A DNA stretch of 64,000 nt from assembly GCF_001746415.1 (NCBI RefSeq), contig NZ_MEHJ01000001.1, forward strand, positions 5,648,501 to 5,712,500, in the 5' to 3' direction. Below the pieces are notes generated by a model. It did not search any database. It saw only the letters and a list, made by a program, of their open reading frames with translations, and was not told the DNA's origin. Positions 1 to 64,000 of this stretch are shown one piece after another. Position 1 is the first letter of the stretch; each line of letters begins with the position of its first letter. This stretch comes from Streptomyces agglomeratus. GTDB lineage: Bacteria; Actinomycetota; Actinomycetes; Streptomycetales; Streptomycetaceae. A program made the position numbers and the translations under genes.

Positions 1-150
1 CCGAGCGGCGCGGGGGACTGTGCGGAGGACTGGACATGGGCGGCGGTGAAGGTACGGGTGTTCGCCATGAGAGGTCAGCTCTTTCGCGCGGAGGAGTCGT
101 CGAGGGACGTACTGCGTCGTGCGCGCTGGACCGAAGACCGGGGAACGGCT

Positions 151-270
151 TTAGAGGGCCCGCGCGTTCGTCGCGCGACAACACACCCGGTCGAAGTCAT
201 GATGCTGACGGGAAGGCCAGAACGGCTCCAGGTCGGTGCGACCCTTCGCGGTGTTCCGGTGGCTGGCCAT
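151..270 (-). CDS. possible 39-residue small ORF downstream of glnII
   Basis: An ATG at 270 opens a 39-codon frame ending in TAA, just past the glnII terminator and on the same strand. The peptide is basic, with a His-His pair, a Cys-Cys pair and several aromatic residues, which is unlike the Arg/Pro/Ala-rich shadow frames around it. A second in-frame ATG lies three codons upstream. No convincing Shine-Dalgarno is visible. I do not recognise it, and it may simply be non-coding sequence. The first 300 bases of the window otherwise show no supportable gene. Confidence 0.22.
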   Translation of the reverse strand: MASHRNTAKGRTDLEPFWPSRQHHDFDRVCCRATNARAL

Positions 271-312
271 GGAACCCATTGAATCAGACGGCCGCCCGTG
301 GCGGAACGCGAA

Positions 313-343
313 GGGGGCGCCCGCCGGACCGGCGGGCGCCCCC
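313..343. terminator. hairpin terminator after glnII
   Basis: A perfect 13-bp GC stem (313-325 with 331-343) and a 5-nt loop lies about 20 nt beyond the glnII stop. It has no T-tract, as is usual for streptomycete terminators. Confidence 0.8.
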
Positions 344-362
344 AACTGCATGTGGCCCACGG

Positions 363-1382
363 TCAGACCTGGCCGGCCTTCTCCAGGGCGGTGCAGCAGG
401 TGTCGACGATCAGACGCGTGACGACGTACGGGTCGACGTTCGCGTTCGGCCGGCGGTCCTCGATGTAGCCCTTGCGCTCCAGGCCGACCTGCCACGGGAT
501 ACGGACCGAGGCGCCGCGGTCGGAGACGCCGTAGCTGTACTCGTTCCAGGGGGCGGTCTCGTGCAGGCCGGTGAGGCGGTCGTCGATGCCCGCGCCGTAG
601 TTCTTGACGTGGTCCATCGGCTTCGAGCCCTCGCCCAGCGACTCGCACGCGGTGATGATCGCGTCGTAACCCTCGCGCATCGCCTTCGTGGAGAAGTTGG
701 TGTGCGCGCCCGCGCCGTTCCAGTCGCCCTTGACCGGCTTCGGGTCGAGGGTCGCGGAGACGTTGAAGTCCTCGGCGGTGCGGTAGAGCAGCCAGCGGGC
801 GACCCACAGCTGGTCGGCGACCTCCAGCGGCGCCAGCGGACCGACCTGGAACTCCCACTGGCCCGGCATGACCTCGGCGTTGATGCCGGAGATGCCCAGA
901 CCGGCGGCGAGGCAGTGGTCGAGGTGCTTCTCGACGATCTCACGGCCGAAGATCTCGTCGGCGCCGACACCGCAGTAGTAACCGCCCTGCGCGGCCGGGA
1001 AGCCGTTGACCGGGAAGCCGAGCGGACGCTGGCCGTCGAAGAAGGTGTACTCCTGCTCGATGCCGAAGATCGGCTCCTGGCCGGAGAACTGCTCGGCGAC
1101 CGGACGCAGCAGCGCACGCATGTTGGTCTCGTGCGGCGTCATGTCGATGTTGAGGACCTCGCACATGACGAGTACGTCGTCGCCGCCGCGGATCGGGTCC
1201 GGGCAGGAGAACACGGGGTTCAGGACGAGGTCGGACGCGTGACCCACGGCCTGGTTCGTGCTGGACCCGTCGAAGCCCCAGACAGGCAGCTCGGCGCCGT
1301 CGGCCTGTATCTTCGTCTTCGAGCGAAGCTTGGCGGTCGGCTCGGTGCCGTCGATCCAGATGTACTCGGCCTTGAAGGTCAC
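363..1382 (-). CDS. glnII: glutamine synthetase type II (GSII)
   Basis: This enzyme condenses glutamate and ammonium with ATP to give glutamine in the cytoplasm. The 339-residue product begins VTFKAEYIWIDG and has the beta-grasp motif GFDGSS near residues 36-41, the EPIFGIEQEYTFF metal-site segment and GAGAHTNFST. Its length fits the short eukaryote-type GSII family (about 330-360 residues), and it lacks the adenylylation-tyrosine region of GSI. I chose the GTG at 1382 because AAAGGA sits 8 nt upstream. The in-frame ATG at 1391 abuts that Shine-Dalgarno and cannot use it. A GlnR-type box lies about 65 nt upstream, so transcription is probably controlled by nitrogen status together with glnA at 10444-11853. 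A strong hairpin follows the stop. Confidence 0.97.
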   Translation of the reverse strand: MTFKAEYIWIDGTEPTAKLRSKTKIQADGAELPVWGFDGSSTNQAVGHASDLVLNPVFSCPDPIRGGDDVLVMCEVLNIDMTPHETNMRALLRPVAEQFSGQEPIFGIEQEYTFFDGQRPLGFPVNGFPAAQGGYYCGVGADEIFGREIVEKHLDHCLAAGLGISGINAEVMPGQWEFQVGPLAPLEVADQLWVARWLLYRTAEDFNVSATLDPKPVKGDWNGAGAHTNFSTKAMREGYDAIITACESLGEGSKPMDHVKNYGAGIDDRLTGLHETAPWNEYSYGVSDRGASVRIPWQVGLERKGYIEDRRPNANVDPYVVTRLIVDTCCTALEKAGQV

Positions 1383-1447
1383 GGACGCCATCCTTTGCGG
1401 GTGCTGCTGCGGTACTGCGGCTGGTGAGGGCAGCTTCGCAAGCGCTG

Positions 1448-1485
1448 ATTTCCCGTCCGTTGCCCGATTGTGAACCCCGTGTTAC
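1448..1485 (-). promoter_or_regulatory. GlnR box of glnII (four half-sites)
   Basis: Read on the minus strand, the order is GTAAC-n6-TTCAC-n6-GCAAC-n6-GAAAT, four half-sites at exact 11-bp steps. This matches the a/b half-site architecture (gTnAC, GaAAC) of the actinobacterial nitrogen regulator GlnR. The third and fourth half-sites are close to consensus and the second is degenerate. The 351-nt gap from the glnII start to the next gene holds nothing else I can support. Confidence 0.8.
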
Positions 1486-1733
1486 TCAGGTTTCCTCCGT
1501 ATCACGCCCGCGCGTCACGACCGTTTTCCGGTCACGAAGGCGAGGACGGCGCCGACGGCATCCAGCGCCTTGCTGGTGGGGCGGAGTCGGGGCGCCCGTT
1601 GACGGCCGACTCGGCGAGGTGTGGCCGCCGCCGTGTACGACGATCAGCTCGGCGCCGCCGGGGAGAGGGGGAGTCGCCCGGATCGCCGTCGACGCCCTGC
1701 GTGCCCCCCGACGGTCCGGGCACACTGGCGGGC

Positions 1734-2633
1734 ATGACCGAATCATCGACGCGGCCCCGCATCGGACTGCTCGGCACCGGCCCCTGGGCGGCCGGCACCC
1801 ACGCTCCGGCGCTCGCCGCGCATCCCCGCGCCGGTTTCGCGGGCGTCTGGGGCCGCAGGCCCGAGGCGGCCGCCGCGCTCGCCGCCGCCCACGGCACGAC
1901 GGCGTACGACGACGTCGACGCCCTCTTCGCGGCGTGCGACGCGGTGGCGATCGCACTGCCGCCGGACGTCCAGGCCCCGCTGGCGGTACGGGCCGCTGCC
2001 GCCGGCTGCCACCTGCTGCTGGACAAGCCGCTGGCGACGACGGTGGCCGGGGCACGGGAGGTCGTGGCGGCGGTGGAGAAGGCGGGCGTGTCGTCGGTCG
2101 TCTTCTGCACGCTGCGCTTCGCGACGGGCACGACGCCGTGGATCGACGAACAGGCCGCGACGGGCGGCTGGTTCACGGCGCACGCGCGGTGGCTCGGCGC
2201 GCTGTACTCGCCCGGCGCGGACAGCCCGTACGCCGCGTCGCCGTGGCGCGGCGAGAAGGGCGCGCTGTGGGACGTCGGACCGCACGCGCTGTCCGTACTC
2301 CTGCCGGTCCTCGGCGACGTCACGTCGACGACGGCGACGCGCGGCCCCGGGGACACGGTCCATCTCGTACTGCGCCACACCTCGCAGGCATCGAGCACAC
2401 TCACGCTGAGCCTGAGCGCCCCGGTGGGCGCGGTGGGCGCGACGGTGGAACTGCGCGGCACGGCGGGGGTGGCCGAACTGCCGGAGTGGGGGGACGGGGT
2501 CAGTTCCTTCGCCGCGGCCGTCGACGCGCTGCTCGACTCGGCACGCGACGGAGAGCCGCACCCCTGCGACGCGGCGTTCGGCCTGCGCCTGACGGAGATC
2601 CTCGCCGAAGCGGAAAGCCGGCTGCGCGACTGA
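1734..2633 (+). CDS. Gfo/Idh/MocA family NAD(P)-dependent oxidoreductase
   Basis: This predicted cytoplasmic dehydrogenase has 299 residues. The N-terminal Rossmann motif GLLGTGPWA lies near residues 10-18. LLDKPLATT stands where the family usually has the catalytic EKP, so here it is DKP. A segment near residue 180 (KGALWDVGPHALS) matches the family's conserved WDxGxHxxD-like region. The family oxidises or epimerises sugars and inositols, but the substrate cannot be read from sequence. The ATG at 1734 starts exactly at the Rossmann strand, and the longer upstream frame is composition shadow. The gene stands alone, divergent from glnII and convergent with the secreted-protein gene, with a shared hairpin at 2741-2770. 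Confidence 0.9.
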   Translation: MTESSTRPRIGLLGTGPWAAGTHAPALAAHPRAGFAGVWGRRPEAAAALAAAHGTTAYDDVDALFAACDAVAIALPPDVQAPLAVRAAAAGCHLLLDKPLATTVAGAREVVAAVEKAGVSSVVFCTLRFATGTTPWIDEQAATGGWFTAHARWLGALYSPGADSPYAASPWRGEKGALWDVGPHALSVLLPVLGDVTSTTATRGPGDTVHLVLRHTSQASSTLTLSLSAPVGAVGATVELRGTAGVAELPEWGDGVSSFAAAVDALLDSARDGEPHPCDAAFGLRLTEILAEAESRLRD

Positions 2634-2653
2634 ACACCCAGGGGCGCCGTCGA

Positions 2654-2705
2654 CTCCCCGGCGCGCCGCTGACTGCTCGGCGCGCCGCCGACTGCCCGGC
2701 GTCGC
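2654..2705. repeat. imperfect 18-bp tandem repeat
   Basis: A GGCGCGCCG-C/C-GACTG-like unit occurs about two and a half times just after the oxidoreductase stop. It is a short low-complexity array in non-coding sequence and has no assigned role. Confidence 0.4.
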
Positions 2706-2740
2706 GTGACTCGTCCGCCCGCCGCTTCATTGCGGCTCGT

Positions 2741-2770
2741 GGTGGCCGGGGGTTCCGCCCCCCGGCCACC
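2741..2770. terminator. bidirectional hairpin terminator
   Basis: A perfect 12-bp stem (2741-2752 with 2759-2770) and a 6-nt loop lies between two convergent genes whose stops are at 2633 and 2792. Confidence 0.8.
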
Positions 2771-2791
2771 CATTACACCGCCCGCCGCGCC

Positions 2792-3481
2792 CTACCCGAC
2801 GCGCTCGATCCGCGCCTTGCGGATCAGGAACTTCCCGGGCTCCCGCACCTGCTCAAAGGCCGCGTTGTTGAGCAGCGCACAGCTTCCGGAAGCCGAAGTG
2901 ACCTCGACGGTCGTCGACTTGTTGTTGTCGAGGTTCGTCACCTTGAGCCGGGTGCCGACCGGGAACTCCCCGCTGGAGGCGGCAGGCGCTCCGGCCTCCC
3001 CCGAGAGCGTGACGGTGGAGCCGGCACAGACCACTTCCCCGACCGCCCCGTCACCCGCACCCGCACCCGCGCCGGCATCCGCACCAGCCCCGTCACCGGG
3101 GGCCGCACCGTTGCCCGCACCCGCGCCACCCTCGGCCGGCGGTGCCGTCTCCTCGGCCGGCGGTGCCGTCTCCTCCGCCGGCGGCGCCTGCGCGTCGTCC
3201 GGCGGAGCCGCCACGTCGCACCCGGACGCCTCCTGCTGACGCCTGATCTGCGCGATGACGGCTTCCCGGTTGGCGATCCGCGCGTTCGACTGTGCATCGG
3301 GATTCGCCCGCTGCCCGGCGATGAACTGCTCGTTGTTGCTCACCGCGGTGGCCAGCCCGTCACAGGCCACCGACGCCTGGCTTGTTCCGGTCATCACCAC
3401 GGCGGTGCCCGCGACCAGCGCGGCGGCGCCCGCCAGCAGGGCGATCTTCTTCTTACGGCTGAGGGTCTTCTTGCGCGACAC
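2792..3481 (-). CDS. exported protein with low-complexity linker and DPBB/RlpA-like C-terminal domain
   Basis: The product has 229 residues. A Lys/Arg-rich N-terminus followed by an Ala/Val hydrophobic stretch to about residue 35 and a TSQAS cut-like site make a Sec signal peptide. Next comes an alpha-helical segment with two cysteines, then three APPAEET-type repeats and a Gly/Ala/Asp-rich linker. The last 75 residues (FPVGTRLKVTNLDNNKS onward, with LLNNAAFEQV) resemble a double-psi beta-barrel of the RlpA/expansin kind. The usual catalytic Asp region is replaced by a Cys-containing SGSCALL segment, so activity is doubtful. The GTG start has AGGAG 6 nt upstream. It probably acts at the cell surface. 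Confidence 0.85.
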   Translation of the reverse strand: MSRKKTLSRKKKIALLAGAAALVAGTAVVMTGTSQASVACDGLATAVSNNEQFIAGQRANPDAQSNARIANREAVIAQIRRQQEASGCDVAAPPDDAQAPPAEETAPPAEETAPPAEGGAGAGNGAAPGDGAGADAGAGAGAGDGAVGEVVCAGSTVTLSGEAGAPAASSGEFPVGTRLKVTNLDNNKSTTVEVTSASGSCALLNNAAFEQVREPGKFLIRKARIERVG

Positions 3482-3592
3482 GTGCGACTCCTGTCCGCGG
3501 CCGGGTGCCCCACGGCCGCCTGGATTTCCGTGTGCCGTTACGTACGAGTAGCAACCGCATCCGTCTCAACCGTCCCACTCACAATTTTCGTA

Positions 3593-5032
3593 TCAGGCAG
3601 GCGGCAGCGCCCGGCACAGTGCGTCCAGCGCACCCGCGTACGCGTGCTCGGCGGGCGTGGAATAGCCCACGACCAGGCCGTCACGCCCGCCACCGGCACC
3701 CCCCGCCCCGCTCCCGCGCCTGCTGTCCGGGTGCCGGTAGTCGGACAGCCCCTCCACCGCCAGCCCCTGCCACGCCGCCGCCTTCACCACCGCCCGCTCG
3801 GTCCCGGGCGGCAGCTCCAGCACCGCGTGCAGCCCCGCCGCGATCCCCGTCACCCGCACGTGAGGCGCCCGCTCGGCCAGTACGGCGACCAACTGATCAC
3901 GCCGGCGCCGGTGACGCTGCCGCATCCGGCGCACATGACGGTCGTACGCACCCGAGGCGACGAAGTCCGCCAGGGTCAGCTGCTCCGTGGCGCTCGACCA
4001 CTGCTCCCGCTCGCCCTTCGCCGCCACGACCGCCCCCAGCAGCCGCTCCGGCAGCACCATCCACCCGATCCGCAGCGTCGGCGACAGGCTCTTGCTCACC
4101 GACCCGATCAGCACCACATGGTCGGGATCGAGCCCCTGCACCGCCCCCACGGGCTGCCGGTCGTAACGGAACTCGCCGTCGTAGTCGTCCTCCAGAACCA
4201 GCCCGCCCGTCGCCCGCGCCCAGTCCACGACGGCCGCCCGCCGCTCCGGACGCAGCGGCCCGCCGGTCGGGAACTGGTGCGCCGGAGTGAGCAGCACGGT
4301 GCCGGTCCCGGCCAGGCCGGCCAGTTCACCCACCTCGGCCCCGTCGTCGTCGACCTCCAGGGCCACCGTACGTACCCCTTCGTCCGCCAGCAGCGCGCGG
4401 TGGAACGGCAGTCCGTACGCCTCCACCGCCCATGTCCCGCCCACCACCCGGGCCAGCAGCCGCAGCGCGTGCGCGGCTCCCGAGCAGAGCACGATCCGGC
4501 CGGCGTCCGCCCGTACCCCCCGCACCCGCGCCAGGTACTCCGCCAGCGCCTCCCGCAGTTCCGCCCTGCCCCGCGGGTCACCGGGCCCGAACGCGTCGGG
4601 GGGCGCGGCGGTCAGCGCCCGGCGGGCCGAGGCGAGCCAGGCACCGCGCGGGAAGGCGGAGGGATCCGGTCTGCCCTGGACGAGGTCGTACGCCGGACGG
4701 GAGTCCCGCACGGGGGTACGCCGCCGGGGCGCGGGGGTGGCCGGCGCGGCCCGCAGCGCGACGCGCGTGCCGGAACCCTGCCTGGCCGTCAGCCAGCCCT
4801 CCGCGACCAGTTCGGCGTACGCGTCGGCGACCGTGTTGCGGGCGAGTCCGAGGTCGGCGGCGAGGGAACGGTACGGAGGCAGCCGGGTCCCCGGCGCCAG
4901 CCGGCCGCCGCGAATCGCCTCCCGCAGCGCGCGCATGAGGACGGCGCGGCGGCTTCCTGAGCCGGCGGCCGCCAGCTCCAGATGCAGATCACTGCCGAGT
5001 CCCTCAGCCGAATTGACCCATGATTCCGCCAT
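3593..5032 (-). CDS. MocR-type GntR transcriptional regulator with aminotransferase domain
   Basis: The product has 479 residues. A GntR winged helix (about residues 25-95; [20 protein letters not shown]) is joined to a fold-type I PLP aminotransferase-like domain (about 125-475). The PLP lysine is in GSVSKSLSP, near residue 312, preceded by the [11 protein letters not shown] segment typical of MocR/PdxR proteins. Such proteins sense PLP or amino acid adducts and usually regulate the divergent neighbour. That neighbour is the AhpD-like gene only 47 nt away, so I infer it is the target. Domain assignment is firm; the ligand is unknown. Confidence 0.93.
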
Positions 5033-5079
5033 GCGATTGCACCTCTGTCCCGGTCGCCTGTGCTCATAGTGTCGTACGC

Positions 5080-5571
5080 ATGACGACGACAGAGATCAAG
5101 CAGACGCTCGCCGGTCCCGCTCCCCGCCTCGACTTCGCCAAGGCCGCCCCCAAGGCGTTCCGGGCCGTGATCGGCCTCGACGCCGCCGCCCGCGAGGGAC
5201 TCGACCCGGCGCTGGTGGAGCTGGTGCAGATCCGCTCCTCGCACCTCAACCACTGCGCGTACTGCCTGCACATGCACACCTGCGACGCGCGCAGGGCGGG
5301 CGAGAGCGAGGAGCGGCTGCACATGGTCGCGGTGTGGAAGGAGGCCAGGCACTTCTTCACGGAGAGGGAGCAGGCGGCCCTGGCCCTGACCGACGCCGTG
5401 ACGCTGATCGCGGACGGCGGTCTCCCGGACGACGTGTACGCGCGGGCGTCGGCCCACTTCGACGACAAGGAGCTGGCCCACCTGCTGGCCCTGATCTTCA
5501 CGATCAACACCTGGAACCGCATCGCGCTGGCGACCGCGAAGACGGCGGGCGAGGACGAGCGGGTGTCCTGA
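5080..5571 (+). CDS. AhpD-like carboxymuconolactone decarboxylase family protein
   Basis: The product has 163 residues. The signature [15 protein letters not shown] (residues about 54-68) contains the CxxC plus downstream His of the AhpD/CMD family, whose members are thiol-dependent peroxidase partners or gamma-carboxymuconolactone decarboxylases. The CxxC favours a redox role, but this is inference. The start is ATG at 5080. Upstream in-frame codons would run into the divergent MocR gene. The 47-bp shared intergenic region suggests control by that regulator. A hairpin follows at 5578-5607. Confidence 0.9.
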
Positions 5572-5577
5572 CGAGCC

Positions 5578-5607
5578 CGGGGCCGCACCCGAACGGGCGC
5601 GGCCCCG
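5578..5607. terminator. hairpin terminator
   Basis: A 9-bp outer stem (5578-5586 with 5599-5607) plus an inner CCC/GGG stem follows the AhpD-like stop by a few bases. Confidence 0.55.
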
Positions 5608-5688
5608 CCCCGTTCGGCGCCGGCCCTTGCCCCCGCACGCCTCCGCCTCCTTACGGTCCGGCCCGGTGGCCCGGTGGCCGGCGGCGCG

Positions 5689-6054
5689 TCAGCGCGACAG
5701 GGCGTCCCGTACCGCCTCGTCCGTACGCGCCACGACGGCCGTACCGTCCTCGGCCGTGATGATCGGCCGCTGGATCAGCTTGGGATGCTCGGACAGCGCC
5801 GCGATCCACCGCTCCCGCGAACCGGCGTCCCGCGCCCAGTCCTTGAGCCCCAGCTCCTTCGCCGTCGGCTCCTGCGTGCGCGTGATGTCCCACGGCTCCA
5901 GCCCGAGCCGCTTCAGCACCGCCCGGATCTCGTCCTGGGTCGGCACGTCCTCCAGGTAGCGGCGGACGGTGTAGTCCGCGCCCTCCTCGTCCAGCAGATG
6001 CAGCGCGCTGCGGCACTTCGAACACGCGGGATTGATCCAGATCTCCATGGCCAC
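5689..6054 (-). CDS. ArsC/Spx-family thioredoxin-fold protein
   Basis: The product has 121 residues. It begins with a beta strand and INPACSKCRSA, so the active site is CxxC rather than the single Cys of plasmid ArsC. The rest (DVPTQDEIRAVL, PKLIQRPII) follows the ArsC/YffB pattern, including the LIQRPI cis-Pro segment. Family members are arsenate reductases or uncharacterised thiol oxidoreductases, and no ars genes are nearby, so arsenate reduction is unproven. The GTG at 6054 has GGAGG 7 nt upstream; an internal ATG two codons later has poorer spacing. Confidence 0.88.
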   Translation of the reverse strand: MAMEIWINPACSKCRSALHLLDEEGADYTVRRYLEDVPTQDEIRAVLKRLGLEPWDITRTQEPTAKELGLKDWARDAGSRERWIAALSEHPKLIQRPIITAEDGTAVVARTDEAVRDALSR

Positions 6055-6167
6055 AACCGTACCTCCAGCCCCCCGTCAAACGCCCTCTGGCCAGGGCCGA
6101 TTGTCAGTGGTGGGCAGTAAAATCGAAGGAGTCAGAGAGGGTTCCCGACCGCCTCAGGAGGACGCCC

Positions 6168-6434
6168 GTGACCGCAGCCGCACTGTTCCCGACCGCTCCG
6201 CAGCCCCTGTCGAAAACGCCGCTGCCGGCCGGCCGGCCGCGCGCGTGGTACGAGACGCACAACCGCCGCCTCAAGGCCATGCGCCTGGCCATCGCGCTGC
6301 TCGACACGGGTGTGTACCACCCGTCGCAGGCGCCCAACCGCAGGATACGCAGCACGGCGGAGCGCATCGGCATCCACCCGCCGTCGGACACCACCTGCCG
6401 TATGGTGCGTGCCCTGATCCGCTACGGCCGCTGA
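6168..6434 (+). CDS. small conserved-type basic protein, unknown function
   Basis: The 88-residue basic protein has a C-terminal segment PNRRIRSTAERIGIHPPSD that looks like a short helix-turn-helix, followed by a second helix (CRMVRALIRYGR). The GTG start is preceded by AGGAGG at the right spacing, and a very strong hairpin follows the stop, so it is a well-bounded monocistronic gene. I know no function for it. A small DNA- or RNA-binding role is possible from its charge only. Confidence 0.8.
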   Translation: MTAAALFPTAPQPLSKTPLPAGRPRAWYETHNRRLKAMRLAIALLDTGVYHPSQAPNRRIRSTAERIGIHPPSDTTCRMVRALIRYGR

Positions 6435-6440
6435 ACCGGG

Positions 6441-6491
6441 GCCGGTGAGGGGCGCGCTCCCACGACCAACCGGGTCGCGCCCCTCACCGGC
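6441..6491. terminator. strong hairpin terminator
   Basis: A perfect 16-bp stem (6441-6456 with 6476-6491) and a 19-nt loop begins 6 nt after the small-protein stop. It insulates the downstream operon from read-through. Confidence 0.85.
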
Positions 6492-6660
6492 ACTTCCACG
6501 GCACGTTGCCTCCGCGGCACTCAGTCTCTCCGCGGTACTTGGTCTCCGCGGCACCGCGTCTTCCGCCGTTCGGCCGGAGAAGCGCATTCCAGGGCCCGGC
6601 GGGGGCGCACTCCCGGCCGGTCGCCTCCCCCACAGCAGCGGACCCGCGGGACCGGCGCCG

Positions 6661-6674
6661 TGTGACGTGTCACA
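6661..6674. promoter_or_regulatory. inverted repeat TGTGAC-GT-GTCACA, candidate operator
   Basis: Perfect 6-bp arms with a 2-nt spacer lie 75 nt upstream of the three-gene operon. It resembles a CRP/FNR-type TGTGA..TCACA site but with a 4-nt rather than 6-nt spacing between the TGTGA and TCACA cores, so the cognate factor is uncertain. Confidence 0.4.
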
Positions 6675-6691
6675 GACGCCCCCAACTCCAT

Positions 6692-6703
6692 TACTGATCA
6701 GTA
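6692..6703. promoter_or_regulatory. 12-bp perfect palindrome TACTGATCAGTA, candidate operator
   Basis: This is a perfect palindrome in an unusually A/T-rich patch, 46 nt upstream of the operon start. Its position is compatible with a repressor site over the promoter. No regulator gene adjoins the operon, so the binding protein is unknown. Confidence 0.45.
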
Positions 6704-6748
6704 GAGTTGCCCGCCACACACGGTCTGTCCCTGTGCGGAGAGGATCGC

Positions 6749-7618
6749 ATGAGCACTCTGGAAGCCACCACGCTCGACCAAGTCGTCGACACGGCCAGAT
6801 ATCCCCTGACGGAACTCGAAGGCGCCCATGGGCAGGACGTGGTCTCCCGTGCCCGGCGCGAACTGGCCGCCCTCGGCTGCACCGTGCTGCCCGACTTCGT
6901 CCACCCGTCGCTTCGCGGCCTTCTCCGGCAGGAGTGCGCGGCCATCGCTCCCCGGGCCCACTACGACGTCGAAACGGTCAACGTCTACAACATCGACGTG
7001 GACTCGGCCCTGCCGCCGGACCATCCCGGCCGCAGGACCTTCCAGCGGGGCAACGCGTTCGTCGCCCGCGACCGCATTCCCGCGAACGCGCTGATCAGCC
7101 GGCTCTACTCCCACCCGGCGTTCCAGCGGTTCGTCGCCCGCTGCTTCGGGCTGCCGAAGCTCCACGAGCTGGCCGACCCGCTCTCCGGACTGGTGCTCAA
7201 CGTCGTCGCGCCGGGCATGGAGCATCCCTGGCACTTCGACACCAACGAGTACACCGTGAGCATGCTCACCCAGCAGGCCCGGTCCGGCGGGGACTTCGAG
7301 TACTGCCCGGACATCAGGTCCGCGCAGGACGAGCGCTTCGACGACGTCCGCGCCGTACTGGACGGCCGGGGCGGGCATCTGATCCGGCGCCTGCCCCTGC
7401 GGCCCGGCGACCTCCAGCTGTTCAAGGGCCGGTACTCCCTGCACCGGGTGAGCCCCGTGGCCGGCGAGGCCGCGCGCCACTCCGCGATCTTCGCGTACAG
7501 CGAGCGCCCCGGTGTCGTCGGCAGCGTGGCCCGCACCCGCCAGCTCTTCGGCCGGGTGCTGCCCGCGCACCTGGAGTCCGAAAGCCGCGCCGTCCGGGGT
7601 GACCGGCTGCTGGACTAG
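6749..7618 (+). CDS. 2-oxoglutarate/Fe(II)-dependent oxygenase, HalD/BesD-like amino acid hydroxylase group
   Basis: The product has 289 residues with a double-stranded beta-helix oxygenase pattern. The metal triad is His162-Phe-Asp164 (HPWHFDTNEYTVS) and His232 (YSLHRVSPV), and a downstream Arg in AYSERPG could bind 2-oxoglutarate. The GGDFEYCPDIRS and LPLRPGDLQLFKGRYSLHRV segments resemble the phytanoyl-CoA-dioxygenase-like group that contains the free-amino-acid halogenases BesD and HalD. Those have Gly or Ala where this protein keeps the Asp ligand, so it should hydroxylate rather than halogenate. The ATG has GGAGAGGA upstream. It is the first gene of a three-gene operon with a methyltransferase and an acyltransferase. 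The substrate is inferred to be an amino acid or betaine. Confidence 0.85.
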   Translation: MSTLEATTLDQVVDTARYPLTELEGAHGQDVVSRARRELAALGCTVLPDFVHPSLRGLLRQECAAIAPRAHYDVETVNVYNIDVDSALPPDHPGRRTFQRGNAFVARDRIPANALISRLYSHPAFQRFVARCFGLPKLHELADPLSGLVLNVVAPGMEHPWHFDTNEYTVSMLTQQARSGGDFEYCPDIRSAQDERFDDVRAVLDGRGGHLIRRLPLRPGDLQLFKGRYSLHRVSPVAGEAARHSAIFAYSERPGVVGSVARTRQLFGRVLPAHLESESRAVRGDRLLD

Positions 7619-7665
7619 CGGTTCCGCGTTCCGCAACTCTGCCGATCCACGGAGGAGCAAGCCCT

Positions 7666-8529
7666 GTGCGTTTCGACGCGACCGGAAAAGTAACGCTCGA
7701 CCACATCTACACCCAGCCCGACCCGCGCGCGTACTTCAGCGTGCTGCGCCCACTCGGTTACCGCGTCCCGCAGCTGGCCAAGCCCTACTTCGCGAAGTTC
7801 ATCGAGGAGTACGCGGAAACCCGGCGGGTGGCGGTGCCGCAGGTGCTGGACATCGGCTGCTCGTACGGAATCAACGCCGCCCTGCTGAAGTACGACGCCA
7901 CCATGGACGAGCTGTACGCGCGCTACGGCGGCGAGGAGGGCCGGGGGGCGGATGAGGGAGGCACTCGTGAGGCCCTGCTGGCCCGCGACCGCGAACTGTC
8001 GCGCTCCCGCCGCCCCGCGCGCGACATCCGTTTCGTCGGCCTGGACACCTCCGCGAGCGCCCTCTCCTACGCCTTGGAGGCCGGGTTCCTCGACGACGCG
8101 GTTAACGCCGACCTGGAGAGGAACGAGCCCACACCCGTCCAGCGCGCCCAGTTCGCCGGCACGGACCTGGTGATCTCGACGGGCTGCCTCGGGTACGTGA
8201 CCGAGCGGACCCTCACGCGCGTCGTGCGGGCGCAGGGCGGCCACCGCCCCTGGATGGCGCACTTCGTGCTGCGGATGTTCCCCTTCGATCCGGTCGAGCA
8301 CGCGCTGGCCGGGCTCGGGTACCGGACGACCCGCGTCGACGCGGTGTTCAAACAGCGGCGGTTTGCCTCCCCCGAGGAGCAGGCGCTCGTACTGGAGAAG
8401 ATGTCGGCCGCCGGCGTGGACGCGCGCGGCCTGGAGACGGAAGGCTGGATGTACGCGGAGCTCTACCTCTCCCGGCCGGCCGCCGAGCACACGTCAGGTC
8501 CCCACGACGCGAATCGAGAACAGCTGTGA
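7666..8529 (+). CDS. class I SAM-dependent methyltransferase
   Basis: The product has 287 residues. Motif I is LDIGCSYGIN with the Asp at residue 62, and FVGLDTS near residue 126 matches the acidic post-beta-2 motif. Between them lies a charged, variable insert. The C-terminal third (MAHFVLRMFPFDPVEHAL) is not a domain I recognise. The GTG start is preceded by GGAGGAG. The gene sits 47 nt after the oxygenase, and its GTGA end overlaps the acyltransferase start, so the three are co-translated. An N- or O-methylation of the oxygenase product is the natural guess; the acceptor is unknown. Confidence 0.87.
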   Translation: MRFDATGKVTLDHIYTQPDPRAYFSVLRPLGYRVPQLAKPYFAKFIEEYAETRRVAVPQVLDIGCSYGINAALLKYDATMDELYARYGGEEGRGADEGGTREALLARDRELSRSRRPARDIRFVGLDTSASALSYALEAGFLDDAVNADLERNEPTPVQRAQFAGTDLVISTGCLGYVTERTLTRVVRAQGGHRPWMAHFVLRMFPFDPVEHALAGLGYRTTRVDAVFKQRRFASPEEQALVLEKMSAAGVDARGLETEGWMYAELYLSRPAAEHTSGPHDANREQL

Positions 8530-10349
8530 ACACGAGTGAGGCAACAGCGGTCGCCGTCACCACCTTCTCGCAGGAGGACAGCCTCCCGCGAGTGCCGCTC
8601 CCGACCCTGGAGGCGAGCTGCGAGAGGTTCCTCGCCTGGTGCGCGCCCCTGCTGACGGCCGCAGAACGGACGGAGACCGAGGCCGAGGTGGCCGCGTTCC
8701 TCCGCCCCGACAGCCCCGGCCGGGTCCTGCACCGGGCCCTGGAGCAGTACGACGCCACCGACGGTGTGCACAGCTGGCTCGACACCTTCTGGCCGTACCG
8801 CTATCTGGGCCGCCGGGACCGGATCGCCCTCAACGCCAACTTCTTCTTCCTGTTCCAGGACTCCGGCGAGGAACAGGTGAGCCGGGCGGCCGGTCTCGTC
8901 ACCGGAGCCCTCCACTACAAGAGCCGGCTCGACCGGGAAGCCGTTCCGCCCGTCACCCAGCGCGGACGGCCCCAGTCGATGGTCCAGAACAAGTACCTCT
9001 TCTCCACCACCCGGATTCCCGGAGCGGAACTGGACACTGTCCGCAGCCCGTACTCCGAGGCGTGGCCCGGCCCGTCCGACGCACGGCACATCGTGGTGTT
9101 CCACCGCGGCGCCATGTTCCGGCTGGACGTGCTCGGAGCGGACGGCGTGCCGCACAGCCCGGAGGACCTGCGGGCCGGCCTGCGCGCCGTCATGAAGGCA
9201 GGCACCGAACCGCCGGCCCCCGGCACATCGGTGGGCCACCTCACCACCATGGCCCGGGCGGAGTGGGCGGCCGCCCGCCGGACCCTGCTCGCCCGCCCGG
9301 GCAACACGGAGGCGCTGAACACCGTCGAGACGGCCCTGTTCTGCCTCTCCCTGGAAGATTTCGCCCCGGCGGACACACAGGCGGCATGCGACGAACTGCT
9401 GTACGGGGACCGGGGCAACCGGTGGTTCGACAAGGCCGTGACCTTCGTCGTCTTCGCCGACGGCCGGGCCGGCATCAACGTCGAGCACTGCGAGCTGGAC
9501 GGCACCACCATCCTCAGCTTCACCGACGCCCTCCTGGGCACCCCCGCCGACGAGCACGCCCGCCGCTCCGGAGCCCGCACCCAGGGTCCACCGGTCCCGG
9601 AGGCGATCACGTTCGACCTGGACGACGAGACCCTTCGCTCCCGGGCGCGCTCCGCCGCCGACGCCTTCGCCCAGTACGGGCACGACACGGCCACCACCAC
9701 CGTCTCCTTCGAGGACTTCGGCGCCGACACGGCCAAGGCGCTCGGCGTCTCACCGGACGCCTTCGTCCAGGCCGCCTACCAGCTGGCACACCAGCGCGCG
9801 AAGGGGCACCTGGGCGCCACGTACGAGTCGATCGCCACCCGGCAGTACCGGCACGGCCGGACCGAGGCCATGCGCGTGGTCACGCCCGAGATGCAGGACT
9901 TCGTCACCGCGATGGACGACCCGGCGGCGGACACCAAGGCGAAACGCACCGCGCTGCGCGCCGCAGCCGGAGCGCACGTCGCCCGCGCGAAGGAGTGCCA
10001 GGCCGGCCAGGCGCCCGAGCAGCACCTGTGGGAACTGGAACTGATCCAGCGCCGCCGCGGCGCCGACCTCGGCGTGACCGAGCAGCCCGCCCTCTACCGC
10101 ACCCCCGGCTGGCTGAAGATGCGCGACGACTACCTGAGCACCAGCTCGGCCCCCTCGGCCAACATCCAGTACTTCGGCTTCGGCTCCACCAGCCCCCGCT
10201 GCATCGGCGTCGCCTACGTCCTGCTCCCCACCCGCTTCAACGTCTACCTGAGCACCCCCCGCCCGGTGGCCCCCCAGATGCACACCTTCGCCACCGAACT
10301 CCGCCGCGCGATCACCGAACTGCGCGATCTCCTGGCACCGGGGGCCTGA
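8526..10349 (+). CDS. choline/carnitine O-acyltransferase family enzyme
   Basis: The product has 607 residues, close to the usual length of about 600-650 for carnitine acyltransferases. Recognisable landmarks are the N-terminal LPRVPLPTLEASCERFL, NANFFFLFQD, the FHRGAMFRLDVL segment and the active site GINVEHCELDG, with catalytic His321. NRWFDKAVTF precedes the active site as in the family. These enzymes move acyl groups between CoA and a hydroxylated quaternary amine. They are mostly mitochondrial or peroxisomal in eukaryotes and uncommon in bacteria. With a hydroxylase and a methyltransferase in the same operon, I infer acylation of a carnitine-like hydroxy-betaine. The GTG overlaps the previous stop by 4 nt. 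A 17-bp hairpin follows. Confidence 0.88.
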   Translation: MNTSEATAVAVTTFSQEDSLPRVPLPTLEASCERFLAWCAPLLTAAERTETEAEVAAFLRPDSPGRVLHRALEQYDATDGVHSWLDTFWPYRYLGRRDRIALNANFFFLFQDSGEEQVSRAAGLVTGALHYKSRLDREAVPPVTQRGRPQSMVQNKYLFSTTRIPGAELDTVRSPYSEAWPGPSDARHIVVFHRGAMFRLDVLGADGVPHSPEDLRAGLRAVMKAGTEPPAPGTSVGHLTTMARAEWAAARRTLLARPGNTEALNTVETALFCLSLEDFAPADTQAACDELLYGDRGNRWFDKAVTFVVFADGRAGINVEHCELDGTTILSFTDALLGTPADEHARRSGARTQGPPVPEAITFDLDDETLRSRARSAADAFAQYGHDTATTTVSFEDFGADTAKALGVSPDAFVQAAYQLAHQRAKGHLGATYESIATRQYRHGRTEAMRVVTPEMQDFVTAMDDPAADTKAKRTALRAAAGAHVARAKECQAGQAPEQHLWELELIQRRRGADLGVTEQPALYRTPGWLKMRDDYLSTSSAPSANIQYFGFGSTSPRCIGVAYVLLPTRFNVYLSTPRPVAPQMHTFATELRRAITELRDLLAPGA

Positions 10350-10361
10350 CCCACCACAACG

Positions 10362-10399
10362 CGGAGGGCCGCCACCCGAATCCGGGTGGCGGCCCTCCG
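10362..10399. terminator. bidirectional terminator between acyltransferase gene and glnA
   Basis: A perfect 17-bp stem (10362-10378 with 10383-10399) and a 4-nt loop lies between convergent genes. Confidence 0.9.
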
Positions 10400-10443
10400 T
10401 GCTGCTGCGTGCTTGTCCGTACTGTCCGTGCGGTCCGCGCGAT

Positions 10444-11853
10444 TTAGAGGTCGAAGTACAGCTCGAACTCGTGCGGGTGCGGGCGGAGCTGGATCGGGGC
10501 GATCTCGTTGACGCGCTTGTAGTCGATCCACGTCTCGATCAGGTCGGGGGTGAAGACACCGCCGGCCAGCAGGTAGTCGTGGTCCGCCTCCAGGGCGTCC
10601 AGCACGGCCGGCAGCGAGGTCGGGACCTGCTGGACGTTCGCGTGCTCCTCGGGAGCCAGCTCGTACAGGTCCTTGTCGATCGGCTCCGCCGGCTCGATCT
10701 TGTTCTTCACGCCGTCCAGGCCGGCCATCAGGAGTGCCGAGAACGCGAGGTACGGGTTGGAGGACGGGTCCGGGGCGCGGAACTCGACGCGCTTGGCCTT
10801 CGGGTTCGAGCCCGTGATCGGGATACGCATCGCGGCCGAGCGGTTGCGCTGCGAGTAGACCATGTTGACCGGGGCCTCGAAGCCGGGCACCAGGCGGTGG
10901 TACGAGTTCACCGTCGGGTTGGTGAAGGCGAGCAGCGACGGGGCGTGCTTCAGGATGCCGCCGATGTAGTACCGGGCGATGTCCGAGAGGCCCGCGTAGC
11001 CCTGCTCGTCGTAGAACAGCGGGTTGCCGCCGGACCACAGCGACTGGTGGACGTGCATGCCCGAACCGTTGTCACCGAAGATCGGCTTCGGCATGAAGGT
11101 CGCGGTCTTGCCGTTGCGCCAGGCGACGTTCTTCACGACGTACTTGAAGAGCATCAGGTCGTCGGCCGCGGCGAGCAGCGTGTTGAACTTGTAGTTGATC
11201 TCGGCCTGGCCGGCGGTGCCGACCTCGTGGTGCTGGCGCTCGACCTGGAGGCCGTTCTTGTCCAGCTCCAGGGAGATCTCGGCACGCAGGTCGGCGAAGT
11301 GGTCGACCGGCGGGGTGGGGAAGTAGCCGCCCTTGTAGCGGACCTTGTAACCGCGGTTGTTCTCGACCGCACCGGTGTTCCAGGCGCCGGCCTCGGAGTC
11401 GATGTGGTAAAAGGACTCGTTCGCGGAGGTCTGGAAGCGCACGTTGTCGAACACGTAGAACTCGGCCTCGGGGCCGAAGTACGCCGTGTCGGCGATGCCG
11501 GTGGACGTGAGGTACGCCTCGGCCTTCTTCGCCACGTTCCGCGGGTCACGGCTGTACTGCTCGCCCGTGATCGGGTCGTGGATGAAGAAGTTGATGTTGA
11601 CCGTCTTGTCCTTGCGGAACGGGTCGAGACGGGCGGTCGACAGGTCCGCGCGGAGCGCCATGTCGGACTCGTGGATGGCCTGGAAGCCGCGAATCGACGA
11701 TCCGTCGAAGGCCAGCTCCTCGTTCGGGTCGAACGCCGCGGCCGGGATCGTGAAGTGCTGCATCACTCCGGGCAGGTCGCAGAACCGGACGTCGACGAAC
11801 TTGACGTCTTCGTCGGCGAGGAACTTCTTCGCTTCGTCGGCGTTCTGGAACAT
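10444..11853 (-). CDS. glnA: glutamine synthetase type I (GSI-beta)
   Basis: The 469-residue dodecameric-type GS has the full set of GSI landmarks: FDGSSIRGF, the [10 protein letters not shown] metal site, [21 protein letters not shown] and the C-terminal [11 protein letters not shown] segment. Its Tyr, near residue 397, is the adenylylation target of GSI-beta enzymes. It is therefore likely to be modified by a GlnE adenylyltransferase, which is not in this window. The ATG at 11853 follows GGAGGAG; the longer upstream frame is not coding. A GlnR box lies about 100 nt upstream, and the RDD gene is divergent. Together with glnII this is the ammonium-assimilation pair typical of Streptomyces. 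Confidence 0.98.
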
Positions 11854-11949
11854 CCAACTCCTCCTACTCCCACCCGGTGGGGATGGGGTTGCAGCTCTCC
11901 GTGCGGCCAGTGCGGTGGCACACGCTGGACCCGACCATAGGCAGACGGG

Positions 11950-11987
11950 ATTTCTCAAGCATGACCCATTTGTTTCGCGCAAGTTAA
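11950..11987 (-). promoter_or_regulatory. GlnR box of glnA (four half-sites)
   Basis: On the minus strand the order is TTAAC-n6-GAAAC-n6-GTCAT-n6-GAAAT, with exact 11-bp periodicity. The two b half-sites are near-perfect GaAAC matches. It lies between glnA and the divergent RDD gene and could in principle affect both. Confidence 0.85.
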
Positions 11988-12095
11988 CCGGACCGGCTCC
12001 GGATCCGTTCCGGACCGGGCCCCGGACCGGCCCCGACGGGTCTCCGCCGGGCCCCGACCTCCAGGGTACGAAAGCGGTCGCAGTACCTTGTACGG

Positions 12096-12563
12096 GTGGA
12101 CAACAGGCAAGCAATCGGATCGTGGCTCTCCGGGCCGGGTGAAGCCGCCAAGGAGATGGGTGCCGACACCGGGTACCGCGGCGAGCGGCTCGGACTGCCG
12201 GAGCACGGGCCCGGGGCCATCGCCCCGCTCGGCCGGCGCTTCGGCGCCCTCTTCACCGACTGGGCCCTGTGCATGCTCATCGCATACGGGCTGCTCACCG
12301 GCGGTAACGGGCAGGCGACGGGCAACTGGGCGCTGGGCGTACTGCTCGTACTGAGCGTGCTCACCATCGGTACGGTCGGTTCCACCCCCGGCAAGCGCCT
12401 CTTCGGTCTGCGCGTGGTCGCGGAGAACGGCGAACGCCTCGGCTTCTTCCGCGTCCTCGTCCGCAGCGTCCTGCTGTGCCTGGCGATCCCCGCGCTGGTG
12501 TGGGACCGCGACGGCCGCGGGCTGCACGACCGTCTGGCCCGCGCGGTCCAGGTCAGGATCTGA
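12096..12563 (+). CDS. RDD family integral membrane protein
   Basis: The product has 155 residues. After an N-terminal soluble stretch, [24 protein letters not shown] opens with the R..D pattern that names the RDD family. Further hydrophobic helices follow near residues 88-105 and 125-145, with the conserved [12 protein letters not shown] motif between them and a second D in [10 protein letters not shown]. The function of most RDD proteins is unclear; some bacterial members are Na+/H+ antiporters. The GTG start sits at the first in-frame codon before conserved sequence. Its place next to glnA matches M. tuberculosis Rv2219A-glnA1. Confidence 0.88.
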
Positions 12564-12645
12564 CCCTTCCGTCCGAGCCTCCGTCCGGGCCCAGGGTCCG
12601 CCCCCTCCGTCCGGGCCTCGGGTCCGACGCCTCCGTACAGAGCGA

Positions 12646-12685
12646 GAAGGGCGGCCCGGAACCTCTCGGTTCCGGGCCGCCCTTC
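12646..12685. terminator. bidirectional hairpin terminator
   Basis: An 18-bp stem (12646-12663 with 12668-12685) and a 4-nt loop separates the convergent RDD and DUF4191 genes. Confidence 0.88.
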
Positions 12686-12711
12686 GACGTATGTCGTACG
12701 GGACGGGAAGG

Positions 12712-13413
12712 TCAGCGCATCTTTCCGCGCGGCATCCGCCCGCCCTTGGGCATCGGCCCCTTCGGCAGCGGCATGTTCGACATCAGGTCGCCCATGGCGC
12801 GCAGCCGGTCGTTGGCCGACGTCACCTGCGGGCCGGTGAGGACGCGCGGCAGCTTGAGCATCGTGGTGCGCAGCTTCTTCAGCGGCACCTGACCCTCGTC
12901 GTTGCCGATGATGAGGTCGTGGACGGGTACGTCGACCACGATCCGCGCCATCTTCCGCTTCTCGGCCGCCAGCAGGCTCTTCAGCCGGTTCGGGTTGCCC
13001 TCCGCCACCAGCACGATGCCCGCCTTGCCGACGGCCCGGTGCACGACGTCCTGGTTGCGGTTCATCGCCACCGCCGGGGTCGTGGACCAGCCGCGGCCGA
13101 CGTTCTGAAGCACGGAGGCCGCAGCGCCCGGCTGTCCCTCCATCTGGCCGAAGGCCGCCCGCTCGGCGCGGCGTCCGAAGACGATCGCCATCGCGAGGAA
13201 GGCCAGCAAGAAGCCCAGAATGCCCAGATAGACCGGGTGATCGATCAAGAAGCCGATCCCGAGGAAGACACCGAACGTGACGATGCCCACACCCGCGAGA
13301 ACGAGACCGATCTTGGAATCGGCCCGCCGGGTCATCTTGTAGGTCAGGGCGATCTGCTTGAGTCGCCCGGGGTTCGCAGTGTCCGCGTTGTCTGCGCGTT
13401 CCTTCCTCGCCAT
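12712..13413 (-). CDS. DUF4191 domain membrane protein
   Basis: The product has 233 residues. It starts MARKERADNADTANPGRLK and is followed by two adjacent transmembrane helices near residues 37-80 (LVLAGVGIVTFGVFLG and YLGILGFLLAFLAMAIVF). A soluble domain follows (RGWSTTPAVAMNRNQDVVHRAVGKAGIVLVAEG), and the tail is rich in Met, Pro, Gly and Lys. Orthologues (Rv2219 in M. tuberculosis) sit between lipA and glnA in many actinobacteria. The function is unknown. The upstream in-frame extension overlaps the small gene at 13424-13636 and is not used. The 10-nt spacing to that gene suggests one transcript. Confidence 0.9.
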   Translation of the reverse strand: MARKERADNADTANPGRLKQIALTYKMTRRADSKIGLVLAGVGIVTFGVFLGIGFLIDHPVYLGILGFLLAFLAMAIVFGRRAERAAFGQMEGQPGAAASVLQNVGRGWSTTPAVAMNRNQDVVHRAVGKAGIVLVAEGNPNRLKSLLAAEKRKMARIVVDVPVHDLIIGNDEGQVPLKKLRTTMLKLPRVLTGPQVTSANDRLRAMGDLMSNMPLPKGPMPKGGRMPRGKMR

Positions 13414-13423
13414 GCTGTGAAGT

Positions 13424-13636
13424 TTACGTTGCCCGTGAAGCCCGGCCCGCCACGGCCTCCAGTACGTGCTGAGCCTCGACCCGGTCCTTGGCCCGGCGCC
13501 GGTCTTCGAGCACCGAGGTCCAGGCGTTGCGGCGGGCGGTGCGCTGTCCGGCGCCCATGAGCAGGGACTCGACGGCGCGCAGCGCGTGGGTGACGGACGG
13601 AATGGCGTGCGCGCGGACGGGGGTCGCGGCCTGCAT
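13424..13636 (-). CDS. small basic protein upstream of DUF4191 gene
   Basis: The 70-residue product is Arg/Ala-rich with a helical middle (VTHALRAVESLLMGAGQRTARRNAWTS). The ATG is preceded by GAGGAGGG at about 9 nt, a stronger ribosome site than that of the DUF4191 gene 10 nt downstream, so the two may be translationally linked. I recognise no domain. The good Shine-Dalgarno and tight linkage support a real gene. Confidence 0.7.
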   Translation of the reverse strand: MQAATPVRAHAIPSVTHALRAVESLLMGAGQRTARRNAWTSVLEDRRRAKDRVEAQHVLEAVAGRASRAT

Positions 13637-13806
13637 GGTGTGGGTCCCTCCTCGGAGCGGTCACTCGGGAACGGGGGGTGTGTGAGCCGGGGGTGCGGCG
13701 GGGCGGCGATGGAGCTGTGCGTAAACCCAGGGTCACTGATTGGTGTTACCAGCACATGACCGGGCGGTCAAACACCCATGAATGCCGGACCCGTACGGAC
13801 GCAACG

Positions 13807-13860
13807 ACGGCGCGGCCCGCACGGTCCCCCTACCTGCGGGGACGGTGCGGGCCGCGCCGT
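13807..13860. terminator. hairpin terminator after lipA
   Basis: A stem of about 23 bp (13807-13829 with 13838-13860), with one mismatch and an 8-nt loop, begins about 40 nt past the lipA stop. Confidence 0.85.
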
Positions 13861-13898
13861 CTCGGCCATTACTGGCCGGTAACCACTTGTGCCGGGAT

Positions 13899-14864
13899 TC
13901 ACACGGTCGGTGCGGCCGCCAGCGCCTCGCGCCGCTCCATGGCCTGGCCGAACAGCCGGCCCGCGCGGTACGACGAACGGACCAGCGGCCCGGACATCAC
14001 ACCGGAGTAGCCGATCTCGTCGGCCTCCTCCTTCAGCTCGACGAACTCGTGCGGCTTCACCCAGCGCTCGACGGGGTGGTGCCGCGGCGAGGGCCGCAGG
14101 TACTGCGTGATCGTGATGAGCTCGCAACCCGCGTCGTACAGGTCCTGGAGGGCCTGGCTGACCTCTTCGCGCTCCTCGCCCATGCCCAGGATGAGGTTCG
14201 ACTTGGTGACCAGGCCGGCCTCGCGGGCTCGCGTGATCACTTCGAGGGAACGCTCGTACCGGAAGCCGGGGCGGATGCGCTTGAAGATGCGCGGCACCGT
14301 CTCGACGTTGTGCGCGAGCACCTCGGGGCGCGAGGAGAAGACCTCGGCGAGCTGCTCGGGGACCGCGTTGAAGTCGGGGATCAGGAGCTCGACCTTGGTA
14401 CGGCCGGCCTCCCGCTCCGAGGTCATCGCGTGGATCTGGCGCACGGTCTCCGCGTACAGCCAGGCGCCGCCGTCCTCCAGGTCGTCGCGCGCGACGCCGG
14501 TGATGGTGGCGTAGTTCAGGTCCATCGTGACGACGGACTCACCCACGCGGCGCGGCTCGTCCAGGTCGAGCGCGGCAGGCTTGCCCGTGTCGATCTGGCA
14601 GAAGTCGCAGCGCCGGGTGCACTGGTCACCGCCGATGAGGAAGGTGGCCTCGCGGTCCTCCCAGCATTCGTAGATGTTCGGACAGCCGGCCTCCTGGCAC
14701 ACCGTGTGCAGTCCTTCGCCCTTCACGAGCGCCTGCATCTTGGTGTACTCGGGGCCCATCTTCGCCCGGGTCTTGATCCACTCGGGCTTGCGCTCGATGG
14801 GGGTCTGGCTGTTCCGGACCTCCAGGCGCAGCATCTTGCGTCCGTCGGGTGCGACTGCGGACAC
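13899..14864 (-). CDS. lipA: lipoyl synthase (radical SAM)
   Basis: LipA inserts two sulfur atoms into octanoyl groups on lipoyl domains. The 321-residue protein has the auxiliary-cluster motif [12 protein letters not shown] (three Cys), then the radical-[12 protein letters not shown] motif. [20 protein letters not shown] and the C-terminal [12 protein letters not shown], with the conserved RSSY serine, complete the family pattern. The GTG at 14864 has AGGGAG 6 nt upstream. The octanoyltransferase gene lipB lies upstream on the same strand. Its likely local client is the E2 at 28468-30288. Confidence 0.97.
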
Positions 14865-14974
14865 GTCCGGCTCCCTACGACTTCGATTCTTCGGCGCCCA
14901 CCAGGGTACGCCCGATATTTGTATGGGGATTACGTCACGCCAACCCATGGCCAGCGGTCCGCATTCCCCGGGGG

Positions 14975-15772
14975 CTAGACGGTGGCCTGCGCCACGGGGC
15001 GAGGCGCGAGATCCGCGTGCTCCAGCACGTCCCGCAGATGCTTCTCCACGACCGGCACGACTTCGCCGATGGTGACATCGCGGCCCAGCTCGCCCGCGAG
15101 CGAGGCGACGCCCGCGTCACGGATGCCGCACGGCACGATCCGGTCGAACCAGGTGTTGTCCGGGTTCACGTTCAGCGCGAAGCCGTGCATCGTGACGCCC
15201 TTGGCGACCCGGATGCCGATGGCGGCGAGCTTGCGGTCCTCGCGGCGCTGGCCGGCGTTGGACGGGGCGTACTCGGGGCCGTTCAGCCTCGGGTCGAACT
15301 CCTCGTCCTGGAGCCTCGGGTCGAAGTCCAGGGAGAGGCCGCCGGGCGACGGGCGCCGCTCCACCGGGTCGCCCAGCACCCAGACACCGCTGCGGCCCTC
15401 GACCCGGCTCGTCTCGACGCCGAAGTCCGCGCAGGTGCGGATGAGCGCGTCCTCCAGGCGGCGTACGTGCGCCACCACGTCGACCGGGCGCGGCAGCTTC
15501 ATGATCGGATAGCCGACCAGCTGGCCGGGACCGTGCCAGGTGATCTTGCCACCGCGGTCCACGTCCACCACGGGGGTGCCGTCCAGCGGGCGCTCACTGT
15601 CCTGCGTACGTCGGCCGGCCGTGTAGACCGGCGGATGCTCTAGGAGCAGGCAGGTGTCCGGGACCTCGTCCGCGAACCGTGCCGCGTGCACCTCGCGCTG
15701 CTTCTGCCAGGCCACCTGGTACTCGACCGCTTCCTCGCCGAACCCCAGTCGGACAAACCGCAGGTCACTCAC
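14975..15772 (-). CDS. lipB: lipoyl(octanoyl) transferase
   Basis: LipB transfers octanoate from acyl carrier protein to lipoyl domains. The product has 265 residues with the motifs [53 protein letters not shown] (catalytic Lys near 184) and the Cys of [10 protein letters not shown]. An Asp/Leu/Pro-rich insert around residues 140-178 is longer than in E. coli LipB. The GTG at 15772 follows GGGAGG by 7 nt. It precedes lipA by 110 nt on the same strand. Confidence 0.96.
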
Positions 15773-16015
15773 GGCAACGCCTCCCTAGAACCACCACCGG
15801 CGCGTTGTGCGCGCCCCAGCCACTGTACGACCGCGGGGAAGCGGGTCACGGGCCAGGTCGTTTCCGCCTGAGTTCGTCAGCGTCCCCATAAATCCTCACA
15901 CGATCGGATGAATGCGGGCCGAAGGGGCCGGGGCGGGCGGCCTGTGGAGCTAAATTCGCGCCGTTCCATGAGGGCTGCTGCCCGGGCGCCCAGAAGGCAG
16001 GAGACCGCACAGCTG

Positions 16016-17461
16016 ATGACGGAACGACCCCCGCAGCGCACGCCGAACCGCCAGCTCGCCGCGCTCATCGCGGAAGCGGGATTCTCCAACGCGGGCCTGG
16101 CCCGACGGGTGGACCAGCTCGGTCTGGAGCACGGCCTCGACCTGCGGTACGACAAGACGTCGGTGACCCGGTGGCTGCGCGGCCAGCAACCTCGCGGTAC
16201 CACACCCGCGCTGATCGCCGAGGTCTTCACCCGCCGCCTCGGCAGACGGCTGACGGCCCAGGACCTCGGCCTCGACGCCTGCGCGCCCGTCTACGCGGGG
16301 CTGGAATTCGCGGCCACCCCCGAGGAGGCCGTCGACATCGTCAGCGGCCTGTGGCGCAAGGATTCCGGCAGCCATGCCGAGCTGCGCAAGATCGCTTTCA
16401 CCCCGGCCGGGCTCGTCGTCCCGAGCCGGGACTGGCTGATCGGGCGCGCCGACGACCGTGTCGCACGGGGCGACCCCCCGCAGGCGAACGGCGCCCGGGT
16501 GCCCTCCCAGGGCCGCCCGGCCGTGCCCCGGCAGCGCCAGACCGACCGCGGGGCCGGGCAGCGTGTGACCGGCGGGGACATCGCGGCCCTGCGCTCGGTC
16601 GGCGAGTTGTTCCGGACGCTGGACCACGCCTACGGCGGCGGCCACGCCCGGCAGGCGCTGGTGCGCTACCTGGAGCACGAGACCGAACCGATGCTGCGCG
16701 GTACGTACGGCGAGGCGACCGGACGGCGGCTCTTCGCGGCCGCCGCCGATCTGACCCGGCTGGCGGGCTGGACCTCGTTCGACATCGCCGCGCACGGTCT
16801 CGCCCAGCGGTACTTCGTCCAGGCGCTGCGCCTGGCGCAGGCGGCGGGCGACCGGCCGTACGGCTCGTACGTCCTGGTCACCATGAGCCGGCAGGCGGTC
16901 TACCTCGGCCACGGCCGGGAGGCGGTGCAACTGGCCCGCGTCGCGCAGCAGGGCGTCGGCAGCGCGGCGCCAGCCGTCGTGCAGGCGCTGCTGCACTCGG
17001 CCGAGGCGCGCGGGCACGGGGTGCTGGGAGAGGTGCGGGCGTGCACGGCCTCGCTCGTACGGGCGGAGCGGGCGATGGAGGCGGCGCGCCCGGGGGACGA
17101 GCTGCCGCACTGGGCGCGCTTCTTCGACGAGGCGCAGCTGGCGGACGAGTTCGGGCACTGCCACCGGGATCTCCAGCAGTACCGCGCGGCGGCGCAGCAC
17201 GCGGAGCGGTCGCTCCAGCTGCGCGCGCCCGGCTATGCGCGCAGCCGGCTGTTCTGCCGGGTGGTGCTGGCGACCGCCCGGCTGGGGCTGGGGGAGCTGG
17301 ACCAGGCGTGCGCGCTGGGCGCGGAGTCGGCGCAGCAGGCGTCGGAGATGCGGTCGGCGCGGGCCCTGGAGTACGTGCGCGAGTTCGAGAAGCGCCTTGA
17401 GCCCTACCGGGACGCCGTGGCGGTCCGGAACTACCGGGACCGGGTGGCGGCACTGGGGTGA
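16016..17461 (+). CDS. HTH/TPR-type Streptomyces regulator
   Basis: The product has 481 residues. The N-terminal 70 residues (RQLAALIAEAGFSNAGLARRVDQLG, then KTSVTRWLRGQQPRG) look like an XRE-like helix-turn-helix. The rest is Ala/Leu/Arg-rich paired helices with TPR character (HYFV..ALRLAQAAGD, ARSRLFCRVVLATARLGLGELDQACALG). This architecture is common among streptomycete developmental and antibiotic regulators such as NsdA, but no specific orthologue can be claimed. The ATG at 16016 was preferred because conserved-looking sequence starts there. AGGAG lies 12 nt upstream, rather far. An earlier ATG at 15968 is an alternative. Confidence 0.8.
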   Translation: MTERPPQRTPNRQLAALIAEAGFSNAGLARRVDQLGLEHGLDLRYDKTSVTRWLRGQQPRGTTPALIAEVFTRRLGRRLTAQDLGLDACAPVYAGLEFAATPEEAVDIVSGLWRKDSGSHAELRKIAFTPAGLVVPSRDWLIGRADDRVARGDPPQANGARVPSQGRPAVPRQRQTDRGAGQRVTGGDIAALRSVGELFRTLDHAYGGGHARQALVRYLEHETEPMLRGTYGEATGRRLFAAAADLTRLAGWTSFDIAAHGLAQRYFVQALRLAQAAGDRPYGSYVLVTMSRQAVYLGHGREAVQLARVAQQGVGSAAPAVVQALLHSAEARGHGVLGEVRACTASLVRAERAMEAARPGDELPHWARFFDEAQLADEFGHCHRDLQQYRAAAQHAERSLQLRAPGYARSRLFCRVVLATARLGLGELDQACALGAESAQQASEMRSARALEYVREFEKRLEPYRDAVAVRNYRDRVAALG

Positions 17462-17572
17462 CGCCCGGCCCGGCGCTGCCTCCGGCCGCGCTGCCCCTCG
17501 GTCCCGCTACCCCCGGTCCTGTGCTGCCCGGCCCGCGCTGCCCGGTCTCCTGGCCCCCGCGTGGCGCTGCCC

Positions 17573-18877
17573 TCAGGCCGCCTCGCGCAGTGCCTCGGGT
17601 GCGTAACCGGGCTGGATGCCGAAGTCGAGCAGGATCTCGTGTGCGGCCCGGCGGCCCGAGTGGAGCGCGCCCTGCACCGTGCTCGTCCCGCGGTGGTCGC
17701 CGCAGACGTACAGGCCCGCGAGCAGCCGTACGGGACGCCGCAGGTCGTGCGGCGCCGGCATGGCCGGAACGGCCTCCCGGTCGTGGTGGACCGCGAGGAG
17801 CTCCCAGTCGTCGGTGGGGATGCCGTAGAGCCTGGCCAGGTGCGCGCGCACCGCGCGGTCGGGGCTCGGCGGCGGCGGGCCGAGGACCGTGGAGGAGATC
17901 AGCGACCGGCCGCGCGGCGCGCGTGAGGGGTCGACCTCACTCAGTACGGCGGTGTGCGAGACGGGGCCGCTCCGGTCGGCGTCCAGCAGCAGGGCGGGGT
18001 CCGCGAGCGGGGAGGCGGGCGCCGCGTGATGCAGCACCGTCACCGGGTGGAAGGGCGGCACCCGCAGGCCCGGGAGCAGGCTCGCGGCGGCGCGGGCGCC
18101 GGTGGCCAGCAGCAGGGAACGGCAGCCGAACTCGCCGTGCTCCTCGGTGGTGACGGAGCTGGTGGACGCGCCGGTCACCCGTACGCCCGTATGTACCGTT
18201 CCCGGTGGCAGTGTGGCCGCCAGCAGTTCGGGCAGCGCCGACGCCCCGCCCTCGGGCACGCACAGCCGGCCGCGCGCGAAGCCGCGCAGCGCGAGGTCGG
18301 CGCAGCGGCTGGAGGTGGTGAGCTCGGGGTCGCTGAGCAGTGCCGAGAGCAGCGGGCGCAGGAAGCCGTCGACCGTACGGGGCGGCAGTCCGCGACTGGA
18401 AAGGGCTTCGGCGGCGGGCCGTTCGGGCCGCGCCATGAGCCGGCGCACCGGTGTGGCCGCGAACCGCCCGAGTGCCGCGCCGAGCCGCGCCTGGTCGAGC
18501 GCCCCGCCGAACGGAGGGCGGGGCGCGCCGGCCAGCGCCCGCGCCGCGGTGAGTGCGCCGCGCGCGCTTCCGGCCTCGCCCGCGCGATAGCGACGGCCGC
18601 CGCTGTGCACCAGGACACCGGGGGAGAACGTGCGCAGCGCCATCCCTTCGAGGCCCGGGGTCCGGAGCAGCTCCGGATACGCGGTGCTGAGCACCTGGCC
18701 GATGCGGTCGAGCCGGAAACCGTCGACCTCCTCGGTAGTCATCCTTCCGCCGACGTGAGGGGCAGCCTCCAGGACGCCGACCGTTACACCGGCGCTGGTC
18801 AGCTGATGGGCGGCGGAGAGACCGGCGACCCCGGCCCCCACTATGACGACGTCCGCGTGGTGTGCGGTGGTGAGCAC
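17573..18877 (-). CDS. FAD-dependent amine-oxidase/protoporphyrinogen-oxidase-like protein
   Basis: The product has 434 residues. It starts with the dinucleotide-binding motif DVVIVGAGVAGLSAAHQL (residues about 9-26), followed by the GG-doublet VGGRMTTEEVDGFRLDRIGQVL used by this family to hold FAD. The C-terminus has YVCGDHRGTSTVQGALHSGRRAA, the second FAD contact. Possible substrates include carotenoids, amines and tetrapyrroles; no pathway genes are adjacent. The GTG at 18877 has GGAGGG 5 nt upstream. The C-terminal stop faces the regulator gene across 111 nt in which I see only GC-rich low complexity. Confidence 0.9.
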   Translation of the reverse strand: MLTTAHHADVVIVGAGVAGLSAAHQLTSAGVTVGVLEAAPHVGGRMTTEEVDGFRLDRIGQVLSTAYPELLRTPGLEGMALRTFSPGVLVHSGGRRYRAGEAGSARGALTAARALAGAPRPPFGGALDQARLGAALGRFAATPVRRLMARPERPAAEALSSRGLPPRTVDGFLRPLLSALLSDPELTTSSRCADLALRGFARGRLCVPEGGASALPELLAATLPPGTVHTGVRVTGASTSSVTTEEHGEFGCRSLLLATGARAAASLLPGLRVPPFHPVTVLHHAAPASPLADPALLLDADRSGPVSHTAVLSEVDPSRAPRGRSLISSTVLGPPPPSPDRAVRAHLARLYGIPTDDWELLAVHHDREAVPAMPAPHDLRRPVRLLAGLYVCGDHRGTSTVQGALHSGRRAAHEILLDFGIQPGYAPEALREAA

Positions 18878-19100
18878 GTGACCCTCCCCGAGGTCGGCGC
18901 GACTGTGGGGGTCTCATGCCCTCAACAGGTCGACGGAATGCCCGAGTTCGAGTCGAAGCGTAAAAGGGGACACGGCCGGGCACAGTCGCGCATGGACCGG
19001 GGCATCGGAGCACAACCGGAGCACAATCGAAGGGCAACGATCGCGTCCCGGACAGAAAGTGACCAGAACCGGTCAGTTGGTGCTGGGTTGGGAGCGGGGG

Positions 19101-19994
19101 TCAGCTGCGCAGTGCCGACCGCAGGGTGTCGTCGATCTCCGGGAACGCGAAGACGAAGCCCGACTCCTCCAACTGCCGTGGCAGAACCCGCTGGCTGCCC
19201 AGTACGTCCGAGGAGAGCTCACCCAGTGCGAGCCGCAGAGCCGGCGCCGGGATGGTAAAGAGCGTGGGCCGCTTCAGTACCCGCCCCATCGCCTCGGTGA
19301 GCTCCCGGTTGGTGACCGGGCGCGGCGCCGTGAGGTTCACGGGGCCCGACAGCGACTGAGTGTCGATCAGATGACGCAGCGCCGCGATCTGATCGTGCAT
19401 CGCGATGCAGCTCATGTACTGACGGCCGGACCCCAGCCGCCCGCCGAGCCCTGCCCTGAAGAGAGGGAACAGCCGACCCCACGCCCCGCCCTCACGTGCC
19501 ACCACGAGTCCCGTACGGGCGAACACCGTTCGTACGCCCGCCTCCTGAGCCGGGGCGGCGGCCTCTTCCCACTCCACGCACACGGACGGCAGGAAACCCT
19601 CGCCGGGCGGCGCCTGTTCGTCCACCGCGCGTTCGCCGGTGTCGCCGTAGAAGCCGATCGCCGAACCGCACACGAAAACCTTCGGCGGCGCGTCCAGGGA
19701 AGCGACCGCTTCGGCGATCGCGGCCGTACCGAGGACCCTGCTGTCACGGATCTCCCTCTTGTACGTCTGCGTCCAGCGGTGATCGCCGATGCCCGCCCCC
19801 GCGAGGTGGACGACGGCCTCGCAGCCGGCGAGTCCGGCGGCGTCGACGTACTGCCGCTTCGGGTCCCACGTCACCTCCTCCCGGCTGTTCGCCGGGCGCC
19901 GTACCAGGCGCCGCACCTCGTGCCCGTCCGCGCGCAGGGAGCGCACGAGCGCCGTACCGATGAGACCGGTCGAGCCGGTGACCGCAATCCGCAT
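19101..19994 (-). CDS. TIGR01777-type NAD-dependent epimerase
   Basis: The product has 297 residues of extended SDR fold. MRIAVTGSTGLIGTALVRSL is the GxxGxxG NAD(P) motif, followed by VVHLAGAGIGDHRWT and the family-typical FVCGSAIGFYGDTGE. The C-terminal half has the DUF1731-like FTIPAPALRLALGE and SQRVLPRQLEESGFVF. The ATG at 19994 has AGGA at good spacing; ATG codons upstream at 20003 and 20015 are alternatives. Orthologues neighbour dlaT and lipB in mycobacteria (Rv2216). The biochemical role is undetermined. The 223-nt gap between its stop and the FAD gene holds nothing I can identify. Confidence 0.9.
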   Translation of the reverse strand: MRIAVTGSTGLIGTALVRSLRADGHEVRRLVRRPANSREEVTWDPKRQYVDAAGLAGCEAVVHLAGAGIGDHRWTQTYKREIRDSRVLGTAAIAEAVASLDAPPKVFVCGSAIGFYGDTGERAVDEQAPPGEGFLPSVCVEWEEAAAPAQEAGVRTVFARTGLVVAREGGAWGRLFPLFRAGLGGRLGSGRQYMSCIAMHDQIAALRHLIDTQSLSGPVNLTAPRPVTNRELTEAMGRVLKRPTLFTIPAPALRLALGELSSDVLGSQRVLPRQLEESGFVFAFPEIDDTLRSALRS

Positions 19995-20051
19995 GACGCC
20001 CATCCTGCCCCGCATTCCGGCTCACCGGGCGGGGATGGCAGGGTGGCACCC

Positions 20052-20588
20052 ATGTCGGAGCCCCCTGTGCCGAAGCCCGCCGCCTCCCTGGCCGCCCCGG
20101 TGATACGTCCCGCCACCACGGCCGACGAGGAGGAGCTGGCCGGGCTGGACCGGGAGACCTGGTCGCCGGTGCACTCCGTGCAGGAGCGGCCGCGGCCGCC
20201 GTACGCCACGTTCTTCGACGAACGCCACCGGCCCGAGGACATCCTGGTGGCCGAGCTGGACGGTGCGATCGCCGGCTACATCCGGACGGTCCCGCCCACG
20301 CCGCTGGCGAGCAACGCGCACGTACGGCAGATCCAGGGCCTGGCCGTCGCGGACGGCGCGCGCGGGCGCGGGATCGGGCGGGCGCTGCTGCGCGCGGCAG
20401 CCGACGCGGCGCGGAGCGGCGGCGCGGTGCGCATGACGCTGCGAGTGCTCGGCCACAACACTCCCGCGCGTGCGCTCTACGAGGCCGAGGGATTCGTGGT
20501 CGAGGGTGTGCTGCCGGGAGAGTTCCTCCTCGGCGGCCAGTACGTCGACGACGTCGTCATGGGGCGTGCGCTGACAGACGGGCGCTGA
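20052..20588 (+). CDS. GNAT family N-acetyltransferase
   Basis: The product has 178 residues. The acetyl-CoA binding motif A is QIQGLAVADGARGRGIGRALLRAA (RGRGIG pyrophosphate loop). It is followed by the RVLGHNTPARALYEAEGFVVEGVL motif B, and ends with YVDDVVMGRAL. This pattern resembles RimI/YhbS-like small-molecule or protein acetyltransferases. The substrate is unknown. The ATG lies 57 nt from the divergent epimerase gene. Confidence 0.9.
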   Translation: MSEPPVPKPAASLAAPVIRPATTADEEELAGLDRETWSPVHSVQERPRPPYATFFDERHRPEDILVAELDGAIAGYIRTVPPTPLASNAHVRQIQGLAVADGARGRGIGRALLRAAADAARSGGAVRMTLRVLGHNTPARALYEAEGFVVEGVLPGEFLLGGQYVDDVVMGRALTDGR

Positions 20589-20665
20589 CAGACGGCGCTG
20601 ACGGGCGTGGCTGACGGGCGTGAGTCGACGGGCCGCGCCGACGGCCGCGCTGACGGGCGTGGGCC
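20589..20665. repeat. imperfect short direct repeats between GNAT and phosphatase genes
   Basis: The unit CTGACGGGCGTG and variants (CTGACAGACGG, CCGACGGCCG) recur about six times. This is low-complexity intergenic sequence ahead of the leader ORF. No function is visible. Confidence 0.45.
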
Positions 20666-20692
20666 GAGTCCCTGGGCCATAGTGGGAGAGGT

Positions 20693-20761
20693 ATGGACAA
20701 GATCCGGATGCAGCCCACGCCAGCGACCCGCGTGATGAGCCGCGGGCCCTACGTCCGATGA
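20693..20761 (+). CDS. 22-residue leader ORF coupled to SpoIIE-phosphatase gene
   Basis: ATG at 20693 follows GGGAGAG closely and opens a 22-codon frame (MDKIRMQPTPATRVMSRGPYVR). Its TGA overlaps the phosphatase ATG in the sequence ATGA. This is the standard layout for translational coupling, and the phosphatase itself has no separate Shine-Dalgarno of note. The peptide is likely a regulatory leader rather than a functional protein. Conservation in other streptomycetes would decide. Confidence 0.5.
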   Translation: MDKIRMQPTPATRVMSRGPYVR

Positions 20762-21906
20762 GTTCGAGGCGGGCCAGGGGCGCCGAAGAGGCCCCCGCAT
20801 GGCTGCGCGGAACACCGCAGCCGCGCTGGCTCAGGGCCCTGCCCGCGATCATCCTCGCAGCGCTCACCGTCGCGCAGATCGTCACACCCGAGACCCTTCA
20901 GCTGGGCTACTTCGTGGTGGCCGTGACCCCGGTCGCGGCCCTCGCCTACGGCCCCGTCAGCGTCGGAGTGCTCGGCTGCCTCACCCTCCTGACGCTGAGC
21001 CTGCCGTACGGCCGCCGGATCTGGGACGTCGAGACGCCCGACCTGCTCGCGGTGGTGGTCGTCGTCGTGCTGAGCGTGGTCATCTCGTTGGTGCGAACCC
21101 GCAGGGAACAGCAGCTCGTGACGGTCCGCACGGTGGCGGAGGCCGCGCAGCTCGCCGTGCTGCCGCCGCTGCCCTCCTCTGTCGGCCGGGTGCGGTGCGC
21201 GGGGCTGTACCGGTCCGCCCAGCGCGGGCTGCTGGTGGGCGGGGACCTGTACGACGTGCGCGAAGGTCCCTACGGTGAACGGGCTCTGGTGGCCGACGTG
21301 CAGGGCCATGGCCTGGAGGCCGTCGCGACGGTCGCCGCGCTGCTGGGCGCGTTCCGCGAGGCCGTGCTGGACGAGGCGGACCTGGCGGGGGTGGCCGCGC
21401 GGCTGGACCGCCGGCTGGTCGTGGACTCCGCCGCCGTGGAGCACGCGGAGCTGTTCGCCACCGCGGTGGTGATGGAGTTCCCGCCCGGCCAGGCCGTCGT
21501 ACGGGTGGTCAGCTGCGGCCACCCGGCGCCCCTGCTGCTGCGGGGCGGGACGGCGAGCGAGATCGCCCTGGACCCGGCGCCGCCGCTGGGGCTGGGTCTG
21601 GCGGCGACGGTACCGGTCGGGGTGACCTCCGTACCACTGGAGTACGGGGACCGGATCCTCGCCCACACCGACGGGGTGACGGAGGCGCGCGACGCCTCGG
21701 GGGCCTTCTACCCGCTCGCGCAGCGGCTGCCCGTCCTGGCCGCCACTGTCCCGGCGGACGACCTGATGGCTCTCAACGAGGCCGTGCGGGAGGACCTCGT
21801 GCGCTTCGCGGGCAAGGCGGAGAACGTACAGGACGACGTGGCCCTGCTGGCGCTCGGGCACGAGGACACCGCCGACCGGGAACCGGCGGCCACGTCCCGC
21901 CCGTGA
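20758..21906 (+). CDS. membrane-anchored PP2C/SpoIIE-type serine phosphatase
   Basis: The product has 382 residues. Three or four transmembrane helices (about residues 25-115; LPAIILAALTVAQIV, YFVVAVTPVAALAYG, LLAVVVVVVLSVVISLV) precede a SpoIIE/RsbU-type phosphatase domain (about 130-370). Its metal motifs are GGDLYDV, ALVADVQGHGLEA, FATAVVMEF, CGHPAPLLL, LAHTDGVTEARD and QDDVALLAL. Such enzymes dephosphorylate anti-anti-sigma factors in partner-switching systems. No anti-sigma partner is adjacent, so the target lies elsewhere. The ATG overlaps the 22-residue leader ORF. Confidence 0.92.
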   Translation: MSSRRARGAEEAPAWLRGTPQPRWLRALPAIILAALTVAQIVTPETLQLGYFVVAVTPVAALAYGPVSVGVLGCLTLLTLSLPYGRRIWDVETPDLLAVVVVVVLSVVISLVRTRREQQLVTVRTVAEAAQLAVLPPLPSSVGRVRCAGLYRSAQRGLLVGGDLYDVREGPYGERALVADVQGHGLEAVATVAALLGAFREAVLDEADLAGVAARLDRRLVVDSAAVEHAELFATAVVMEFPPGQAVVRVVSCGHPAPLLLRGGTASEIALDPAPPLGLGLAATVPVGVTSVPLEYGDRILAHTDGVTEARDASGAFYPLAQRLPVLAATVPADDLMALNEAVREDLVRFAGKAENVQDDVALLALGHEDTADREPAATSRP

Positions 21907-21990
21907 GCCGGTACGGGCAGTGCAGTGCGGCGGTCGGGAGCGCTCGCGGGTGGCAGGAGGCGTTCCGCACGGTCGCAGCGGCGCACCGGG

Positions 21991-22509
21991 TCACTTGCCG
22001 AACCGCTCCCACAGCCGCGGGTACCGCTCGGCCAGGGCGTCCTCGTCCTCCAGGTCGAGCGGTGTGCCCTCGGGTTCCGGGGCCTGCGCCGGAACCCCCA
22101 GATCCGGCGCCACCGCGCCGGTGAGCTGCTCGTACGCCTCGTCGGCCGCGTACCCCAGCTCCTCACCGTCGCCGTCCACCTCCTCGTCGAACTCGTCGAG
22201 GAGGTCGGCCAGATGGTCCGGTCCGTGCAGCGCGCCCTCGAAGACCTCCCGGCCCTGGCCGATCAGCCAGCAGCGGAAGAAGTCGAAGGCGTCGTCGCCG
22301 GCACCGCCGAGCAGTACGGCCGCAGCGCCCCACAAGTCCCAGCGGTAGGCGCGGTTGTAGCGGACCTCGAAGTGTCTGGCGAAGTCGAGCACGGAGTCGG
22401 GATCGAGCTGGAGCAACGCGTCGACCAGCAGGTCCGCGTGATCCTCCGGGTCGCCCTCGGCGGCCTCGCGGGTGTGGTCGATGATCTCCCAGAATTCCGT
22501 CTCGTCCAT
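21991..22509 (-). CDS. DUF4240 domain protein
   Basis: The product has 172 residues and is acidic. It begins MDETEFWEIIDHTREAA, then has FEVRYNRAYRWDLWGAAAVLLGG and FDFFRCWLIGQGREVFEGAL, the hallmark of DUF4240, and ends with a Glu/Asp-rich tail. It is presumably cytoplasmic. The function is unknown, although DUF4240 proteins often occur with polymorphic-toxin or SUKH-like immunity contexts. No toxin is seen here. A GTG one codon upstream is an equal alternative start. Confidence 0.85.
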   Translation of the reverse strand: MDETEFWEIIDHTREAAEGDPEDHADLLVDALLQLDPDSVLDFARHFEVRYNRAYRWDLWGAAAVLLGGAGDDAFDFFRCWLIGQGREVFEGALHGPDHLADLLDEFDEEVDGDGEELGYAADEAYEQLTGAVAPDLGVPAQAPEPEGTPLDLEDEDALAERYPRLWERFGK

Positions 22510-22652
22510 CACGGGACAAGCATCGGCCTTGCCCCATGCCCGCGCACGCGGAGTACCCCGGATGCGGCTGTGTCGTTACCGGACGTGCGGCTCCTCGCGG
22601 TAATACCCGACAGAAGGTGTCGGCTTTGGGTGCCAGTGTCGATGCGTACGGA

Positions 22653-22704
22653 ACAGATCCGTACGCGCGCACGGATGCGTACGACGTGTACGACACGGAT
22701 CTGT
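22653..22704. promoter_or_regulatory. 10-bp inverted repeat ACAGATCCGT...ACGGATCTGT
   Basis: The arms at 22653-22662 and 22695-22704 are 32 nt apart, just upstream of the SDR gene and within a TACG/GTACGAC-rich stretch. They are perfect and could be paired operator half-sites or an mRNA hairpin in the SDR leader. The 225-nt divergent gap holds no ORF I would call. Confidence 0.35.
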
Positions 22705-22734
22705 ACGACACGGAAGCGGAGGCGAGGAGCAGGC

Positions 22735-23664
22735 ATGAGGGAGCAGGACGCGGCACCACTCAAGGGCAGGATCGCACTCGTGGCGGGGGCCACCAGGGGA
22801 GCCGGGCGGGCGATCGCCGTGCAGCTCGGGGCGGCCGGCGCGACGGTGTACGTCACCGGGCGCACCACCCGCCGGCACGTCAGTGAGGTGGGGCGCCCCG
22901 GCGAGACCATCGAGCAGACGGCCGACCTCGTCAGGGACGCCGGTGGCGAAGGCATCGCCGTCCCCACCGATCACCTCGTGGAGGACCAGGTCCGGGCGCT
23001 CGTCGAACGGATCGACCGGGAGCACGGGCGGCTGGACATCCTGGTCGACAGTGTCTGGGGCGGTGACCATCTGCTGGAGTTCGGCAAGAAGATGTGGGAC
23101 ACGGACCTTGCGGTCGGCCTGCGGATGCTGGAACTCGGCGTGAAGACCCACGCCATCACGCTCGGACTCGCGGTGCCCCTGCTGGTGCGCAACCCCGGCG
23201 GACTGGTGGTCGAGATGACCGACGGGACGGACGAGTACAACCGCACCCACTTCCGCGAGAACTTCTACTACGACCTCGTCAAGAACGCGCCGATCCGCAT
23301 GGCGTTCGCGCTGGGCCACGATCTCGCGGACGTGGGCTGCACGGCGGTCTGCGTCACCCCGGGCTTCCTCCGCTCGGAGGAGATGCTGGACGCCTTCGGC
23401 GTCACCGAGGAGAACTGGCGCGACGCGATCGCCAAGGTCCCCGGCTTCGAGGTCGCCGAGTCGCCGGTGTACGTCGGCCGGGCGGTCGCGGCGCTCGCCG
23501 CCGACTCCGGCCGGGCCCGCTGGAACGGGCGCTCGCTGTCCAGCGGGCAGCTCGCCAAGGAGTACGGCTTCACGGACACGGACGGCAGCCGGCCGGACGG
23601 CTGGCCGTACTACGAGGAGGTCGTGCAGGGCGGCAAGAAGGCCCCGGTGAGCGACTACCGCTGA
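22735..23664 (+). CDS. short-chain dehydrogenase/reductase
   Basis: The product has 309 residues. IALVAGATRGAGRAIAVQL is the NAD(P) TGxxxGxG motif with the first Gly-Thr changed to Ala-Gly, and DILVDSVWGGDHL stands in the NNAG position. The catalytic region is unusual: where the YxxxK motif is expected the sequence is NFYYDLVKNAPIRMAFALG, so a Tyr-x-x-x-Lys (YDLVK) is present. The long N-terminal and mid-chain inserts are typical of the larger streptomycete SDR subfamily. The substrate is unknown. Its last 10 nt overlap the convergent WYL regulator gene. Confidence 0.88.
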   Translation: MREQDAAPLKGRIALVAGATRGAGRAIAVQLGAAGATVYVTGRTTRRHVSEVGRPGETIEQTADLVRDAGGEGIAVPTDHLVEDQVRALVERIDREHGRLDILVDSVWGGDHLLEFGKKMWDTDLAVGLRMLELGVKTHAITLGLAVPLLVRNPGGLVVEMTDGTDEYNRTHFRENFYYDLVKNAPIRMAFALGHDLADVGCTAVCVTPGFLRSEEMLDAFGVTEENWRDAIAKVPGFEVAESPVYVGRAVAALAADSGRARWNGRSLSSGQLAKEYGFTDTDGSRPDGWPYYEEVVQGGKKAPVSDYR

Positions 23665-24647
23665 CGCCCCCGCTCGTACAGCCGGGCCGTACGGGCCGCC
23701 GCCTCCGCGAAGCGCTCGCGCAGGTCGGGCGGGCCCAGCACCTCCAGGTCCGGCCCGACGGAGAAGAGCTGGCCGAACGCGACCTCGTACGACTCGACCG
23801 GCAGCGTCACCGTGACGCGCCCCTGTTCGTCCGGCGGCCCGGCCTCGGCGAGTGCCTCGGTCGCGGCCGCGCGGTCCACGGCGTACGGCAGCCGCCGCAC
23901 ACCGGCCTCCGACAGCCGCACCACCACCTCGGCACGCAGGATCGAGCGGGCGAAGTCCGTCGCCCGCTCCTCCCAGAACTCCGGCAGGACGAAGCCCTCG
24001 TCCCGTACGAAACGTTCCTCCGAGACGGCCACCGCGGTGAAACGGTCGATCCGGTACACCCGGAACTCGTCGCCCGAGCGGGCGCACAGGTACCAGACGC
24101 CGGCTTTCAGCACGAGGCCGTAGGGGGCCAGCCGGCGCTCCACCTCACGGTCGTGGCCGCGCCGGTAGCGACCGGTGATCATCCGGTCGTCCCAGACCGC
24201 CTCCGCGATCGTCGGCAGCAGCTCGGGCGTCCTGGGTTCCTGGTACCAGCCGGGGGCGTCGAGATGGAACCGCTGCGCGGCGGTGTCGGAGGCGTCCCGC
24301 AGGGAGGGCAGCAGGGCGGCCGACACCTTGAGCCGGGCCGCGGACGCGGCGTCGTCGAGGCCCATCTCGCGCAGCGCACCCGGGAGCCCGGAGAGGAAGA
24401 GCGCCTCGGCCTCGCTGCGGGCGAGCCCCGTCAGCCGGGTGCGGTAGCCGCCGATGAGGCGGTAGCCGCCGGTCCGGCCCCGGTCGGCGTACACCGGCAC
24501 GCCCGCCTCCGACAGGGCCTGCGCGTCCCGCGTGATGGTCCGCTCGGAGACCTCCAGCTCACGGGCCAGCTCGGCGGCGGTCATGGAGGGGCGGGACTGG
24601 AGCAGAAGCACCATTTTGATGAGGCGGGCTGCGCGCATGGCGGCCAT
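23655..24647 (-). CDS. HTH/WYL-domain transcriptional regulator
   Basis: The product has 330 residues. An N-terminal DeoR-like helix-turn-helix (MTAAELARELEVSERTITRDAQAL, about residues 22-45) is followed by a WYL domain whose signature is GVWYLCARSGDEFRVYRIDRF (about 190-210). A WCX-type C-terminal extension (VTLPVESYEVAFGQLFSVG) completes it. WYL proteins sense nucleotide or nucleic-acid ligands. The tail-to-tail overlap with the SDR gene gives no hint of its target. A second ATG three codons in (24638) is possible. Confidence 0.93.
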   Translation of the reverse strand: MAAMRAARLIKMVLLLQSRPSMTAAELARELEVSERTITRDAQALSEAGVPVYADRGRTGGYRLIGGYRTRLTGLARSEAEALFLSGLPGALREMGLDDAASAARLKVSAALLPSLRDASDTAAQRFHLDAPGWYQEPRTPELLPTIAEAVWDDRMITGRYRRGHDREVERRLAPYGLVLKAGVWYLCARSGDEFRVYRIDRFTAVAVSEERFVRDEGFVLPEFWEERATDFARSILRAEVVVRLSEAGVRRLPYAVDRAAATEALAEAGPPDEQGRVTVTLPVESYEVAFGQLFSVGPDLEVLGPPDLRERFAEAAARTARLYERGRQR

Positions 24648-24741
24648 TGTGCCGGGTGCCGGCCGCGCTGCGGGCGGCCCGTGCGGGTGCGGCCATGCGC
24701 GAGGCGCGTGGTGCCGGCGCGACGGCGGGTGGGTGCCGCGC

Positions 24742-24800
24742 GAACGCCGGAGGGGCCGGACGGCGCCGCGCGGCGCGGGCGTCCGGCCCCTCCGGCGTTC
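24742..24800. terminator. hairpin terminator after aceE
   Basis: A perfect 21-bp stem (24742-24762 with 24780-24800) encloses a GC-rich loop that can itself fold, about 20 nt beyond the aceE stop. Confidence 0.9.
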
Positions 24801-24821
24801 GGAAGGTGATCGGTCAGCGGC

Positions 24822-27491
24822 TCAGAAGCCGTACCGCTCCCGGGCTTCCTTGACCGCCGACGCCGGTACCTCACCGCGGCGGGCGAGCTGGGCCAGGGCG
24901 GCGACCACGACCGACCGGGCGTCGACGCCGAAGTGACGGCGGGCCGCCTCGCGGGTGTCCGAGAGACCGAAGCCGTCCGTACCGAGCGAGGAGTAGTCCT
25001 GCTCGACCCACTGGCTGATCTGGTCCGGCACCTGACGCATCCAGTCGCTCACCGCGAGGACGGGACCCTGCGCGCCTTCGAGGGCGCGGGTCACGTACGG
25101 CGTGCGCTCCTCGCCGCGCAGCAGCGCCTCGTCGCACTCCAGCGCCTCACGGCGCAGCTCGCCCCACGACGTGGCGGACCAGACGTCGGCCGCCACACCC
25201 CAGTCGGCGGCGAGGAGTTCCTGCGCCTCCAGGGCCCAGTGGATCGCCGTGCCGGAGCCGAGCAGCTGGATGCGCGGGGTCTCGGCGGTGGCGTTCGCCG
25301 CCTCCTTGAAGCGGTAGAGGCCCTTGACGATCCCCTCCTCGACGCCTTCCGGCATCGCGGGCTGCGGCTTGGGCTCGTTGTAGACGGTCAGGTAGTAGAA
25401 GACGTTCTCGGCCTCGGGGCCGTACATCCTGCGCAGACCGTCCTTGACGATGACCGCGATCTCGTACGCGAACGCCGGGTCGTAGTTGAGCGACGCCGGG
25501 TTCGTGGACGCGATCAGGTGCGAGTGGCCGTCCGCGTGCTGGAGGCCCTCACCCGTCAGGGTCGTACGGCCGGCCGTCGCGCCGACGATGAAGCCGCGGC
25601 CGAGCTGGTCGCCGAGCTGCCACATCTGGTCGGCGGTGCGCTGCCAGCCGAACATCGAATAGAAGATGTAGAAGGGGATCATCGGCTCGCCGTGCGTCGC
25701 GTACGACGTCGAAGCGGCGATGAAGTCGGCCATTGCGCCGGCCTCGGTGATCCCCTCGTTGAGGATCTGGCCGTCCTTGGCTTCCTTGTAGTACATGAGC
25801 TGGTCGCGGTCGACCGGCTCGTACGTCTGGCCCAGCGGCGAGTAGATGCCGGCCGACGGGAACAGCGACTCCATGCCGAAGGTGCGGGCCTCGTCGGGGA
25901 CGATCGGGACCCAGCGCTTGCCGGTCTCCTTGTCCCGCATCAGCTCCTTGGCCAGGCGTACGAACGCCATGGTGGTGGCCATCTCCTGCTTGCCCGAGCC
26001 CTTGAGGAGGGCGCTGAAGGCGCGGTCGGCGGGCTCCGGCAGGGCGACCGCGTGCACCCGGCGGGCCGGGGCGGGGCCGCCGAGGGCGGCGCGGCGCTCC
26101 TGGAGGTAGCGGACCTCCGGGGAGTCGGCGCCGGGGTGCCCGTACGGTACGAGGTCCTCGTCGAGCTTCGCGTCCGGGATGGGCAGGTCCAGCAGGTCCC
26201 GCATGGCGCGGAACTCCTTGCCGGAGAGCTTCTTCATCTGGTGGTTGGCGTTCTTCGACTCGAAGCCCGGACCGAGGGTGTAGCCCTTGACGGTCTGCGC
26301 GAGGATCACCGTCGGCGCGCCCTTGAACTCCACGGCCGCCTTGTACGCCGCGTACACCTTGCGGGCCTCGTGGCCGCCGCGCGAGGTGTGGAAACACTCG
26401 GCGATCTTCGCGTCGGTGAGCAGCCTGCCCAGCTCGACGAGCGCGGGCTCGGCGCCGAAGAAGTGCTCGCGGATGTACGCCACGTCGCGGGTCGCGTACG
26501 TCTGGAACTGCGCGTCCGGCACCTCACGGAGCCGGCGTACCAGCGCGCCCTGGGTGTCGAGCTGGAACAGCTCGTCCCAGGCGGAGCCCCACAGCGTCTT
26601 GACGACGTTCCAGCCGGCGCCGCGGAACTGCGCCTCCAGCTCCTGCACGACCCGGAAGTTGGCACGGACCGGGCCGTCGAGGCGCTGGAGGTTGCAGTTG
26701 ATGACGAAGGTCAGGTTGTCGAGCTGCTCGCGGGCGGCGAGGGTGATCGCGGTGGTCGACTCGGGCTCGTCCATCTCGCCGTCGCCGAGGAACGCCCAGA
26801 CGTGGGAGCGGGACGTGTCCTTGATGTTGCGGTTCTGGAGGTAGCGGTTGAAGCGCGCCTGGTAGATCGCCGAGAGCGGGCCGAGGCCCATCGACACGGT
26901 GGGGAACTCCCACAGCCAGGGCAGGCGCCGCGGGTGCGGGTACGAGGGCAGGCCGTCGCCGCCGGCCTCCTGGCGGAAGCGATCGAGCTGGCCCTCGGTG
27001 AGGCGGCCGTCGAGGAAGGCGCGGGCGTAGATGCCGGGGGAGGCGTGGCCCTGGATGTAGAGCTGGTCGCCGGAGCCGTCGCCCTCCTTGCCGCGGAAGA
27101 AGTGGTTGAAGCCGGTCTCGTACAGCCAGGCCGCGGAGGCGAAGGTGGCGATGTGGCCGCCGACGCCGAAGCGGGAGCCGCGGGTCACCATGGCGGCGGC
27201 GTTCCAGCGGTTCCAGGCGGTGATACGGGCTTCCATCGCCTCGTCGCCGTCGAAGGCGGGCTCGGCGGAGGTCGGGATGGTGTTGACGTAGTCCGTCTCC
27301 AGCAGCTTCGGCAGCGCGATGCCGGCGCCTTCGGCGTGCTGGAGCGTGCGGCGCATCAGGTAGGCCGCCCGCTGCGGGCCTGCGGCCTTGGTGACGGCGT
27401 CGAGGGAGGCCGCCCACTCGGCGGTCTCCTCGGTGTCACGGTCCGGGAGCTGGTCGAGCTCGCTCGGAGAAATGCCTACGGGGTCGGTCAT
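24822..27491 (-). CDS. aceE: pyruvate dehydrogenase E1 component, homodimeric type
   Basis: This is the ThDP-dependent decarboxylation step of the pyruvate dehydrogenase complex, passing acetyl groups to the E2 lipoyl domain. The product has 889 residues, the usual AceE length. [12 protein letters not shown] near residue 236, with the downstream NCN, is the GDG-x24-28-N ThDP/Mg motif. [31 protein letters not shown] and [19 protein letters not shown] are AceE landmarks. The ATG at 27491 has GGAAGG 8 nt upstream. The E2 and E3 genes lie nearby on the same strand, with a GntR gene between. A 17-bp inverted repeat upstream is a candidate operator. Confidence 0.97.
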
Positions 27492-27592
27492 GATGGCCGC
27501 CTTCCGGACAGGAGGGGGGTGGAGAAAAGGGGGGCCTTGTCTGGCAGGACAGGGCCGTGGGGTCGGTGGACCCGCCGTCGACTGTAAGTCCC

Positions 27593-27609
27593 TGATCGAT
27601 GATCGATCA
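27593..27609. promoter_or_regulatory. 17-bp inverted repeat upstream of aceE
   Basis: TGATCGAT-G-ATCGATCA has perfect 8-bp arms around one base, about 100 nt before aceE and 135 nt after the GntR stop. Size and symmetry suit a GntR/FCD dimer, so the adjacent regulator is the inferred binder. The rest of this 252-nt gap shows nothing else. Confidence 0.5.
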
Positions 27610-27743
27610 AAGCCTGGGGCCGAAAAACTTCTCCGTACAACGAAATTGGCATTCCGTGCCGCGAAAGAGGGCACGCGGTGCCGTGGCCTTTGTGGCATTT
27701 CGGGCGGTGCGGGCGGTCGTGGGACCACCCGCGCGGGACCGTC

Positions 27744-28367
27744 TCAGGCCCGTGGGGCGCAGCCCAGGACGTGTTCCTTGACCAGGGTGCCGATCGCCGG
27801 GTCGCTGCGGCGGAACGCCTGTACCAGCGCCTCGTGCTCCTCCGCGTACGACTTCTGGACCGTGCCCAGCCAGCGGATGGACAGGGCCGTGAAGACCTCG
27901 ATGCCCAGGCCCTCCCAGGTGTGGAGCAGGACGCTGTTGTGCGCCGCCCGCACCAGCTCGCGGTGGAAACCCACCGTGTGCCGCACCTGCGCGGTCCCGT
28001 CGGCCGTCCGGTCCGCCTCGTACAGGGCCGCTACGTGCGGCTCCAGCGCCGAGCAGTCCTCCGCCAGGGCCGACGCCGCCAGCTCGGCCGCGATCTGCTC
28101 CAGACCGGCCCGTACCGGATAGCTCTCCTCCAGGTCGGCCGCGGTGAGGTTCCGTACGCGTACGCCCTTGTTCGGCGCCGACTCGATCAGCCGCAGGGAC
28201 TCCAGCTCACGCAGCGCTTCGCGCACCGGGGTCTGGCTGACCTCCAGCTCGGTGGCGATCCGGCGCTCTACGATCCGCTCGCCCGGCTTCCAGCGCCCGC
28301 TGACGATCCCCTCCACGATGTGCTCGCGGATCTGCTCGCGCAGCGAGTGGACGACGGGCGGGGTCAT
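27744..28367 (-). CDS. GntR/FadR-family (FCD) transcriptional regulator
   Basis: The product has 207 residues. A winged helix (about residues 7-70; PGERIVERRIATELEVSQTPVREALREL) is followed by an all-helical FCD ligand domain (about 75-200) with metal-site-like Asp/His positions (HVAALYEADR, VGFHRELVRAAHN). FCD regulators bind small organic acids. Placed between the E1 and E2 genes, it may control pyruvate dehydrogenase as PdhR does, but this is inference. The ATG at 28367 follows AGGAG by 7 nt; an earlier in-frame start at 28382 lacks such a site. Confidence 0.92.
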   Translation of the reverse strand: MTPPVVHSLREQIREHIVEGIVSGRWKPGERIVERRIATELEVSQTPVREALRELESLRLIESAPNKGVRVRNLTAADLEESYPVRAGLEQIAAELAASALAEDCSALEPHVAALYEADRTADGTAQVRHTVGFHRELVRAAHNSVLLHTWEGLGIEVFTALSIRWLGTVQKSYAEEHEALVQAFRRSDPAIGTLVKEHVLGCAPRA

Positions 28368-28391
28368 GAAGCGCTCCTTCAAGCCGTGTGC

Positions 28392-28404
28392 GGTCCTCTA
28401 GACC
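28392..28404. promoter_or_regulatory. inverted repeat GGTC-N5-GACC before GntR gene
   Basis: It lies 25 nt upstream of the regulator start. It fits the tGGTC..GACCa style of GntR-family operators and may be an autoregulatory site. It is not a DasR site, because the central spacing is wrong. Confidence 0.4.
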
Positions 28405-28412
28405 ATACGGCG

Positions 28413-28447
28413 GCGCCCCCGTCCGGAGGACCTCCGGACGGGGGCGC
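28413..28447. terminator. hairpin terminator after E2 gene
   Basis: A 15-bp stem (28413-28427 with 28433-28447) and a 5-nt loop lies between the E2 stop and the GntR promoter. Confidence 0.88.
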
Positions 28448-28467
28448 GGACGCTGGTGAGACGAGCG

Positions 28468-30288
28468 TTACAGGCCGAGCTCGACCTCGAACTCGCCGGC
28501 CTCCAGGATCGCCTTGACGGCCGTCAGGTAACGGGCCGCGTCGGCGCCGTCCACCAGACGGTGGTCGTAGGAGAGAGCCAGGTACGTCATGTCACGGACC
28601 GCGATGGTCTCGCCGAGGTCCGGGTGGTTGATGACCACCGGGCGCTTGACGGTGGCACCGATGCCCAGGATGGCGACCTGGTTCGGCGGCACGATGACCG
28701 TGTCGAACAGCGCACCGCGCGAACCGGTGTTGCTGATCGTGAAGGTCGCGCCGGACAGCTCGTCCGGGGTGATCTTGTTGCCGCGGACCTTGCCGGCCAG
28801 CTCCGCGGTCTTCTTCGAGATACCGGCCAGGTTGAGGTCGCCCGCACCCTTGATGACCGGAGTCATCAGACCCTTCTCGGAGTCCACCGCGATACCGATG
28901 TTCTCGGTGCCGAAGTAGGTGATCGTGCCCTCGTCCTCGTTGATCCGGGCGTTGACGACCGGGTAGGCCTTCAGTGCCTGGGCCGCGGCCTTGACGAAGA
29001 ACGGCATCGGGGACAGCTTGACGCCCTCGCGGGCGGCGAACGCGTCCTTCGCCTTGTTGCGCAGTCGCATCAGCTTCGTGATGTCGACCTCGACGACCGA
29101 GGTCAGCTGGGCCTGCGTGTGCAGGGCCTTCATCATGTTGTCGCCGATGACCTTGCGCATGCGCGTCATCTTGACCGTCTGACCGCGCAGCGGGGACACC
29201 TCGAGGGACGGAGCCTTCGAAGCGGCCGCCGGGGCGGCGGCAGCGGGAGCCGGGGCAGCGGCGGCGGCCTTCGCGGCCTCCGCGGCGGCTACGACGTCCT
29301 GCTTACGGATGCGGCCACCGACGCCGGTGCCCTTGACCGAGCCCAGGTCGACGCTGTTCTCGGCGGCGAGCTTACGGACCAGCGGGGTCACGTACGCACC
29401 GTCCGCGTCGCCCGTGGAAGGCGCCGCGGGGGCGGGGGCGGGGGCGGGAGCGGCCGGTGCGGCGGCGGCCGGAGCCGGAGCCGCGGGAGCCGGCGCGGGG
29501 GCGGCCGGAGCGGGCTGGGCCGGAGCCGGAGCCTGGACAGCGGCCTCGGCCGGAGCCGGAGCCGGAGCCGGTGCGGGAGCGGCGGCCGGCTCGGGAGCCG
29601 GAGCGGCGGCGGGGGCCGGGGCCTCCTGCGCCGGGGCGGCGGCCGGAGCCGCGCCCGCGGCACCGATGACGGCGAGCTTCGCGCCGACCTCGGCGGTCTC
29701 GTCCTCGCCGACCAGGATCTCCAGCAGCGTGCCCGCGGCCGGGGAGGGGATCTCGGTGTCGACCTTGTCGGTCGAGACCTCGAGCAGCGGCTCGTCCTCC
29801 GCGACCTCCTCGCCGACCTCCTTCAGCCAGCGGGTGACGGTGCCCTCGGTGACCGACTCGCCCAGCGCGGGCAGCACGACGTCGGTACCGGAGGCGCCAC
29901 CGGCCGGGGCGGCGGCGGGGGCCTCGGCGGCCGGGGCCGGCGCGGCCTCGGCCTGCGGCTGAGCGGCGGCCGGGGCCGGAGCCTCGGCGGCGGGCGCCTC
30001 GGCAGGGGCCTCGGCGGCAGCCGGGGCGGGCTCGGCAGCGGGCGCACCCGTGCCGTCGTCGATGACGGCCAGCTCTGCGCCGACCTCCACCGTCTCGTCC
30101 TCGGCGACCTTGATGGACGAGAGGATGCCGGCGGCGGGGGCCGGGATCTCGGTGTCGACCTTGTCGGTCGAGACCTCGAGCAGCGGCTCGTCAGCCTCGA
30201 CGCGCTCGCCCTCGGCCTTGAGCCAACGGGTGACGGTGCCCTCGGTGACGCTCTCGCCGAGCGCCGGAAGGGTTACGGAAACCGGCAT
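28468..30288 (-). CDS. sucB: dihydrolipoamide acyltransferase E2 (DlaT/SucB-type)
   Basis: This is the lipoylated core of the 2-oxoacid dehydrogenase complex. The product has 606 residues: lipoyl domain 1 (about 1-78, STDKVD with lipoyl Lys near 43), an Ala/Pro/Glu linker, lipoyl domain 2 (about 138-215), a long Ala/Pro linker with many near-repeats, a peripheral-subunit-binding domain ([25 protein letters not shown]) and a catalytic domain ending [14 protein letters not shown] with the His-x3-Asp active site. It is often annotated as succinyltransferase. In actinobacteria the orthologue DlaT is the pyruvate dehydrogenase E2, and adjacency to aceE and lpd supports that. GGAGC lies 10 nt before the ATG. 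Confidence 0.96.
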
Positions 30289-30341
30289 GGTTTCTGTTGC
30301 TCCTTACGAATTGCGGAAGTGGTCGTCGCGCCCGGACTGGG

Positions 30342-31730
30342 TCAGTCGTGGGAGTGAAGAGGCTTGCCGGCCAGAGCCAGGTGGGCTTCGCCCATTGCCT
30401 CGTTCTGCGTCGGGTGGGCGTGGATGAGCTGCGCGACCTCGGCCGGCAGCGCCTCCCAGTTGTAGATCAGCTGAGCCTCGCCGACCTGCTCGCCCATACG
30501 GTCACCGACCATGTGGACACCGACCACGGCACCGTCCTTGACCTGGACGAGCTTGATCTCGCCGGCGGTCTTCAGGATCTTGCTCTTGCCGTTGCCCGCG
30601 AGGTTGTACTTCAGAGCGACGACCTTGTCCGCACCGTAGATCTCCTTGGCCTTGGCCTCGGTGATGCCGACGGAAGCGACCTCGGGGTGGCAGTACGTGA
30701 CGCGCGGCACACCGTCGTAGTCGACCGGCACGGTCTTCAGGCCGGCCAGGCGCTCCGCGACCAGCATGCCCTCGGCGAAGCCGACGTGCGCGAGCTGGAG
30801 GGTGGGGACGAGGTCACCGACGGCCGAGATGGTGGGCACGTTGGTCTGCATGTACTCGTCGACGAGGACGTAGCCGCGGTCCATCGCGACGCCCTGCTCC
30901 TCGTAACCGAGGCCCTGCGAGACCGGGCCGCGGCCGATGGCGACGAGCAGCAGCTCGGCCTCGAACTCCTTGCCGTTGGCGAGGGTGACCTTGACGCCGT
31001 CCGCGGTGTACTCGGCCTTCTCGAAGAAGGCGCCGAGCGAGAAGTTGATGCCGCGCTTGCGGAACGCGCGCTCCAGCAGCTTCGAGCTGTTCTCGTCCTC
31101 GACGGGCACGAGGTGCTTGAGGCCCTCGACGATGGTGACGTCGGTGCCGAAGGACTTCCACGCGGACGCGAACTCGACGCCGATGACGCCGCCGCCCAGC
31201 ACGATCGCGGACTTCGGGACGCGGTCCAGCGTCAGCGCGTGGTCCGAGGAGATGATGCGGTTGCCGTCGATCTCCAGGCCCGGCAGCGACTTCGGCACGG
31301 AGCCGGTCGCCAGCAGGACGTGGCGGCCCTGGACACGCTGGCCGTTCACATCGACGGAGGTCGGGGAGGAGAGCTTGCCCTCACCCTCGATGTACGTCAC
31401 CTTGCGCGAGGCGACCAGGCCCTGGAGACCCTTGTACAGGCCGGCGATGACGTCGTCCTTGTACTTGTGGACGCCCGCCATGTCGACACCGTCGAAGGTG
31501 GCCTTGATGCCGAACTGCTCGGACTCGCGCGCCTGGTCGGCGATCTCGCCCGCGTGCAGCAGGGCCTTCGTCGGGATGCAGCCGTTGTGCAGGCAGGTGC
31601 CGCCGAGCTTGTTCTTCTCGATCAGGGCGACGTCCAGGCCCAGCTGCGCTCCGCGCAGCGCCGCGGCGTAACCGCCGCTGCCACCGCCGAGGATCACTAG
31701 GTCGAAAACGGTGCTGGCGTCGTTCGCCAC
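30342..31730 (-). CDS. lpdA: dihydrolipoyl dehydrogenase (E3)
   Basis: This FAD flavoprotein reoxidises dihydrolipoyl groups with NAD+. The product has 462 residues: FAD motif DLVILGGGSGGYAAALRG, redox disulfide GGTCLHNGCIPTK (Cys-x4-Cys), a second Rossmann site SAIVLGGGVIGVEFA, and the C-terminal dimer-interface HAHPTQNEAMGEA with the catalytic His-Glu pair. The GTG at 31730 follows GGAGG by 7 nt, so the N-terminally longer frame is unlikely. It is 53 nt upstream of the E2 gene and probably co-transcribed. The 337-nt gap upstream holds only the pepA terminator and the lpdA promoter region. Confidence 0.97.
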   Translation of the reverse strand: MANDASTVFDLVILGGGSGGYAAALRGAQLGLDVALIEKNKLGGTCLHNGCIPTKALLHAGEIADQARESEQFGIKATFDGVDMAGVHKYKDDVIAGLYKGLQGLVASRKVTYIEGEGKLSSPTSVDVNGQRVQGRHVLLATGSVPKSLPGLEIDGNRIISSDHALTLDRVPKSAIVLGGGVIGVEFASAWKSFGTDVTIVEGLKHLVPVEDENSSKLLERAFRKRGINFSLGAFFEKAEYTADGVKVTLANGKEFEAELLLVAIGRGPVSQGLGYEEQGVAMDRGYVLVDEYMQTNVPTISAVGDLVPTLQLAHVGFAEGMLVAERLAGLKTVPVDYDGVPRVTYCHPEVASVGITEAKAKEIYGADKVVALKYNLAGNGKSKILKTAGEIKLVQVKDGAVVGVHMVGDRMGEQVGEAQLIYNWEALPAEVAQLIHAHPTQNEAMGEAHLALAGKPLHSHD

Positions 31731-32002
31731 GTCACGTCCTCCATGCATGTGCGCCGGTCGCCGGTCATCGACCGGGCGGCGGCTGGTGTTCGGCCGCTTT
31801 TATTCGGCCCTGTGGTGGGGGCCCTGTCCTGCCGAGAACCCATCTTCGCACTTGTTGACGGACGGCGGGACGCGGGGCCGGTGTCCGAGACGGCCGCAGG
31901 AGCTGCCGCCTCGGGTTACTGGGGCGTACGGATGTACGGATTTCGTTGAAGGCGGAATCGGGCGCGGGCATTCCGGCCCGCGTTCCGACGCGCCTTCCAC
32001 GC

Positions 32003-32042
32003 GTGCGTACGGCCCCGGACGCGTGCCCGGGACCGTACGCAC
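32003..32042. terminator. hairpin terminator after pepA
   Basis: A 16-bp stem with one mismatch (32003-32018 with 32027-32042) and an 8-nt loop lies 25 nt past the pepA stop. Confidence 0.8.
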
Positions 32043-32067
32043 CGTACCTACGGCGAAATCGCGCCGG

Positions 32068-33620
32068 TCAGCCGAGGTCGCCCGCGGCGGTGCGCTCGGC
32101 GAGCGACACCAGGGTGCGGATCGCGGAGCCGGTGCCGCCCTTGGGGGTGTAACCGAACGGGCCGCCGTCGTTGAAGGCGGGACCCGCGATGTCCAGGTGG
32201 GCCCAGACGATGTCGTCGCCGACGAACTCCTGGAGGAACAGACCGGCGACCAGGCCGCCGCCCATCCGCTCACCCATGTTGGCGATGTCGGCGGTGGCGG
32301 ACTCCATGCCCTTGCGCAGCTCGGCCGGCATCGGCATCGGCCAGGACTGCTCGCCGGCCTCCTCCGCGATCTCGTGGATCGCGGTACGGAACGACTCGTC
32401 GTTGCCCATGACGGCGAACGTGCGGCTGCCGAGCGCCAGCACCATCGCGCCGGTCAGCGTCGCCACGTCGACGATCGCGTCCGGCCGCTCCTCGGACGCG
32501 CGGGTCAGCGCGTCGCCCAGGACGAGACGGCCCTCGGCGTCGGTGTTGAGCACCTCGACGGTCTTGCCGCTGTACATGCGCAGCACGTCGCCGGGGCGCA
32601 CGGCGCTGCCGGACGGCATGTTCTCGGCGAGCGCCAGCCAGCCGGTGACATTGACCTTCAGGCCGAGGCGGGCGGCCGTGATGACGGCGGCGAACACGGC
32701 GGCGGCGCCGGCCATGTCGCACTTCATCGTCTCGTTGTGGCCGGCCGGCTTGAGCGAGATGCCGCCCGAGTCGTACGTGATGCCCTTGCCGACGAAGGCA
32801 AGGGTCTTCTCCGCCTTGGGGTGCGTGTAGGCGAGCTTCACCAGCCGCGGGCCGTGCTCCGCGCCCTGGCCGACGCCCAGGATGCCGCCGTAACCGCCCT
32901 TGGCCAGCGACTTCTCGTCGAGCACCTGCACCTTGAGACCGTGCTCCTTGCCGGCCGCGGCGGCCACCGCGGCGAAGGACTCGGGTACAGGTCGTTCGGC
33001 GGGGTGTTGACCAGGTCGCGAGCGCGGTTGATCTCCTCGGTCAGCGCGAGCGCCCGCTCGGCGGCGGCCTTGAACGCCTTGTCGCGCGGCTTGCCACCGA
33101 GCACGGTGACCTCGGCGAGCGGCTGCTTCGGGCCGTTGTCCCCGGACTTCGCGGCCTTCCCGTCCTTCTCGCCGCCCTGGTACGCGGTGAAGGAGTACGC
33201 GCCGAGCAGCGCGCCCTCGGCGATCGCGGCGGCGTCCTCGACGGCCTCGACGGGCAGGGCGAAGCCGGCCTTCTTGGAGCCGCTCAGCGCCCGGGCGGCG
33301 GCGCCGGCCGCGCGGCGCAGTGCCTCGGCGCTGTACGTGTCGTCCTTGTCCGCGGCGGTGCCCAGGCCGACCGCGAGGACGACGGGGGACTTGAGGCCCG
33401 ACGGTGCGGGCAGCTTGGTCACCTCGCCCTCGCCGCCCGTGGCGCCGAGGGTCTCCAGGACGGTGGCGAGCTTTCCGTCGAACGCCTTGTCCACGGCCTC
33501 GGCGCCCGGTGCGACGACCAGGTTCCCGGACTTGGACCCAGCGCCCTTCGCCACGCCGACGACGATGGCGTCGGCGCGCAGCGCCGCCGCGCCGGAAGTG
33601 CTGAGAGTGAGAGCAGTCAC
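32068..33620 (-). pseudogene. pepA: leucyl aminopeptidase, reading frame broken by a one-base deletion
   Basis: This is an M17 di-zinc aminopeptidase. The N-terminal part starts at GTG 33620 (TALTLSTSGAAALRAD) and runs in frame to RDLVNTPPNDLYP. Near 32982 the frame is lost. One extra base there restores the expected LYPESFAAVAAAAGKEHGLKV, after which the catalytic half continues intact to the stop: VGKGITYDSGGISLKP, GAAAVFAAV and NTDAEGRLVLGDAL. The full length would be 517 residues, normal for the family. The run read as CCGAGTCC on the coding strand should be CCGGAGTCC. No other damage is visible, so a sequencing or assembly error, or a very recent mutation, is likelier than an old pseudogene. 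Confidence 0.9.
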
Positions 33621-33673
33621 GGTGGTGAAATCTCGCTTCCGTTGAGTTCTTCGGCCGATGGGGTGGGGCCGGC

Positions 33674-33732
33674 CGTGCCCGGCGCGTCCGTACCTGGTGG
33701 CCCGGCCGCCCGGCCGGTTGGCGCCGGGCACG
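33674..33732 (-). promoter_or_regulatory. long hairpin between leader ORF and pepA
   Basis: Perfect 12-bp arms (33674-33685 with 33721-33732) enclose a 35-nt loop able to fold again. The hairpin begins 3 nt after the stop of the 15-codon ORF and ends about 55 nt before pepA. It could be a terminator or attenuator in the pepA leader. Confidence 0.5.
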
Positions 33733-33735
33733 AGC

Positions 33736-33783
33736 CTACGCGCGGTTGCGCCGTTCGATCACAGCAGCGAGCAGTTCACTCAT
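33736..33783 (-). CDS. 15-residue leader ORF upstream of pepA
   Basis: This is an ATG...TAG frame of 16 codons (MSELLAAVIERRNRA). AAAGGA is spaced exactly 8 nt from the ATG, as good a ribosome site as any in this window. Consecutive Leu-Leu codons sit near the start, and the stop is followed at once by a long hairpin and then pepA. The layout resembles an attenuation leader for the leucyl aminopeptidase gene. This is inferred from layout only. Confidence 0.5.
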   Translation of the reverse strand: MSELLAAVIERRNRA

Positions 33784-33935
33784 CAGAGGTGTCCTTTCGG
33801 CGTTTTCCGTGCGCGATGTGAGGGCTCCGTCACACTCGTGGAAATCCAGCAAGTGACAACAGCCTTGCTTTGCGACATTTCCACATATCGTCCGCGCAAT
33901 CTCCGCAGGCGATGGGCTGAGGGGGAGGGTGCGCC

Positions 33936-35981
33936 ATGGCGTACAGGATGCGTATGGGCCGGACCGGAGCGGCATTGGTGGCCGCCGGTCTGCTCGTGGT
34001 GGCGGCCCCGCCGACGGGCGCCGGGGCGGCCACCGTGCCCCGCATCGACCTCCGGGTGCTGGTCGTCGACGACGGCGGCGACGCCGTGGAAGCGGTCGAG
34101 TCCGAGCTGCGCGGCACCGGCGTCCCGTACACCCTCGTACGGCTCGGACAGGAGGGCCGGCCGGTGATCGACGCGGCCTTCCTCGCCGACACGGTGGACG
34201 GACGGCCCCGCGCCAAGTACCAGGGCGTCGTCCTGCCGAACGCGGACCCGTTCGGCGCCGGCTCGGCCGAGGCGGACGCCCTGGCCGCGTACGAGCGGAC
34301 CTTCGGCGTCCGGCAGGTCGACGCGTACAGCTGGGCACATCCGGGTGTCGGGCTCGACTACACCACCGACGGCGGGTACGCCGGACCGCTCGACGGCGTC
34401 GAAGCGGCGGTGACCCCGGCGGGCAGGGCGGGCCCGTTCGGGTACCTGGACGGCGCCGTCGAGTTCGAGGACAACTCGCCGTCCGTCGGCGAGAGCTACG
34501 GATACGCGGGCCGGCCCCGCGAGGGCTACACCAGCTACCTGGACATCCCGGTCGGCGGGGACGGCGGCGGCCGGGCCAGCCTGGTCGGCGAGTACGCCCA
34601 CGACGGGCGCCGCGAACTGGTCGTCACCTTCGCCCACAACCAGCACCAGCGGCAGTTCCGGCTGCTCGCGCGCGGCATCGTCGAATGGCTCACCCAGGGT
34701 GTCCACCTCGGCCAGAGCCGCAACTACTTCTCCGTCCACGTCGACGACGTCTTCGCCCCCGACAGCCGCTGGGACACCGCACTCAACTGCACCCCCGGCG
34801 ACTTCGACTGCGGCGACGGCGAGGGCGGCGGCACCACGCCGATCCGGATGAGCGCCGCCGACGCGCGGTACGCCGCCGAGTGGCAGCAGAGCGCCGGTTT
34901 CACCCTCGACATGGTCTTCAACGGCGGCTCCGGCGAGGCGTGGAAGGCGGAGAATCCGGCTAGTGGCGGCAGTGACCCGCTCACCGCGCAGCTGCTGGCC
35001 GACCGGGCGAAGTACCGCTGGGTGAACCACACGTACACGCACCCCTTCCTCGGCTGCGTGCAGGACACCTCGACCGTCCCCTGGCAGTGCGCGAAGAACG
35101 CGGCGGGCAGCACGCTGTGGATGAGCCGCGCAGAGATCGCCGCCCAGATCAGGAACAACCACAGCTGGGCGGCGGCCAGGGGCATCGCCGTCGACCGGAC
35201 GGAGCTGGTCACCGGTGAGCACTCGGGCCTCAAGACCCTCCCGCAGCAGCCGGCGGACAACCCGAACCTGGCGGGCGCCCTCGCCGACAGCGGCGTGAAG
35301 TGGGTGGCGAGCGACAACTCGCGCGAGCCGGGCCAGCGGGCCGTCGGCGGCGCCCTCACCGTGCCCCGCCACCCGATGAACGTGTACTACAACGTCGGCA
35401 CCGCCGCCGAGATGACCGACGAGTACAACTGGATCTACAGCAGCAGGGCCGACGGCGGCAGCGGCGTCTGCGAGGCCAACCCCGGCTCGACCTGCCTCGG
35501 CGAACCGCTCGACCCCGCCACGGGCTACGCGGAGTACATCGCGCCGCAGGAGGCACGTACCGCGCTCGGCCACGTCATCGCCAACGACCCGCGCCCGCAC
35601 TACGTCCACCAGTCCAACCTGGCCGAGGAGCGGATCCTCTACCCCGTCCTGGACAAGGTTCTGGGCGACTACCGCTCCCTCTTCGCGGACAACACCCCGG
35701 TCGTCAACCCGCGCCACCGGGACGTCGGTACCGAGCTGTCCCGGCGCGCCGCGTGGGACAAGGCGCTCGCCGACGGCAGGGTCACGGCGTACCGCATCGG
35801 AACGACCGTCACCGTCAAGGCGCCGTCGGGGGTCGTCGCGCCCGTCACCGCCCCGGAGGGGGCGCGCAAGCAACTGCTGTTCGGTACGGGCGTGTTCGGC
35901 GCGGCGTACGCGGGACAGCGCTCGGCCTGGACCGCGCCCGAATCGCTCCAGCAGGCGGTCACGCTCCGGCTTCCGGCCTGA
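33936..35981 (+). CDS. exported polysaccharide deacetylase, Agd3/PelA-deacetylase-like (CE18-type)
   Basis: The product has 681 residues. The signal peptide spans residues 1-32 (basic start, ALVAAGLLVVAAP, GAGAA cleavage region). An N-terminal domain of about 230 residues (RVLVVDDGGD...AHNQHQRQFRLLARGIVEWLTQG) precedes the catalytic part. HVDDVFAPDSRWD (Asp270-Asp271) and HTYTH (His365 and His369, an HxxxH pair) are the metal-site pattern of CE4-like deacetylases. YVHQSNLAE near the end probably adds a further active-site His. A C-terminal beta-rich stretch ends the chain. This order of domains matches the fungal galactosaminogalactan deacetylase Agd3, and Pel is processed by a comparable PelA domain. 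It should remove N-acetyl groups outside the cell. It is followed by PelF-like, Sph3-like and GH114 genes. Confidence 0.82.
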   Translation: MAYRMRMGRTGAALVAAGLLVVAAPPTGAGAATVPRIDLRVLVVDDGGDAVEAVESELRGTGVPYTLVRLGQEGRPVIDAAFLADTVDGRPRAKYQGVVLPNADPFGAGSAEADALAAYERTFGVRQVDAYSWAHPGVGLDYTTDGGYAGPLDGVEAAVTPAGRAGPFGYLDGAVEFEDNSPSVGESYGYAGRPREGYTSYLDIPVGGDGGGRASLVGEYAHDGRRELVVTFAHNQHQRQFRLLARGIVEWLTQGVHLGQSRNYFSVHVDDVFAPDSRWDTALNCTPGDFDCGDGEGGGTTPIRMSAADARYAAEWQQSAGFTLDMVFNGGSGEAWKAENPASGGSDPLTAQLLADRAKYRWVNHTYTHPFLGCVQDTSTVPWQCAKNAAGSTLWMSRAEIAAQIRNNHSWAAARGIAVDRTELVTGEHSGLKTLPQQPADNPNLAGALADSGVKWVASDNSREPGQRAVGGALTVPRHPMNVYYNVGTAAEMTDEYNWIYSSRADGGSGVCEANPGSTCLGEPLDPATGYAEYIAPQEARTALGHVIANDPRPHYVHQSNLAEERILYPVLDKVLGDYRSLFADNTPVVNPRHRDVGTELSRRAAWDKALADGRVTAYRIGTTVTVKAPSGVVAPVTAPEGARKQLLFGTGVFGAAYAGQRSAWTAPESLQQAVTLRLPA

Positions 35982-35982
35982 C

Positions 35983-36030
35983 GGCCCAACTGCCCAACTG
36001 CCCAACTGTCCGACTGTCCGACTGTCCGGC
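35983..36030 (+). repeat. six-copy 8-bp tandem repeat
   Basis: Six units of TG-C/T-CC-A/G-AC (first unit GGCCCAAC, last unit TGTCCGGC) run without gaps from just after the deacetylase stop up to a hairpin. Three CCCAA-type units are followed by three TCCG-type units. Confidence 0.75.
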
Positions 36031-36031
36031 C

Positions 36032-36065
36032 CGGGCGGGCCGGGGACCCGTCCCCGGCCCGCCCG
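36032..36065. terminator. hairpin between deacetylase and PelF-like genes
   Basis: A perfect 15-bp stem (36032-36046 with 36051-36065) and a 4-nt loop abuts the tandem repeat. As the downstream gene is only 79 nt away on the same strand, it may act as a partial terminator or attenuator. Confidence 0.75.
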
Positions 36066-36144
36066 CCGCCCTGCCCGACCGCCCGGTGCTGCCCGACCAC
36101 CAGCACCGGCACCGCACTCCGCACTCGCCCTGGGGGACACGCAC

Positions 36145-37689
36145 ATGAGCCGCGGGCATCACGTCAGCATGCTCACCGAAGGCACCTATCCGCACGTCCA
36201 GGGAGGCGTCAGCACCTGGTGCGACCAGCTCGTCCGGGGGATGCCGGACGTCGACTTCCACATCGTCTCGCTCACCGGCAGCGGCCGCGAGCCCGTCACC
36301 TGGGAGCTCCCCGACAACGTCTACCGGCACACGACGGTCCCGCTGTGGGGAGGCCCGGCCGGGGCGCGCGGCGCACGACGCGGCCCGCGCCCCCTCGTCG
36401 GCCGCGACCGCCGCCGCTTCCTCGGCGCGTACGAACGCTTCCTGCTCGCCGTCCTCGACCCGGAGGCCGGCTGCGACTTCGGCCACGAGCTGTACCTCCT
36501 CGCCGCACTCGCCCGCCAGGGCCGGCTGACCCCCGCCCTGCGCTCGGACGCCGCCCTGCGGACACTGACCCGCGTCTGGACGATGCGGCACCTGGCGACC
36601 GCCCGCGCCGAACCGACGCTCCACGACGCGCTCACCGCCGGCGACCTGCTGGAGCACCTGCTGAGGCCGCTGGCCACCCGGATCCCGGCCGACAGCGTCG
36701 CGCACGCCGTCAGCAGCGGACTCGCGACGCTGCCCGCGCTGACCGCCAAGCACTTCGACGGCGCGCCCTTCCTCCTCACCGAGCACGGCATCTACCTGCG
36801 CGAGCGCTACCTCGGCCAGCGCACCGCGACCCAGCGCTGGCCGGTCAAGGCGCTGCTGCTCGGCTTCTACCGGGAGCTGAATTCGCTCGGCTACCGCGAG
36901 GCCGACCTGATCACTCCCTGCAACCAGTACAACCGCCGCTGGGAGGAGCGGGGCGGCGCGCCCGCCGAGCGCATCCGCACCGTCTACAACGGCGTCGACC
37001 CGCACCTCTTCCCGCACGCGGGCCCCGAACCGGACGTCCCCACCCTGACCTGGGCCGGCCGCATCGACCCGATCAAGGACCTGGAAACGCTCGTACGGGC
37101 CTACGCGCTCGCCCGCGCCCGGCTGCCGGAGCTGAGGCTGAGGCTCTTCGGCGGGGTGCCGGAGGGCGGCGAGGAGTACCGCACGAAACTGGAGAAGCTG
37201 GCGGCCGAGCTGGGCGTGAGCGACGGCATCACCTTCGAGGGGCGCATATCCGACGTGGCCCGCGCCTACGGGGCCGGGCACGTCGTGATGCTCTCCAGCA
37301 TCAGCGAAGGCTTTCCCTTCAGCATCCTCGAAGCGATGTCGTGCGGGCGGACGACGGTGTCGACGGACGTCGGAGGCGTACGGGAGGCCGTCGGCGACAC
37401 GGGGCTCGTGGTGCCGCCGCGCGAACCGGACGCCATGGCGCGGGCGGTGCTCGACCTGATGGGCGACGAGGCCCGGCGGACCGAACTCGGGCGGCTCGCG
37501 AGGCAGCGGGTGATCGACCTGTTCACGCTGCGGCGCTCGGTCGAGGGATTCCGCGAGATCTACCGCGAACTGGACGACCGCGGCGTACCGGAGACCGTCG
37601 CGCCCGCCGCTCCGCTTCTTCCCGCCCACTGGACGACCGAGCTCAGGGACCCCTGGTGGAACGACCTGACGACGCACGGGGCGGCGTGA
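36145..37689 (+). CDS. PelF-like GT4 glycosyltransferase
   Basis: The product has 514 residues of GT-B fold, cytoplasmic. The N-terminus SMLTEGTYPHVQGGVSTWCDQLV is the recognisable PelF-type opening, with GG-V-S acceptor loop. The donor half has TWAGRIDPIKDLETLVRAY and the E-x7-E motif SEGFPFSILEAM (Glu388 and Glu396), followed by DVGGVREAV. Pseudomonas PelF polymerises UDP-GalNAc/GlcNAc for Pel polysaccharide. The flanking deacetylase, GH135-like and GH114 genes fit a galactosamine polymer here too. Compared with PelF the middle region is Arg-rich and longer. Its TGA overlaps the next ATG by one base. Confidence 0.88.
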   Translation: MSRGHHVSMLTEGTYPHVQGGVSTWCDQLVRGMPDVDFHIVSLTGSGREPVTWELPDNVYRHTTVPLWGGPAGARGARRGPRPLVGRDRRRFLGAYERFLLAVLDPEAGCDFGHELYLLAALARQGRLTPALRSDAALRTLTRVWTMRHLATARAEPTLHDALTAGDLLEHLLRPLATRIPADSVAHAVSSGLATLPALTAKHFDGAPFLLTEHGIYLRERYLGQRTATQRWPVKALLLGFYRELNSLGYREADLITPCNQYNRRWEERGGAPAERIRTVYNGVDPHLFPHAGPEPDVPTLTWAGRIDPIKDLETLVRAYALARARLPELRLRLFGGVPEGGEEYRTKLEKLAAELGVSDGITFEGRISDVARAYGAGHVVMLSSISEGFPFSILEAMSCGRTTVSTDVGGVREAVGDTGLVVPPREPDAMARAVLDLMGDEARRTELGRLARQRVIDLFTLRRSVEGFREIYRELDDRGVPETVAPAAPLLPAHWTTELRDPWWNDLTTHGAA

Positions 37690-39188
37690 TGAGCGGCTCA
37701 CCGCGCATCGACGCGGGCACGGGCGCGGGCGCCCGGCGGGACAGACCGGCCCGCATGCCGCAGCAGCGGCCGCACTGGGCGGCGGATCCCCTGCGCGAAC
37801 TGGCCGACCGGCTGGGGGAGTCGGTGCCGGCCGCCGTGCACCCCGACGAGATCGCCGCGATCCTCGAATCCGACGGCATGACGGACGACCACATCCGGCT
37901 CACATACGGCCGCGAGGACTCCTTCGCCCTGGCCGAGGACCTGTTCGCCCGGGTGCCCCGGACCGGCCCGCCGCCCCGGCCGGAGCCCCCGCCGCCGGCC
38001 GCGGTCCCGTGGCGCGCCGGCCTGGCCGGATGTCTGCTGCGCGGGCTGGTGTTCGCGCTCCCGGGGCTCGCGTACGTCCTGGGGGCGCCGTTCCTGGCCG
38101 ACGCGGCGGGGGAGGGGCGCGGACTGCCCGCCGGGACGGACGTGCTCCTGGTGGGCGCGCTCGCCGGCTGGGCGTGGAACCAGGCGCTGGCGCACCGCGC
38201 GTACGCCTGGCTGGGCCTCGGTGACCGCGCGTCGGCGGCCCGCGCCCTGCTCATCGGGGCTCCGGCGGGCGCGCTGCTCGGCACGGCGGCGGCGCTCGCG
38301 GTGACCGGGCCGGGGGAGGGCGCGGCGCTCGCCTTCGCCACGGCGCAGGCGGTGTACCAGGGCGCGGCGACGGCACTGCTCGTCCTGGCCCGCGACCGCC
38401 TGCTGCTGTACGCCCTCACCCCGATGGCCCTCGGCGCCCTGCTGACCCTGGCGCTCGACGTCCCGGTGGTGGTGCGGGCGGCGCTGCTGGCGGTGTCGGG
38501 GGCGGCCGTCCTCGCCCTGGCCGGCCGCGAGGTGCTGCGGGCCGGGAAGGTCCGGCGCGGGAGCGCGCGGGCGGCCTCCAACCCCCGGGCCGCCTGCGGC
38601 CCTTCGCTGTGGCGGTCGCTGCCGTACGGGATCTTCGGCCTGGCGACCGGTGTGCTCGTGCTGTACGCCGTCCTCCAGAACCTGCTCGGCCCGGGCACCA
38701 CCGGCGTTGTGGCCGCCCCGGGAGCCGTCGCGCTCACGCTCAGCATGGGGCCCGCGGAGTGGCTCCTGTACCGGTTCCGGCGCGGGTGTGACGCGGGGCT
38801 GCGGGCGAGTACCGCCCACTCCGCGTTCCGGCGGGCCGCCACGCTCACCCTCGCCCGGTGCCTCGGCGGCTACCTCGTCGTACTGCTCGCACTCCTCGCC
38901 GCGACGACCGTACTGTGGATCGGCGCGCCCGTGCCCGACACGACCCGCGCGGCCGGTCTGCTGTTCATAGGCGTCATGCTGTGGACGGGGCTGCTGCTCC
39001 AGGCGTTCGGCGCGGTGGCCGTCGCGGCGACCGTCTGCGCGGTGGCCGCGCTCCTCCAGACGGCGGCCCTGTTCACCGGCCCGGCCGTCACCGGCACCGT
39101 CGCGCTCGCCGTCCCCGGCGTCGCGTCGGCCGTACTGGCGGTCCTCGTCTGCGTACTGCTCGGCCGTGCGACGGCCCACCGCCCCTGA
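37689..39188 (+). CDS. polytopic membrane protein, candidate PelG-like polysaccharide transporter
   Basis: The product has 499 residues. About 105 soluble residues come first (HPDEIAAILESDGMTDDHIRLTYG), then a Pro-rich hinge and roughly 11-12 hydrophobic helices through to the C-terminus. Size and helix number resemble PelG (a MATE/MOP-like flippase), but I see no sequence motif that proves homology. The soluble head is not a PelG feature. It starts on the last base of the PelF-like gene, so the two are translated together. A role in exporting the polymer is inferred from position. Confidence 0.7.
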   Translation: MSGSPRIDAGTGAGARRDRPARMPQQRPHWAADPLRELADRLGESVPAAVHPDEIAAILESDGMTDDHIRLTYGREDSFALAEDLFARVPRTGPPPRPEPPPPAAVPWRAGLAGCLLRGLVFALPGLAYVLGAPFLADAAGEGRGLPAGTDVLLVGALAGWAWNQALAHRAYAWLGLGDRASAARALLIGAPAGALLGTAAALAVTGPGEGAALAFATAQAVYQGAATALLVLARDRLLLYALTPMALGALLTLALDVPVVVRAALLAVSGAAVLALAGREVLRAGKVRRGSARAASNPRAACGPSLWRSLPYGIFGLATGVLVLYAVLQNLLGPGTTGVVAAPGAVALTLSMGPAEWLLYRFRRGCDAGLRASTAHSAFRRAATLTLARCLGGYLVVLLALLAATTVLWIGAPVPDTTRAAGLLFIGVMLWTGLLLQAFGAVAVAATVCAVAALLQTAALFTGPAVTGTVALAVPGVASAVLAVLVCVLLGRATAHRP

Positions 39189-39198
39189 GGATGCCCAC

Positions 39199-39834
39199 GT
39201 GAAGAACCTGCTCGTGCCCTTCTACGAGCACCCCGCCGGGCGCCCGGACGCCTGGGACGCCGTCGTCCGGGCGGCCCCCCGCCTGTACGGCGTCGTGCTC
39301 AACCCCGACAGCGGCCCGGGCGCCGCGCCCGATCCCGCCTTCGCCGCCGTGTCGACGCGCCTGCGCGGGGCGGGCGTTCGCGTCCTCGGGTACGCCGACA
39401 CCGACTACGCGCGCCGCCCGCACGCCGCCGTGGTCCGGGACCTGCTGCGCCACCGCGACTGGTACGGCGCGGACGGCGCGTTCCTGGACCGGGTGACGTC
39501 GGGGGCGGACGCGCTCGCCCACTACCGGCGGCTCGCCGCCGGCGCCCGCGTGGCCGGCGCGGCGGCCCTCGTGCTCAACCACGGCGTCCACCCCGACCCC
39601 GGCTACCTCGAACTCGCCGATCTGCTGGTCACGTTCGAGGGCACCTGGGACACGTACCAGTGCGCCCCCGGGCCCCCGCCGTGGACGGCGGCGCACCCGC
39701 CCGGCCGGTTCTGCCACCTGGTGTACGCCGCACCGCCCGGCGCCGCCTTCACCGCCGGCGTCGGCTGTGCCGTACCGGGCGGGACACCGCACCCCTGGGG
39801 GACCCTGCCGCACGCCCTGGAGGCGGTCCGGTGA
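39199..39834 (+). CDS. spherulin-4/Sph3-like (GH135-type) protein
   Basis: The product has 211 residues of TIM-barrel pattern. LLVPFYEHP and YGVVLNPDSGPG (near residue 35), VLGYADTDYARRP, YGADGAFLDRV, LNHGVHPDPGYLELADLLVTFEG (Glu near 145) and CHLVYAAPPG follow the spherulation-specific family 4 order, whose fungal member Sph3 cleaves galactosaminogalactan. The Asn, Asp and Glu positions expected in the active site are present. No signal peptide or membrane anchor is visible, unlike Sph3. The GTG at 39199 lies 10 nt after the membrane-protein stop, and its end overlaps the GH114 start (GTGA). Confidence 0.8.
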   Translation: MKNLLVPFYEHPAGRPDAWDAVVRAAPRLYGVVLNPDSGPGAAPDPAFAAVSTRLRGAGVRVLGYADTDYARRPHAAVVRDLLRHRDWYGADGAFLDRVTSGADALAHYRRLAAGARVAGAAALVLNHGVHPDPGYLELADLLVTFEGTWDTYQCAPGPPPWTAAHPPGRFCHLVYAAPPGAAFTAGVGCAVPGGTPHPWGTLPHALEAVR

Positions 39835-40637
39835 GGCGCCGACGCGTGTTCCTCCTCGTGCTGCTCCCGCTGCTGCTCCTCGCGGGCTGCACGGGCGGCG
39901 GCCCGCCCGCCCCCGACGACCGCGGACCGGCAGCCGCCCGCTGGCAGCCGGAGCCCGGTCTCGCCTGGCAGTGGCAGCTCAGTGGCGCACTGGACCCGGC
40001 CGTCGACGTGCCGGTGTACGACATCGACGGCTTCGATCACCCCGCCTCGGCCGTCGCTGACCTGCACCGCCGGGGCCGGAAGGTCATCTGCTACCTCTCC
40101 ACCGGCGCGTGGGAGGACTTCAGGCCGGACGCCGGCGAGTTCCCCGCGTCCGTACTGGGCCGGGGCAACGGCTGGAAGGGCGAGCGCTGGCTCGACATCC
40201 GCCGTACCGACGTGCTGGAGCCCCTGATGGCCCGCCGCATGGACCTGTGCCGCGAGAAGGGCTTCGACGCCGTCGAGCCCGACAACATGGACGGCTACCG
40301 CAACCGGACCGGCTTCCCCCTCACCGCGGCCCACCAGCTCGCCTACAACCGCCTGATCGCCCGCCTGGCCCACGACCGGGGCCTGGCCGTCGGCCTCAAG
40401 AACGACCTCGACCAGATCCCGGAACTGGTGGGCGACTTCGACTTCGCGGTCAACGAGCAGTGCGCCCAGTACGACGAATGCCCGAAGCTCACCCCGTTCG
40501 TACGGGCCGGCAAGGCGGTCTTCCACGTGGAGTACGAGCTGCCGACGAGCCGCTTCTGTCCGCAGGCGCGCGAGCTGGGGCTCAGCTCGATGCGCAAGAA
40601 GTACGACCTGGGGGTGTGGCGCCAACCCTGCGCGTAG
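39831..40637 (+). CDS. GH114 endo-alpha-1,4-polygalactosaminidase-like lipoprotein
   Basis: The product has 268 residues. It starts VRRRRVFLLVLLPLLLLAGC, a lipoprotein signal with the LAGC lipobox (Cys near residue 20). The barrel has YDIDGFD (Asp64), VICYLSTGAWEDFRPD, WLDIRRTDVLEPLMARRMDLC and EPDNMDGY (Glu149), the GH114 catalytic pattern shared by Aspergillus Ega3 and the PelA hydrolase domain. It should cut galactosamine-rich polymer at the outer membrane face or act as an export-coupled editor. The GTG overlaps the previous stop by 4 nt. Last gene of the cluster; cobS is convergent 46 nt away. Confidence 0.88.
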   Translation: MRRRRVFLLVLLPLLLLAGCTGGGPPAPDDRGPAAARWQPEPGLAWQWQLSGALDPAVDVPVYDIDGFDHPASAVADLHRRGRKVICYLSTGAWEDFRPDAGEFPASVLGRGNGWKGERWLDIRRTDVLEPLMARRMDLCREKGFDAVEPDNMDGYRNRTGFPLTAAHQLAYNRLIARLAHDRGLAVGLKNDLDQIPELVGDFDFAVNEQCAQYDECPKLTPFVRAGKAVFHVEYELPTSRFCPQARELGLSSMRKKYDLGVWRQPCA

Positions 40638-40682
40638 CGCTGCCTGTCGGCGTCCGCCCGCGATCCGTCCCCCCGCGACCCG

Positions 40683-41465
40683 TCAGCCGAGCACCAGCAC
40701 CACCAGTGCCGCCGTCGCGGCCGTCTCCGCCACCCCGCCGAAGACGTCCCCGGTGACCCCGCCGAAGCGCCGCACGCAGTGGCGCAGCAGCACGTGCCCG
40801 GCGGCGAGTGCGCCCAGCACGGCGGCGGCGTACTGGAGCGCGCCGTACGGGCCCCACAGCGCACCCCCGGCGCCCGCTCCGGCGGCGGCCACGACGGCCG
40901 CCACGGCTGCCCCCCGCGCTGTCGGCACCGTCCCCGCCACCACCGCGCCGAGCCCGTCCGGACGGGCCGCGGGAACGCCCGTACGGGAAGCGAGAGTCAG
41001 GGCGAGACGGGCGGCGACGGCAGAGACGACGGCGCCGGCCGCGCCGTGCGCCCACCCGGCGGCGTACAGCTCACCGAGGGCGGCGACCTGGGCGAGGAGC
41101 ACCAACAGCAGCGTGATGACGCCGAAGGGGCCGATGTCCGACTGCTTCATGATGCGCAGCGCCTCTTCGGCCGGTTTGGCGCTGCCCAGCCCGTCGGCCG
41201 TGTCGGCGAGGCCGTCGAGGTGCAGGCCCCGGGTGAGGACGGCGGGCACGGCGGCGCTCGCCACGGCGGCGAGCAGCGGCCCCGCGCCGAGCAGGAGGAG
41301 TACGGCGCCGGCGGCCGCCGCGCACAGGCCCACGACGAGCCCGGCGAGGGGAGCGCACAGCATTCCGGCGCGCGCCGCCCCGCGGTCCCACCGGGTCACG
41401 CGTACGGGCAGCACGGTGAGGGTGCCGAAGGCGAAACGTATGCCGTCGCTGAGGAGAGAGGTCAC
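40683..41465 (-). CDS. cobS: adenosylcobinamide-GDP ribazoletransferase
   Basis: CobS joins adenosylcobinamide-GDP and alpha-ribazole (phosphate), the last step of cobalamin assembly, in the membrane. The product has about 260 residues and is very Ala/Leu/Val-rich with 6-7 helices. DGIRFAFGTLTVLPV opens it, and GLHLDGLADTADGLGS is the conserved Asp-rich catalytic motif, followed by IMKQSDIGPFGV. The start could be the GTG at 41465 or one three codons earlier at 41474; neither has a clear Shine-Dalgarno. The cobT and cobU genes lie about 4 kb away on the same strand. Confidence 0.93.
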   Translation of the reverse strand: MTSLLSDGIRFAFGTLTVLPVRVTRWDRGAARAGMLCAPLAGLVVGLCAAAAGAVLLLLGAGPLLAAVASAAVPAVLTRGLHLDGLADTADGLGSAKPAEEALRIMKQSDIGPFGVITLLLVLLAQVAALGELYAAGWAHGAAGAVVSAVAARLALTLASRTGVPAARPDGLGAVVAGTVPTARGAAVAAVVAAAGAGAGGALWGPYGALQYAAAVLGALAAGHVLLRHCVRRFGGVTGDVFGGVAETAATAALVVLVLG

Positions 41466-41543
41466 GGCGCGCACGCTAGTCGCCGGGGGCGGCCGGTAGG
41501 TTGCGCATAACGCACAAAACCGCCCAGAGGGGAACCGAGTGGC

Positions 41544-42308
41544 ATGGGTCACTGGTGGTATCGCAACATCCTCGAGCCGGGAAAACTTCCGCTGCTGCTG
41601 GCCCTGCTCTCCTTCGTCCTCACCTTCGCGATCACCCGCACCATCACCCGGCTGATCCGGGCGGGCCGCGGCCCCTTCCGGAACGTCTCACCCGGCGGTC
41701 TGCACATCCACCACGTGGTCCCCGGCGTGATCCTGATGACGATCGGCGGCTTCGGGGCGGTGGCCACCGGCGCGCACGGCGTCAGCTCGGCGATCTGCGC
41801 GGTGATCTTCGGGATGGGCGCGGGGCTGGTCCTCGACGAGTTCGCGCTCGTCCTCCATCTCGACGACGTGTACTGGAGCGAACAGGGCCGGCAGAGCGTG
41901 GAGGTCGTCGTCGTGACCGCCGCCGTGGTGGGACTGGTCCTCATCGGTTCCGTGCCGTTCGGGGTGAACCAGCTGACACCGGACGAGCGGCAGAGCCGCG
42001 CCGCGCTGATCCTGAACGTGCTCTTCAATTTCATGCTCGCGCTGATCGCGCTGAGCAAGGGCAAGGTGCTCACCGCGCTCTTCGGCACCGTCGTGCCCGT
42101 CGTCGCGCTCGTCGGCGCGATCCGGCTGGCCAAGCCCGGTTCGCCGTGGGCCAGGCGCCTCTACCGCCGGCGCCCCAGGGCCCGCGCCAGAGCGGCGCTG
42201 CGCCTGTGGCACCACGACCGCCGCTGGTCGGGGCCCAGCCGGAAGGTTCAGGACTGGATCGGCGGGACTCCGACCCCCGAGCGGGCGCCGGTGTCCGGCA
42301 AGAAGTGA
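41544..42308 (+). CDS. conserved integral membrane protein with HIHH motif
   Basis: The product has 254 residues. About five helices occupy residues 15-200 and the C-terminal 50 residues are strongly basic. Between helices 1 and 2 is SPGGLHIHHVVPG, and between helices 2 and 3 LDEFALVLHLDDVYW. The clustered His and Asp/Glu residues look like a metal site at the membrane face. I do not know a characterised member. GGGGA precedes the ATG. Its last 61 nt overlap the convergent rhomboid-like gene. Confidence 0.82.
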   Translation: MGHWWYRNILEPGKLPLLLALLSFVLTFAITRTITRLIRAGRGPFRNVSPGGLHIHHVVPGVILMTIGGFGAVATGAHGVSSAICAVIFGMGAGLVLDEFALVLHLDDVYWSEQGRQSVEVVVVTAAVVGLVLIGSVPFGVNQLTPDERQSRAALILNVLFNFMLALIALSKGKVLTALFGTVVPVVALVGAIRLAKPGSPWARRLYRRRPRARARAALRLWHHDRRWSGPSRKVQDWIGGTPTPERAPVSGKK

Positions 42309-42955
42309 GCGAGCGCGCACAGGACCAGCACCGCGGCGATCGCCGCCAGATGCTCCTTGCCCGCGAGATTGCTCTTGACGCACACCTCCACCACCATCGC
42401 CACGATCACCGCACCGCCCGTCCAGTACGCCCCGAACCGCAGGCACAGACAGACGGCCAGGCCGACGACGGCCGCCGACGGCCCGGTGTCGACGACGTGC
42501 GCGTCGGAGGCGGGCAGGCCGAGCGGGCTGCCGGGGCCCAGCGCGATACCGGCGCGCGCGTACAGCGTCCCGGCGAGCGTCGCGACGTACGCGACGACCA
42601 GCGTGCGCGGCCGCCCCAGGCAGATCTCCGCGATGCCGAAGACCAGCAACACCTGTGCGAGCGCGCCCCAGACCGGCAGGTCGAGCGCGGGCACGAACAG
42701 CGACAGCGGGGTGCGCAGCAACGCGAGCCACAGCGGGTCCTCGGCGCGTACGAAACCGATGTCGTGGACCGGGCCGTAGCCCCAGGTCTGGTGCTGTAGG
42801 GCCTGGAAGAGCGCCGTGAGGCCGACCGCCGCGAGCGTCAGCGGGACGGCCCGCCACCGGCGGGTGACGAGCGCGCTCCGTACGCCGGCGTACATCGGAC
42901 CCCACTCGCGGCGCGTGAACGCGCGCACCGGCGGAGGGGCGGCGAGCGTCGTCAC
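42248..42955 (-). CDS. rhomboid-like membrane protein
   Basis: The product has 235 residues with about six helices. VVDTGPSAAVVGL resembles the GxS active-site segment of rhomboid proteases, and KEHLAAIAAVL could supply the second-site His, but the glycines around both are reduced, so activity is uncertain. The GTG overlaps the preceding lysyltransferase-like TGA (GTGA), so the two proteins are made together and may work together. The 3' end overlaps the convergent HIHH-protein gene by 61 nt. Confidence 0.75.
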   Translation of the reverse strand: MTTLAAPPPVRAFTRREWGPMYAGVRSALVTRRWRAVPLTLAAVGLTALFQALQHQTWGYGPVHDIGFVRAEDPLWLALLRTPLSLFVPALDLPVWGALAQVLLVFGIAEICLGRPRTLVVAYVATLAGTLYARAGIALGPGSPLGLPASDAHVVDTGPSAAVVGLAVCLCLRFGAYWTGGAVIVAMVVEVCVKSNLAGKEHLAAIAAVLVLCALAHFLPDTGARSGVGVPPIQS

Positions 42956-44766
42956 CGTCTCGTCTCCAGGTGCTTGCGGTGCATCCACCGGGGCAGGCCG
43001 GGCGCTTCGAGGAAGCCCTCCGCGCGGGCCGACGCGAGGCCGATGCGCAGCAGGTCGGAACTCTTCTCGAAGAGCATGAAACGGGGCTCCCAGATCGGCC
43101 GGTACTTGGCGTTCGCGCGATACAGCGACTCGATCTGCCACCAGCGCGAGAAGAAGCTGAGCAGTGACCGCCACATCCTCAGAACCGGCCCCGCGCCGAG
43201 CTTCGAGCCGCGTTCGAAGACGGACCTGAACATGGCGAAGTTCAGCGAGACCTGTGTGATCCCGATCTCCCCGGCCGACTGGAGCAGCTCGATGACCATG
43301 AACTCCATCAGGCCGTTCTCGGAGTCCCGGTCACGACGCATCAGATCGAGGGAGAGCCCGTGCGGCCCCCACGGCACGAAGCTCAGTACGGCCCTGAGCT
43401 CCCCTTCCGCGTCGGTGCATTCGAGCATGACGCACTGCCCGTCCGCCGGGTCGCCCAGGCGTCCGAGGGCCATCGAGAAGCCGCGCTCGGTCTCCCCGTC
43501 GCGCCAGTCGTCGGCCCTGCGCAGCAATTCGGCCATCTCGTCGTCGGGGATCTCTTGGTGGCGGCGGACGCGGACGGTGTAGCCGGCCCGCTTCACCCGG
43601 TTGTACGCCTGGCGCACGGTGCGCATCGCGCGCCCCTCCAGTGTGAACTCGGCGATCTCGACGATCGCCTCGTCGCCCAGCTCCAGCGCGTCCAGGCCGT
43701 GCCGGGCGTAGACGGTGCCGCCCTCCTCGCTCGCGCCCATCACGGCGGGGATCCAGCCGTGCTCACGTGCCTCGGCCAGCCACGGCTCGATCGCGCCCGG
43801 CCATGCCTCGGGGTCGCCGATCGGGTCGCCGGAGGCGAGCGACACGCCGCCGACGACCCGGTAGGTGACGGCCGCCTTGCCGGTGGGGGACCAGACGGCG
43901 CTCTTCTCGCGGCGCAGCGCGAAGTAGCCGAGGGAGTCGCGCTCGCCGAACCTGTCGAGCAGGGCGCGGAGTTTCGCCTCGTCCTCCTCGGTGATCGGGT
44001 CGACGGTCCTGCGGGAGCGGAAGGCGGCGTATAGGACGGCCAGGAGCAGCAGCGTGCTCATGACGTTGATGGTGACGTTGACCCAGCCCGGTGTGGTGAT
44101 GCCCTGGAGGCGGACGTCGTCGGGGGCCAGCGACACCAGCCGCATCACGCCGTAGTGCCAGCGGTCCAGGAACGAGGACCGGTCGTCGTCGGGCGCGGTG
44201 TTGCTGACCGTGACGAGGAGCGCGGCGATCAGGGAGGTCACCAGCAGACCGCCGAGGGCCACCACGGCGGCCAGGGCGGGATTCGAGCGGTCGCCCTTGG
44301 CGTAGAACTCGCGCCGGCCGATCAGCAGGGCCGCGACGAAAGCCGCGGTCAGGATCAGGGAGACCCAGTTCTGCCAGTACTGGCGTACTTCGGGGAAGAC
44401 CATCGCGAGAGCGAAGAGCAGCAGGAACAGCCCGCCGAGTACGAAGTTGAGAATCCAGGCGGCGCGCTTGCGGCGGCGCATGGTGATGGCGAGGAAGAGC
44501 GTGAAGGCACCGGAGGCGAAGCCCGCCGTCAGCAGGTAGGGCGTGAAGTAGTCGTCGGTGTTGTGGCGTCGCAGATCCTGGCCGAGTGAAACCCAGACGG
44601 CGCTCAGGAAGTTGATGAACGTGACGATCCGCAGGTACCAGACCGCGAAGGCCGCGGCGCGGCGCGAGCGGGGGGTGCCGCGCCCGTTCGCCGGATTCGC
44701 CGGGCCCGTCTGACTCGTCCGGCTCGTTCGGGTCGTTCCTTCGGTGGCCAAGCGGACTTCTCCCAT
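42952..44766 (-). CDS. MprF/LPG-synthase-like phosphatidylglycerol lysyltransferase (DUF2156)
   Basis: The product has 604 residues. About seven transmembrane helices (residues about 40-290) precede a cytoplasmic DUF2156 double-GNAT domain. The pattern SEEGGTVYARHGLDALELGDEAIVE, LEGRAMRTVRQAYNRVKRAGY, then FVPWGPHGLSLDLMRRD and GLMEFMVIELL is typical of MprF C-terminal domains, which move an aminoacyl group from tRNA to phosphatidylglycerol. That would lower surface negative charge and raise resistance to cationic peptides. The ATG at 44766 has no good Shine-Dalgarno. A TTG five codons in, with GGGAG upstream, is an alternative. No tRNA-synthetase fusion is present. Confidence 0.87.
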   Translation of the reverse strand: MGEVRLATEGTTRTSRTSQTGPANPANGRGTPRSRRAAAFAVWYLRIVTFINFLSAVWVSLGQDLRRHNTDDYFTPYLLTAGFASGAFTLFLAITMRRRKRAAWILNFVLGGLFLLLFALAMVFPEVRQYWQNWVSLILTAAFVAALLIGRREFYAKGDRSNPALAAVVALGGLLVTSLIAALLVTVSNTAPDDDRSSFLDRWHYGVMRLVSLAPDDVRLQGITTPGWVNVTINVMSTLLLLAVLYAAFRSRRTVDPITEEDEAKLRALLDRFGERDSLGYFALRREKSAVWSPTGKAAVTYRVVGGVSLASGDPIGDPEAWPGAIEPWLAEAREHGWIPAVMGASEEGGTVYARHGLDALELGDEAIVEIAEFTLEGRAMRTVRQAYNRVKRAGYTVRVRRHQEIPDDEMAELLRRADDWRDGETERGFSMALGRLGDPADGQCVMLECTDAEGELRAVLSFVPWGPHGLSLDLMRRDRDSENGLMEFMVIELLQSAGEIGITQVSLNFAMFRSVFERGSKLGAGPVLRMWRSLLSFFSRWWQIESLYRANAKYRPIWEPRFMLFEKSSDLLRIGLASARAEGFLEAPGLPRWMHRKHLETRR

Positions 44767-44804
44767 GAAACGCGATGATATGAGGCATCGCTGTACGGGT
44801 CGTG

Positions 44805-44840
44805 CGCGTGTGCGGCCGGTGGTCGCCGGCCGCACACGCG
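44805..44840. terminator. hairpin terminator after cobT
   Basis: A perfect 15-bp stem (44805-44819 with 44826-44840) and a 6-nt loop begins one base past the cobT stop codon and separates it from the lysyltransferase-like gene. Confidence 0.9.
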
Positions 44841-44841
44841 G

Positions 44842-45972
44842 TCAGTCCGTATCGCTTTCGCTCTCGGCGGCCGTGACTCCGGCCGTTTCCGCTTCCTCGT
44901 TCTCCGCCGCCGCGGCGCCCTGGTCCGACGGCCGCTCGGGCAGCTCCGCCGCGAGTGCGGCGGCAGCCTGTACGAGGGGAAGCGCGAGCAGTGCCCCGGT
45001 TCCTTCCCCCACAGTGACGCCCTGGTCGAGCAGAGGGTTGAGCGCCATCCGGTCCAGCGCCTTGGCCTGGCCCGGCTCGCCGCTCACCTGACCCGCGAGC
45101 CACCAGTCCGGCGCCCGGAAAGCCGCGCGCTGGCCCACCAGGGCGCAGGCGGCGGACACCACGCCGTCGAGGATCACCGGCGTACGCCGCACAGCGCACT
45201 GGAGGAGGAAACCGGTCGTCGCGGCGAGGTCGGCGCCGCCGACGGTCGCCAGCAGCTCCAGCTGGTCACCGAGGACGGGCCGGGCCCGGCGCAGCGCGTC
45301 GCGGATGGCGGCGCACTTGCGCATCCACGCCAGGTCGTCGATGTGCTCGCCGCCGCGGCCGGTGACCACCGAGGCGTCCGTGCCGCACAGGGCGGCGATC
45401 AGGGTGGCGGCGGCGGTGGTGCCGCCGACGCTCAGATCGCCGAGCACGACGAGATCGGTGCCGGAGTCGGCTTCCTCGTCCGCGATCGCCATGCCGAGGC
45501 GTACGGCCTGCTCCGCCTCTTCCAGGGTGAGCGCGTCCTCGACGTCGATGCGCCCGGAACCGCGCCGGACACGGTGGCGTACGACCTCCTCCGGCAGCAG
45601 CGCCGGATCGCAGTCCAGTCCGGCGTCGACGATCCGTACGGTCGCGCCCGTACGGCGGGCGAGCACGGCGGCGGGGCTCCCGCCGTCCAGCACCGCGCGC
45701 ACGAGCCGGTGGGCGCCGCCGGCGGGCCGGGCGGAGACCCCCAGCTCCGCCACCCCGTGGTCACCGGCGAAGAGGACCACGCGGGGCCGCTCGATGGGCC
45801 TGACCCGTACGGACGCCTGGGCGGCCGACAGCCACTCGCCCAGCTCGTCGAGCCGGCCGAGCGCGCCGGGCGGCACGATCAGCCGCTCCCGGCGCTCTTC
45901 GGCGTCGCGCCGGACGCCGCCGTCGGGGCGTTCGATCAGGTCGGAGAAGTCGTCGAGGTTAAGCGAGCTCAT
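44842..45972 (-). CDS. cobT: nicotinate-nucleotide-dimethylbenzimidazole phosphoribosyltransferase
   Basis: CobT activates the lower base of cobalamin by making alpha-ribazole phosphate. The product has 376 residues. LIVPPGALGRLDELGEWLSAAQ, VVLFAGDHGVAELGVSA, VLGDLSVGGTTAAATL and the C-terminal GVTVGEGTGALLALPLV, with the catalytic Glu, identify the family. An acidic Ala/Glu tail of about 30 residues is extra. The first 15 residues (SSLNLDDFSDLIERPDG) are typical of actinobacterial forms. cobU lies 62 nt upstream on the same strand. Confidence 0.95.
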   Translation of the reverse strand: MSSLNLDDFSDLIERPDGGVRRDAEERRERLIVPPGALGRLDELGEWLSAAQASVRVRPIERPRVVLFAGDHGVAELGVSARPAGGAHRLVRAVLDGGSPAAVLARRTGATVRIVDAGLDCDPALLPEEVVRHRVRRGSGRIDVEDALTLEEAEQAVRLGMAIADEEADSGTDLVVLGDLSVGGTTAAATLIAALCGTDASVVTGRGGEHIDDLAWMRKCAAIRDALRRARPVLGDQLELLATVGGADLAATTGFLLQCAVRRTPVILDGVVSAACALVGQRAAFRAPDWWLAGQVSGEPGQAKALDRMALNPLLDQGVTVGEGTGALLALPLVQAAAALAAELPERPSDQGAAAAENEEAETAGVTAAESESDTD

Positions 45973-46034
45973 TCGCCGAACAGTACCGGGCCGCCTGCTG
46001 ACGCACCGTCAGGGGCAATGGGCTCGCGCCCCGC

Positions 46035-47234
46035 TCAGCCGCGCAGCACCACCGCCTGCCCGGCCACCACCAGCAGCACCTGCTCGCACTCCCCGGCGAA
46101 CGCCGCGTTCAGGCGGCCCAGTTCGTCCCGGAAGCGGCGGCCGCTCGCCGTGGCCGGCACGACGCCCGAGCCGACCTCGTTGCTCACCGCGACCACCGTG
46201 CGCCGCGTCCCGCGCACCGCCTCCACCAGCTCCGCCACGCGCTCCGTCAGTGCCGTCTGCCCGTCCGCCGCCCACTTCGCGTCGTCCCACGCCCCGACCC
46301 TGTCCATCGCGTCGGTCAGCCACAGCGCCAGGCAGTCGATCAGCAGCGGCGGCCCGTCCGCCGCCAGCAGCGGAGCCAGCTCGCACGTCTCCTCCGTGCG
46401 CCAGGCGCCCGGCCGGCGCTCCCGGTGCAGGCCCACCCGCTCCGCCCACTCCCCGTCGCCCTCCCGGGTGCCGCCGGTGGCGACGTACACCACCTCCGGG
46501 AACGTCTCCAGGCGCCGCTCCGCCTCCAGCGACTTGCCCGACCGCGCCCCGCCCAGCACCAGCGTCCGCCGGGGGACGTCGGGCACCGCGTGGTACTCGC
46601 CGACGATCACGGTCGTCCCGTCCGGCACGGCCCGCGCGCCCGCCGCCGCGAGCCGGCGCTCCAGCTCGGCACCCGGTGGCACGTCGTGATCGAGGTGTAC
46701 GGCGATGACGTCCGTGGCCGCGCCGACGGCTCCCGCCGCCCGCAGCCGGGCCAGCGCGTCCGGGCGGCCCGTGACGTCGGCGACGACCATGTCGTACGTA
46801 CGGCCGTCCGTCGTCCCGCCGGCCGGTCCGCCGCCCGGCGGCAGGTACAGCAGCAGCTCGCCGTCCGGCGCGGTCACCTCGTACCCCGTGCCGGGCGAGT
46901 CCATCGGGACGGCGCGCACCCGGTGCCCGCTGATCAGCGTCAGCTCCCGCCCGTCCGGCACCCGGCCCGCCGCCGGAAGCCCGGGGGGCAGTTCCACCGG
47001 CGGCCCGTCGTGCGGGTGCGTCAGCAGCACCTGCCGTACGCCGGTGAGCGAGTGTCCGGCGCGGGCGGCGGCCAGCGCGGCCCCCGGCGTCAGATCGAGC
47101 AGCAGGGCGCCGTCCACGAGCAGCGCGGTCGCCGCCCGGGCGAGCGGGCCGCGGGCGGTGGCGCACGAGGCGCAGGGGCAGTCGGGGCGGGGCAGGCCGT
47201 CCGGGGCCCCGGTGCCGAGGAGAGTCAGTTCCAC
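46035..47234 (-). CDS. cobU: adenosylcobinamide kinase/guanylyltransferase fused to an N-terminal PhnP/PqqB-like domain
   Basis: The product has 399 residues. The C-terminal 175 residues are CobU: P-loop LVLGGARSGKS (about 226-236), VYVATGGTREGDGEWAERVGLHRERR with the nucleotide-accepting His, LLIDCLALWLTD and VVAVSNEVGSGVVP. It phosphorylates and guanylylates adenosylcobinamide. The N-terminal 215 residues begin ELTLLGTGAPDGLPRPDCPCASC, the Cys-rich opening of the PhnP/PqqB metallo-beta-lactamase group, but the metal motif reads LTHPHDG instead of HxHxDH and is probably inactive. The GTG at 47234 follows GGAGG by 8 nt. Confidence 0.93.
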   Translation of the reverse strand: MELTLLGTGAPDGLPRPDCPCASCATARGPLARAATALLVDGALLLDLTPGAALAAARAGHSLTGVRQVLLTHPHDGPPVELPPGLPAAGRVPDGRELTLISGHRVRAVPMDSPGTGYEVTAPDGELLLYLPPGGGPAGGTTDGRTYDMVVADVTGRPDALARLRAAGAVGAATDVIAVHLDHDVPPGAELERRLAAAGARAVPDGTTVIVGEYHAVPDVPRRTLVLGGARSGKSLEAERRLETFPEVVYVATGGTREGDGEWAERVGLHRERRPGAWRTEETCELAPLLAADGPPLLIDCLALWLTDAMDRVGAWDDAKWAADGQTALTERVAELVEAVRGTRRTVVAVSNEVGSGVVPATASGRRFRDELGRLNAAFAGECEQVLLVVAGQAVVLRG

Positions 47235-47333
47235 GAGGAGATCCTCCCGCGTACCCGCTGGTGGTGCGCGCCCGGCTACTCTGCGGGGCAGGCTGTGCTG
47301 GACAAAAGCACGGGTGGGACCCGGGAGGCGAAC

Positions 47334-47543
47334 ATGGCGTGGACGTGGCGGTTCGAGAAGGCCGACGGTACGGAGGTCCAGCCGGCGGTGGTGCCGGAGG
47401 AGTTCACCACGCAGGGCGACGCGGAATCGTGGATCGGCGAGATCTGGAAGGACCTGGTCGAGGGCGGCGCCGACCAGGTGGTGCTGTTCGACGACGGCAC
47501 GAAGATCTACGGCCCGATGAGCCTGCACGCGGAAGGGGCCTGA
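47334..47543 (+). CDS. small acidic conserved-type protein
   Basis: The product has 69 residues (MAWTWRFEKADGTEVQP...), compact and Trp-rich with no signal or membrane segment. GGGAGG is well spaced from the ATG, and a terminator hairpin follows, so it is a monocistronic gene divergent from cobU across 99 nt. I recognise no domain. Confidence 0.82.
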   Translation: MAWTWRFEKADGTEVQPAVVPEEFTTQGDAESWIGEIWKDLVEGGADQVVLFDDGTKIYGPMSLHAEGA

Positions 47544-47560
47544 CGGCCTGAAGGCGCGAC

Positions 47561-47601
47561 CCGGCCGCCGGACGCTCCCCGTCGAGCCGTCCGGCGGCCG
47601 G
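47561..47601. terminator. hairpin terminator
   Basis: A perfect 14-bp stem (47561-47574 with 47588-47601) lies between the small-protein stop and the convergent protease gene. Confidence 0.8.
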
Positions 47602-47702
47602 TGCCGGCAACCCCGCCCAGGGCAAGCCGCCGGGAGGCGGCCGAGGACACCGGCACCTCCGGCGTCCGATCACGACCGCCGGCGCGCGGCGGTCCCCGCG
47701 GC

Positions 47703-48818
47703 CTACAGCTCGCCGAGCGTCACCTCCGCCGTGCGGCGTTCGTCGCCGCGCAGGTAGGCCACCCGCACCCGGTCGCCCGGCTTGTGTTCGGCCAGGGCCT
47801 CCGACAGCGAGGTGATCGTCGTGATCTCCGCGTCGTCGAGCGCGGTGATGATGTCGCCGGCCCGCAGCCCGGCCCGTGCCGCGGCGCCGTTCTCCTCCGC
47901 CGATACGACGGCCACGCCCGACGGCTCGAAGTCGTCGTCCACGACCGTACGGGCCGTGATGTCCAGCGCGGCCCGCCCCGAGTCGGTGACCCTGCCGTCC
48001 CTGACGATCTGGTCGGCGATCGTCCGTACCGCGGAGGACGGGATCGCGAAGCCGATGCCGGCCGCCGGGCCGCCGCCCATCTGTGGATCGGTGGCCGCCA
48101 GCGTCGGGATGCCGATGACCTCGCTGTCGAGGTTGACCAGGGCGCCGCCGCTGTTGCCCGGATTGATCGCGGCGGAGGTCTGCACCATGTTCGCGAGGGT
48201 CACACCCGTACCGCCGTCCGAACGCCCCGTGCTCACGGTCCTGCCGACCGCCGACACGATGCCCTGCGTGACACTGCTGGACAGGCCCAGCGGGCTGCCC
48301 ATCGCGAGGACGATCCGCCCCACCTCGACCCGGGACGAGTCCGCGAACCTCGCGGGCCGCAGCCCGTCGGGGACCCTGTCCAGCTTGATGACGGCGAGGT
48401 CCTGCTCCGGGTACGCGGCGACGAGCCGCGCGCCCAGCGCGGCTCCGCCCGTGGCGGCCGTGACCTTGAAGTCCCGCTCCCGGGCCACCACGTGGGCGTT
48501 GGTGACGACATGACCCCGGTCGTCGTAGACGATGCCCGAGCCGAGGCTGCTGGACGCGTCGATCTGGACGACCGACGGCAGTACGTTGCGGATCACCCGC
48601 TGGTAATCGCTCTCCAGGTCCTGTCGCGCCACGGGCGCCCCCGCCTCCGCGGTGGCCTTCGGTGCGGCGGAGACCCCGCCGGAGCCGGAACAGCCGCTCA
48701 GCGTGAGCAGCACGGCCCCGCAGACGGCGGTGGTCAGGGCGACCGGAAGCCGGCGACGCGCACGGCCGGAAAGCACACGGCTGGAAAGCACACGACCGTG
48801 GTTACGTGATCCGTCCAT
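47703..48818 (-). CDS. HtrA/DegP-like trypsin-PDZ lipoprotein protease
   Basis: The product has 371 residues. An Arg-rich start and a hydrophobic run end in LTLSGC (lipobox Cys43), so it is probably a lipoprotein on the outer membrane face. The trypsin-like domain (about 75-265) has His109 (VTNAHVV), Asp140 (EQDLAVIKL) and Ser223 (GNSGGAL). One PDZ domain (about 275-370; VSAEENGAAARAGLRAGDIITALDD) closes it. Such proteases act in envelope quality control. Nearby PspA and NarL-type genes fit an envelope-stress neighbourhood. The Shine-Dalgarno AAAGGG is 11 nt from the ATG. Confidence 0.94.
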   Translation of the reverse strand: MDGSRNHGRVLSSRVLSGRARRRLPVALTTAVCGAVLLTLSGCSGSGGVSAAPKATAEAGAPVARQDLESDYQRVIRNVLPSVVQIDASSSLGSGIVYDDRGHVVTNAHVVARERDFKVTAATGGAALGARLVAAYPEQDLAVIKLDRVPDGLRPARFADSSRVEVGRIVLAMGSPLGLSSSVTQGIVSAVGRTVSTGRSDGGTGVTLANMVQTSAAINPGNSGGALVNLDSEVIGIPTLAATDPQMGGGPAAGIGFAIPSSAVRTIADQIVRDGRVTDSGRAALDITARTVVDDDFEPSGVAVVSAEENGAAARAGLRAGDIITALDDAEITTITSLSEALAEHKPGDRVRVAYLRGDERRTAEVTLGEL

Positions 48819-48902
48819 GCCTGGAGTGTCCCTTTCGAGGGAATCCAGGGCCCGTGGAGCACGTCCATCGGAGCGGCGTCCGGGGCCGGCGGCAGACCGC
48901 GA

Positions 48903-49721
48903 TCAGCCCCGTACGCCGCACAGGTGCAGCAGCGCCGCGACCCCGCGGTAGGGGTCGGTCCGCCCCGCGCGTTCCTCCAGGGCCACGATCCGCTCCAGCT
49001 CCTCGGCCGGCAGCCGCGACGCGTCGTTGGCCTCGCCCTCGACGGTGTCGGTGAAGACACGCACGCCGTACCAGGCGTGCAGCGGAGCGGCGATCCCCGC
49101 GAGGGTCGACCTCAGGGCGTCGAGCCGGTCGGCCCGCACCCGCAGGCCCAGCCGGCTGGTGTACGCGTCCGAGTCGAACGCGGCCAGCGCCCCGGCCCAG
49201 TCCCCGGACAGCCCCGGCCGCATGGCGAGCGCGTCAGCGTTCCGTACGAGCAGCGACAGCAGCCCGCCGGGCGCCAGCATCCTGCCGAGGCCCGCCACCA
49301 TGGCGTCGGGCTCCTCGACGTACATCAGCACCCCGTGGCACAGCACCACGTCGAAGCTGCCCGGCAGGAAGTGCACCCCGGTCTCCAGGCCGTCGCCCTC
49401 GACCAGGCACATCCGTTCGCGGATGCCTTCCGGCTCGCCCGCGAGCGCCTCGCGCGCCGCGACCAGCATGTCGGGGTCGGACTCCAGACCGGTCACCTTG
49501 TGCCCGGCCCGCGCCAGGCGCAGGGCCTGCGTGCCCTGGCCCATCCCGACGTCCAGCACGGCGAGCCGGCGGCCCACCGGGAAGCGCGCGGATATCTGCT
49601 CCTCCAGCTGGCGGGCGACCAGTTCCTGGCGGACGGTGTCACGCAAAGTGCCGACACCCTTCAGCCAGTCGGCCGCCGCGCCCTCGAACCGGGAGATCCC
49701 CGTGACGTCGTCCGCGCTCAG
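48903..49721 (-). CDS. class I SAM-dependent methyltransferase with probable CTG start
   Basis: The product has 272 residues. Motif I is LAVLDVGMGQGTQALRLARAGHKVTGLESD; motif II-III is SFDVVLCHGVLMYVEEPD, then LAPGGLLSLLVRN. This resembles the CmoA/UbiE-like group, but the acceptor is unknown. No ATG, GTG or TTG occurs near the expected N-terminus (LSADDVTGISRFEGAAADW). The frame opens at CTG 49721, whose sequence CTGA overlaps the stop of the DUF3043 gene. A coupled CTG start is therefore my best reading. The next upstream start, 186 nt away, would give an Arg/Ala shadow extension inside the other gene. Confidence 0.85.
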   Translation of the reverse strand: MSADDVTGISRFEGAAADWLKGVGTLRDTVRQELVARQLEEQISARFPVGRRLAVLDVGMGQGTQALRLARAGHKVTGLESDPDMLVAAREALAGEPEGIRERMCLVEGDGLETGVHFLPGSFDVVLCHGVLMYVEEPDAMVAGLGRMLAPGGLLSLLVRNADALAMRPGLSGDWAGALAAFDSDAYTSRLGLRVRADRLDALRSTLAGIAAPLHAWYGVRVFTDTVEGEANDASRLPAEELERIVALEERAGRTDPYRGVAALLHLCGVRG

Positions 49722-50317
49722 GGCCGTTCCCCGCGCTTGACCTGGGGCTTCGGCAGACGCAGGCGGCGCATCTGGAGCGTCCGCATCAGGGCGTAGGCGA
49801 CGGCGCCGCGCTTCGGCTCGTTCGGGAAGCGCTCGTTCAGCTGCTTCCTGAGCCGGAACGTCAGCCCGATCGAGTCGATGACGATCATCACGATCACACC
49901 GAGCCACAGCAGCAGCGCGATGTTCTGGATGTTGCTGATCCGGACCATGCTGAGGACGAGGATCACCACGGCCAGCGGCAGGAAGAACTCGGCCACACAG
50001 AAGCGGGAGTCGACGAAGTCGCGCACGAAGCGGCGGACGGGGCCCTTGTCGCGGGCCGGCAGGTAGCGCTCGTCTCCGCTCGCCAGTGCCTCCCGCTGCC
50101 TTGCCAGGTCCGCACGGCGGGCCTCGCGCTGACGCTTCATCGCCTCCTTGCGGTTCGACGGAGCCACCGCACCGTTGCGGCGCTGCGACTGTGCGACAGC
50201 GCGCTTCGGGGTGGGGCGGCCCTTGGGGGCCTGCGGGTCACGGGACGCTTTGGAGAGGTCCACCTGCACCTTGTCGGTGGGGGCCTTCTCTTCCTTGGAG
50301 GAACGGCTACGGAACAC
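49718..50317 (-). CDS. DUF3043 membrane protein
   Basis: The product has 199 residues. A Lys/Arg/Gln-rich N-terminal half (KGRPTPKRAVAQSQRR, NRKEAMKRQREARRADL) is followed by two transmembrane helices (about 115-160; FFLPLAVVILVLSMV, ALLLWLGVIVMIVIDSIGL) and a basic C-terminus. The family is actinobacterial and of unknown function. The GTG at 50317 begins the conserved FRSRSSKEE segment. It is translationally coupled to the downstream methyltransferase (CTGA) and divergent from pspA. Confidence 0.88.
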   Translation of the reverse strand: MFRSRSSKEEKAPTDKVQVDLSKASRDPQAPKGRPTPKRAVAQSQRRNGAVAPSNRKEAMKRQREARRADLARQREALASGDERYLPARDKGPVRRFVRDFVDSRFCVAEFFLPLAVVILVLSMVRISNIQNIALLLWLGVIVMIVIDSIGLTFRLRKQLNERFPNEPKRGAVAYALMRTLQMRRLRLPKPQVKRGERP

Positions 50318-50555
50318 AAAGCCCAAGGGTACGGGGTACGGCGCATGGACCCCAGCCCGGAGGGGAACGATCCCGCAACGGTCGGTTTCCCCGGCCTTCA
50401 CCTACTCCCTGAGCTGGAGCCCGGCGGGCCGCAGTCGTCCTGGAGGAGGAGCGCATCGGCCCGCGAACAGTGCGGTAATGGACGCAGGGCCCGTAGTGTG
50501 GGTTCAAGTGCTGGAGCTGGTTCCGTAGTCCGTCAGAAGGGGGCGCGCGAAGCCC

Positions 50556-51347
50556 ATGAGCGGTGTCATGAAGCGTATGGGGATGATCTTCCGCGCGAAG
50601 GCAAACAAGGCCCTTGACCGGGCCGAGGATCCGCGCGAGACCCTCGATTACTCGTACCAGAAACAGCTGGAGCTGCTTCAGAAGGTACGCCGCGGAGTCG
50701 CCGACGTGGCGACCTCGCGCAAGCGGCTCGAATTGCAGCTGAACCAGTTGCAGGGACAGTCCTCCAAGCTGGAGGACCAGGGCCGCAAGGCGCTCGCGCT
50801 CGGCCGGGAGGACCTCGCCCGCGAGGCGCTGTCCCGCCGGGCCGCGTTGCAGCAGCAGGTGACCGACCTGGAGACGCAGCACCAGACGCTCCAGGGCGAG
50901 GAGGAGAAGCTGACGCTCGCCGCGCAGCGCCTCCAGGCCAAGGTCGACGCCTTCCGTACGAAGAAGGAGACCATCAAGGCCACCTACACCGCCGCGCAGG
51001 CGCAGACCCGGATCGGTGAGGCGTTCTCGGGCATCTCCGAGGAGATGGGCGACGTCGGCCTGGCGATCCAGCGGGCCGAGGACAAGACCGCGCAGCTTCA
51101 GGCGCGGGCCGGCGCGATCGACGAGCTGCTGGCGTCCGGCGCCCTGGACGACCCGTCCGGGATGGCGAAGGACGACATCGCCGCCGAGCTGGACCGCATC
51201 TCCGGTGGTACAGACGTAGAGCTGGAGCTCCAGCGCATGAAGGCCGAGCTGGCGGGCGGCTCGACGGCGCAGCAGCAGGCACTCGAAGGCGGCGCGCAGG
51301 ACGGCGCCCAGGCGCCGCAGGACCGGCACAAGTTCGACAAGCAGTAG
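50556..51347 (+). CDS. pspA: phage shock protein A (PspA/IM30) homologue
   Basis: The product has 263 residues, almost entirely coiled coil. MKRMGMIFRAKANKALDRAEDPRETLDYSYQKQLELLQ is the amphipathic membrane-binding start, followed by heptads with many Gln and Ala. The tail ends in DRHKFDKQ. PspA forms ESCRT-III-like assemblies that protect damaged membranes. The Streptomyces homologue is known to respond to envelope stress. An earlier Met (residue 1, SGV) is kept because the start lies 20 nt after a Shine-Dalgarno-like AGAAGGGG. A PspAA gene follows after 37 nt, then a two-component pair. Confidence 0.95.
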   Translation: MSGVMKRMGMIFRAKANKALDRAEDPRETLDYSYQKQLELLQKVRRGVADVATSRKRLELQLNQLQGQSSKLEDQGRKALALGREDLAREALSRRAALQQQVTDLETQHQTLQGEEEKLTLAAQRLQAKVDAFRTKKETIKATYTAAQAQTRIGEAFSGISEEMGDVGLAIQRAEDKTAQLQARAGAIDELLASGALDDPSGMAKDDIAAELDRISGGTDVELELQRMKAELAGGSTAQQQALEGGAQDGAQAPQDRHKFDKQ

Positions 51348-51384
51348 GCCGCCGCACTCCGCACTCCGCGCGAAGGAGCACGTC

Positions 51385-51675
51385 GTGATCGTACGGATCA
51401 TGGGGGAGGGCCAGGTGAGGGTGGCCGACAGCCACCTCACCGAACTCAACAGGCTCGACGACGAACTGCTCGCCGAAATGGAGAGCGGCGACGGGCCCGG
51501 CTTCCGGCGCACGCTCGGTGCGCTCCTCGAAGCGGTACGCCGTCTCGGGGAGCCACTCGCGGACGACTCCCTCGAACCGTCCGAGCTGATCCTCCCGTCG
51601 GCGGACGCGACCCTGGAGGACGTACGGGCGATGCTGTCCGACGACGGCCTCATCCCCTCCGGCACACCGGACTGA
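51385..51675 (+). CDS. PspA-associated protein PspAA
   Basis: The product has 96 residues: MIVRIMGEGQVRVADSHLTELNRLDDELLAEME, the PspAA domain found next to pspA in actinobacteria. It is acidic and soluble, and the GTG follows AAGGAG by 7 nt. It likely partners PspA in regulation or assembly; direct function is not established. Confidence 0.88.
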   Translation: MIVRIMGEGQVRVADSHLTELNRLDDELLAEMESGDGPGFRRTLGALLEAVRRLGEPLADDSLEPSELILPSADATLEDVRAMLSDDGLIPSGTPD

Positions 51676-51756
51676 GCCCCCATCGCGGGAAAGGGGCGGG
51701 CGGACGGCCCGCGCAGCGGACCACGTCCGCGCCCGGACGCCGTACCGTTGCGTGAC

Positions 51757-53010
51757 ATGACTGCCCTCGGTACGGGATTCACCCGGTCCCGGTGCTGGTT
51801 CCGCGCCCACCCGCCGGCCCTGGACGCCGCCCTGGCGCTCGCCGTGCTGGTGACGATGGTGATCGGCTCCTTCGCCGACCCGCACGGCGGCCCCAACGGC
51901 CCGACCTTCGGCACGCGCACCCCGGGCGTGCTCAGCCTCGTACTGATGCTGCTCTCCTCCGGCGCCCTGGTCTTCCGCCGCCGCAGGCCGCTGGCCGTGC
52001 TCGCCTTCACCGGCGTGGTCACGCTCGCGGAGCTCGTCTCGGGCGACCCGCCGGCCCCCGTCGCCATGAGCGCCGTCATCGCGCTCTACACGGTCGCGTC
52101 CCGCACCGACCGCCCCACCACCTGGCGCGTCGGGCTGCTGACGATGACCGGCCTGACCGCCGCGGCCATGTGCTTCGGCGACGGCCCCTGGTACTCCCAG
52201 GAGAACCTGGGGATCTTCGCCTGGACCGGCATCGGGGCGAGCGCCGGAGACGCCGTGCGCAGCCGCCGCGCGTTCGTCGACGCCATCCGCGAGCGCGCCG
52301 AACGGGCCGAGCGGACCCGTGAGGAAGAGGCCCGCCGCCGGGTCGCGGAGGAGCGGCTGCGCATCGCCCGCGACCTCCACGACGTCGTCGCGCACCACAT
52401 CGCGCTGGTCAATGTCCAGGCCGGCGTCGCGGCGCACGTCATGGACAAGCGTCCCGACCAGGCCAAGGAAGCCCTCGCGCACGTACGGGAGGCCAGCCGC
52501 TCGGCCCTGAACGAGCTGCGCGCCACCGTGGGGCTGCTCCGCCAGTCGGGCGACCCCGAGGCGCCGACCGAGCCCGCCCCCGGCCTCGGTGTGCTCGACC
52601 AGCTCCTCGACACCTTCCGGAACGCCGGCCTCCCGGTGGAGGTGGCCAGGCCGGACCGGGGAGTGGCCGCGCCGCTGCCGGCCGCCGTCGACCTCGCGGC
52701 GTACCGGATCATCCAGGAGGCCCTGACCAACGTGCAGAAGCACGCGGGCGCGCACGCGAAGGCCGAGGTCAGCGTGGTCTGCGTCGGCTCGTCCGTGGAG
52801 ATCACCGTGATCGACAACGGCGGGGGCACGCGGAGCGCGGACGACCGTCCGCGGGACGGCGGCGGGCACGGTCTCACCGGCATGCGCGAGCGCGTCACGG
52901 CCCTCGGCGGGACCCTGACCGCGGGGCCCCGGTACGGCGGCGGATTTCGCGTACATGCGATCCTGCCGTTCCAGGTGCGTACGGGGGAGAAGACGGTGGA
53001 GAACGCATGA
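51757..53010 (+). CDS. NarL-type sensor histidine kinase (HisKA_3)
   Basis: The product has 417 residues. Four or five helices (about 25-155) precede a coiled region, the dimerisation domain RIARDLHDVVAHHIALVNVQAGVA with phospho-acceptor His208, and an ATPase domain ending GGHGLTGMRERVTALGGTLTAGP. The short extracytoplasmic loops suggest intramembrane sensing, as in LiaS/VraS-like kinases. The response regulator gene starts 4 nt before its stop (ATGA). A TTG three codons upstream is possible. Placed after pspA-pspAA, an envelope-stress input is inferred. Confidence 0.93.
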   Translation: MTALGTGFTRSRCWFRAHPPALDAALALAVLVTMVIGSFADPHGGPNGPTFGTRTPGVLSLVLMLLSSGALVFRRRRPLAVLAFTGVVTLAELVSGDPPAPVAMSAVIALYTVASRTDRPTTWRVGLLTMTGLTAAAMCFGDGPWYSQENLGIFAWTGIGASAGDAVRSRRAFVDAIRERAERAERTREEEARRRVAEERLRIARDLHDVVAHHIALVNVQAGVAAHVMDKRPDQAKEALAHVREASRSALNELRATVGLLRQSGDPEAPTEPAPGLGVLDQLLDTFRNAGLPVEVARPDRGVAAPLPAAVDLAAYRIIQEALTNVQKHAGAHAKAEVSVVCVGSSVEITVIDNGGGTRSADDRPRDGGGHGLTGMRERVTALGGTLTAGPRYGGGFRVHAILPFQVRTGEKTVENA

Positions 53011-53708
53011 CGGCGGACACGGCCGCGATCCGGGTCCTGCTCGCCGACGACCAGGCACTGCTGCGCAGCGCGTTCCGGGTCCTCGTCGACTCCGAGCCCG
53101 ACATGGAGGTCGTCGGCGAGGCGGCCGACGGCGCCGAGGCGGTCGAGCTCGCCCGCTCGCTGCGCGCCGACGTCGTCCTGATGGACATCCGCATGCCCGG
53201 TACGGACGGCCTCGCCGCCACCCGGATGATCAGCGAGGACCCGGAACTGGCCGGTGTGCGCGTGGTGATGCTCACGACCTTCGAAGTCGACGAGTACGTC
53301 GTCCAGGCGCTGCGCGCCGGCGCCTCCGGGTTCCTCGGCAAGGGCGCCGAACCGGACGAACTGCTCAACGCCATCCGCATCGCGGCGGCCGGCGAGGCGC
53401 TGCTCTCGCCCGTGGCGACCAAGGGCCTGATCGCCAAGTTCCTCGCCCAGGGCAGTACTTCGGACGACGACGAGGCCGCGGCGGCCCGCACCGAGCGGCT
53501 CTCGGCACTGACCGTGCGCGAGCGCGAGGTCCTCGGCCAGGTCGCGGGCGGCCACTCCAACGACGAGATCGCCGAGCGGCTCGTGGTCAGCCCGCTCACC
53601 GTCAAGACCCACGTGAACAGGGCGATGGCGAAGCTCGGCGCCCGCGACCGCGCGCAATTGGTGGTAATCGCGTACGAAACGGGACTCGTACGGCCGAGGG
53701 TGGAGTGA
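53007..53708 (+). CDS. NarL/LuxR-type response regulator
   Basis: The product has 233 residues. The receiver domain has RVLLADDQALLR, phospho-acceptor Asp60 (VVLMDIRMPG), the TTF switch and Lys in GFLGKGAEPD. The C-terminal LuxR-type helix-turn-helix (about 165-228) has LTVREREVLGQVAGGHSNDEIAERLVVSPLTVKTHV. It is coupled to the kinase gene by an ATGA overlap. The 154-nt gap to the RND gene contains a TGCGG-n6-CCGCA inverted repeat near 53736-53751 that might be its operator. Confidence 0.95.
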   Translation: MTADTAAIRVLLADDQALLRSAFRVLVDSEPDMEVVGEAADGAEAVELARSLRADVVLMDIRMPGTDGLAATRMISEDPELAGVRVVMLTTFEVDEYVVQALRAGASGFLGKGAEPDELLNAIRIAAAGEALLSPVATKGLIAKFLAQGSTSDDDEAAAARTERLSALTVREREVLGQVAGGHSNDEIAERLVVSPLTVKTHVNRAMAKLGARDRAQLVVIAYETGLVRPRVE

Positions 53709-53862
53709 AGGCGTAGCCGCGCGTACTCCAGCTGCGGTATGCGCCGCATAAGAAAGGGACTTGGGAGCGAGAGTTCGCCCTCTTCGCATGGCTGATCGTA
53801 TAAGCGGGCCGTTGTGCTCGACTGCCTCACTGCCTTGCACGCCACGGAAGAGAGACCCACCC

Positions 53863-56800
53863 ATGTCCTGGCTGTCCAGATTCAGCCTCGCTCAGCGGGC
53901 GCTGATCGGTCTGATGTCGATCATCGCGATCGTCTTCGGCGCCATCGCGATACCGCAGCTCAAGCAACAGCTGCTGCCTACCATCGAGTTCCCGATGGTG
54001 TCCGTGCTGGCGCCCTACCAGGGCGCGTCCCCCGATGTGGTCGAGAAGCAGGTCGTCGAGCCGCTCGAAGGCACCATCAAGGCAGTCGACGGCATCACCG
54101 GCGTCACCTCCACGGCGAGCGAGGGCAACGCCGTGATCATGGCCCAGTTCGACTACGGCAACGACACCAAGCAGCTCGTCGCCGACGTCCAGCAGGCCGT
54201 GAACCGCTCCCGCGCCCAGCTCCCCGACGACGTCGACCCGCAGGTCGTGGCCGGCTCCACGGACGACATCCCGACCGTCCTGCTCGCGGTGACCTCCGGC
54301 CAGGACCAGCAGGCGCTCGCCGACCGGCTGGAGAACTCCGTCGTCCCCGTACTGAAGGACATCGACGGCGTCGGCCAGGTCACCCTCGACGGTGTGCGCG
54401 ACCTCCAGGTCGCCGTCACCCCCGACGACAGGAAGCTCGCGGCGGCCGGCCTGAACGCCGCCGCCCTCGGCCAGGCCCTCCAGGCGGGCGGCGCGACCGT
54501 CCCGGCCGGTTCCTTCGCCGAGGACGGCAAGAGCCGCACGGTCCAGGTCGGCGGCGGTTACACGTCGCTGAAGCAGATCGAGGACCTGCGCGTCACCGCG
54601 CCGCCCACGGGTGAGGGCAAGCCGCCGAAGCCGGTGCGCCTCGGTGACGTGGCCACCGTCAAGGAGCAGCCCGCCACCGCGGTCTCCATCACCCGTACCA
54701 ATGGCAGGCCGAGCCTGTCCCTGGCGATCACCATGGACCAGGACGGCAGCGCCGTCGCCATCTCCGACGCGGTCAAGGACAAGCTCCCCGGCCTGCGCGA
54801 CACCCTCGGCTCCGGCAGCCGGATCGCGGTCGTCTTCGACCAGGGTCCGGCCGTCTCCAAGTCGATCTCCGGCCTGACCACCGAGGGCGCCCTCGGCCTG
54901 GTCTTCGCCGTCATCGTCATCCTGGTGTTCCTCGCGTCGGTCCGCTCGACACTGGTCACCGCCGTCTCCATCCCGCTGTCGGTCGTCCTCGCGCTCATCG
55001 TGCTGTGGACCCGCGACCTGTCGCTCAACGTCCTCACGCTCGGCGCGCTGACCATCGCGATCGGCCGCGTCGTAGACGACTCGATCGTCGTCCTGGAGAA
55101 CATCAAGCGGCACCTCGCGTACGGCGAGGAGCGCCACTCGGCGATCATCACGGCCGTCAAGGAGGTGGCCGGCGCGGTCACCGCCTCGACCCTGACCACC
55201 GTCGCGGTGTTCCTGCCGATCGGCCTGGTCGGCGGCATGGTGGGCCAGCTGTTCGGTTCGTTCTCCCTCACCGTCACCGCGGCCCTGCTCGCCTCGCTGC
55301 TGGTGTCCCTGACCGTGGTGCCGGTCTTCTCGTACTGGTTCCTGCGCCCGCCCAAGGGCTCCGAGGGCGTGGACCCGGCCGAGCTGCGCCGCAAGGCGGA
55401 GGAGAAGGAGGCGCGCAGCGCGCTCCAGCGGGGTACGTCCCGGTCCTGCGCTTCGCGACCCGCCGCCGCCTCATGAGCCTGGCCATCGCGATCGTCGTCC
55501 TTGTCGGTACGTTCGCCATGGCGCCGCTGCTGAAGACCAACTTCCTCGACGAGGGCGAGCAGGACACCCTGTCCGTCACCCAGGAGCTGAAGGCGGGCAC
55601 CAGCCTGGAGGCGGCCGACCAGGCCGCCCTGAAGGTCGAGAAGGCGCTCGACTCGATCGACACGATCAAGGACTACCAGGTCACGGTCGGCTCCTCGGGC
55701 TTCGCGGCCGCCTTCGGCGGAGGCACGGGCGCCAACCAGGCGACGTACCAGCTCACCCTCAAGGACGCCTCCGACTCCGAGGCCACCCAGAAGCGGATCG
55801 ACGAGGAGCTGGGCAAGCTCGACGGCATCGGCGACACGACCATCGGCGCGGGCGGCGGCTTCGGCAGCCAGGACCTGAGCGTCGTGGTCAAGGCCGGTGA
55901 CGGCGACGTGCTGAAAAAGGCGTCCGAGCAGGTACGTGACGCGATCGCCAAGCTCGACGACGTCACCGACGTACAGAGCGACCTGGCCCAGAGCGTGCCG
56001 CGGATCTCCGTCCAGGCCAACGACAAGGCGGCCGGGGCGGGCTTCGACCAGGCCACGCTCGGCGCGGCCGTCACCCAGGCGGTGCGCGGCACCACCTCGG
56101 GCAAGGCGATCATCGACGACACCGAGCGCGACGTCGTCGTGAAGTCGGCCCGGCCGGCCACCACGATGGACGAGCTGAAGAAGCTGAACCTCGGCCGGGT
56201 GAAGCTCGGCGACATCGCCGACGTGAAGCTCGTCGCCGGGCCGGTCTCCAAGACCCGGATCGACGGCGCCCGCGCGGCGACGATCACGGCCAAGCCGACC
56301 GCCGACAACACGGGCGCGGTGACCGCCGCGCTCCAGACGAAGATCACCGAGCTGAAGAAGGAGCTGCCGGCGGGCGCGAGCGTCGAGATCGGTGGCGTCT
56401 CCTCCGACCAGAACGAGGCGTTCGCCCAGCTCGGCCTGGCCATGCTGGCGGCCATCGCGATCGTCTTCATGCTGCTGGTCGCGACGTTCCGCTCGCTCGT
56501 CCAGCCGCTGATCCTGCTGGTCTCCATCCCGTTCGCGGCGACCGGCGCGATCGGCCTGCTGCTCGTCACCGGTACGCCCCTGGGTGTCCCGGCGATGATC
56601 GGCATGCTGATGCTCATCGGCATCGTGGTCACCAACGCGATTGTCCTGATCGACCTCATCAACCAGTACCGGGCGCAGGGTCTGGGCGTCGTCGAGGCGG
56701 TCCTGGAGGGCGGGCGTCACCGCCTGCGGCCGATCCTGATGACGGCACTGGCGACGATCTTCGCGCTGTTGCCGATGGCGCTGGGCATCACCGGCGAGGG

Positions 56801-57020
56801 CGGCTTCATCTCGAAGCCGCTGGCGATCGTGGTGATCGGCGGCCTGATCACCTCGACGCTGCTGACGCTGCTCCTGGTGCCGACGCTGTACGCGATGGTG
56901 GAGCTGCGCAAGGAGCGCCGCGCCAAGAAGAAGGCGGCCAGGCGCGCGGCGAAGGCCGGGGGCCCGGACGGCTCCGAGCCCTCGCCGACGGCGGAGGACA
57001 CCGAGCCGGCGAAGGTCTGA
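53863..57020 (+). pseudogene. AcrB-family RND transporter, frame broken in a G run
   Basis: This is a 12-helix RND-superfamily pump (AcrB/MMPL-like), about 1052 residues if repaired. The first frame from ATG 53863 (SWLSRFSLAQRALIGLMSIIAIVFG) has the periplasmic porter domain, then five or six helices with GRVVDDSIVVLENI, including the proton-relay Asp pair. At 55430-55433 four G occur where five are needed. Past that point the second frame continues YVPVLRFATRRRLMSLAIA through the second porter domain, FRSLVQPLILLVSIPFA and the last helices to KV at 57020. Only one base is missing and both halves are otherwise intact, so a sequencing or homopolymer error is the simplest reading. Confidence 0.9.
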
Positions 57021-57047
57021 CCGACGTCACCACGTCCGTCGCACAAC

Positions 57048-57093
57048 GGCGAGCCCCGGCACCCCCCCCCGCGAGGAGGGGCCGGGGCTCGCC
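57048..57093. terminator. bidirectional terminator after RND gene
   Basis: A 13-bp stem (57048-57060 with 57081-57093) has a loop containing a run of nine C. It lies between convergent stops at 57020 and 57110. Confidence 0.8.
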
Positions 57094-57109
57094 CCGTTGC
57101 CGGCCGCTC

Positions 57110-57511
57110 TCAGGCTTCGGGGACCTCGGGCGGGCCCTCGGGGATGGCGTGCACCTCGACCGGATCGTTCCCGGGCTTGCCCCCGGGCCCGGGGCAGGCG
57201 GAGGCCCGGGCGGCGATCTCCAGGGCCCGCTCCTCGTTCTTGACGTCGACCACCCAGTAACCGGCCAGGATGCGTCCGGGCTCCGCGGGGCCGTCGGTCA
57301 CCTTCGCGCGTCCGTCGTCCGTCGCCCGTACCGTCTTGACCAGCCCGGGCCCGCCGAGACCGCGGGCCTCGACCAGCTCGCCCGCCGCGCCGATCTCCTG
57401 GTTGAGCGCGTCCATGTGCGCGAACATCGCGAGCATGTCTTCCTTGGAGAACGACGACATCAACCCGTCCCACTCGTCGGCGGGCACGTTCATCTGGATC
57501 ATGTACTCCAT
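57110..57511 (-). CDS. YCII-related (DGPF) domain protein
   Basis: The product has 133 residues: MEYMIQMNVPADEWDGLM, FAHMDALNQEIGAAGELVEARGLG and TDGPAEPGRILAGYWVVDVKNEERALEIAAR follow the DGPF/PhnB-like YCII family, whose ferredoxin-like fold members sometimes accompany ECF sigma factors. None is adjacent. The ATG at 57511 has GGAAGGG upstream; the longer N-terminus is not supported. Confidence 0.88.
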   Translation of the reverse strand: MEYMIQMNVPADEWDGLMSSFSKEDMLAMFAHMDALNQEIGAAGELVEARGLGGPGLVKTVRATDDGRAKVTDGPAEPGRILAGYWVVDVKNEERALEIAARASACPGPGGKPGNDPVEVHAIPEGPPEVPEA

Positions 57512-57622
57512 GGTCTTCACCCTTCCCTCGCTTCCACGGTGGCAGGTGCGAGGAACCACCGCACCCCCTGACACGGCGGCGTCAGGGGGTGCGTGGTCGC
57601 GTACGGGGAAGAGCCGCCGGCC

Positions 57623-58801
57623 CTACGGCAGGGCCAGCATCCGCTCGAGCGCGAGCTTCGCGAACTGCTCGGTCTCACGGTCGACCTCGATGCGGTTGAC
57701 CAGGTTGCCCTCGGCCAGCGACTCCAGCGTCCACACCAGGTGCGGCAGGTCGATGCGGTTCATGGTCGAGCAGAAGCAGACCGTCTTGTCGAGGAAGACG
57801 ACCTCCTTGCCCTGCGCCGCGAACCGGTTGGCGAGCCGCTGCACCAGGTTCAGCTCGGTGCCGATGGCCCACTTGGAGCCGGCCGGCGCCGCCTCCAGCA
57901 TCTTGATGATGTACTCCGTCGAGCCGACGTAGTCGGCGGCCGCCACGACCTCGTGCTTGCACTCGGGGTGCACGAGGACGTTGACACCCGGGATGCGCTC
58001 GCGGACGTCGTTGACGGACTCGACCGAGAAGCGCCCGTGCACCGAGCAGTGCCCGCGCCACAGGATCATCTTGGCGTTCCGCAGCTCCTCGGCGGTCAGG
58101 CCGCCGTTCGGCTTGTGCGGGTTGTAGAGCACGCAGTCGTCCAGCGACATGCCCATGTCCCGCACGGCGGTGTTGCGCCCCAGGTGCTGGTCGGGAAGGA
58201 AAAGTACCTTCTCGCCCTGCTCGAAGGCCCAGTCCAGCGCCCGCTTCGCGTTCGACGACGTACAGATCGTGCCGCCGTGCTTGCCGGTGAACGCCTTGAT
58301 GTCGGCCGACGAGTTCATGTACGAGACGGGCACGACCTGCTCGGCCACGCCGGCCTCGGTCAGCACGTCCCAGCACTCGGCGACCTGCTCGGCGGTGGCC
58401 ATGTCGGCCATCGAGCAGCCGGCCGCGAGGTCGGGCAGGACCACCTTCTGGTCGTCGGACGTCAGGATGTCCGCGGACTCGGCCATGAAGTGGACACCGC
58501 AGAAGACGATGTACTCGGCCTCCGGCCTGGCGGCCGCGTCCTTGGCCAGCTTGAAGGAGTCCCCGGTGACGTCGGCGAACTGGATGACCTCGTCACGCTG
58601 GTAGTGGTGACCGAGGATGAAGACCTTGTCCCCGAGCTTTTCCTTGGCGGCGCGGGCGCGCTCCACCAGGTCCGGGTCGGAGGGCGAGGGCAGGTCGCCG
58701 GGGCAGTCGACACCCCGCTCGCTCCTGGCGTCGGCCTCGCGGCCGAGCAGCAGCAGAGCGAGCGGCGACGGCTGGACATCCAGTGGCTGGGCGGTGGTCA
58801 C
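57623..58801 (-). CDS. nadA: quinolinate synthase
   Basis: NadA condenses iminoaspartate with dihydroxyacetone phosphate to quinolinate in de novo NAD synthesis. The product has 392 residues. The 4Fe-4S ligands are visible in FCGVHFMAESADIL, WRGHCSVHGRFS and CFCSTMN. DKVFILGHHYQRDEVIQFADVTGDSF and GTICTSSNAKRAL complete the three-fold repeat. The GTG at 58801 has AAAGGG 8 nt upstream. No nadB or nadC follows here. The upstream gap shared with the ErpA-like gene has an A/T-rich patch at 58843-58863 with a minus-strand TATGAT that could be its -10. Confidence 0.96.
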   Translation of the reverse strand: MTTAQPLDVQPSPLALLLLGREADARSERGVDCPGDLPSPSDPDLVERARAAKEKLGDKVFILGHHYQRDEVIQFADVTGDSFKLAKDAAARPEAEYIVFCGVHFMAESADILTSDDQKVVLPDLAAGCSMADMATAEQVAECWDVLTEAGVAEQVVPVSYMNSSADIKAFTGKHGGTICTSSNAKRALDWAFEQGEKVLFLPDQHLGRNTAVRDMGMSLDDCVLYNPHKPNGGLTAEELRNAKMILWRGHCSVHGRFSVESVNDVRERIPGVNVLVHPECKHEVVAAADYVGSTEYIIKMLEAAPAGSKWAIGTELNLVQRLANRFAAQGKEVVFLDKTVCFCSTMNRIDLPHLVWTLESLAEGNLVNRIEVDRETEQFAKLALERMLALP

Positions 58802-59054
58802 GACACGCACCCTTTCTTGTCTGCGAACACGCTTTTCGTCGATTTGACGTTATCTATCATAACCGCTTCATGTCACTTTGACGATGCCGATGTCGTCGAT
58901 GTGACGAATTGCCGCCGCACGCCTGCCGCGTCCCCCAGCGGAACCGGGTGTGCGAGCATGAATGAGAAGACAAGCGCTCAGGTCCGGAATGAATCCGCGG
59001 CCGCGCCGGTTGCAAACGTCGGCAAGCAGTCCGTACAACCCGGGAGAGATGTAG

Positions 59055-59411
59055 ATGTCCGTTCAGGACGACAAGACCACCGTGAGCGACGGCATTCTCC
59101 TGTCCGACGCCGCCGCCTCCAAGGTCAAGGCCCTGCTGGACCAGGAAGGCCGGGAGGACCTCGCCTTGCGCGTCGCCGTCCAGCCCGGTGGCTGCTCCGG
59201 CCTGCGGTACCAGCTCTTCTTCGACGAGCGCTCGCTCGACGGCGACGTCGTCAAGGACTTCGACGGTGTGAAGGTCGTCACCGACCGCATGAGCGCCCCG
59301 TACCTGGGCGGTGCCTCCATCGACTTCGTCGACACCATCGAGAAGCAGGGCTTCACGATCGACAACCCGAACGCCACGGGCTCCTGCGCCTGCGGCGACT
59401 CGTTCAGCTAG
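59055..59411 (+). CDS. erpA: ErpA/HesB-type iron-sulfur cluster carrier
   Basis: The product has 118 residues. The A-type carrier cysteines are in PGGCSGLRYQL and the C-terminal GSCACGDSF (three Cys in total). The fold is bracketed by ILLSDAAASKVKALL and LGGASIDFVD. It delivers Fe-S clusters to apo-proteins. Divergent nadA encodes a 4Fe-4S enzyme, and lipA earlier in the window is another plausible client. GGGAGAG precedes the ATG. A hairpin follows the stop. Confidence 0.94.
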   Translation: MSVQDDKTTVSDGILLSDAAASKVKALLDQEGREDLALRVAVQPGGCSGLRYQLFFDERSLDGDVVKDFDGVKVVTDRMSAPYLGGASIDFVDTIEKQGFTIDNPNATGSCACGDSFS

Positions 59412-59429
59412 ACCTGAACCGCGTATGAG

Positions 59430-59462
59430 AAGGCGGCGGCCCCGAACGGGGGCAGCCGCCTT
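59430..59462. terminator. hairpin terminator after erpA-like gene
   Basis: Outer 8-bp arms (59430-59437 with 59455-59462) plus an inner CCCC/GGGG stem, with a small bulge, lie between convergent genes. Confidence 0.7.
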
Positions 59463-59480
59463 CCGGCGTACCCGGGGGAC

Positions 59481-60935
59481 CTACACGCGCGGCACCGTCT
59501 CGCCGCTCCGCGCGTCGACGACCTTGCGGCCGTCCAGCGGCTTGTCGAGCGTCACCGTCTCCTTCAGCTCCTTGGCGACCATGATGCAGACCCGCCCGGG
59601 ATCCGGGTTGCTCTCGGTGATCTCCACCTCCACCGTCCCGTTCTTCTCGCTCGCCTTCGCGGCGTACTCGCTGCACACGCCGCCCCAGAAGTGCAGGGTG
59701 AGCCGGCGTCCGTCAGCGCCGTACGACGTGACCTGCCGCGGCTCCGCCGGGGGCTCGCCGCTCTCGGACGGAGCCGGCGAGGCGGGCGGCTTCGCCAGGT
59801 GGTCGGGATCCACGGCGGGGTGCGTGATGGTGAACGGCTGCGCGCCGCCGCCGGGCTTCACCTCGAAGAGCCACGACGGTACGAGGGCCTGGCGCCCGTC
59901 GACGTACTGCGCGGCCAGTCCGAAGACCGCCCCGCCCACGGTCACGGGCTCCGGCGCGGCCGGTGGCCGCGCGCCCGGCTCGCAGGGCGATGCGTCCTCG
60001 TCGCCCGCGCCGCTCCCGTCGCCGTGCGGTACGGGCGTGGCGCAACCGCCGATCCCGGTCCTGCCGGCGCCCTGACCGGACTTGTTCAGCTCCTTCAGCG
60101 TCTCCTGCGCGCTGATCACCGGATACTCGGCACCCTTGGTCAGGCTCTTCAACCGGCCACTGCCACCGACCGGTTCACCGTCCGGGCCGATCTGGATACC
60201 GGTCGCCCAGCCGTACGTCGGCAGCCCGCCCACCTCCGGGTCGGCGTTCACCACCCGTACCGCGCCCATCAGCTGGCGGGCGTCCAGCGCGGCGTCGTCC
60301 TGCCGCAGCGCCTTGAGCACGGGCGCGGCGGCCTCTTTCGCGGCCTTCTCGCTCACCGCGGGCCCCTCCCCGCCGGGCTGGTGCGAGGTGCCCGGGCACG
60401 TGTCGGGCTTGGCGCAGTTGTCGCCGCCGTGCGGTCCGTACTTCGCGAACGTCCACGTGCCCGGCGCCTGCTTGTTGACCTGGAGCACCGGCCCCGAGCC
60501 GTCCTTGGTACCGCCGGCCTTCCAGACCTCGCCCTCGGCGCGCGGCTTGCCCGGTACGCCGAGGGCCTCGGCCAGCCGTGCCACCTCGGCCGCGGTGACG
60601 GTGCCCGACGCCCTGTACACGTGGGCCGAGCGGGGCCCCTGGGGCAGCTTTCCCTCGGCGCGGTACGTCACCCCGCCGTTGGGGTCGGGCTCGCCGGGCG
60701 CGACGCCCGGCGCGTCGCCGTCCGTGTGGGCGTCGAGGTTCAGCGGCGGCGGACTGCCGTCGCCCGCCCCCGCCCCCGCGCCGCTGCCCGTACCGCTGCC
60801 GCCGCCCGAGGCGGTCGACGCCCAGTACGCGCCGCCGCCCCCGGCCAGCAGCACCGCCGCGGCCACTGAGGCGGCCACCAGCGGGGAACGCCGCCTGGGG
60901 ACGCCCGCGTCCTCTTCCGGTCGCTCGGTGCTCAC
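59481..60935 (-). CDS. membrane-anchored exported protein, unknown function
   Basis: The product has 484 residues. A short cytoplasmic basic start (STERPEEDAGVPRRR) is followed by one helix (PLVAASVAAAVLLAGGGGAYW) and then a Gly/Ser/Ala-rich spacer, so the bulk faces outward. Six cysteines (as in GGDNCAKPDTC, GGCATP, CEPGA and VCSEY) suggest disulfides. The globular part has no recognised domain. A similar anchored protein occurs in this neighbourhood in other streptomycetes as far as I know. The GTG follows AAGGAG by 7 nt. Confidence 0.85.
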   Translation of the reverse strand: MSTERPEEDAGVPRRRSPLVAASVAAAVLLAGGGGAYWASTASGGGSGTGSGAGAGAGDGSPPPLNLDAHTDGDAPGVAPGEPDPNGGVTYRAEGKLPQGPRSAHVYRASGTVTAAEVARLAEALGVPGKPRAEGEVWKAGGTKDGSGPVLQVNKQAPGTWTFAKYGPHGGDNCAKPDTCPGTSHQPGGEGPAVSEKAAKEAAAPVLKALRQDDAALDARQLMGAVRVVNADPEVGGLPTYGWATGIQIGPDGEPVGGSGRLKSLTKGAEYPVISAQETLKELNKSGQGAGRTGIGGCATPVPHGDGSGAGDEDASPCEPGARPPAAPEPVTVGGAVFGLAAQYVDGRQALVPSWLFEVKPGGGAQPFTITHPAVDPDHLAKPPASPAPSESGEPPAEPRQVTSYGADGRRLTLHFWGGVCSEYAAKASEKNGTVEVEITESNPDPGRVCIMVAKELKETVTLDKPLDGRKVVDARSGETVPRV

Positions 60936-61067
60936 CGCATCGCTCCTTCGGCTGCTCGCCGTCCTGTGCCCTATGTCGTACCCGCTCCACGGGGAGACAC
61001 AGGTGGGACGGAACGGGGGAGCGCGCGGTTCCCCCCGCGCTTCCCCCGGGCGGCCCAGGAGCCGGCG

Positions 61068-61277
61068 TCAGCCCCCGTACTCGGACATCCCGCCCACCAT
61101 GCGGGCCGACGCGGGCGGCACCGTGATGCCGTGGATGAGCGAGGCCGGAACAGGAGCGGGCGCGGCCGCGACGGGCACGGCCCAGTGCGGGACCATGCGG
61201 GCGCAGTCCCCGCGCAGTTCCTCCAGGCCCCCGTCCTGATCGCGCCGGGCGGACGACGTAACGCTGTGCTTCTGCAT
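61068..61277 (-). CDS. small protein divergent from adenosine kinase gene
   Basis: The product has 69 residues: a polar N-terminus (MQKHSVTSSARRDQDGG), a helix with one Cys, an Ala/Pro/Val middle (VPVAAAPAPVPA) and a C-terminal GITVPPASARMVGGMSEYGG. GGGAG lies 8 nt before the ATG at 61277. I recognise no domain. It faces the AdoK-like gene over a region with a pair of CTAC-N6-GTAG sites, so the two may be co-regulated. Confidence 0.75.
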   Translation of the reverse strand: MQKHSVTSSARRDQDGGLEELRGDCARMVPHWAVPVAAAPAPVPASLIHGITVPPASARMVGGMSEYGG

Positions 61278-61364
61278 GCGGGATGCTCCCGAGGCTCTGG
61301 GGACCGCCACGCCGCGGCCCCTGATGCTGGCACCGTAGGCAGCTGGGACGTCACGAAAAAAGCC

Positions 61365-61378
61365 CTACTATCGGGTAG
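61365..61378. promoter_or_regulatory. CTAC-N6-GTAG site, copy 1
   Basis: CTACTATCGGGTAG, with 4-bp inverted arms and the shared core CGG-GTAG, lies in the divergent region between the 69-residue protein and the adenosine kinase gene, 37 bp from the second copy. Confidence 0.5.
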
Positions 61379-61401
61379 TTTTGCCGCTTAGTGCGAGAGG
61401 G

Positions 61402-61415
61402 CTACGACCGGGTAG
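61402..61415. promoter_or_regulatory. CTAC-N6-GTAG site, copy 2
   Basis: CTACGACCGGGTAG differs from copy 1 at only two of 14 positions and lies 43 nt before the kinase GTG. Paired copies argue for a specific binding protein. Confidence 0.5.
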
Positions 61416-61457
61416 CGTGGACTGTCCTCACTCACCGCCCGCAGGAGCGTCCTCGTC

Positions 61458-62432
61458 GTGCGTATCGCAGTCACCGGCTCCATCGCCACCGACCACCTCA
61501 TGACCTTCCCCGGCCGGTTCGCCGACCAGTTGGTCGCGGATCAGCTGCACACGGTCTCCCTCTCCTTCCTGGTCGACAACCTCGACGTACGCCGGGGCGG
61601 TGTCGGCGCCAACATCTGCTTCGGCATGGGCCAGCTTGGCACGGCCCCGATCCTGGTCGGCGCCGCCGGCTCGGACTTCGACGAGTACCGCGCGTGGCTC
61701 GACCGGCACGGCGTGGACACCGGCTCGGTGCGCATCTCCGAGGTCCTGCACACCGCCCGCTTCGTGTGCACGACCGACGCCGACCACAACCAGATCGGCT
61801 CCTTCTACACGGGCGCGATGAGCGAGGCCCGCCAGATCGAGCTCCAGGCGGTCGCCGAGCGCGTCGGCGGACTGGACCTCGTCCTGATCGGCGCGGACGA
61901 CCCCGAGGCGATGCTGCGCCACACGGAGGAGTGCAAGACGCGCTCGATCCCGTTCGCGGCGGACTTCTCGCAGCAGATCGCCCGCATGTCGGGGGAGGAC
62001 ATCCGCACGCTGCTCGACGGCGCGACGTACCTCTTCTCCAATGAGTACGAGAAGGGCCTCATCGAGTCCAAGACCGGCTGGACCGACGAGGAGATCCTCG
62101 GCAGGGTCGGACACCGCGTCACGACGCTCGGGTCGCGCGGTGTACGCATCGAGCGCGTCGGGGACGAGCCGGTGGTCGTCGGCTGTCCCGAGGAGGAGGG
62201 CAAGGTCGACCCGACCGGCGTGGGCGACGCCTTCCGTGCGGGCTTCCTGTCCGGTCTGGCCTGGGGCGTCGGCCTGGAGCGCGCCGCGCAGATCGGGTGC
62301 ATGCTGGCGACGCTGGTGATCGAGACGCTGGGCACGCAGGAGTACACGCTGCGCCGCGCGAACTTCATGGACCGCTTCACGAAGGCGTACGGCCACCCGG
62401 CGGCGGAAGAGGTCCGCGCCCACCTGTCCTGA
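61458..62432 (+). CDS. adoK: PfkB-family carbohydrate/adenosine kinase (AdoK-like)
   Basis: The product has 324 residues of ribokinase fold. MRIAVTGSIATDHLMTFPG, RRGGVGANICFGMGQLG (substrate-side GG motif) and KVDPTGVGDAFRAGFLSG with the catalytic Asp near residue 256 define the family. In gene order and length it matches the M. tuberculosis adenosine kinase Rv2202c, also adjacent to the Fe-S carrier and ctaC regions. Substrate assignment rests on that synteny. The GTG is preceded by AGGAG at 10 nt. Two CTAC-N6-GTAG elements upstream may control it. Confidence 0.9.
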   Translation: MRIAVTGSIATDHLMTFPGRFADQLVADQLHTVSLSFLVDNLDVRRGGVGANICFGMGQLGTAPILVGAAGSDFDEYRAWLDRHGVDTGSVRISEVLHTARFVCTTDADHNQIGSFYTGAMSEARQIELQAVAERVGGLDLVLIGADDPEAMLRHTEECKTRSIPFAADFSQQIARMSGEDIRTLLDGATYLFSNEYEKGLIESKTGWTDEEILGRVGHRVTTLGSRGVRIERVGDEPVVVGCPEEEGKVDPTGVGDAFRAGFLSGLAWGVGLERAAQIGCMLATLVIETLGTQEYTLRRANFMDRFTKAYGHPAAEEVRAHLS

Positions 62433-62478
62433 TCCCGGGACACGCAGCCGGACGGGCCGGACGGTCGTCACTACCGGA

Positions 62479-62513
62479 CCCGGCCCCTCCGGTGGTGGAG
62501 GAGCGGGGCCGGG
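62479..62513. terminator. hairpin terminator after adoK
   Basis: CCCGGCCCCTCC pairs with the complementary GG-rich arm through a 3-nt bulge, between convergent stops at 62432 and 62540. Confidence 0.55.
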
Positions 62514-62539
62514 GGCCGTAGCCCCGGGCTCCGCCTCCG

Positions 62540-63919
62540 TCAGCTCACGCGCCGCACCACGTACGCGACGCCCCGCTCGGCCGGGCGCTCCCCGACGTAC
62601 TCCTGTCCCCGCATCCCGCACCACGCGGGGATGTCCAGCCGCGCCGCCTCGTCGTCCGAGAGCACCGTCACCGTCCCGCCGACCGGCACGTCCCCGATCA
62701 CCTTGGCCAGTTCGATCACCGGGATCGGACACCGCTTGCCGAGCGAGTCCACGACGAGCGACTCCACGCCGGCCGGCCCGGACGCGGCGACCGGCGCCCC
62801 CAGCCGCTCCCGCACGCCGGCCACTGCCCCCGGCAGCACCTCCAGGAAGCGGTCCACGTCCGCCGCCGCCGTCCCCGGCGGCAGCGAGACCCGGACGTTG
62901 CCCTCCGTCAGCACCCCCATCGCCTTCAGCACATGGCTGGGCGTGAGCGTGCTGCTCGTGCAGGACGAACCGGACGATACGGAGAAACCGGCCCGGTCCA
63001 GCTCGTGCAGCAGCGCCTCGCCGTCGACGTACAGGCACGAGAAGGTGACGACGTGCGGCAGCCGGCGCACCGGATCGCCCACCACTTCGACATCCGGTAC
63101 GACCTCCGGCACCGCGGACCGGATCCGGTCCACCAGTGCCCGCAGTTTTTCCGCCTCCCCGGCCACCCCGGCCCGTACGGCCCGGAGCGACGCCGCGGCC
63201 GCCACGATCGCCGGCAGGTTCTCGAAACCGGCCGCCCGGCCGGACTCCCGCTCGTCGGCGGGTCCTTGGGCGGCGAACCGCACCCCCTTGCGCACCACTA
63301 GCAGTCCGACCCCCGCCGGGCCGCCCCATTTGTGCGCACTTGCCGCGAGCAGCGACCAGTCGCCCTCCACCGGCCCCCACCCCAGCGACTGCGCCGCGTC
63401 CACCAGCAGCGGCACACCCACCGCCCGGCACTGCTGTGCGATTTCGGCCACCGGCTGCTCGGTACCGACCTCGTGGTTGGCGGACTGGAGACACGCCAGC
63501 GCGGTGTCCTCCCGCAGCGCCGCGGCGAACGCCGCCGGGTCCACCCGGCCCGCCCGGTCCACCGCCACCTGTGTCGTCGTGCCGCCCGCGGCCTCGTGCG
63601 CGGCGGCCGAATGGAGCACCGAGGAGTGCTCCACGGCCGAGACGGCCAGGTGCCGGCCGACACGCCGACGCGCGGCGAGCGCGCCGGAGATCCCGGTGTG
63701 CACGGCGTGGGTGCCCGAAGAGGTGAATACGAGCTCGTCGGGGCGGCAGCCCACGGCCTCCGCGGCCGCCTCGCGGGCCGCGTCGAGGAGCATCCGGGCG
63801 CGCCGCCCCTCGCGGTAGAGGCGGGACGGGTCGGCCCAGCCCTCGTCGAGCGAGGCCAGCAGGGCCTGCCGGGCGACGGGGTGCAGCGGGGCGGAGGACG
63901 CGGCGTCGAAGTAGGGCAC
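62540..63919 (-). CDS. cysteine desulfurase (NifS/IscS-like) fused to a TusA sulfurtransferase domain
   Basis: The product has 459 residues. The fold-type I PLP domain (about 1-370) starts PYFDAASSAPLHP, with SSGTHAVHTGISGAL, PLLVDAAQSLGWGP, the PLP Lys in SAHKWGGPAGVG and the mobile-loop Cys in SSGSSCTSS. A C-terminal TusA domain (about 385-455) has SLGKRCPIPVIELAKVIGDVPVGG with its acceptor Cys. The fused layout would pass persulfide sulfur internally. Clients may be tRNA thiolation, molybdenum cofactor or Fe-S assembly; none is decided by the sequence. The GTG at 63919 has no strong Shine-Dalgarno. The final 80 nt to the window edge hold no gene. Confidence 0.93.
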   Translation of the reverse strand: MPYFDAASSAPLHPVARQALLASLDEGWADPSRLYREGRRARMLLDAAREAAAEAVGCRPDELVFTSSGTHAVHTGISGALAARRRVGRHLAVSAVEHSSVLHSAAAHEAAGGTTTQVAVDRAGRVDPAAFAAALREDTALACLQSANHEVGTEQPVAEIAQQCRAVGVPLLVDAAQSLGWGPVEGDWSLLAASAHKWGGPAGVGLLVVRKGVRFAAQGPADERESGRAAGFENLPAIVAAAASLRAVRAGVAGEAEKLRALVDRIRSAVPEVVPDVEVVGDPVRRLPHVVTFSCLYVDGEALLHELDRAGFSVSSGSSCTSSTLTPSHVLKAMGVLTEGNVRVSLPPGTAAADVDRFLEVLPGAVAGVRERLGAPVAASGPAGVESLVVDSLGKRCPIPVIELAKVIGDVPVGGTVTVLSDDEAARLDIPAWCGMRGQEYVGERPAERGVAYVVRRVS

Positions 63920-64000
63920 ACCGCCACGCTAATCCTTGGCCCCGCGGGTCCGCGCCCCGCTACCGGGGAGGGGCCGTCGCCGGCCGGTCGTACGGGGGGC

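Follow-up and report, generated by a model that had tools for sequence, protein, structure and literature searches.

GalNAc-type cationic polymers glue the biofilms of both fungi and bacteria. Fungal Sph3 is required for the synthesis of galactosaminogalactan (GAG) and is situated outside the cell. In bacteria, agd3 operons have been described (Bamford et al. 2020, PMC7229062) that encode a cytoplasmic glycosyltransferase, a multi-spanning membrane protein, and a GH114 protein, with spherulin-4 in some Actinobacteria. The transfer of such genes between bacteria and fungi has been proposed in the same work, and both the general operon idea and the idea of a bacterial source for the fungal cluster are already given in it. 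A second described system is the Gram-positive pelDEADAFG operon of Bacillus cereus, which is also reported for some actinobacteria (PMC7112168, PMC13254593).

Here, we analyzed by computation five genes in a 64,000-nucleotide stretch of Streptomyces agglomeratus DNA (the window). We consider that this operon is probably a monoderm Pel/GAG-like exopolysaccharide machine whose two hydrolases lie on opposite sides of the membrane.

Gene content and organization

The five consecutive open reading frames of the original prediction were all found in place on the plus strand, and each of its family calls was upheld by Pfam, NCBIfam, and PDB searches together with fold prediction. It had also described the genes as overlapping by one base or 4 nt. 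This holds for the GT4 and membrane protein genes (TGATG stop/start, 37687..37691, 1-nt overlap) and for the GH135 and GH114 genes (GTGA stop/start, 39831..39834, 4-nt overlap), but not for the other two junctions: the CE18 and GT4 genes are 163 nt apart, and the membrane protein and GH135 genes 10 nt. None of the five genes encodes a UDP-sugar 4-epimerase by family, and none is PelB, PelC, or PelE by Pfam or NCBIfam. A search with PF16963 (PelD_GGDEF) found nothing in the S. agglomeratus genome, but this model was also silent in every control.

The first gene (33936..35981, 681 amino acids [aa]) encodes a CE18/Agd3-like de-N-acetylase, predicted to be secreted, with a hydrophobic, Sec-type N terminus (15-residue Kyte-Doolittle window). 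As a single sequence, it scored below the Pfam cut-off of 27.6 bits for both Agd3_CE (15.9 bits) and CBM87 (14.6 bits) and matched no PDB chain, so that a profile was needed. A 16-member profile matched Agd3 (PDB 6nwz) with an E value of 6.3e-40 over profile positions 40-319 and 353-678. The best Foldseek match of the predicted model (pLDDT 88.1) was also 6nwz (E=1.4e-28, TM 0.66-0.68). All six residues of the Agd3 catalytic motifs (the Asp pair, the His pair, the Arg, and the His acid), whose roles in Agd3 are described in PMC7229062, are present according to the profile/6nwz alignment. They lie in HVDD (D270 and D271, conserved in 16/16 and 15/16 rows of a 16-row alignment), NHTYTH (H365 and H369, 15/16 each), VPRHP (R478, 14/16), and HQSNL (H558, 16/16). 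The protein is a member of the Agd3 family by sequence, by its predicted three-domain fold (a CBM87-like N-terminal domain, a CE domain, and a beta-rich C terminus), and by its catalytic motifs, and it is predicted to deacetylate alpha-1,4-GalNAc.

The second gene (36145..37689, 514 aa) encodes a PelF-like GT4 glycosyltransferase with DUF3492 and GT1 domains. It passes the NCBIfam PelF equivalog model (171.8 bits against a cut-off of 100), scores 184.9 bits against PF11997, and carries an EX7E motif from E388. The substrate of PelF is UDP-GalNAc (PMC13254593). The last gene (39831..40637, 268 aa, GTG start) encodes a GH114/Ega3-like endo-alpha-1,4-galactosaminidase, which scores 292.6 bits against PF03537, matches Ega3 (PDB 6oj1) with an E value of 3.5e-58, and is assigned as a lipoprotein by its lipobox (LLAGC). 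Its D151 and E209 occupy the positions of Ega3 D189/E247 (numbered as in PMC12054363), as mapped by the 58-residue spacing.

Catalytic residues and predicted location of the GH135 protein

The GH135/Spherulin-4-like TIM-barrel protein (39199..39834, 211 aa, GTG start) scores 99.6 bits against PF12138 and matches PDB 5c5g (E=2.1e-14). In the alignment, its D97 and E147 pair with Sph3 D166 and E222; the two aligned residues in the 5c5g match are 56 apart, as are 166 and 222. The D166A variant of Sph3 is inactive (PMC8546845); PMC12054363 numbers this catalytic Asp as 196 and agrees on E222. The position of Sph3 E167 is taken by R98 in the window protein and by Gln in most orthologues. The catalytic Glu was present in all 111 proteins with a recognized pattern among 120 GH135 relatives, which are the best 120 of 578 and hence represent the window protein's own clade.

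The window protein has neither a signal peptide nor an N-terminal hydrophobic segment, as judged by a 15-residue Kyte-Doolittle window and not by a dedicated signal-peptide predictor. A mis-called start masking a signal peptide was rejected, because the frame extends just 11 residues upstream and the extension does not raise the hydrophobicity. The same explanation was rejected for the group, since in 75 of the 80 type-A loci (69 of 74 distinct loci, six loci of the first set being repeated in the second) the first barrel strand follows the stop codon of the membrane-protein gene at a distance of at most 60 nt; in the five exceptions, this distance is 67, 92, 164, 175, and 451 nt. Among the 120 relatives, a first barrel strand was recognizable in 112, at 1-19 residues from the start, and a hydrophobic N-terminal extension was found in none of these (0/112). 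Such an extension was present in 87 of the 108 proteins scored from the list of 120 found with fungal Sph3 (best 120 of 340, unnamed fragments included), and of seven hand-picked streptomycete GH135 genes that belong to none of the A, B, and C loci, six also encode a hydrophobic N terminus. For some CE18, GH114, and GH135 rows (e.g., the GH135 of L032), the automatic choice of start was poor, and low values there are not evidence of absence. There is no room for a signal peptide in the GH135 protein, and it is therefore predicted to be cytosolic, yet it keeps both catalytic residues.

Conservation and related loci

Of 80 named Streptomyces loci, all distinct and the best scoring of 453 confirmed, 53 carry the complete five-gene set in the same order, and the same M17 aminopeptidase gene adjoins the locus in 80/80. 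A GH135 protein with 67% identity is encoded in one Streptomyces venezuelae entry. Chance association of the five genes is untenable because the gene order recurs in other genomes; the linkage on which the original prediction depended is thus kept elsewhere. In a phylum sample of 396 genomes, by which bacteria beyond Streptomyces are thinly covered, GH135 was found in 11 genomes, 7 of them from Streptomyces.

Besides the locus in the window (locus A), the S. agglomeratus genome contains two related loci, one of which is of type C. Type C loci consist of genes for GT4, a membrane protein, an SDR, and GH135, without a deacetylase. In 13/13 hand-picked type C loci examined, the GH135 protein is retained although its catalytic Glu is replaced by S, A, T, or R, and a non-catalytic role therefore seems to exist in the family. 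This bears on the alternative that the GH135 protein is exported non-classically, or binds glycan as a non-catalytic part of the synthase, with no hydrolysis of polymer in the cytosol. We regard this alternative as unlikely for the protein in the window, given that types A and B keep the catalytic Asp and Glu. Tentatively, the two patterns might be reconciled in a family of PelF/MOP synthases in which the GH135 barrel is a cytosolic subunit, acting as an active endo-hydrolase that sets or resets chain length within the cell in types A and B and as a dead, glycan-binding protein in type C, fungal Sph3 being a relocated version.

In locus B, a GT4 gene whose product is 63% identical to that in the window has as neighbors genes for a LegB-like 4,6-dehydratase (452 bits, narrowly missing the cut-off of 475), for a sugar-1-phosphate nucleotidyltransferase, and for a second SDR. 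This neighborhood would fit the same machine working on another amino sugar (e.g., a 6-deoxy-HexNAc or mixed HexNAc), with shifted specificities of CE18 and GH114. However, locus A lacks all of these sugar genes, both catalytic residues are kept in its GH114 protein, which strongly resembles Ega3, and the motifs of its CE18 protein match those of Agd3, a GalNAc deacetylase, so we consider another sugar to be quite unlikely.

The membrane protein

The third gene (37689..39188) encodes a MOP/MATE-like membrane protein of 499 aa, in which a small N-terminal helical domain is followed by 12 long helices, with the predicted 12-helix fold of the MOP superfamily (MATE/Wzx). PelG is likewise a 12-helix MOP protein (PMC13254593). 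Identity with PelG by sequence was rejected, because PF16933 (PelG), with a positive control in Thermotoga maritima, matched neither this protein nor anything else in the genome, and a profile comparison with a shallow PelG alignment gave 0.2%. Two genomes from a different actinobacterial family have a true PelG (475.3 bits in L054; 459 and 470.6 bits in a six-frame search), which lies between PelF and CE18 and adjoins the GT4 gene, as does the gene for the Streptomyces MOP protein. We propose that the modelled protein stands in for PelG and exports the polymer. That it instead flips a lipid-linked oligosaccharide, like Wzx, in a cluster building a cell-wall glycopolymer or glycolipid and not a synthase-type exopolysaccharide, is improbable, as no initiating phosphoglycosyltransferase, Wzy-like polymerase, or ligase was recognized by family among the five genes, the GT4 beside it resembles PelF, and PelG occupies the matching place in those two genomes.

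Proposed mechanism

In the exopolysaccharide machine that we favor, the cytosolic PelF-type GT4 would polymerize an N-acetylhexosamine, probably alpha-1,4-GalNAc with UDP-GalNAc as the donor, and the chain would be exported by the MOP-fold protein. The GH135 protein may act at the inner face on the still fully acetylated chain, in trimming, release, clearing of stalled chains, or setting of chain length; the reported specificity of Sph3 is for fully acetylated GAG (PMC12054363). Outside, the secreted CE18 protein would partly deacetylate the polymer, and the GH114 lipoprotein would cleave the deacetylated stretches. The two hydrolases would thus be split across the membrane by the acetylation state of their substrates. 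The product would be cationic and may serve in adhesion or, as the original prediction also suggested, in a sheath.

If the operon makes a GalNAc-type polymer, these genes could account for the galactosamine-containing polysaccharides of Streptomyces and the endogalactosaminidase of Streptomyces griseus (reports cited in PMC7229062), and a genetically easy bacterial model for the Agd3, Sph3, and Ega3 enzymes would be at hand. A cytosolic GH135 protein, if true, would allow a direct test of why polymer synthesis needs a hydrolase, as has been asked for Sph3.

Comparison with known systems

The open-licence literature of PubMed Central, as far as it was covered, yielded no paper that describes this locus in streptomycetes or a GH135 protein in the cytosol. 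Within that literature, a predicted cytosolic GH135 with its catalytic residues, a MOP-fold protein without detected sequence relation to PelG, and the two related loci appear to be new. The sections of PMC7229062 on the agd3 operons do not mention a MOP fold, the topology of spherulin-4, or several loci per genome.

With the pelDEADAFG operon, as described in the sources cited above, the locus shares a PelF-type GT4, a 12-helix MOP protein as exporter, an extracellular deacetylase, and no visible outer-membrane parts. It differs in that PelG is replaced by a MOP protein for which no sequence relation to it was detected, PelD and PelE were not recognized, the deacetylase is of CE18 and not PelADA (CE26), and GH114 and GH135 proteins are added.

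Unlike membrane-bound, extracellular fungal Sph3, the Streptomyces GH135 protein is predicted to be cytosolic; it has neither the hydrophobic N-terminal segment that most members of the Sph3 list show nor a Glu directly following the catalytic Asp. Because the predicted location and this residue differ, direct ancestry of Sph3 from this protein is, if anything, disfavored. Whereas the GT4 and the exporter are separate proteins and no epimerase is encoded at the Streptomyces locus, unlike in the GAG cluster of Aspergillus fumigatus, both systems group homologues of Agd3, Ega3, and Sph3 with a glycosyltransferase.

Three related loci in the S. agglomeratus genome

All five ORFs of the original prediction were present in the window when the sequence was read for ORFs (33936..40637, plus strand), and its family assignments were borne out. 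The CE18 protein matched Pfam weakly as a single sequence; a profile search matched it to Agd3 (6nwz; E = 6.3e-40), and a structure search of the model matched its predicted fold to the same chain (E = 1.4e-28). The GT4 protein was PelF-like, with a score over the curated cut-off, and the GH135 and GH114 proteins matched Sph3 (5c5g) and Ega3 (6oj1), respectively, by sequence. The genes had been said to overlap, which is true of two junctions (1 nt and 4 nt) and wrong for the other two, where we found gaps of 163 and 10 nt. A small, conserved N-terminal helical domain lies ahead of the transmembrane part of the membrane protein (window 37770-37960, around HPDEIAAILESDGMTDDHIRLTYGREDSFALAEDLFARV).

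We found that the genome carries three related loci: A (the window; type A with its Streptomyces counterparts), B, and C. Locus B (stretch L008:5624-14986; C1:about 7167600-7176986 in its own genome; minus strand) has eight genes, encoding CE18, GT4, a membrane protein, a LegB-like dehydratase, a nucleotidyltransferase, an SDR, GH135, and GH114; the extra genes, absent from the window locus, suggest sugar-nucleotide supply or modification. Identities between A and B were 65% (CE18), 63% (GT4), 47% (membrane protein), 56% (GH135), and 73% (GH114). Locus C (stretch L009:6683-12281; C1:about 2921700-2927300; minus strand) encodes only GT4, a membrane protein, an SDR, and GH135, the last of these lacking the catalytic Glu. 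Its GT4 scored 98.4 bits against the PelF model, slightly below the cut-off of 100, and its membrane gene is tied to that of A mainly by position and a 62-residue stretch, since the BLAST alignment covers just those residues. The same gene order was seen in all 13 type-C relatives fetched, which were hand-picked among genus-wide GH135 matches; their 9-kb stretches contained no CE18 or GH114 match, and the catalytic Glu of GH135 was replaced by Ser (9), Ala (2), Thr (1), or Arg (1).

Predicted cytosolic location of GH135

The main new point is that the window-type GH135 is predicted from sequence to be cytosolic; fungal Sph3 is described in PMC12054363 as membrane bound and active outside the cell. 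Among the 120 relatives listed (the best 120 of 578), 112 had a recognizable first strand, and in all of these the barrel starts 1 to 19 residues from the N terminus, a hydrophobic N-terminal extension being found in none (0/112), versus 87 of 108 in the Sph3 list (of 120 listed). A set of 80 type-A loci was drawn from both fetches, each locus having both matches; it differs from the 80 named CE18 loci. In 75 of these 80 (69 of the 74 that are distinct), the membrane-protein stop lies 60 nt or less from the first GH135 strand codon. Of seven streptomycete GH135 genes that belong to none of loci A, B, and C, six have a hydrophobic N terminus, and in one of these (L188) a GH114 match adjoins GH135. 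L054 and L056, both from another actinobacterial family, encode a GH135 with a hydrophobic N-terminal extension and the Sph3 Asp-Glu pair. A GH135 from another family of the class (L050) likewise lacks the extension, which speaks against a strict rule.

The D166A variant of Sph3 is reported as inactive (PMC8546845). The corresponding D97 (window GH135 numbering) was invariant in a 16-member alignment, and E147 (E222 in Sph3) was conserved in 15 of the 16 members, all but the type-C protein. The residue after the catalytic Asp was Gln in 109 and Arg in 1 of the 110 window GH135 relatives with the pattern (of 120 listed), and Glu in 116 of 116 in the Sph3 list (of 120 listed).

Distribution and chromosomal site

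Window-type CE18 occurred in 69 of 150 Streptomyces genomes and in 13 of 396 genomes of the phylum sample, 6 of the 13 being Streptomyces; GH135 of any type occurred in 100 and 11 genomes, respectively. The five-gene linkage recurs elsewhere: among the 80 named Streptomyces CE18 loci (the best 80 of 453 confirmed stretches), 53 had all five genes in order, 10 lacked a GH114 match (2 on short contigs), 3 lacked a GH135 match, 9, on short contigs, broke off after two or three genes, 3 were CE18 alone, and 2 were irregular. In this same best 80 of 453, an M17 aminopeptidase gene (labeled pepA; Pfam) adjoins every locus, and cobS is found in 66, always (66/66) on the opposite side of CE18; some of the 14 loci without cobS lie on short contigs. 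Thus, type A occupies a fixed chromosomal site.

In the window, the M17 region (32068-33731, minus strand) is divided between two ORFs (32838-33731 and 32068-32967) that overlap but differ in frame, as a frameshift in the gene or an error in the sequence would produce. A streptomycete CE18 homologue (L049:4423-6504), with no further cluster gene match within its 16-kb stretch, has D271, H365, and H369 replaced, the odd one out at the catalytic positions of the alignment, and is possibly a dead copy.

Relationship to known systems

The loci L054 (3993-13043) and L056 (2915-11928), from two genomes of one genus, are hybrids encoding a GAF-GGDEF protein, which may be PelD-like going by domain order alone, PelF, a true PelG, and CE18, with the secreted-type GH135 on the other strand; PelF and PelG of L054 scored 490.7 and 475.3 bits. 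Since pel and galactosaminogalactan parts are mixed here, these loci support the Streptomyces set being a relative of the pel machine with a different exporter. We infer monomer identity, export, and a role in adhesion.

As far as our searches of the open-licence PubMed Central literature show, finding no earlier account, the new points are the predicted cytosolic GH135, the MOP-fold putative exporter, for which no relation to PelG was detected by sequence, the three locus types, with the GH135 of type C apparently dead, and the fixed site of type A. Bacterial agd3 operons with such gene content have already been described, and their transfer to fungi discussed, in PMC7229062; that study found homologues in 45 bacterial species, whereas 453 stretches were confirmed here.
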